From the IMG/VR virus record IMGVR_UViG_3300025889_001241, positions 1-20,007 of that record: a DNA stretch of 20,007 nt; one strand, written 5' to 3'. Below, one piece after another: positions 1 to 20,007 of the stretch (its first letter is position 1; the number at the start of each line of letters is the position of its first letter). The stretch comes from a virus. Under the pieces are notes generated by a model that did no database searches, was not told the DNA's origin, and saw only the letters and a program-made list of their open reading frames with translations. A program made the position numbers and the translations under genes.

Positions 1-964
1 AGGTTACACTAGATCCCGGCTCAAGAGTAGACGGTGCAATCGCTACGTAATTAGTATGACCAGTACCCCTGAACCTAATCTCATTTCCATTAGAATCAAG
101 AGTACCACCAAGCTGAGGAGTGGTATCCTCTACTACGTTCTCAAGCTCATTACCTGTAGCCTGAGTGATGCTTGTAAATGTTACAGCGCCAGCACCGTCA
201 GTTTTCAGGAACTGATTTGAAGTACCATCAGCAATAGGGAGTGTGTATGGTGATAGTTGACCAGTAGCACCACCTATAAAGAATACACCTGAAGCAAGGT
301 TTGGAATGTCGTTTACCCTGTCGATAGCAGACACCTTCATCTTCTGGATGTTGCTACCGCTGGTTTGAAGAACCACTCCAATGTTCTGAACTAAATCAGT
401 CGAGGCAGTTGGCTTTACATTTGTGAGCACCCCAGTGTTGCTGACGTAGATAGTCTGACCTACAGACACACCAGTAAGACCGCTCACAGTCTTGTTGAAC
501 AATCCAGCAGTGATGATCTCGCCAGTAGCTCCATCAGCAGTTTCTTCGAGAAGAACCCCAATAGCTGGCATCTTAGCAGAGTCGTTTGCGTCTGCAACCC
601 CTACAAGAATATTATTACCGCTAATACCTTTAGCATATACTGGAGTACCAGCGGACATAACTGAACCCTCGTTGTTCTCGATGGGGGCGTACACGGACTC
701 AACATAGTCCCATGCAGTATCGTAATCTGTAGCCGACTGCTTAAGGATCACTTGACCCTCAACACCACCGACTGGAACACCCTGACCGTCTGCACCGTCA
801 GCACCGTCTGCACCAGCTGGGCCTTGAGGACCGGTAGCTCCATCAGCCCCATCAGCACCAGCAGGTCCGGCAGGGCCACCAGCACTAATAATAACTGGAC
901 TAACTGTCGGCGGATTAATCGTCACCACAAGAGGTGACCCCGGTGTTACAATTATATCAGCCAT
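1..964 (-). CDS. Tail fibre or tail-tip protein with collagen-like repeat (3' end outside window)
   Basis: Starting at the ATG at 964 the minus frame stays open for 321 codons to the window edge, so the C-terminus is missing. After about 28 residues there is a collagen-like run of about ten Gly-X-Y triplets (residues 30-60, with GPAGPAGADGADGATG inside). Next come beta-rich segments and, near the edge, TPQLGGTLDSNGNEI, a phrase common in phage tail fibre and adhesin proteins. Gly-X-Y stretches in phage fibres form trimeric shafts; the role as a trimeric host-contact or tail protein is inferred from this. The start overlaps the stop of the upstream gene as TAATG, which suggests translational coupling. 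It is last in the visible operon after terminase and portal. The missing C-terminus would normally hold the receptor-binding or chaperone domain. Confidence 0.85.
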   Translation of the reverse strand, partial: MADIIVTPGSPLVVTINPPTVSPVIISAGGPAGPAGADGADGATGPQGPAGADGADGADGQGVPVGGVEGQVILKQSATDYDTAWDYVESVYAPIENNEGSVMSAGTPVYAKGISGNNILVGVADANDSAKMPAIGVLLEETADGATGEIITAGLFNKTVSGLTGVSVGQTIYVSNTGVLTNVKPTASTDLVQNIGVVLQTSGSNIQKMKVSAIDRVNDIPNLASGVFFIGGATGQLSPYTLPIADGTSNQFLKTDGAGAVTFTSITQATGNELENVVEDTTPQLGGTLDSNGNEIRFRGTGHTNYVAIAPSTLEPGSSVT

Positions 965-1314
965 TACACAGTGATATCTTCGTTAACCTTGAACGTCCCG
1001 TAAAGCTTAGTCGATACAGTAGCTCCGATTTCTTGCTGAATATCGTATACATACAAGCCCGAGGAGACTGCCGCCATATCGTCAGCGGATATGGATATGG
1101 TGAGTAATGAGTTTGTAGCAACACCGTCACTAACTGAAAACCCGTCTTCCACATTTAGAATCGTTGAGTCTTCTGTAGTATCAGTTAATCGCACCTGCAT
1201 CCCCCATCCGTCTGCACTTTGAGCTGATTGAAAGTCAATGGGAAGAGAGAATGTATCACCCCTGCGACATACAATGTCAAGACGTACTGAAGTATCTAGA
1301 TTTACTGTAGCCAT
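964..1314 (-). CDS. Small virion-associated beta protein, baseplate-like
   Basis: A 116-residue protein with no signal peptide or membrane segment. The N-terminal half reads VRLDIVCRRGDTFSLPIDF, followed by alternating polar and hydrophobic strands (GWGMQVRLTD, LYVYDIQQEI, TKLYGTFKVNEDITV). The RGDTF-plus-strand pattern followed by a short beta sandwich is seen in small baseplate or tail-associated phage proteins such as the N-terminal domain of BppU-like proteins; this is a resemblance only. It overlaps by one base both the portal stop upstream and the collagen-like gene downstream (TAATG at each), so the three genes are probably translationally coupled. It could also be a head-tail connector or capsid accessory protein. 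Confidence 0.75.
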   Translation of the reverse strand: MATVNLDTSVRLDIVCRRGDTFSLPIDFQSAQSADGWGMQVRLTDTTEDSTILNVEDGFSVSDGVATNSLLTISISADDMAAVSSGLYVYDIQQEIGATVSTKLYGTFKVNEDITV

Positions 1315-3779
1315 TACTGGTTGATTACGCTGTTAATGATGTCGTCAATAGATTCGCTTTCGAGCTCCTCTTCTTCTTGTTGAGCACTCTTGAGCTCACC
1401 TCTGTTACCTTTCCTTTGTTCGATAAGCTTTGATTGCTCGACAGCTTGCTTCTCGACACGGTCGTCTTTGCGGTCTTCTTTGAGTACTTCGAGTTTTTCT
1501 TTGAACTCTTGCTCGTCAGTCTTGAATCCGAGAGTAGCTTGAGCTCTAATAAGTTCAATCTCTTTTCTATGCTCGTGCTTGAGTTGCTCCATCTGAGCGT
1601 CGAGCTGGCTTTTCATCTGAAGCATTTGAGCTTCGATCTGAGCCTCAACTTGCTTAGTTTGAATACTTGCTTGAGCGGCGGCTTGAGCTGACTGGGCTTG
1701 GGCTTGGGCTTGAGCGGCTACGTTCTGCTGAGCGATTTGCTGGTTCATTGCCATTCGCTTCTTACGTCTAACGATAAGCAGTCGCTCAGCCTGATTGATG
1801 TCTCGGAGCTGTCTAATAGCGATAGCGTCTTCGATATCAATCTCTTTTTGAGAAAGTGAGATCTGGATGTTCTGCTCCAAGTACTGCTTCTCGATATCGT
1901 CCATTTCTTTCTGGACGGTTACACCGAAGTTGTACAGAGGCATATCTTCAAACGTAGACAACAGAGAGATGTTCTCCTTACCGATAGCGTTTGCGTACAC
2001 TTTGTACAGAACTGATTCTAGTGGAATGATCTGAACGCACTTAACGATGTCAGCACAAACTTTCTTGTACAGCATCATTGAAGCATTCGTGATGTCGTAG
2101 GTTGCATTGTTCCCCGCAGCAATTGCTTGCTGCTGAACACCCACAAGAGTATCACCTTTAGGTGTACTACCATCCATCATCTCGTTGATGCCAGTAGCAT
2201 CTCTAATCATTCTCAGGTAGTGGTTATATATACCAATAAGTTCGTTAATGTTACGAATGGAGTTGCCGATCTCTCTGACTGGCGGGTTTTGGAAGCCGCC
2301 CTCAGGGTTTTTAGATCGGTAATAGAATACACCCGTCTGCTCATAAATATCGTGGAGTTCGAGTGGCTGGAGTTCACCGCCCTTACCGAGCTGCACATTC
2401 TCCAATCCCTCAATGTCAATGATGATACCGTCAGGCTTAGCTTTAGCAATAGCCTGTTGGATTTTAAGGTGAGTAAGTTGGAGCTGGTCAGCAAACCCGA
2501 TGCAGCTGTCTACCATTGACTTGGGCATCATGTCCAGCAGGTTCACACACGCCACAGAGTAAGACATCTTAGCCTTAGTGATATCGTGAGCTGTCTTAGG
2601 GATGTTGGTCTTAACTCCGTAGTTAAAGACTTTGTCACAACCCATTACGTGAACACCGCCATACACAACTGTATTCTCAAGCTTTGTAACTTCTCTTTTG
2701 AATACTGAGTTGCTGGGCTCTTTGTAGTTGTTGCCTTTGAAGTAGAAGCCTACATTCCCGTACTTGTTCTCCTTCGATTCGAAGTAAATGCAATCTACAG
2801 ACAGGAACTCAAAGTCCAATACATCAACCATGTACTCGTCATACCCATATCTGAATCTCTTCAGGTGGTTATCGTATGACTTTTCGTTCATGGTGTTCCC
2901 AGCATAACCAAGGCGCTTCTGGCTTTTCTTGGCTATATCCTTATACTCATCTTCGGTGAACTGGTCACCAGCAAGCCTCTTCAGCTCACTGATTGTGATT
3001 CGCTTCATGTGACCTGCGTATATCAGGTCGTTCATGCCGGGATCTTCAGTGTAGCTGTGAACGAATGTAGCAGGGTCTACATAGTCTTCTTTGATGCCGT
3101 AGTTGGGATCGTTTGTTCTCTTTACGACAGCCATACCGAGTGCAGCCAGATCATCTACACATCGTCTGTAAATGCTATCGTTGAAGTCATTCCACTCAAG
3201 AGTCAAATCAGTGGCAATCTGAGCAGCAATTTCAGATGAAGACTTGATGTTATTGCCGATAAAGATCTCAGCTTCTTCGAGGGTATCAGGAACCTCCTCG
3301 AGGTTTACATTCTTGAGAGGAATCTTTTCGTTAATCTCCTGAAGCTGCTTCTTTGCCTTGATCTTCAGCTCAACCTTTCTTCTCTCTTTATCTTTCTCAG
3401 AAGAAGAGAGTGGGTCTACAGCCTCAAGGTTTGGGTAGGGTTTTCTAGAAAGAATCTTGTTTACTACGATCCTAACGAACTTCGGCAGAATCGGAACTGG
3501 AGTATAATCCAAGTTCAAGAAACTGCCGTCTGCATTAGATGGATCGAGTGAGCTAAGAAGCTGCCGATAGATTGTTGTATCCTGAGTACCGTTAGCGTAC
3601 TTCCTGTTTCGCTCGAAGGCTCTGTGTCTTTTCTGCAAAAGAGACTGAGCTTTATCTAAGTCCCCCCACTGATTTACAATAGCCTTAGCATAGCTCAAAC
3701 CGTAGTCAACGCTCTGCTTTACGTGCGGAGCTTCCATAGGATCTGGGAAGCCCTTTTGTTTTTTTTGATCCCTGTACAT
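1314..3779 (-). CDS. Portal protein
   Basis: An 821-residue protein directly downstream of the large terminase, with 21 bp between them. In tailed phages the portal forms the dodecameric ring at one capsid vertex through which terminase pumps DNA. The middle (about residues 400-600) has the usual portal pattern: a long helical stretch, then IRDATGINEMMDGSTPKGDTLVG followed by Ala/Gln-rich helix, resembling portals of crAss-like and other Bacteroidota podoviruses. Residues from about 690 on are a long Gln/Ala/Glu/Lys-rich coiled coil (QAQAQAQSAQAAAQ, then EAQIEAQMLQMKSQLDAQ), consistent with the portal barrel or an extended crown. Length exceeds classical portals (450-600 residues) but fits the crAss-like type. 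The start follows a GAGG-like sequence. Identification rests on context, length and motif resemblance; no search was run. Confidence 0.87.
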   Translation of the reverse strand: MYRDQKKQKGFPDPMEAPHVKQSVDYGLSYAKAIVNQWGDLDKAQSLLQKRHRAFERNRKYANGTQDTTIYRQLLSSLDPSNADGSFLNLDYTPVPILPKFVRIVVNKILSRKPYPNLEAVDPLSSSEKDKERRKVELKIKAKKQLQEINEKIPLKNVNLEEVPDTLEEAEIFIGNNIKSSSEIAAQIATDLTLEWNDFNDSIYRRCVDDLAALGMAVVKRTNDPNYGIKEDYVDPATFVHSYTEDPGMNDLIYAGHMKRITISELKRLAGDQFTEDEYKDIAKKSQKRLGYAGNTMNEKSYDNHLKRFRYGYDEYMVDVLDFEFLSVDCIYFESKENKYGNVGFYFKGNNYKEPSNSVFKREVTKLENTVVYGGVHVMGCDKVFNYGVKTNIPKTAHDITKAKMSYSVACVNLLDMMPKSMVDSCIGFADQLQLTHLKIQQAIAKAKPDGIIIDIEGLENVQLGKGGELQPLELHDIYEQTGVFYYRSKNPEGGFQNPPVREIGNSIRNINELIGIYNHYLRMIRDATGINEMMDGSTPKGDTLVGVQQQAIAAGNNATYDITNASMMLYKKVCADIVKCVQIIPLESVLYKVYANAIGKENISLLSTFEDMPLYNFGVTVQKEMDDIEKQYLEQNIQISLSQKEIDIEDAIAIRQLRDINQAERLLIVRRKKRMAMNQQIAQQNVAAQAQAQAQSAQAAAQASIQTKQVEAQIEAQMLQMKSQLDAQMEQLKHEHRKEIELIRAQATLGFKTDEQEFKEKLEVLKEDRKDDRVEKQAVEQSKLIEQRKGNRGELKSAQQEEEELESESIDDIINSVINQ

Positions 3780-3800
3780 TACCTCGCAAATATAATAAAT

Positions 3801-5924
3801 CTAGCTGTGGAAGGATTTAGGCGTATACCTACGGAAGAACTCCTTCTCTTGGAAGTTGCTCTTGACCTTTTTGCTTTTAACTTTTTGAGCAGCAAGTAGG
3901 GCAAGACCTGAAGAGATTGTAAGGTCATACTTAGTTCTCTTCTCTATCTTATATGCTATCCAATCCTCAAGTGTTCTATTGAAATACATCGCCCCCATAG
4001 CGTCTGTTTCTGGACGGATGCCTACGTGGGCGTGGATGTAAGCCTCAATAGCTTGAGCGTGTGACTGAATCATATCAGCTGAGTTAGATGGTACACCCTT
4101 AGTTCTCACTTTAACTTTTGCGCTGGCACTAGCCAAGTGTGAAGGTCTGTCTAACAAGTAGTTATCATATCCTCTTTGCTCAAAATACCTAGCTATCCCG
4201 TACTTGTTGTTCTCTATCAAAAGAGGGTAACCATAGTAGAATGCAGCCATGAGGCAGTCCTCGTAGAATATTGCCGCAAGGTCTGGGCGTGATGCGTACT
4301 CAAGTACAAACATGTTTGATGGGGCATGCATGTTGAACTTATTGTACATGTGCATTGCACCTTTCGATCCTCTCCCATCTACAGTCTGATCCAGATCATA
4401 GCTATCCACCCCGCCTACACCAATGTGAGCATTTGCAGGTGTCTTCTTCCCGCCTCTGTCTTCTTGGTATTTATTCCTGTCCTCTGCTTTTGGGTGCCAC
4501 GCTATTCGGAACCTGCCGTTGGGATCGGGTGAGAAAACAACCTCTTTGTCTTTCTCCTTCCACATGAAGTTGCCCTTCACTATGGGGTTGGGGTATAGGT
4601 TGTTGTTGTGGTCAATCTGCTGGTAGATCTTACCTACATTAAACACACTCCCCTCGATACTATCACGGAACGCCTCATCAATACTCCAAGGGAACTGTCT
4701 TACGAGCTCGTTCATCTCCTTGGGGTTATGCTTCATTGCATCCCGCTCATTCTTCAAGTATGTCTTAGATCCGATATCTATCATCTCCCCGTCTATCCCA
4801 ATTACAGGTTCCTCCGGGTCTTCCGTTACGCAGTTGCCGTACTGGTCAAAGAATCCTTCCAGCGCATCATAGGCCGGGATGAACAGTCCGTACAGTCCGC
4901 TCTTAGTCCTGCCGTTGGCGTTACGCTCTGTTGGATCGGAGTCATCCCATAACTCACGGAACTCCTCACCACCTTTATCCATTGGGTTTACTGTAGATCC
5001 GACCAAAGCCTTCCCCACAATCTTTCTACCTACGATCAGACAGGTACGCTCAATGCGCCACGCCTCACGTATATCAGCTGGCTTCTCCCACTTACCGGCC
5101 TCATCGAGGTACAGCAAGTGGAGCTTCTCACCATCGTATGCGTTGTTAGTGGTGTTCTTCCAGTTGATGACTGTGTTCAGCGCATCACCCTTAGTGGATG
5201 TCTTGTTGTTCTTTGTGATTCGTTTCGACGGCTCTCGGAACGCAAGCTCCATACGTGGGTTGGTAGTACCGTCCTGAATGGGTTTGAAGAAGAATGGGTA
5301 CGACTTAAACATCGACACCGTCTTCTTCATGAAGATGTTCTCCTGAGCATCCTTACCAGTCTTTGACTGAATGCCTAGCAGCTTGTCTTTAACTTGTGTA
5401 GCCTCATCCACAAGAACCGAAGAACAGATATTAGTGTAACCAGAACGGCGACACTTAGTATAAAGCTGGCCGATGCAACGAGGGTCAGCCTCGCAAGCAG
5501 CCATGTGTAGAAATATCCTCCTTTGGAAAGCGAAGTAGTATGGGTGTCCAATATCAAGCTTCGTCCATTGGAGTAGCATGTAGTGCCTACCTGTAATATA
5601 CGTAGGCTCCCCATTATTGTAAAACCAAACACCGTTACGGCGGCGGTCAAATTCCCTTTCGATATATGGAAGAAATTTTTTCCTGAACTCAGCAGGTTTC
5701 TCATACCACTCATCCATACTTCGTATTGACGACAGCTCTTGCGGCACGTCAAGCCTTCGCCACATCTGCATCTTCCGAGGCTCTTCAGCGAATAGGATTT
5801 CTTTCTTGGGTGGTTTCTTCGGGAGCGCAACAAGTAGCCCGTCGATGTCGATGACTTCACCGTGTGTCCCTCGAGGGTCCACCACAACAGCTTTATCTTC
5901 ATAGCCTTCTACTTCGATCAGCAT
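3801..5924 (-). CDS. terL: Terminase large subunit (packaging ATPase and nuclease)
   Basis: A 707-residue motor that cuts concatemers and drives DNA into the prohead through the portal. The ATPase half shows a Walker A-like segment YTKCRRSGYT (about residues 155-164) and Walker B LLYLDEAGKW (D274, E275). The nuclease half has the RNase H-like acidic triad: D507 in GGVDSYD, E571 in LIENNKYG and D667 in KYDLTISSG. N-terminal WFYNNGEPTYITGRHYMLLQW (split here only by prose: residues about 100-120) is the adaptor region typical of terminases of crAss-like and other Bacteroidota phages. All catalytic residues are present, so the enzyme looks intact. The gene lies 2 bp after a small acidic gene and just before the portal gene. 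Confidence 0.95.
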   Translation of the reverse strand: MLIEVEGYEDKAVVVDPRGTHGEVIDIDGLLVALPKKPPKKEILFAEEPRKMQMWRRLDVPQELSSIRSMDEWYEKPAEFRKKFLPYIEREFDRRRNGVWFYNNGEPTYITGRHYMLLQWTKLDIGHPYYFAFQRRIFLHMAACEADPRCIGQLYTKCRRSGYTNICSSVLVDEATQVKDKLLGIQSKTGKDAQENIFMKKTVSMFKSYPFFFKPIQDGTTNPRMELAFREPSKRITKNNKTSTKGDALNTVINWKNTTNNAYDGEKLHLLYLDEAGKWEKPADIREAWRIERTCLIVGRKIVGKALVGSTVNPMDKGGEEFRELWDDSDPTERNANGRTKSGLYGLFIPAYDALEGFFDQYGNCVTEDPEEPVIGIDGEMIDIGSKTYLKNERDAMKHNPKEMNELVRQFPWSIDEAFRDSIEGSVFNVGKIYQQIDHNNNLYPNPIVKGNFMWKEKDKEVVFSPDPNGRFRIAWHPKAEDRNKYQEDRGGKKTPANAHIGVGGVDSYDLDQTVDGRGSKGAMHMYNKFNMHAPSNMFVLEYASRPDLAAIFYEDCLMAAFYYGYPLLIENNKYGIARYFEQRGYDNYLLDRPSHLASASAKVKVRTKGVPSNSADMIQSHAQAIEAYIHAHVGIRPETDAMGAMYFNRTLEDWIAYKIEKRTKYDLTISSGLALLAAQKVKSKKVKSNFQEKEFFRRYTPKSFHS

Positions 5925-5926
5925 GA

Positions 5927-6160
5927 TCAGTATTCTTTAAGAGCCTCCCACAACATCAAGGGAACCTCATACTCTTTGAAGGTCTCCATGATCAGCTTTG
6001 CCAGATCCTTCTGCCCTTGTTTATACCCATCTTTGAATGGGTCGGCGTGTGATTTGTTCCAGCTGTCTTCGAAATACCAGAAGTCATCGTGAGTGAAATC
6101 ACTTACTAAATCGTTCTGCAATTCCTCCAGAGAAGTCTCGGTCTTCTTCGATGCTTCCAT
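5927..6160 (-). CDS. Small acidic protein upstream of terminase, unknown
   Basis: A 77-residue, Glu/Asp- and Tyr/Trp-rich protein (HDDFWYFEDSW, then DPFKDGYKQGQKDLAKLI, then a helical C-terminus). There is no recognisable family. The first 62 bp overlap the end of the preceding gene in another frame. No later Met is available before the conserved-looking aromatic segment, so the ATG at 6160 is kept. It is 2 bp from terL, in the same operon, so a role in packaging or terminase assembly is possible but not shown. Confidence 0.65.
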   Translation of the reverse strand: MEASKKTETSLEELQNDLVSDFTHDDFWYFEDSWNKSHADPFKDGYKQGQKDLAKLIMETFKEYEVPLMLWEALKEY

Positions 6161-6389
6161 TCTCTTGTAGTTCTTTCACCATCTGCTCCAGCTTCTGTCT
6201 TTCGATCAGCAGCTCTTTACAGTCGATGGCAGTTTGTTTGATTGATTGAAGCTCCGCTTTACGTGCAGAACCACCTGCTTCTGGATCGACAGGCTTTTTT
6301 ACTTCGGCGATCATATTGTCGATAGCGACCTCCATACTAGACATAAGCCTCTTAGCCGCCTCTACGGTGGTGAACTTACGTCTCGACAT
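6099..6389 (-). CDS. Coiled-coil protein, candidate small terminase subunit
   Basis: A 96-residue protein if it starts at the ATG at 6389 (MSRRKFTTVEAAKRL). A longer reading from 6479 would lie inside the GroES-like gene and encodes an unlikely N-terminus. The start lies 14 bp inside the end of that upstream gene, a typical phage overlap. The basic N-terminus is followed by a long amphipathic helix with Leu/Ile heptad spacing (RKAELQSIKQTAIDCKELLI, then EQMVKELQ). Small terminase subunits are often short, have an N-terminal DNA-binding part and a coiled-coil oligomerisation part, and lie just upstream of terL. That context is the only reason to suggest TerS; it could equally be a scaffolding or unrelated coiled-coil protein. 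Confidence 0.65.
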   Translation of the reverse strand: MSRRKFTTVEAAKRLMSSMEVAIDNMIAEVKKPVDPEAGGSARKAELQSIKQTAIDCKELLIERQKLEQMVKELQENGSIEEDRDFSGGIAERFSK

Positions 6390-6960
6390 AGAGCAGATCT
6401 TCAGACCGGACACGGTAATACTCTTTACCCTCGATCTCGATACGGTAATCCATGTTCTTGGCAAACCCAACAACATCACCCTTCTTCACACCAAGCTCTT
6501 TCTGCTGTGGTGTATCGAAGCTAACCCTACCTTTCAGTACAGGCTCCTCTTCGAGCTTTACGATTTCAATGATTTCAGAATCTGGCTCAACTTCTTCTTC
6601 AGTTGATTCCAGTAGTGACCAACCAAACAAAGGAGTGATGTCACCAGTTTCCTTCCCCATGAAAGCAATCGCTTGATTGCTGATTGTAAACTTCGGATCA
6701 CATTTAACAGTGTAGTGGTTGTCAACTCCAGTAAGCGGTTGCCCACCTTGGATGACCACCAGATGATGAAAATACAGAGTGTCGCCAACGCTAACACCAG
6801 TGTCGTACTTGCTTGGTGCAGCCACGACTTTACCTTCTGTAGTGCGGTGTTCAAACTCATTGTACTTCGTGTCTACGAATAACTCTAACCCGCTGTCAAG
6901 CGTGATAGTGTCGTTAAGAGGTTTATCAACCTCCACGACAAATAAATCTAGTGTACGCAT
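6376..6960 (-). CDS. GroES-like (co-chaperonin fold) protein
   Basis: A 194-residue protein with two stretches resembling GroES beta-barrel halves. Near the N-terminus: TEGKVVAAPSKYDTGVSVGD then TLYFHH, the GKV-V-GD pattern. At the C-terminus: ELGVKKGDVVGFAKNMDYRI, then EIEGKEYYRVRSEDLLYVE, which matches the end of GroES (GD-V-F...I-GEEY-V-...DILAVE). Between them lie a His-rich loop region and an acidic linker (ESTEEEVEPDSEIIEIVKLE). GroES caps GroEL; phage versions such as T4 gp31 replace it to fold a large capsid protein. The length is about twice that of GroES, so it is either a capping protein with a large insert or a virion protein that borrowed the fold. It sits in the terminase-portal operon, 3 bp after the preceding gene. 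Confidence 0.7.
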   Translation of the reverse strand: MRTLDLFVVEVDKPLNDTITLDSGLELFVDTKYNEFEHRTTEGKVVAAPSKYDTGVSVGDTLYFHHLVVIQGGQPLTGVDNHYTVKCDPKFTISNQAIAFMGKETGDITPLFGWSLLESTEEEVEPDSEIIEIVKLEEEPVLKGRVSFDTPQQKELGVKKGDVVGFAKNMDYRIEIEGKEYYRVRSEDLLYVET

Positions 6961-6963
6961 AAA

Positions 6964-7200
6964 TTAAAAATTCAAATCAAACTCAAGTATGCAAGGCATA
7001 GCATCTACCGCCTTCCACAGTTGAGTCCCCTCATCGTCTTCAATGTAGACGAGGTATCGAGTCTTACCATACTTATACAGGTAAGCTTCGTCTTGGATGA
7101 TAGCTGTGACTTTACCGCCACCTGCGTTCATCCCAGTATAATATGCCATGCCGTTCTTGGGATCTTTCCCAATCACGATCTTTCTAATCAGTCCGTCCAT
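6964..7200 (-). CDS. Conserved small phage protein, unknown
   Basis: A 78-residue globular protein beginning MDGLIRKIVIGKDPKNGMAY and ending LWKAVDAMPCILEFDLNF. It has no membrane segment and is rich in beta strands (KVTAIIQDEAYLYKYG, TRYLVYIED). Proteins with the same IRKIVIGKDPKNGMAY opening and short length occur, as I recall, in marine and Bacteroidota phages, but no function is known to me. It is the second gene of the operon that begins at 7516, 1 bp after the first gene's stop. The compact ordering suggests co-expression with packaging genes. Confidence 0.75.
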   Translation of the reverse strand: MDGLIRKIVIGKDPKNGMAYYTGMNAGGGKVTAIIQDEAYLYKYGKTRYLVYIEDDEGTQLWKAVDAMPCILEFDLNF

Positions 7201-7201
7201 C

Positions 7202-7516
7202 TTAATTCAAGTTAACGTCGATGCCTCCGAATAGATCAGAGAACCCTCGACCTTTGTCCTTTGGCTCCTCGTATGTAGCATCCATGAGTTTCTTGACTGT
7301 CTCAAGCTCTGCACGATCCTCAAGGTTGAAGCTGAATACCGACTGGAGTTCTACCATCCTGCCCTCTTCGATGGCATCTTCCATCTCTTCTTCAATTAAA
7401 CCAAACACCATAGCGCTCATCACACGATTCTCAAACCCATATTCTCTTGTCAGCGACTCGATCTGCTGGATCAGCAGGTAGACCTTTGCCATGAATTCAA
7501 CCTCGTGCTCGTTCAT
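7202..7516 (-). CDS. Small acidic helical protein, first gene of terminase operon
   Basis: A 104-residue protein with long helices and acidic runs (VFGLIEEEMEDAIEEGRMVE, then DRAELETVKKLMDATYEE). The C-terminus is GRGFSDLFGGIDVNLN. No family is recognised. It is the first minus-strand gene after the divergent 38-bp region shared with the winged-helix gene, and a TATCTTTG -7-like box (7536-7543, minus) lies 20 bp upstream of its ATG. The operon probably starts here. Regulation by the divergent gene product is inferred only. Confidence 0.7.
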   Translation of the reverse strand: MNEHEVEFMAKVYLLIQQIESLTREYGFENRVMSAMVFGLIEEEMEDAIEEGRMVELQSVFSFNLEDRAELETVKKLMDATYEEPKDKGRGFSDLFGGIDVNLN

Positions 7517-7522
7517 TCTCGC

Positions 7523-7544
7523 TAGATTTGTATCTCAAAGATAC
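7523..7544. promoter_or_regulatory. Divergent control region with perfect dyad GTATCT-CAA-AGATAC
   Basis: The 38 bp between two divergent start codons hold an exact inverted repeat with 6-bp arms and a 3-bp centre (7530-7544). On the minus strand the dyad contains TATCTTTG (7536-7543), and on the plus strand TAGATTTG (7523-7530). Both fit the Bacteroidota -7 consensus TAnnTTTG. No good -33 TTG/TTTG sits at normal spacing for either, so both promoters may need activation. The dyad overlaps both boxes, as an operator would. Confidence 0.5.
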
Positions 7545-7554
7545 GAATTAAATT

Positions 7555-7974
7555 ATGCCAAGGTCTAGAGTAGCAAAGAAGCGGCTCTTCAGAGACTTCT
7601 CCTTCCTGAATGACAGGTACGTCAACTTCAACTACCTCAAGCGATTACGTCAAAGACGAATAGAGTGCTGCGAGGCAAACGATATCAGTCAGAAGTTTCT
7701 GGAGTTTATGTTGTGGGCGTATGATCTGGAGTTCTTCACCCTGAAATACGCAGCTGAAGATTACGGTGTGAGCAAGCGTCACATCGGTGAGCGGTGGGTG
7801 TACCCTCTAGCAAACATGGGGTATGTGTATAAGCACTTCGATAAGCTCACCCCATCCAAAGAGATGGAGGATCACATGTTCCATGAAGAAACGAAGTTTA
7901 ACTACAGGGTTAGATATGCTCTGACTCAGAAAGGTAGGTTGCTAGTACAGAGGTTCTATAATTCTCTTCACTGA
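7555..7974 (+). CDS. Winged-helix DNA-binding protein, MarR-like
   Basis: A 139-residue basic protein, the only plus-strand gene in the left block. The N-terminus is Arg/Lys-rich (MPRSRVAKKRLFRDFSF). A helix-turn-helix is likely at about residues 60-90 (FTLKYAAEDYGVSKRHIGER then LANMGYVYKHFDK), followed by a beta wing ending RVRYALTQKGRLLVQRFYNS; LT-KGRLL is the MarR-type wing phrase. It probably binds DNA as a dimer. It is divergent from the terminase operon with a dyad in the shared promoter region, consistent with autoregulation and control of late genes (inferred). Its last 65 bp are antisense to the coding end of the next minus-strand gene. It could also be a structural DNA-binding protein. 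Confidence 0.82.
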   Translation: MPRSRVAKKRLFRDFSFLNDRYVNFNYLKRLRQRRIECCEANDISQKFLEFMLWAYDLEFFTLKYAAEDYGVSKRHIGERWVYPLANMGYVYKHFDKLTPSKEMEDHMFHEETKFNYRVRYALTQKGRLLVQRFYNSLH

Positions 7975-8683
7975 ACTCCCCATCAAAAAGCATCTGCACC
8001 TCTTCAAATTTATCTAGTACAGACTGCCTTGTCGTATCTGATATATATGGTGTTTTAGCATACTTTGAAAAAGCATGCAAGTCTCCACCGGTCTTTACGT
8101 CAACACAATTATACCCTGTTCCTGACACTTTAAAGACGCAGTTCTTTTTGTCCTTTACGTAGATGGCTTTGTTGATCTTCCCGTCGAAGTTTTGGCTCAT
8201 CTTATCATCGAAGTTTATTGATCCAGACAAAGCTTCTGTTTTATAGAACTGCCCTGACGAACACAGGTGTATACCTTTAGTTCTAAACCTGTAAGTATCC
8301 TCTCTATTATCTCCGATAACAAGGAAGTTATCACCCCCGAAGTACGAGTATCTGCTACCGAGCATATCAATACAGTCCTTGAAGTACTCCGGGTCGTGGA
8401 CATTGTTGCTGCCTAACCAGCACACATAGTCTCTGCCTTGATCGACAGCAGCTTGGAACCCTGCCATCATCTTTTTATTCAGAGGCTTATTCTCAACCCA
8501 TACATGTTTGAACCCAAGGGCTTCTGCCAGCTCCTGCTGATCAGGTTCGTCACCTATGACAACAGCCTCGGCATCTACGCCAAGGCTGTTAAATAAGTCT
8601 AAGGTTTTTCTCAGATGATAGAATGACATTCTAGTTACGGGTTTGCGCCCGTAGTAGAGCATCATGAAACAAACTGAAGGCAT
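7910..8683 (-). CDS. Glycosyltransferase-like GT-A protein with altered metal motif
   Basis: A 257-residue protein with the layout of a GT2-type nucleotide-sugar transferase: an early strand MPSVCFMMLYYGR, helix, strand AEAVVIGDEP, then LNKKMMAGFQAAVDQGRDYV followed by CWLGSNNVHDPEYF. In the family the position of GSNN is normally SDD or DxD, which holds the metal and the nucleotide diphosphate. Here both acids appear replaced by Asn, so catalysis as a standard GT-A enzyme is doubtful, although some GT-A folds use other residues. The C-terminal part contains a Cys- and aromatic-rich segment. Substrate unknown; phage enzymes of this kind may modify DNA, host surface or virion. Last gene of the 12-to-8-kb minus cluster; it overlaps the winged-helix gene tail to tail by 65 bp. 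Confidence 0.65.
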   Translation of the reverse strand: MPSVCFMMLYYGRKPVTRMSFYHLRKTLDLFNSLGVDAEAVVIGDEPDQQELAEALGFKHVWVENKPLNKKMMAGFQAAVDQGRDYVCWLGSNNVHDPEYFKDCIDMLGSRYSYFGGDNFLVIGDNREDTYRFRTKGIHLCSSGQFYKTEALSGSINFDDKMSQNFDGKINKAIYVKDKKNCVFKVSGTGYNCVDVKTGGDLHAFSKYAKTPYISDTTRQSVLDKFEEVQMLFDGEFSEENYRTSVLATYLSESEHI

Positions 8684-8688
8684 GTAGT

Positions 8689-9255
8689 TTACTTTACGCC
8701 TCTACCCTTCAGGATATCAGCGAAGGTAACCTTACCGTCTCCGGTCAGATCAGGAAACCTGCCGCCCTTTCTATAGTCCATTCGGCCACCACCCATGTAG
8801 TCTTTCTTGACACGACCACCAAGCATCATCATGAGTCTCTTGCGGGCCTCTTGTTCTTGAGGGCGCTGCTCTTCCATATCGTCTTCTTCCTCTTCTCTCT
8901 CAGCAGGACGAGCTTCATCACGAGGCTCTTCGGCTTCTTTGCGCTGCATCATTTCCTCGAACTTGGCTTCGTCGAATACGTACTCACCATCTTTGTTCTT
9001 GCGGATGGGGTAGTCTTCGTCAGCGATCATATCTTTGCCAGCTTCGTCTTGAGATACAGCATACTCATTCCAGTTGCCGTACACTTTTACTTGCTCTCCG
9101 TTTGGTGCTTCGTACATCACGTACTCACGAGAAGTTTCGTTGTCGTACTTTACTGATGATGCGTACTGACCAGTCATGGTGAAAGTGTCTTTATCACCTT
9201 TCTTCTTCTCCATCATTTCACGCAGAGCATCTGCGAATCCACTTCCTCCGTTCAT
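8689..9255 (-). CDS. Acidic phage protein with C-terminal dockerin/EF-hand-like calcium loop
   Basis: A 188-residue protein in three parts. Residues 1-85 are polar and soluble (KKGDKDTFTMTGQYASSVKY). Residues 95-140 are an extremely charged Glu/Arg helix with an EEEEDDMEEQ run. The tail is Gly-rich, with GGGRMDYRKGGRFPDLTGDG then KVTFADILKGRGVK. DLTGDGKVTFAD fits a 12-residue EF-hand or dockerin calcium loop (acids at positions 1, 5 and 12; Gly at 6). As I recall, this FPDLTGDGKVT..DIL.GRGV ending recurs in marine phage proteins of unknown function. It could anchor the protein in the virion through calcium. It lies 5 bp upstream of the GT-like gene in the same operon. Confidence 0.75.
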   Translation of the reverse strand: MNGGSGFADALREMMEKKKGDKDTFTMTGQYASSVKYDNETSREYVMYEAPNGEQVKVYGNWNEYAVSQDEAGKDMIADEDYPIRKNKDGEYVFDEAKFEEMMQRKEAEEPRDEARPAEREEEEDDMEEQRPQEQEARKRLMMMLGGRVKKDYMGGGRMDYRKGGRFPDLTGDGKVTFADILKGRGVK

Positions 9256-9260
9256 GGCTT

Positions 9261-9563
9261 TTATTTTTTCTTACGTGCAGCTCTTTGATGGTCTTCAACC
9301 AGTTGCATGGTTTCAATCACGTTAGCCCTGCGTGTCTCTGGATTATCTTTCTGGCCGTAAGCTTTTCTAAAATCCTGCTTTGCCTTAGCGTGAGCGACTC
9401 CGCTCTTAAACGCTTTGTCTTCTTTAGCGCTAGTAACACCTGATTCTAAAGGCTTAGCAGCTTTAGACTTCATTGACTGAAGAGGATTCTTGCGGGCTCG
9501 TCTTCTTTTCTTGCGAGCAGATACCTCACCGCCCTTTTTGTACTTTTTAATGGGTCGTGCCAT
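9261..9563 (-). CDS. Very basic small protein with IKKYKKGG N-terminus
   Basis: A 100-residue protein, roughly one third Lys/Arg. It opens MARPIKKYKKGGEVSARKKR and continues with a RRRARK cluster. Residues 40-75 contain an imperfect repeat (ESGVTSAKEDKAF, then KSGVAHAKAKQDF). No Cys, no membrane segment. High charge suggests nucleic acid or capsid-interior binding. The start MxxPIKKYKKGG is shared with the gene products from 11165 and, more loosely, 11973, so it may be an assembly or packaging signal (inference). The stop is 5 bp before the next gene. Confidence 0.72.
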   Translation of the reverse strand: MARPIKKYKKGGEVSARKKRRRARKNPLQSMKSKAAKPLESGVTSAKEDKAFKSGVAHAKAKQDFRKAYGQKDNPETRRANVIETMQLVEDHQRAARKKK

Positions 9564-9590
9564 TGTATGTATAGTTTTAAGGTTGCTAAG

Positions 9591-10034
9591 TTAAGTAATT
9601 TCTCCTACGAAGATTTCTACTTGAATGCGATCAGCGCCACTGCACTGAGCTTTGATAGCGTTGATCTGATCGAGAGTTGTTGTTGCAGAACCAGTCCCCT
9701 CCATACTGTCTTCATTTAGAATCCACGAACGCTTCGGTGGTACTTGAAACAGTATATACTCATCTGTTGTGAGGTCAAGGTACACGTTCAGGAACAGCGT
9801 CTCTGATGCATCAAGGTTTGTGATGCGGATGTACTTCGCTTTATCGAAAGCTATAGTGCCAATACCATAAGTAGCTGAAGCGAAATCGAACAGGTCATCA
9901 TTACCTGACGCTGCTACTTGCACTGTAGTCTGCTTGACTCTAGTGATATCGGCATGAGTCTTAGTGGTCTCATTACCGTAAAGCTTCCCGTTGAGGGTTA
10001 CTTCTTCTTTGATCTTTGTAGTAAGTGTCGCCAT
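9591..10034 (-). CDS. Virion-like beta protein, paralogue of the upstream gene
   Basis: A 147-residue, beta-strand-rich protein with no signal peptide. It aligns by eye with the protein from 10034-10498: both open MA.L..T....VTL.G..YGN, followed by I..I.Q..V.V..SG...L..F, then K..R.TNL.A...V.L. The phrase AKYIRITNLDASETLFLNVY then YILFQVPPKRSWIL is typical of a small structural-protein type abundant in marine tailed phages, probably a decoration, head-fibre or tail-tube-like protein. The assignment to the virion is from resemblance. The start overlaps the upstream stop by one base (TAATG), so the paralogues are coupled. Confidence 0.78.
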   Translation of the reverse strand: MATLTTKIKEEVTLNGKLYGNETTKTHADITRVKQTTVQVAASGNDDLFDFASATYGIGTIAFDKAKYIRITNLDASETLFLNVYLDLTTDEYILFQVPPKRSWILNEDSMEGTGSATTTLDQINAIKAQCSGADRIQVEIFVGEIT

Positions 10035-10498
10035 TAGGTTGTTGCAATAAACATCTCTACATCTACGTTAGCTGTCAACGCTTGGACACTGAGTCTGTAC
10101 AACCTGAAAGCAGAGGTAGTGAAACTCCCAGCTACGTTCAGCCCGTCCCCTACAGCGCCATCGCCGTGGAATACGTATGAGCATCCTGCTGGGATCTCAA
10201 TATTGATCACGTCAAGCGGGGTGGTGACACCATCAGTAGTACCGATACTCAACACAACACTGTAGTTAGCATTAAGGTTAGTCAGTCTGAAATACTTCAT
10301 AGTATCATTCAGGAACTGATAAAACCCTTGCTGATCGGATGCATCAAAGGTTAGGAGATTCAAAAAGCCTGACGACTTTACATTCACCTTACCTTGAGCC
10401 ACCTGATTAATACCAGTAATGGTAGCCTCATGGGTGTTACCATACTGCCTACCAGTAAGCGTTACTGAGTCGGTTGTTGTTACTACTAGATCAGCCAT
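10034..10498 (-). CDS. Virion-like beta protein, tandem paralogue
   Basis: A 154-residue beta-rich protein (VTLTGRQYGNTHEATITGIN, MKYFRLTNLNANYSVVLSIG, INIEIPAGCSYVFHGDG). It has the same order of motifs as its downstream neighbour but low overall identity, as expected for an old duplication. Both lack acidic or basic runs, unlike the rest of the cluster. Probably a structural protein present in many copies; the exact place is unknown. One-base overlaps (TAATG) link it to genes on both sides. Confidence 0.78.
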   Translation of the reverse strand: MADLVVTTTDSVTLTGRQYGNTHEATITGINQVAQGKVNVKSSGFLNLLTFDASDQQGFYQFLNDTMKYFRLTNLNANYSVVLSIGTTDGVTTPLDVINIEIPAGCSYVFHGDGAVGDGLNVAGSFTTSAFRLYRLSVQALTANVDVEMFIATT

Positions 10499-10776
10499 TA
10501 CATTTTAGGTGCTCGGATTGTTTTTCCCCTTCTCCTTCTCTTCTTAGCGTACTGCTCTTTAAGCAGTTGATCATAAAGGTTCTGGAATTTCTTCTCTCTC
10601 ACAGCATCACCCTTCTTTTTAGCGTCTTCGATCATCGCCAAATAGAACTCATCCTGCCGACCCTTGGGGATCTTGCCAGCAGCCTGAGCCTCTTCAAGCT
10701 CTTCAGGTGTCATCTTGCGGAACCGCTTCTTAGTGACACGTTTGAATTTATCGTCTCCTCCCTTTAGTGCTCTCAT
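10498..10776 (-). CDS. Basic helical small protein, unknown
   Basis: A 92-residue, Lys/Arg-rich helical protein beginning MRALKGGDDKFKRVTKKRFR and ending KKRRRRGKTIRAPKM. Amphipathic helices lie between (MTPEELEEAQAAGKIPKG; AREKKFQNLYDQLLKEQ-like segments). It shares the short N-terminal basic-plus-GG theme of this cluster. The C-terminal KKRRRRGK could bind nucleic acid. The start codon overlaps the upstream stop as ATGA, and its own stop overlaps the next start as TAATG, so it sits tightly inside the operon. Confidence 0.7.
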   Translation of the reverse strand: MRALKGGDDKFKRVTKKRFRKMTPEELEEAQAAGKIPKGRQDEFYLAMIEDAKKKGDAVREKKFQNLYDQLLKEQYAKKRRRRGKTIRAPKM

Positions 10777-11165
10777 AAGAATCTAGGGTTGCTGAATTTA
10801 CCGGGTTTCTTCATTGCTCTCAATCTCTTCTCGAGATCAGTGATCTCCGCAGTAAGCTTCTTGCGTTTTTGAGGCAGTCCCTTACCTGCAAGGTTTGCTT
10901 TGGTTTTTTCTTTCTTCAACCCCTTTGCGGCAACAGACTTCTTTGCTCTGAGGTTTCCTTTCTTACAGCTACCTTTCGTTCCACGTTTCTGACCGGGAGG
11001 GCATCCACCACTGCCGCTCATATCGAAAGTCATCATGCCTGTAGTGCCAGCACTTTTTGCAGGACCGCTTCCTTCTTCTGGGGTGATCTTAGCAAGCTTG
11101 CGTTTCTTACGTTTCAGCTGGCGCTCCAAGCGGCCACCTTTATCGTACTTCTTAATCGCTTTCAT
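10773..11165 (-). CDS. Basic KGG protein with CPPG..GSC motif
   Basis: A 130-residue protein beginning MKAIKKYDKGGRLERQLKRK. The middle has Gly/Ser-rich sequence and a two-cysteine motif CPPGQKRGTKGSCKKG (about residues 55-70), then Lys-rich helices to the C-terminus. The CPPG...G.C element recurs in small phage virion proteins, as I recall, and could form a disulphide loop or bind metal. The N-terminal IKKYDKGG is nearly the same as in the product of 9261-9563. A TATATTTG box lies 8 bp upstream of the ATG but has no clear -33 partner. Confidence 0.72.
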   Translation of the reverse strand: MKAIKKYDKGGRLERQLKRKKRKLAKITPEEGSGPAKSAGTTGMMTFDMSGSGGCPPGQKRGTKGSCKKGNLRAKKSVAAKGLKKEKTKANLAGKGLPQKRKKLTAEITDLEKRLRAMKKPGKFSNPRFL

Positions 11166-11180
11166 AATTGCAAATATAAC

Positions 11181-11315
11181 TTACTTTTTCATGCGTTTAA
11201 AGTACTCCACCATACGCAGCCGCTTCTCCGCTCCCTCCTTAGAACTATATGGACCGCCTAAGGGCTTTCCCTTCTTAGATCGGACGTACCACCCGTCCTT
11301 TTTCTTCACAATCAT
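11181..11315 (-). CDS. 44-residue basic small phage protein
   Basis: A complete ORF from the ATG at 11315 to TAA at 11181, encoding 44 residues: MIVKKKDGWYVRSKKGKPLG, then GPYSSKEGAEKRLRMVEYFK and RMKK. The form K-DGW-V-SK-GK-LG-GPY-SK-EAEKRL-VEYFK is a recurrent mini-protein pattern in marine phages, as I recall, with a short beta hairpin followed by one helix. Function unknown. The 14 bases before its start, GCTAACTATACCCC, are identical to those before the ATG of the upstream gene, which supports it being translated. The gap to the next gene is 15 bp. Confidence 0.75.
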   Translation of the reverse strand: MIVKKKDGWYVRSKKGKPLGGPYSSKEGAEKRLRMVEYFKRMKK

Positions 11316-11343
11316 AGGGGTATAGTTAGCTTTTCTTAATTTT

Positions 11344-11973
11344 TCATGCTTTCTTTGGTGTCTTCAAGTAAGTCTGTATCTCTTGGAACTTCTCAAATGC
11401 TGCTGGTTCGTGCTCTTTTACTAGATCTCTTTCTGTAGGGTTGTATCTACTCCTTTCAAAATCCTCCTCTGTACCTTCAAACAGCAGGTTTCTTAGCTTA
11501 CCGTCTACGTAGTTCTTCTTGTACTGCTCATACCCACCCCAACCGTCGTCCCACCAACCTTCTTTCTTAGCATCATTATACCAGTATCTGATTTCCTCAT
11601 CATTGAGGCTCTCACCGAACTCCTGAAGCAGTTGATTATACTTAGGGTCTACTTCTGGGAGTGCATGCAGCATGTCTAATGCGACTGATTGGGGGTCAGC
11701 AGCTTTAGGACCAACCAATATTGCACGTCTTCTATCCAATCCGGGGTTATCAAACACATTACCAGTTGGGTATGGTATCTCAGGGGTACCGGGGGAGAAG
11801 TATTCTATGTTCCCAACACCAGTAGCTTCATCTGTAAAGCCCTTATCGACCTTCACTCTGATCCTACCTAAGCTCTCTAGTGCAGGGAACATCTCCATTG
11901 CACCTCTTCTCAGCTTTCTTCCCGAACGTATCGGCTTCATGGCGCCTGTAGCACTTTTTTTAATGGGTCTCAT
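11344..11973 (-). CDS. Phage protein, unknown; first gene of the 12-to-8-kb minus operon
   Basis: A 209-residue protein. The N-terminus is basic (MRPIKKSATGAMKPIRSGRK) and loosely matches the IKK N-termini of two other genes in the cluster. The central part has SVALDMLHALPEVDPKYNQL and the C-terminal part is aromatic and acidic (EEIRYWYNDAKKEGWWDDGW, then GGYEQYKKNYVDGKLRNLLF). DMLH-LPEVDP-YN-L is a pattern I recall from other phage proteins of unknown role. It might be a virion-associated enzyme or structural protein; no catalytic motif can be named. It is nearest to the minus promoter at 12074-12104, giving a leader of about 95 nt. Confidence 0.75.
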   Translation of the reverse strand: MRPIKKSATGAMKPIRSGRKLRRGAMEMFPALESLGRIRVKVDKGFTDEATGVGNIEYFSPGTPEIPYPTGNVFDNPGLDRRRAILVGPKAADPQSVALDMLHALPEVDPKYNQLLQEFGESLNDEEIRYWYNDAKKEGWWDDGWGGYEQYKKNYVDGKLRNLLFEGTEEDFERSRYNPTERDLVKEHEPAAFEKFQEIQTYLKTPKKA

Positions 11974-12024
11974 TAAGGGGTATAGTTAGCCTTGATTCAA
12001 CATCATAAGCTTTATCCGCTCTCA

Positions 12025-12050
12025 GAGGGGCTCGGGCCGTAAGCCCCCTC
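12025..12050 (-). promoter_or_regulatory. Leader hairpin of the minus-strand virion operon
   Basis: GAGGGGCT (12025-12032) pairs with AGCCCCCTC (12042-12050), giving 8 bp with one bulged C and a 9-nt loop. It lies between the minus promoter and the first gene. No T run follows on either strand, so it does not look like an intrinsic terminator; it may stabilise the leader or control translation. Confidence 0.5.
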
Positions 12051-12073
12051 TTGCGTGAGCAGTTTCACTTTGG

Positions 12074-12104
12074 CAAAGTTACAACATTTTTCTTACAAAG
12101 TCAA
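12074..12104 (-). promoter_or_regulatory. Minus-strand Bacteroidota promoter (TTG-N20-TAACTTTG)
   Basis: On the minus strand TTG (12104-12102) is followed after 20 bp by TAACTTTG (12081-12074). This fits the Flavobacterium consensus TTG-N17-23-TAnnTTTG. It points towards the gene at 11973 and the rest of the cluster. It differs from the four plus-strand promoters (no TTTGGAA and no CCGATCGGC downstream), so the two blocks may be expressed at different times. Confidence 0.6.
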
Positions 12105-12179
12105 GTCTTGAAGCTTTACTTTAAGGTATCTGCGTAAATCGCTGTAGGACTGCATCTTGGATACGCAAAAAGGGAGTGA

Positions 12180-12548
12180 GTAATGTAGATGGTGGGGATT
12201 ATACGTACCTATACACGCTCACGCACGCACACGGAAGTGCATCTGCGAACCCCGTGGGCATTATGCGCACCGGGTTGGGCCACAACTTTTAGCTTTTTGC
12301 TAGGTACTACGTACCTAACGACTTGAGGTGTAGCGTGACCGAGTGGGCCACTGCCGTCAGACCTATGGTCTGTTTCTCTTGGGGGACAAACCCCATCCCC
12401 CACTACTCTACAGGTTTGGTAGACTCCCCCTTCGGGGTCGCATGCGCCTGTGTATGAGGGCTTTGCCCGGTGGCCGCATGCCCCTGCACACATGCGATCG
12501 CACACGGGCTGATGGCCCTTCTACTCCCCTACGGGGAGTACTTTTTTA
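12180..12548 (+). ncRNA. Candidate structured noncoding RNA ending at an intrinsic terminator
   Basis: This GC-rich stretch has no credible protein gene but many strong stems in order: 12251-12274 (CCCGTG.GCA with TGC.CAC.GGG); 12301-12317 (TAGGTAC-TAC-GTACCTA); 12358-12372 (CAGACC-TAT-GGTCTG); 12380-12402 (TGGGGGA with TCCCCCA); a long-range GCATGCG (12440-12446) with CGCATGC (12475-12481) enclosing GGGC-TTT-GCCC; then the terminator at 12522. A plus-strand terminator in a divergent intergenic region implies a transcript that starts inside it. The 5' end is not defined and no good plus promoter was found. It matches no RNA family I can name; large phage RNAs such as GOLLD or ROOL are possible comparisons only. 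Confidence 0.5.
12522..12548 (+). terminator. Rho-independent terminator
   Basis: TACTCCCC (12522-12529), loop TAC, GGGGAGTA (12533-12540), then CTTTTTTAT. The 8-bp perfect stem plus T run works on the plus strand only. It lies 25 bp upstream of promoter P1, so it insulates the right block from, or ends, a transcript of the structured region before it. Confidence 0.88.
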
Positions 12549-12572
12549 TCAGAAAAAAAACTTGCCTCCAGA

Positions 12573-12619
12573 TTTGGAATTTCCGGAAACAAGCTAGTAT
12601 CTTTGGAGCACCGATCGGC
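12573..12619 (+). promoter_or_regulatory. Promoter P1 with downstream CCGATCGGC element
   Basis: TTTG (12573-12576), 21 bp, TATCTTTG (12598-12605), as in the Bacteroidota consensus TTTG-N19-21-TAnnTTTG. CCGATCGGC (12611-12619) follows where transcription should start. The core is shared with P2, P3 and P4. It drives the genes at 12651 and 13398. Confidence 0.85.
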
Positions 12620-12650
12620 ACCGAAGCTGACGGCTCAAAACACATCGAAG

Positions 12651-13358
12651 ATGTCAAACACACGAATCGACCTCCTGAAGGAGGTTAAGACCTCGGTCAA
12701 CTCAGCGACCTTCGCTCCTTCGGAGCAACGCATTAAAGCCGCTAAAGCGGCGATCAACCAGCTTATCAACTACGTTGATAGCTTGGAAGTTCCTGCCTCT
12801 AAGCCTTCGAAGAAGGCCAAGAAGTCACCGAAGGTGACCAAGTCAAAGTCACAGCCGAAGGCTGTACTGAAGTCGGAGCGATGGATCATGGTTCGCAGAG
12901 ACTCTGTCTCTGGAATGTACCAAGTCACCGAAGGTGAAACTGTACTCGGAGAGTACAAGAAGCGAAAGACGGCTCGGGCTATGGCCACTAAGTTCAGCAA
13001 AGCTGAAGGTCAGCCGAAGGCTGTAGTTCGAAAGCCGAAGGCTTCTAAGAAGACTTCGTCTTCTAACCGTAGAGCGAAGCTCAACCCCAACCAACGGTTG
13101 GAAGTTCAGCAAGCCAAAGCCAATGTAGCTGAAAGCTACATAGAAACCCCGAAGCAGTCTGCAAAGCAGAACAAACCGAAGGTTGCTGAAGTCCCCTTCG
13201 AGCTGTCCGAAGGACAGTGTCCAATCGAAGCGGCTCGCTACGCCAAGCACTTGGCCATGCAAGAGATCTTCGATCTCGAGACTGGAATCGAAGATTCCCT
13301 GATCTTCGAAGAAGATATCACGTTCGATGACCTTTCAGGTCAGATCAGCCTCTTCTAA
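12651..13358 (+). CDS. Lys-rich protein encoded by the densest hairpin array
   Basis: A 235-residue soluble protein. The ATG at 12651 is chosen because a TTG reading from 12603 would start inside the -7 box. The N-terminus is helical (RIDLLKEVKTSVNSATFAPS; KAAKAAINQLINYVDSLEV). A compact beta unit at about residues 75-115 reads RWIMVRRDSVSGMYQVTEGE then TVLGEYKKRKTARAMATKFS, flanked by low-complexity Lys/Pro linkers with repeated QPKAV/KPKA phrases. The C-terminus is acidic. No family is recognised; the basic linkers suggest nucleic acid binding. About 21 triloop and 3 tetraloop hairpins of at least 5 bp occupy its 708 bp, in more than one codon frame, and the stop codon lies in the last one. 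First gene after P1. Confidence 0.8.
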   Translation: MSNTRIDLLKEVKTSVNSATFAPSEQRIKAAKAAINQLINYVDSLEVPASKPSKKAKKSPKVTKSKSQPKAVLKSERWIMVRRDSVSGMYQVTEGETVLGEYKKRKTARAMATKFSKAEGQPKAVVRKPKASKKTSSSNRRAKLNPNQRLEVQQAKANVAESYIETPKQSAKQNKPKVAEVPFELSEGQCPIEAARYAKHLAMQEIFDLETGIEDSLIFEEDITFDDLSGQISLF

Positions 13359-13369
13359 GCGAAGCTTAG
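13355..13369 (+). repeat. Stop-codon hairpin CTAAGC-GAA-GCTTAG
   Basis: A 6-bp perfect stem with GAA loop. The TAA stop of the 12651 gene (13356-13358) is in the 5' arm. Compared with the TAAAC-GAA-GTTTA copies further right, one base pair is exchanged on both sides (A-T to G-C). Confidence 0.8.
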
Positions 13370-13397
13370 TATTACAAACCCTCTAAATTCATCGAAG

Positions 13398-13859
13398 ATG
13401 AAAAACAAAAGATCACCTTACGCTGACCCTAATCTCGTAGAGATTAAAGACATTGTCAAGTCTGTTATTACAGACTGGGCTGAAGAACACCGTCATGACC
13501 AAACTACGTTTGGGGTTCGTGGCATCTCCCTTGGCCTCCTTTGGAGGGACGATGATGATCCCATTTGGGACACCGACACCGAGGGAACCAAAGGTTACCC
13601 CGAAGTGTTCAACGAAGTTGAATTCCGTCGCCTACTCATGGAGGTGGCTGAGGAGTACCACAGTCTCTTAGACTGTGTAATCGAAGACATAATCTACGAT
13701 TATGGTTACGAAGGCTCTGAGGTTTTACCTCATGCTATCGAAGGGCTTAACCAATACATTGGTTATGAAGCTTTCCCCAACAGTACGTTCCTTTGGAACG
13801 ATGAAGGCTACCCGGAGGAGCATCACGTGGTCATGGATGACCGCACCGTATGGGGATAA
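13398..13859 (+). CDS. Acidic protein of unknown function
   Basis: A 153-residue acidic protein: DIVKSVITDWAEEHRHDQTT near the start, GLLWRDDDDPIWDTDTEGTK in the middle, then helices (EVEFRRLLMEVAEEYHSLLD; CVIEDIIYDYGYEGSEVL). No family is recognised; no signal peptide. The ATG is preceded by ATTCATCGAAG and no Shine-Dalgarno sequence. Second gene of the P1 unit, 39 bp after the previous stop. It contains at least eight hairpins of 6 bp or more, including 13459-13476 (AGTCTGT/TATT), 13608-13622 (TTCAAC/GAA), 13718-13732 (TGAGGT/TTT) and 13786-13800 (CGTTCC/TTT). Confidence 0.75.
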   Translation: MKNKRSPYADPNLVEIKDIVKSVITDWAEEHRHDQTTFGVRGISLGLLWRDDDDPIWDTDTEGTKGYPEVFNEVEFRRLLMEVAEEYHSLLDCVIEDIIYDYGYEGSEVLPHAIEGLNQYIGYEAFPNSTFLWNDEGYPEEHHVVMDDRTVWG

Positions 13860-13901
13860 TGGCTCCCTTACCGAAGGTAGAAAGTTATTATAGAAATTAG
13901 A

Positions 13902-13950
13902 TTTGGATTTGTCGAACACAATCCCTTATCTTTGTAACCGTCGATCGGCA
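13902..13950 (+). promoter_or_regulatory. Promoter P2 with CGATCGGCA element
   Basis: TTTG (13902-13905), 21 bp, TATCTTTG (13927-13934), then CGATCGGCA (13942-13950). Same architecture as P1 and P3. It starts the second unit, beginning with the gene at 13984. Confidence 0.85.
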
Positions 13951-13983
13951 CTAAGCCACGGCACTCACTCAAAACATCACATC

Positions 13984-14130
13984 ATGCTCAAAGCACTCGA
14001 AGCAGCAAAGCTGCAAGCCCTCCAAGACCTCGTATTCACCTTTGGTGAGAACGCTACCACCACTAAGCAGTTCTCTGAACTGTCTGTCGATGATCAGATG
14101 CTCGTAGAGCAGATGCTTGACGAGGCGTGA
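13984..14130 (+). CDS. 48-residue small protein, unknown
   Basis: MLKALEAAKLQALQDLVFTF, then GENATTTKQFSELSVDDQML and VEQMLDEA: a short helical, acidic protein. The ATG at 13984 follows CATCACATC, the usual start leader of this block. A longer reading from 13903 would begin inside the P2 -33 box and is rejected. First gene of the P2 unit. The TGA stop lies in a hairpin (14124-14138). Hairpins inside it include 14068-14082 (CAGTTC/TCT). No function can be assigned. Confidence 0.65.
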   Translation: MLKALEAAKLQALQDLVFTFGENATTTKQFSELSVDDQMLVEQMLDEA

Positions 14131-14138
14131 CACACGCC
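14124..14138 (+). repeat. Stop-codon hairpin GGCGTG-ACA-CACGCC
   Basis: A perfect 6-bp stem with 3-nt loop. The TGA stop (14128-14130) spans the end of the 5' arm and the loop. Unrelated in sequence to the TAAAC hairpins but the same design. Confidence 0.7.
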
Positions 14139-14140
14139 GC

Positions 14141-14183
14141 AACTGTGACGGTCTTCGACCGGGTTCGACTCCCGGTGCAGTTC
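14141..14183 (+). other. Minimal tRNA-like fold (acceptor plus T arm, no D or anticodon arm)
   Basis: AACTGTG (14141-14147) can pair with TGCAGTT (14176-14182) in 7 bp, two of them G-U. Directly before the 3' strand is a canonical T arm: CCGGG-TTCGACT-CCCGG (14159-14175), with the TTCRANN loop. Geometry on the 3' side is that of a tRNA, but only 11 nt separate the 5' acceptor strand and the T stem. A competing CGGTC-TTC-GACCG hairpin (14149-14161) shares bases. It could be a tRNA relic, a tRNA mimic, or chance in a hairpin-rich region. Confidence 0.35.
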
Positions 14184-14196
14184 TAAACGAAGTTTA
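14184..14196 (+). repeat. TAAAC-GAA-GTTTA hairpin (intergenic copy)
   Basis: Perfect 5-bp stem with GAA loop, identical to those at 14480 and 14661. Here it does not follow a visible CDS stop but sits right after the tRNA-like fold, then TCTAAACC and the next start. Confidence 0.75.
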
Positions 14197-14215
14197 ATCT
14201 AAACCCTCACATCAT

Positions 14216-14482
14216 ATGTGTAATCAAATCCACTTCTTCAACCCGAAGGGTGAACTGATGTCCACTCAAGACTTTGCTTTCAGCAAAGATGCCACCAAGT
14301 TTGTGGCCCGCAAGCTAAGGCTTGGCAACCGCACCACTGAGTATGTCCGTGGCCGCTTGGCTGACATGAAGCTCGGTGATCACATCAATGTCGGTTTCAC
14401 CGGACTGCAAGTCCACCGCACCGTCGAACTGTCCTACGGACAGCAAGTCTACCGAGTAGTCTTCGATGACTCTTGGAAGTAA
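14216..14482 (+). CDS. Small protein of unknown function
   Basis: An 88-residue mixed alpha/beta protein: MCNQIHFFNPKGELMSTQDF, then KDATKFVARKLRLGNRTTEY and a beta-rich end (LGDHINVGFTGLQVHRTVEL; YGQQVYRVVFDDSWK). One Cys near the N-terminus, no signal peptide. No family is recognised. The ATG is preceded by CTCACATCAT, with no Shine-Dalgarno. Hairpins lie at 14272-14288, 14402-14414 (GGACT/GCA) and 14429-14443 (CTGTCC/TAC). The stop codon is inside the hairpin at 14480. Confidence 0.7.
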   Translation: MCNQIHFFNPKGELMSTQDFAFSKDATKFVARKLRLGNRTTEYVRGRLADMKLGDHINVGFTGLQVHRTVELSYGQQVYRVVFDDSWK

Positions 14483-14492
14483 ACGAAGTTTA
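14480..14492 (+). repeat. Stop-codon hairpin TAAAC-GAA-GTTTA
   Basis: The TAA stop of the 14216 gene is the first three bases of the 5' arm. Perfect 5-bp stem, GAA triloop; followed by ATTTAAATCCTTTCATAA and the next ATG. Confidence 0.8.
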
Positions 14493-14510
14493 ATTTAAAT
14501 CCTTTCATAA

Positions 14511-14663
14511 ATGAAACAGTTTCTTTTCGCCGCTTTAGCGGCAATGTTCCTCGCTTCTTGCTCTATGAGCAACCAAGCACAGCCAACCGTGTATCAAGTG
14601 AAGCACGGCAAGGTGACCAAGCTGTCCAAAGGACAAACCCCGGACTGCATCCGCAACTGGTAA
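14511..14663 (+). CDS. Small predicted lipoprotein
   Basis: A 50-residue ORF, MKQFLFAALAAMFLASCSMS, then NQAQPTVYQVKHGKVTKLSK and GQTPDCIRNW. The Lys start, hydrophobic core and LASC lipobox predict signal peptidase II cleavage before Cys17, giving a lipid-anchored peptide of about 34 residues in the host envelope. Small phage lipoproteins can act in superinfection exclusion or lysis (known for some phages; not shown here). Leader CTTTCATAA is shared with the next gene. Hairpins at 14558-14572 (TTGCTC/TAT) and 14623-14635 (TGTCC/AAA). The stop TAA begins the hairpin at 14661. Confidence 0.8.
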   Translation: MKQFLFAALAAMFLASCSMSNQAQPTVYQVKHGKVTKLSKGQTPDCIRNW

Positions 14664-14673
14664 ACGAAGTTTA
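14661..14673 (+). repeat. Stop-codon hairpin TAAAC-GAA-GTTTA
   Basis: Third identical copy. TAA stop of the lipoprotein gene is in the 5' arm. The following spacer, ATCTAAATCCTTTTCATAA, is nearly the same as the one after the 14480 copy. Confidence 0.8.
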
Positions 14674-14694
14674 ACATCTAAATCCTTTTCATAA

Positions 14695-15051
14695 ATGAAA
14701 AATCTGTTTTCAATCCTCCTCGTAATGGCTATCGCCATCAGTTCACAAGCACAAACCTTCACCACTTCCTCCTCCGGAGGCTTCGACATCGAAAGCGGAG
14801 TGCATACGAACGAGTCGATTACAATCGACGATCAAGTCTTCGAAATCTTCAACACCAAAAGCGGTTCGCAGTACATCAAGTGCATCTCGCCACGTACCGG
14901 AAACGGCTATGCCGTTTGGATCGGTGAGGCTACTGAGCATCGCTTCGAAGGTCGGACTGTTTACCAGTCCAAGAAAGGTAGCTACTGTGTCTACAAGATC
15001 TCCGCTAAAAGCGGCAATCCATACCCTGTATGGTTGAAAGAGACCGAATAA
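14695..15051 (+). CDS. Secreted protein with two internal repeats
   Basis: A 118-residue protein with a signal peptide (MKNLFSILLVMAIAISSQAQ, likely cut after SQA). The mature part has two related units: FNTKSGSQYIKCISPRTGNG then YAVWIGE, and YQSKKGSYCVYKISAKSGNP then YPVWLKE. The shared pattern is K-GS-Y-....-SGN-Y-VW. It should be exported to the periplasm or cell surface, and may bind or block an envelope component (inference). Each repeat has one Cys, so a disulphide is possible. It follows the lipoprotein gene with the same leader, suggesting a paired envelope function. Hairpins include 14814-14829, 14901-14917 and 15019-15033. Confidence 0.8.
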   Translation: MKNLFSILLVMAIAISSQAQTFTTSSSGGFDIESGVHTNESITIDDQVFEIFNTKSGSQYIKCISPRTGNGYAVWIGEATEHRFEGRTVYQSKKGSYCVYKISAKSGNPYPVWLKETE

Positions 15052-15057
15052 TTCGAA

Positions 15058-15095
15058 ACTCCCCCTTCGGGGAGTCTGCACCCTTCAGCAAGGTG
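15058..15095 (+). other. Tandem hairpins after the secreted-protein gene
   Basis: ACTCCCC-CTTC-GGGGAGT (15058-15075, 7 bp perfect) and CACC.CTT with AAGGTG (15079-15095, one bulge). No T run follows, so this is not a standard terminator; it may be an mRNA processing or stability element. The first stem resembles the terminator stem at 12522. Confidence 0.6.
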
Positions 15096-15134
15096 TACTG
15101 ACGAGATAGCTGAATGTAATTCAAAACTCACATT

Positions 15135-15632
15135 ATGTTCGACATGAACAAGTTCGATTGGGTTCACAACCAATTGCAAATGAACCACGGTTCATTCCAT
15201 AACGCCATGCTCGAGGCATGGTTCAAGGCTTCGCCTGACAACAAAGCAAGACTCGAAGAGTCGTTCCCTGAATTCTTCACCTTCGGTATGAAGAACCGAT
15301 GTCAGATGATCGAATGGCTTATCGAAGACATGAAGCTTCTTCATGTTCAACCCCACGAACACTTCGAAGGGTATGCTCTGAATTCCTCAGAAGGAATTTG
15401 GATGTCGGCTGAGTACGACGATGATCCATACTTTATGGATGGACTTCGAATCTTCGATTACTACCAGTACGGTGGTGGTGACTCGCCGTATGACGGTGGT
15501 GTGCTGATGAAGTTCAAAGAACTTCTGAGAAAGTATGGATGGTACTTGTCATGGAATGACCCCGGTACAATCGCACTATTCCCTCTCTACGAGAACACAT
15601 TAGATCACAAACTTAGTCAATGTGACTACTAA
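15135..15632 (+). CDS. Phage protein with GSF..A FPEFF N-terminal unit
   Basis: A 165-residue protein. The N-terminal third, FDWVHNQLQMNHGSFHNAML then EAWFKASPDNKARLEESFPE followed by FF, follows a pattern (GSF..A...A....N...L...FPE.F) that I recall in many small phage proteins of unknown function. The C-terminal part is rich in Tyr/Asp (SAEYDDDPYFMDGLRIFDYY) and may be a second domain. No catalytic motif and no export signal. ATG follows CAAAACTCACATT. Contains hairpins at 15079-region excluded, 15179-15196 (8 bp, 2-nt loop), 15328-15346, 15381-15398, 15424-15440 and 15509-15525. Confidence 0.75.
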   Translation: MFDMNKFDWVHNQLQMNHGSFHNAMLEAWFKASPDNKARLEESFPEFFTFGMKNRCQMIEWLIEDMKLLHVQPHEHFEGYALNSSEGIWMSAEYDDDPYFMDGLRIFDYYQYGGGDSPYDGGVLMKFKELLRKYGWYLSWNDPGTIALFPLYENTLDHKLSQCDY

Positions 15633-15650
15633 TCAAAACCCCCATTGAAA

Positions 15651-15836
15651 ATGACTAAAGCAGAATTGATCCAAGCCTTAGAAGGCTTTAACGACAACGA
15701 CCACGTTGTAGTAGAAGTACATGACACGGTGCTGAAGGAAGGTCTTTACGACCTCGACTTAGACTTCATAACCGTAAACTTCAAAGAAGATATCACTGAA
15801 ATCCGAATCTGTCCAATCGAATACGGCAATGAGTAA
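15651..15836 (+). CDS. 61-residue small acidic protein
   Basis: MTKAELIQALEGFNDNDHVV, then VEVHDTVLKEGLYDLDLDFI and TVNFKEDITEIRICPIEYGN plus E. An N-terminal helix is followed by beta strands; overall acidic. Resembles small phage proteins that start M-K-EL-LE-L-D-V (a loose pattern only). ATG at 15651 is preferred over an in-frame TTG 6 bp earlier. The leader AACCCCCATTGAAA is almost the same as that of the gene at 16066. It overlaps the next gene by 8 bp. Confidence 0.72.
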   Translation: MTKAELIQALEGFNDNDHVVVEVHDTVLKEGLYDLDLDFITVNFKEDITEIRICPIEYGNE

Positions 15837-16053
15837 AGTAAAAATGCAAACAAGGTTTGGGGTTGTCTACGTTGACGGCTCCTTCCGTTCTCGGAACGGT
15901 AAAGTCCACACCAAGACTGAGATGAAAACCTTCATCGGTCAATACAAAGGTGTGAACCGCATCCACAAACCCATGTCACTCCTGTTCTACACAGATGTGA
16001 TGAACGGCAAGACTGCGTCTTGGAAGTACGCTGAATACGATAACCTCTTTTAA
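15829..16053 (+). CDS. 74-residue basic small protein
   Basis: MSKVKMQTRFGVVYVDGSFR, then SRNGKVHTKTEMKTFIGQYK and a C-terminus with FYTDVMNGKTASWKYAEYDN. Beta-rich and basic. No family is recognised. Its start lies inside the end of the previous gene (ATGAGTAA), so it is likely coupled to it. A start at Met6 is also possible. Hairpin density is lower here than in the genes to the left. Confidence 0.65.
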   Translation: MSKVKMQTRFGVVYVDGSFRSRNGKVHTKTEMKTFIGQYKGVNRIHKPMSLLFYTDVMNGKTASWKYAEYDNLF

Positions 16054-16065
16054 ACCCCATTGAAA

Positions 16066-16296
16066 ATGAACAAGTTAGAACAGTTTCAACAAATGCTCCA
16101 GCAACACGACTGGGCATACGTTATGTCAGATGATCACAGCCGCTTCATGGCAGGTGTTGCTTCAACTGAAAAGTTGAGAGCCTTTGCAATCGAAATCGAC
16201 TGCGAAGCATCCCGCTCCATGTGGAGCGTCTATGCTTATGTACCTTCGTTCACGAAAGGTCGAGTCCCAAAAGCCTACCCCGAAGGGAAAAAATAA
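16066..16296 (+). CDS. 76-residue small protein, last gene of P2 unit
   Basis: MNKLEQFQQMLQQHDWAYVM, then SDDHSRFMAGVASTEKLRAF and AIEIDCEASRSMWSVYAYVP, ending KAYPEGKK. A helix opens the protein and a beta sheet follows. The first 25 residues (L..F..ML..HDW.Y.MSDD) look like a short family found in phages, which I cannot name. The ATG at 16066 is chosen over an in-frame TTG 6 bp upstream. Hairpins at 16162-16177 (TCAACT/GAAA) and 16213-16228 (CGCTCC/ATGT). The stop is just before promoter P3. Confidence 0.72.
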   Translation: MNKLEQFQQMLQQHDWAYVMSDDHSRFMAGVASTEKLRAFAIEIDCEASRSMWSVYAYVPSFTKGRVPKAYPEGKK

Positions 16297-16297
16297 A

Positions 16298-16346
16298 TTT
16301 GGAATTGTCGAATCAGTTCCCTTATCTTTGTAGTCCCCGATCGGCA
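16298..16346 (+). promoter_or_regulatory. Promoter P3 with CCGATCGGCA element
   Basis: TTTG (16298-16301), 21 bp, TATCTTTG (16323-16330), then CCGATCGGCA (16337-16346). The -33 TTTG begins 2 bp after the previous stop codon. Drives the unit from 16378 to about 18438. Confidence 0.85.
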
Positions 16347-16377
16347 ATCTTGTCGGTCATTCATCAAAACTCACATC

Positions 16378-16980
16378 ATGCAAGACCTCACATCAACTGC
16401 GTCACGTAAGCAGATTCGTCGCAACCTTCGAACTTGGTTCTCACGAGCCACCAAAACAGAACTCCTTCAGGGTGCCGTATGGTACACCGAGGCACAGACC
16501 TTCTCACGTCAGATGTCAGACACTTACGGTGTGTCACGAGAGGTTGCTGCCGGAGTCATCTCCGCTCTGTCCCCCAACAACAAGTGGGAGCGCAACAAGT
16601 ATGACACGATCCAAGTGCTGAAAGCAGTAAGAGACGGCAAGTCACCCGATGATGTCAAGGTTTGCACCTATGGTGCTAACAAACGCAAAGCTTTTGCTAT
16701 CGCCTTTGGCGATGCCAAGATCCTGAAGCAGTCCCCCAAGACCTACGCTTTCGCTCGAAATGTCGGTGAGTTGGACGGTAACTATGTTACCATCGACAAG
16801 TGGCACCTTCGTGCCTGTCAGACTTCGTCTCTCAAGTCCAAGCAGTGCCGTGAATCAGTCACCCCACATCAGTACAAAGTACTGTCTCAAGAAACCATCA
16901 AGGTAGCCGCCGAGTACGGTGTCCCTGCCTACGTATTTCAAGCAATCATTTGGGTTACTATTCGTAACCGTTGGAACTAA
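16378..16980 (+). CDS. HhH-glycosylase-like phage protein (DUF7178-type), function unknown
   Basis: A 200-residue helical protein. Order of features: WYTEAQTFSRQMSDTYGVSR, then VAAGVISALSPNNKWERNK, KRKAFAIAFGDAKILKQSPK followed by TYAFARN, and NYVTIDKWHLRAC, ending AYVFQAIIWVTIRNRW. The sequence (A-ALSP-W-N...KA-I..G......GPKT..F.......VTID.W..R) belongs to a family common in phages and recalls the HhH-GPD glycosylase layout, with SPKT at the hairpin and TIDKWHLRA where glycosylases have VDTHVxR. The family name is from memory. A DNA base-excision or DNA-binding role is inferred and unproven. First gene of the P3 unit; ATG follows AAAACTCACATC. Confidence 0.78.
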   Translation: MQDLTSTASRKQIRRNLRTWFSRATKTELLQGAVWYTEAQTFSRQMSDTYGVSREVAAGVISALSPNNKWERNKYDTIQVLKAVRDGKSPDDVKVCTYGANKRKAFAIAFGDAKILKQSPKTYAFARNVGELDGNYVTIDKWHLRACQTSSLKSKQCRESVTPHQYKVLSQETIKVAAEYGVPAYVFQAIIWVTIRNRWN

Positions 16981-16990
16981 ATATCACATC

Positions 16991-17227
16991 ATGAGCGCAA
17001 CTAATTTGCACCGAACCGTCATTGAATCTTGCCTTGCATACTTCAATCAATTTGAATCAGAAGGTATCTCCGCATACGAAGATAGTGGTGACATATATGT
17101 AACTATCCGAGGGTTCGATATTGTACAAATCAGCAAGGCTGAAGCAGTGTGCCGAGCAGATATGTTCTGGGAACAGGAAGCTGAGGCTCATGCGGCCAAT
17201 GTATGGGGTCCCAACCCCTCTGTCTAA
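16991..17227 (+). CDS. 78-residue small acidic protein
   Basis: MSATNLHRTVIESCLAYFNQ, then FESEGISAYEDSGDIYVTIR and GFDIVQISKAEAVCRADMFW, ending WGPNPSV. Two helices surround a short beta unit; acidic. ATG at 16991 follows ATATCACATC; an earlier reading at 16919 overlaps the previous gene and is not used. The pair of Cys residues is not arranged as a zinc site. No family is recognised. A TCAGC-AAG-GCTGA hairpin lies in the second half. Confidence 0.68.
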   Translation: MSATNLHRTVIESCLAYFNQFESEGISAYEDSGDIYVTIRGFDIVQISKAEAVCRADMFWEQEAEAHAANVWGPNPSV

Positions 17228-17260
17228 TAATGAAAGATTTCAGTAACTAAACATCACATC

Positions 17261-17593
17261 ATGAATCCAGACGAAGTAAAAATCACCAAAATCACCAAGA
17301 AAGCAACCCGTGAGATCACGCTTGGTGACTTGAGTACACTTACCATGCACTACGAAGTAAATTTCATCCCGAGCAAATCCTACGGATTCTTTGAGTACTA
17401 CGACGAGGAGTCAGGCGGGGAGGAATGCTACGCAGAGGGCGGCCTATGGTTCGACACCGAGATCGACGTAGACGATGACGGTCAGTGGGTATGCAACATG
17501 AAGTGTGTAGACTACGATGGTGTATTTGAATTGTCTGATGTAATCATCGAGTTGTGCAAGGAGATGAACTTAGACATGAGCGAGATAGAATGA
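17261..17593 (+). CDS. Acidic beta-rich protein, unknown
   Basis: A 110-residue, strongly acidic protein: MNPDEVKITKITKKATREIT, then FFEYYDEESGGEECYAEGGL then WFDTEIDVDDDGQWVCNMKC. The C-terminal helix is VIIELCKEMNLDMSEIE. Four Cys are present, but without a clear metal pattern. ATG follows AACATCACATC. The stop overlaps the next start as ATGA. Only a few hairpins (17,371 region: AATCC-TAC-GGATT). Confidence 0.7.
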   Translation: MNPDEVKITKITKKATREITLGDLSTLTMHYEVNFIPSKSYGFFEYYDEESGGEECYAEGGLWFDTEIDVDDDGQWVCNMKCVDYDGVFELSDVIIELCKEMNLDMSEIE

Positions 17594-17772
17594 TCACCAC
17601 ATACTCACTCACCGCAGACTTCCTCGCATCACTGCACTACCTCACGTCATACGACAGCCAAGAGTTTGTGCAGTATATGATAGACATCATAGACTGTGAA
17701 GACGCACCGTTCCAAGTACGGAACGAGTTCCTCAAACAAGAATTGGATCGAAGATCCGCTCATCTAAACTGA
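17590..17772 (+). CDS. 60-residue small helical protein
   Basis: MITTYSLTADFLASLHYLTS, then YDSQEFVQYMIDIIDCEDAP and FQVRNEFLKQELDRRSAHLN. A mostly helical, acidic protein. ATG at 17590 overlaps the previous stop (ATGA); a TTG reading from 17554 would run inside the previous gene and is rejected. No family is recognised. Confidence 0.65.
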   Translation: MITTYSLTADFLASLHYLTSYDSQEFVQYMIDIIDCEDAPFQVRNEFLKQELDRRSAHLN

Positions 17773-17777
17773 TCATC

Positions 17778-18152
17778 ATGTACAAAGTACGATTCCACCT
17801 TGCCAAAGGCAAGTTCTACAAGTGTTGGCAAGTAACCTCACCTAACGGTGACAAAGACTACTACGATCCCGAGACCCACAACCTGTTCATGTGGGGATGC
17901 AAGCTTCGCAATCAGCGGAAGACCGCTGAGAAAATCCACTCAGGAGAACACAAGACTGTGTGTGCTTGGGTGGAGTGCGAAACCTTCGGTGCTACAACCA
18001 AGTACCAAGGCAACGTGCCGGACGATGCAGTCAAGGTATCATACAACCCACGTAAGAAACCCTATTGGGTTGACAGTCAAGGAGTTGACGTGGATGACAT
18101 GAAGTATAACTTCATCTACTCAGTAAACACAGATCTGTTTACAGATCACTAA
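17778..18152 (+). CDS. Conserved phage protein of unknown function
   Basis: A 124-residue protein: MYKVRFHLAKGKFYKCWQVT, then DKDYYDPETHNLFMWGCKLR followed by NQRKTAEKIHSGEHKTVCAW and a C-terminal beta part. The pattern Y-VRFHLAKG-FY--WQV...YYDP......C-L.N...TA..I..G..KTVCAW is recalled from other phage proteins but its job is not known to me. Cys residues might be structural or metal-binding. ATG follows GATCATC. Hairpins at 17799-17813 and, near the stop, 18132-18147. Confidence 0.74.
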   Translation: MYKVRFHLAKGKFYKCWQVTSPNGDKDYYDPETHNLFMWGCKLRNQRKTAEKIHSGEHKTVCAWVECETFGATTKYQGNVPDDAVKVSYNPRKKPYWVDSQGVDVDDMKYNFIYSVNTDLFTDH

Positions 18153-18162
18153 ACCACATAAC

Positions 18163-18438
18163 ATGGGACGCACTAAAGACCTGCGGGATAACATCCCCTT
18201 CAGCCCCGGATCATTCGGGTCAATGGAAGAGTTCGCAGCAGCTATTGGCTGGGACTTATCAACAAAACAGCCATCACGTTCAAGCATCAGTGCAGGATGC
18301 GTGATGCAAGAGCATGACTATCAAGCACTTGTAGCTAGTGTAGTGCAGGTAGCCATGCATTTCGAAGACGATCGGCAAGCTATTGAGACTCATGTAGATG
18401 AAGTCCTGAGTCGGTACATCCGAAAGGTTGGACCTTGA
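18163..18438 (+). CDS. 91-residue small protein, last of P3 unit
   Basis: MGRTKDLRDNIPFSPGSFGS, then MEEFAAAIGWDLSTKQPSRS and helices VMQEHDYQALVASVVQVAMH plus DRQAIETHVDEVLSRYIRKV. The region EEFAAAIGWDLST could be a small helix-turn-helix, but it is too short to be sure. No family is recognised. ATG follows AACCACATAAC. No dense hairpins occur after its start. Confidence 0.68.
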   Translation: MGRTKDLRDNIPFSPGSFGSMEEFAAAIGWDLSTKQPSRSSISAGCVMQEHDYQALVASVVQVAMHFEDDRQAIETHVDEVLSRYIRKVGP

Positions 18439-18576
18439 CAAGTCAGGTGACGCTCATTTGCAGATGTCACATTCACCCACTACCTTTGCCAAGTATGCGG
18501 CGGTTGCCCACCAAGGCACACCAGAGCACCACTGTTCAAGCCGCTGCTTTGTTTAGTCCCTTCTGGGTAAAATAAA
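18439..18576 (+). other. Intergenic stretch before promoter P4
   Basis: 138 bp plus the promoter. A 30-codon ORF (18456-18558, starting ATGTCACATTCACCC) and an overlapping frame with CQVCGGC are present, but neither has the usual start leader, so I do not call a gene. No terminator with T run is visible. Confidence 0.3.
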
Positions 18577-18623
18577 TTTGGAAATACGGAAACAGTCTCT
18601 TATCTTTGCAGAGCCGATTCCGG
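18577..18623 (+). promoter_or_regulatory. Promoter P4 with variant CCGATTCCGG element
   Basis: TTTG (18577-18580), 20 bp, TATCTTTG (18601-18608), then CCGATTCCGG (18614-18623), a diverged version of the CCGATCGGC element. Drives the unit from 18661. Confidence 0.82.
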
Positions 18624-18660
18624 TAAATCATAACTCACATATCCATTCAAAAACAATCAC

Positions 18661-19170
18661 ATGGAAACTACACCACAAAACACCCAGCCGCAAGGCATTG
18701 ACCTGCAAAAAAACAACGAGCCGCAAGGCCAAGACAAACTGGTTCTCAAGTCTACCTTTGGCAACGAATCACAAGAGCCAAACCCAGTAGCACCACAGCT
18801 GAGCCTGCCCAGTGAGGGTGCAATCTCAGACCTGCTCTCACATCTCGGACAGGTATTCGGTAACACCGACCTGATCTCAGCGGCTAAGATTGAGCTGGCC
18901 TGTATTCAGGAGGAACTGCTTAAAAAGCCTCAAGAGGTAGAGTCTGAGGTGGACTACGATGGAGTCCTTGATGCCGCTAAAGAAGTGCTGGAATCTCTTG
19001 AATGGGAAGAGGATGTGACCATCAGCTACCCGACAAACATGGATGTAGATTGGGACGGCAATGACATCTCTGTCTCTTATGTAGAAGGCAGCGTCTCGCT
19101 CAGCATGAGTCGCAGTGATGCCGAAGAGGTTGCAAAGGACATTGTTCGACGACTCAAAGGAGAATACTAA
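18661..19170 (+). CDS. Acidic protein with disordered N-terminus
   Basis: A 169-residue protein. Residues 1-50 are Gln/Asn/Pro-rich and probably unstructured (METTPQNTQPQGIDLQKNNE; two QG.-.NNEPQGQ-like repeats). Residues 50-100 are helical (ISDLLSHLGQVFGNTDLISA). Residues 105-169 are acidic with beta hairpins and an end helix (DVTISYPTNMDVDWDGNDIS, then SRSDAEEVAKDIVRRLKGEY). No family is recognised. First gene of the P4 unit; ATG follows AAAAACAATCAC. Confidence 0.72.
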   Translation: METTPQNTQPQGIDLQKNNEPQGQDKLVLKSTFGNESQEPNPVAPQLSLPSEGAISDLLSHLGQVFGNTDLISAAKIELACIQEELLKKPQEVESEVDYDGVLDAAKEVLESLEWEEDVTISYPTNMDVDWDGNDISVSYVEGSVSLSMSRSDAEEVAKDIVRRLKGEY

Positions 19171-19171
19171 G

Positions 19172-19336
19172 ATGCTTAAGATTGCAGACCACTATTGCCC
19201 AGCATGCGGTGAGCGCAGGGAGGATCTCGTCAGAGATGATGAGATCATCCCCTGCCCATCCTGCGGCAAGCCAATGAAGCGAGGCTTAGCCTCACCAACT
19301 CTATCAGGTATGAACAAATACGGACAATCACGATGA
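19172..19336 (+). CDS. Small zinc-ribbon protein
   Basis: A 54-residue protein with two CPxCG knuckles: HYCPACGERREDLV near the start and IIPCPSCGKPMKRGLASPTL. The four cysteines fit a zinc ribbon (FmdB-like arrangement). Its role is unknown; small zinc ribbons in phages may modify host RNA polymerase or act as nucleic-acid adaptors (inference). The ATG at 19172 has a good Shine-Dalgarno, AAAGGAG, 9-bp spacing, unlike the genes further left. A longer reading from 19115 overlaps the previous gene and is rejected. Confidence 0.8.
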   Translation: MLKIADHYCPACGERREDLVRDDEIIPCPSCGKPMKRGLASPTLSGMNKYGQSR

Positions 19337-19470
19337 ACGAAGAAACAGAATACCTCTACTTCTACACAACACCTAGCGGTGACAACTGTGTAACCTCAAA
19401 CGAAATGCTTGCTCATGCAAGGTCTACCGTAGGCAGTACGATCATTGTCAAGGAGATCCTGAATGACTAA
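19333..19470 (+). CDS. 45-residue small acidic protein
   Basis: MNEETEYLYFYTTPSGDNCV, then TSNEMLAHARSTVGSTIIVK and EILND. The start overlaps the previous stop as ATGA and the stop overlaps the next start (ATGACTAA), so the context supports translation. Too short for a family call; it may be a beta-hairpin plus helix. Confidence 0.6.
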   Translation: MNEETEYLYFYTTPSGDNCVTSNEMLAHARSTVGSTIIVKEILND

Positions 19471-19795
19471 CGAAGAAGCATACAATATCATCGAGCAACT
19501 GCATGCTGACGCAGACAGCAAGTCTGCACAGCTTGCATACATCTTTGCGATGGAAGACCTCGTCCATCTTGACGTAGAGCAGTGGGTTGAACGCAAGCCT
19601 GTTGATCTCATGGAGGACTTTATGACCCATGCAAAGACAGTAATGACTGCCTTTATCGAAGACAAGTACGGCGACAACTCAGAAACCGTGGACGCATTGA
19701 ATGACCTCAAGCGCAGAATGCTTGACACTACCAAGGCCATGATTCTGTACACAGAATACTGGTGGGCAGTGAAAGAGAAGGTCGGCAACGGCTGA
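19463..19795 (+). CDS. Helical protein of unknown function
   Basis: A 110-residue, mostly helical, acidic protein: MTNEEAYNIIEQLHADADSK, then SAQLAYIFAMEDLVHLDVEQ and helices to the end (LNDLKRRMLDTTKAMILYTE, then YWWAVKEKVGNG). ATG has AAGGAG 7 bp upstream, inside the previous gene. No family is recognised. Last protein gene before the tRNA. Confidence 0.72.
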   Translation: MTNEEAYNIIEQLHADADSKSAQLAYIFAMEDLVHLDVEQWVERKPVDLMEDFMTHAKTVMTAFIEDKYGDNSETVDALNDLKRRMLDTTKAMILYTEYWWAVKEKVGNG

Positions 19796-19896
19796 CCACT
19801 GAGGGGCGCATGGTGTGCAGGGAGATCCTGCAACGGGTTCTTCTCTTCGATGTGAGACCTTGAGAAACAAAGCCCTTCTTTATTATCTATAACCTC

Positions 19897-19928
19897 GAGG
19901 GAGGTAGCAATGTCGTTCCACCTCCCTC
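19897..19928 (+). other. Hairpin just upstream of the tRNA
   Basis: GAGGGAGGT (19897-19905) pairs with ACCTCCCTC (19920-19928), 9 bp perfect with a 14-nt loop, 4 bp before the tRNA. No T run follows. Possibly an RNA processing signal at the 5' side of the tRNA. The rest of 19796-19932 shows only a small GCAGG-GAGAT-CCTGC stem and no gene. Confidence 0.6.
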
Positions 19929-19932
19929 ACTT

Positions 19933-20006
19933 GCTCCCGTAGCTCAGCTGGATAGAGCATCTGCCTTCTAAGCAGACGGCCACAGGTTCGAATCCTGTCG
20001 GGAGTA
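19933..20006 (+). tRNA. tRNA-Arg (anticodon TCT)
   Basis: Full cloverleaf: acceptor GCTCCCG with CGGGAGT (one G-U), D stem GCTC with GAGC, anticodon stem TCTGC with GCAGA around loop CTTCTAA (anticodon TCT, reads AGA), T arm ACAGG-TTCGAAT-CCTGT, discriminator A. The window ends one base later (C), so an encoded CCA cannot be judged. Phage tRNAs often compensate codons rare in the host (general knowledge). Confidence 0.97.
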
Positions 20007-20007
20007 C

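Follow-up and report, generated by a model that had tools for sequence, protein, structure and literature searches.

The palindromic elements of Rickettsia form families of similar sequence that undergo decay. They are mentioned beside the coding palindromes of Nematomorpha mitochondria, which reach up to 284 bp and for which template switching has been proposed (PMC6649704). Template-switch mutations are known from RNA genes and yeast coding genes (PMC8794818; PMC8604942). At a smaller scale, C(GNA)G is a stable DNA mini-hairpin; in N4 early promoters such hairpins contain a sheared G.A pair in the loop and their extrusion is driven by supercoiling (PMC4496689). Here we describe a dense array of short perfect hairpins in an IMG/VR virus fragment of 20,007 bases from an uncultured Bacteroidota phage (this whole stretch is referred to as the window). 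We found no report of such a hairpin array in phages among the open-licence papers searched.

The array shares with the Nematomorpha palindromes (PMC6649704) the presence of perfect inverted repeats inside coding sequence at a level beyond codon choice (39 versus 5.1, see below), the lack of an imperfect-repeat excess, the codon-phase bias, and gain and loss across species. However, the phage stems have only 4–8 bp and 3-base, C-G-closed, often GNA loops, long arms are absent, and the array lies within one 1–4 kb segment, where hairpins are also found at starts and stops. It is about a tenth of the size of known coding palindromes; in addition, its loops follow a rule and it is strictly confined to one place. 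Perfect stems, paired multi-base changes and a single-event gain are reminiscent of template-switch mutations (PMC8794818; PMC8604942), whereas the local array and the loop rule are particular to the phage, in which no loop inversion was seen. The likeness to N4 hairpins (DNA mini-hairpin, 5–7 bp stem, 3-base G(R)A loop) extends to a subset of the hairpins only; N4 has three promoters of conserved sequence read by the virion polymerase (PMC4496689), whereas the phage has about 96 hairpins and no consensus. As in Rickettsia, palindromes occur in coding sequence, and one 24-base hairpin segment is present in two unrelated phage genes, yet most phage stems are mutually unrelated and remain perfect.

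Location and density of the hairpin array

The left 12 kb of the window contains leftward genes, including those for the portal, the large terminase and a GroES-like protein. These proteins are those of a group to which Flavobacterium elemoviruses as well as the Cellulophaga phages phi38:1 and phi13:2 belong. The right 8 kb is occupied by rightward small genes preceded by Bacteroidota-type promoters at 12573, 13902, 16298 and 18577; by analogy, this cluster is probably early. The array and the features at its left end are as follows:

12281–17000, strand not given: hairpin array, 96 perfect hairpins (stem of 5 bp or more, loop of 3–4 nt)
12522–12547, + strand: terminator-like hairpin TACTCCCC-TAC-GGGGAGTA followed by TTTTTT, upstream of gene 1 (read from the sequence)
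12573–12605, + strand: Bacteroidota-type promoter TTTG-N-TAnnTTTG before gene 1 (motif scan, 0.20 expected per strand)
12651–13358, + strand: gene 1, 235-aa lysine-rich protein
13398–13859, + strand: gene 2, 153 aa
13902–13934, + strand: second Bacteroidota-type promoter (motif scan)

Judging by its letters, the hairpin at 12522–12547 is a putative terminator. The gene 1 protein is without a family match, and a peptide-pattern search found no relative of gene 2 in IMG/VR. The GC skew of the window indicated no origin, and megablast against phage records gave no match for the window.

Under the array criteria (perfect pairing, stem of at least 5 bp, loop of 3–4 nt), the core at 12600–15700 contains 78 hairpins, whose median spacing is 34 nt and which together occupy 36% of the bases. 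With stems of at least 6 bp and the same loops, the whole window has 76 perfect hairpins compared to 12.4 in dinucleotide shuffles, and 44 of them fall within a single 3-kb stretch. We also permuted synonymous codons inside each gene. In + strand genes there are 39 triloop hairpins (stem of at least 6 bp) versus 5.1 after this shuffling, with gene 1 (stretch 12654–13358) contributing 15 versus 1.4 and gene 2 contributing 7 versus 0.42. The leftward genes, with 5 versus 2.1, are near background, and the array is confined to the start of the rightward cluster. Since neither synonymous nor dinucleotide shuffles can reproduce the excess, codon usage and base composition are excluded as its cause, and the pattern is written into the coding sequence beyond protein requirements. 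The loops of coding hairpins are distributed over the codon phases as 23:4:14, a bias expected if wobble positions provide the pairing. Most of the hairpins are intragenic and lie in codons, with gene ends hosting a minority, which rules out a feature of stop codons only. A single dispersed repeat family is unlikely as well, because direct repeats are few and short (one 24-base copy across different genes and a few short repeats) and most stems bear no relation to one another.

Paired evolution and gain of hairpins among relatives

The relative L006 shares 97% amino-acid identity with the window in the DUF7178 protein, and two further relatives, L035 and L036, are 83% identical to each other in gene 1. 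In all three, the same hot spot directly precedes the DUF7178 gene, and hairpin density is at background outside it. The hot spot is weaker in L015 and L018, and L089 has little of it. The hot spots of relatives occupy 1–4 kb at the matching place; in distant relatives hairpin abundance is kept but exact positions are not conserved. The isolated relatives phi38:1, phi13:2, elemoA and MW202828 have no such array and are at background level in the parts scanned. The array is therefore neither a trait of the whole TerL/portal group nor essential to it, as far as those parts are concerned.

To characterize hairpin evolution, we compared changes at inner stem pairs with those at mirror pairs outside hairpins, a background not matched for codon position. 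From the window to L006, one-sided changes affect 0.033 of inner stem pairs versus 0.146 outside, and two-sided Watson-Crick changes 0.023 versus 0.0026. In the opposite direction the values are 0.067 versus 0.120 and 0.026 versus 0.0023, respectively, with 9 two-sided non-pairing changes where entire hairpins were replaced. For L036 and L035, both directions gave 0.053–0.080 versus 0.24 for one-sided and 0.042–0.064 versus 0.006–0.009 for two-sided Watson-Crick changes. In both pairs of relatives, then, one-sided changes are about 2–5 fold depleted, with a 7–11 fold excess of two-sided Watson-Crick changes. The latter occur even where the changes in both arms alter amino acids, as in ATCACT-GCA-AGTGAT versus ATCGTT-GGA-AACGAT; other examples are TACTAC-TAC-GTAGTA versus TATCCC-TAC-GGGATA and GCCGC-TTTA-GCGGC versus GCTGC-TTCA-GCAGC. 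The first-pass annotation had claimed covariation by comparing paralogous sites of one genome. This comparison does not carry the claim, but covariation between relatives, found separately here, does: the two-sided changes keep pairing. The combination that would have counted against the annotation by its own standard, a genome lacking other copies and relatives lacking covariation, was not observed.

Two sites are informative about the way hairpins arise:

14420–14443, + strand: 24-base segment with CTGTCC-TAC-GGACAG, identical to L006:6662–6685 in a different gene
16008–16022, + strand: CAAGAC-TGC-GTCTTG, a lineage-specific gain (comparison with four relatives)

At 16008, the window has CAAGAC-TGC-GTCTTG, whereas L006, L004, L007 and L014 all have CAAGAG-TGC-CGGATG, so that the hairpin became perfect after five changes in about ten bases in one lineage. 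It is the one clear case of clustered multi-base change at a hairpin. Together with the 24-base segment in two unrelated genes, it fits template switching or recombination as the supply of hairpins.

We tentatively favor, at somewhat below an even chance, the explanation that folded DNA mini-hairpins are useful at this segment and are selected, with arm copying as their supply. The mini-hairpins would form as DNA, having 4–8 perfect base pairs and a 3-base loop that is usually C-G-closed and often GNA on either strand. They might be extruded as small cruciforms from negatively supercoiled DNA next to the divergent promoters or, alternatively, fold within transient single strands. The array might be retained as a platform for a hairpin-recognizing protein or as a torsion sink in an early-transcribed region. 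Arm-to-arm copying during replication would supply perfect new hairpins, and selection would retain them. A more specific version seems possible but rather doubtful: the coding early genes may act as a scaffold for an extruded C-GNA-G array, selected despite amino-acid changes, that would be a DNA-structure signal or shield in the first-transcribed segment. Arguing against a selected DNA structure are the lack of a consensus, of a binding protein and of conserved positions among distant relatives, the missing array in the scanned parts of the isolated relatives, and the weaker pattern of stem changes in the direction from L006 to the window.

The most serious rival is a mutational by-product, to which we assign a minority chance. 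It holds that single-stranded DNA near the start of replication or transcription folds at C-GNA-G and that template switching copies arm onto arm; hairpins would then appear, undergo repair and spread with no benefit involved. Strict perfect-or-nothing Watson-Crick pairing and a codon-phase bias (23:4:14 in the phage) are features shared with nematomorph mitochondria (PMC6649704). The gain at 16008, the double substitutions that create hairpins while altering amino acids, the absence of consensus in stems and flanks, and the 24-base segment in two different genes all agree with it. Indeed, the single-event gain at 16008 and the perfect-or-nothing pairing are also compatible with a purely mutational origin. 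The per-site change (0.04–0.12 in stems, 0.07–0.15 outside) is slightly lower in stems, roughly the result expected from unbiased arm conversion. However, third codon positions change more slowly in stems than outside (0.069 versus 0.115, 0.175 versus 0.29 and 0.065 versus 0.26, a test limited by small numbers and the choice of alignment). Furthermore, loop inversion is absent from all compensated pairs seen, stems of 9 bp or more are missing, the limitation to one 1–4 kb segment is left unexplained, and sense GNA hairpins are in excess exactly at stops.

The array may be a selected DNA structure or a product of template switching. If selected, it means that the virus encodes a second, structural code (DNA shape) in letters shared with proteins, a new layer of phage genome organization with a testable protein partner. 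If made by template switching, the segment offers a natural setting in which to study how hairpins template mutations as a phage replicates, with perfect-or-nothing pairing and dated gain events.

Stem and loop design: DNA versus RNA

The excess of stem lengths is limited to 4–8 bp (no triloop stem within 12281–17000 reaches 9 bp), and the excess of loop sizes is greatest at 3. We counted six-pair stems in the coding sequences of four contigs. Perfect stems are tenfold more frequent than expected (75 versus 7.5), while one-mismatch stems stay near expectation: those with one internal G.T number 3 versus 5.1 and those with one A.C 4 versus 7.2. Both are at or below expectation, so there is no wobble tolerance. 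RNA helices under selection, on the other hand, usually tolerate G.U pairs.

Of 72 hairpins with a stem of at least 5 bp, 54 are closed by a C-G pair. Loops of the GNA or TNC type are found in 32 of the 54 C-closed hairpins, compared to 31 of 186 CNNNG sites in which the next pair is mismatched. Both types are enriched, TNC being GNA on the opposite strand. Stem G+C is not elevated. We detected no stem or flanking consensus (the flank profile is close to uniform) and found no hairpin-binding protein. Folding z-scores are nearly equal for the two strands and stronger with DNA parameters. Given the strict Watson-Crick pairing without wobble, the 3-nt C-G-closed loops, GNA on either strand and the strand-equal z-scores, the folded molecule is likelier to be DNA than RNA. 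An observation against DNA-only folding is that the array hairpins are likewise predicted to be stable as RNA, with a median of -4.8 kcal/mol.

A selected RNA structure would consist of regular hairpins in early mRNA that slow ribosomes, block nucleases or evade RNA-targeting defense. In line with this, the hairpins all lie within transcribed + strand genes of a cluster driven by host-type promoters, the RNA folding z-score is about -1.95 in the array core, and boundary hairpins carry GNA in the sense orientation. Yet we set this explanation aside as unlikely, because G.U-containing stems are not in excess and both strands are alike, the - strand z-score being equally low. Moreover, the preferred loop size is 3 rather than 4, TNC loops are enriched as the DNA model requires, and the recurrent hairpin TAAAC-GAA-GTTTA is unstable as RNA (predicted energy of 0.0 kcal/mol). 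The two-sided pair changes at this locus do not demonstrate RNA structure, whether the array is selected or made by template switching, which calls for caution when RNAs are sought by covariation in viral metagenomes.

Hairpins at stop and start codons

Hairpins at gene boundaries and related sites of the window are listed below:

12642–12654, + strand: ACATC-GAA-GATGT, 3' arm holding the gene 1 start codon (12651)
13355–13369, + strand: CTAAGC-GAA-GCTTAG, 5' arm holding the gene 1 stop (13356–13358)
13388–13402, + strand: TTCATC-GAA-GATGAA, 3' arm holding the gene 2 start codon (13398)
14124–14138, + strand: GGCGTG-ACA-CACGCC, spanning the stop that ends at 14130
14184–14196, + strand: TAAAC-GAA-GTTTA, intergenic, away from any stop
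14208–14220, + strand: CACAT-CAT-ATGTG, 3' arm holding the start codon at 14216
14480–14492, + strand: TAAAC-GAA-GTTTA, 5' arm holding the stop of gene 14216–14482
14661–14673, + strand: TAAAC-GAA-GTTTA, 5' arm holding the stop of gene 14511–14663

The first-pass annotation had proposed that stop codons are built into hairpins. It had correctly read the GAA hairpins at 13355, 14184, 14480 and 14661 and the ACA hairpin at 14124–14138, and TAAAC-GAA-GTTTA does begin with the stop at 14480 and 14661; the 20-kb record has no copies of it beyond these two and the one at 14184. Stop hairpins also exceed chance, but the framing was too narrow, as they are a small part of a dense array. Four of the seven stops in the core are inside hairpins (13358, 14130, 14482 and 14663) and three are outside (13859, 15051 and 15632). 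In itself, this is unsurprising in a core where hairpins with stems of at least 5 bp cover 36% of the bases.

When all loci are pooled, 86 sense GNA hairpins carry a stop triplet in their 5' arm, and for 11 of them it is a real stop versus 1.67 expected. Sense GNA hairpins peak exactly at stops, with 11 cases at an offset of 0 or 1 and 0–4 at other offsets; TNC or other loops have no stop-codon effect. Without the window, L006 and the motif-fetched loci, the count is 3 of 59 versus 1.16 expected (p 0.11), and two of these three are the homologous gene 1 stop of L036 and L089. At this site, the window and L006 both have CTAAGC-GAA-GCTTAG, L036 has TAATC-GAA-GATTA and L089 has TAATC-GTA-GATTA; all of these are C-GNA-G hairpins whose 5' arm holds the stop. 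L089 shows 48% identity in its best aligned segment. L035 has a hairpin with one mismatch. In other Bacteroidota phages, GTTTAAAC-GAA-GTTTAAT immediately precedes the next start codon (L094/L097, L095), and GTTTAAAC-GAA-GTTTAA occurs at stops (L095, L097). The window starts at 12651, 13398 and 14216 are located in 3' arms, though start-codon hairpins show no clear peak over loci.

Stop placement is thus a real lead, although it does not explain the array. The accompanying suggestion that stop hairpins govern ribosome release, reinitiation or 3'-end protection may apply to a few stop sites, weakly indicated by the offset peak, the same site in three gene 1 homologues and the recurrence at stops in L095 and L097. 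It fails for the array, since the hairpins are mostly intragenic, starts are in 3' arms, the repeated hairpin has no RNA stability and G.U pairs are lacking. We consider such a device very improbable as the general explanation: it accounts for only about five of the 96 hairpins and does not reach significance outside the discovery loci.

Finally, the matching DNA motif (5–7 bp stem, 3-base loop, sheared G.A pair; PMC4496689) suggests that the hairpins might be promoters for an N4-type virion RNA polymerase. We reject this as the least probable explanation, given that there is no flank consensus, the boundary hairpins carry GNA on the non-template strand, the cluster is served by four host-type promoters, and no polymerase match was found among the large proteins scanned from the relative MW202828 (the window itself being a fragment). 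A motif scan of bacterial genomes returned chiefly an unrelated dispersed repeat of Bacteroidales ending in TAAACGAAGTTTAAAATAAA.

Promoters of the rightward small genes

Three promoters that head rightward small genes have a sequence in common:

13902-13934, rightward, promoter with the common sequence
16298-16330, rightward, promoter with the common sequence
18577-18608, rightward, promoter with the common sequence

All three contain TTTGGA...TTATCTTTG with almost identical spacing, and in two of them CGATCGGCA lies downstream; this likeness suggests that the promoters belong to one shared regulatory unit.

Proteins encoded in and beside the hairpin array

The product of gene 1 (12651-13358), which lies within the array of perfect mini-hairpins, is rich in lysine and contains repeated KPKA-like stretches, the order and number of which vary between the window and its relative L006. 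The protein might bind DNA. A second gene adjoins the array in the relatives:

16378-16980, DUF7178 protein

The AlphaFold model of this protein (pLDDT 92) shows a weak likeness to the 8-oxoguanine DNA glycosylase OGG1 (with Foldseek, a probability of 0.89 and an E of 0.17; profile E 1.5), and because of this likeness the DUF7178 protein is possibly a DNA glycosylase. Contigs L005, L007, L008 and L014 start at the DUF7178 gene or shortly ahead of it, which places their starts in the hairpin region or at its edge; these starts may be points where assembly broke off in DNA that is variable or rich in hairpins.

Ribozyme-like and tRNA-related sequences

The Type II hammerhead ribozyme model (Rfam RF02276) matches 15051-15115 with 36.3 bits, against a gathering threshold of 37. 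The first base of the match is the final base of the stop codon of the gene at 14695-15051, and the same match is found in L006 (6263-6327).

The intergenic sequence 14139-14183 resembles the T-arm and acceptor of a tRNA, with CCGGG-TTCGACT-CCCGG followed by CAGTT opposite AACTG. The L006 version has one additional G and one additional C, making the T-stem one pair longer. ARAGORN did not call a tRNA for 14139-14183, the overall fold of which has a z of -1.2. A complete tRNA-Arg (TCT) occupies 19933-20007 and runs right up to the final base of the record; in the relatives L004, L007 and L014 this tRNA is internal to the contigs.

Repeats and palindromes in other genomes

TAAACGAAGTTTAAAATAAA forms the end of a repeat, GCCGAGGCGCAGCGTGATTG-TAAACGAAGTTTAAAATAAACTGCAAGCCGAGAGCAG, that is dispersed through Bacteroidales genomes (L100-L133), partly in tandem, with many copies in each genome. 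In the rightward region of the relative MW202828 (L085 745-12154), the 16-bp palindrome GTGTCGTTAACGACAC occurs 14 times, and many of these copies adjoin gene ends; they are likely operators or stoperator-like sites.
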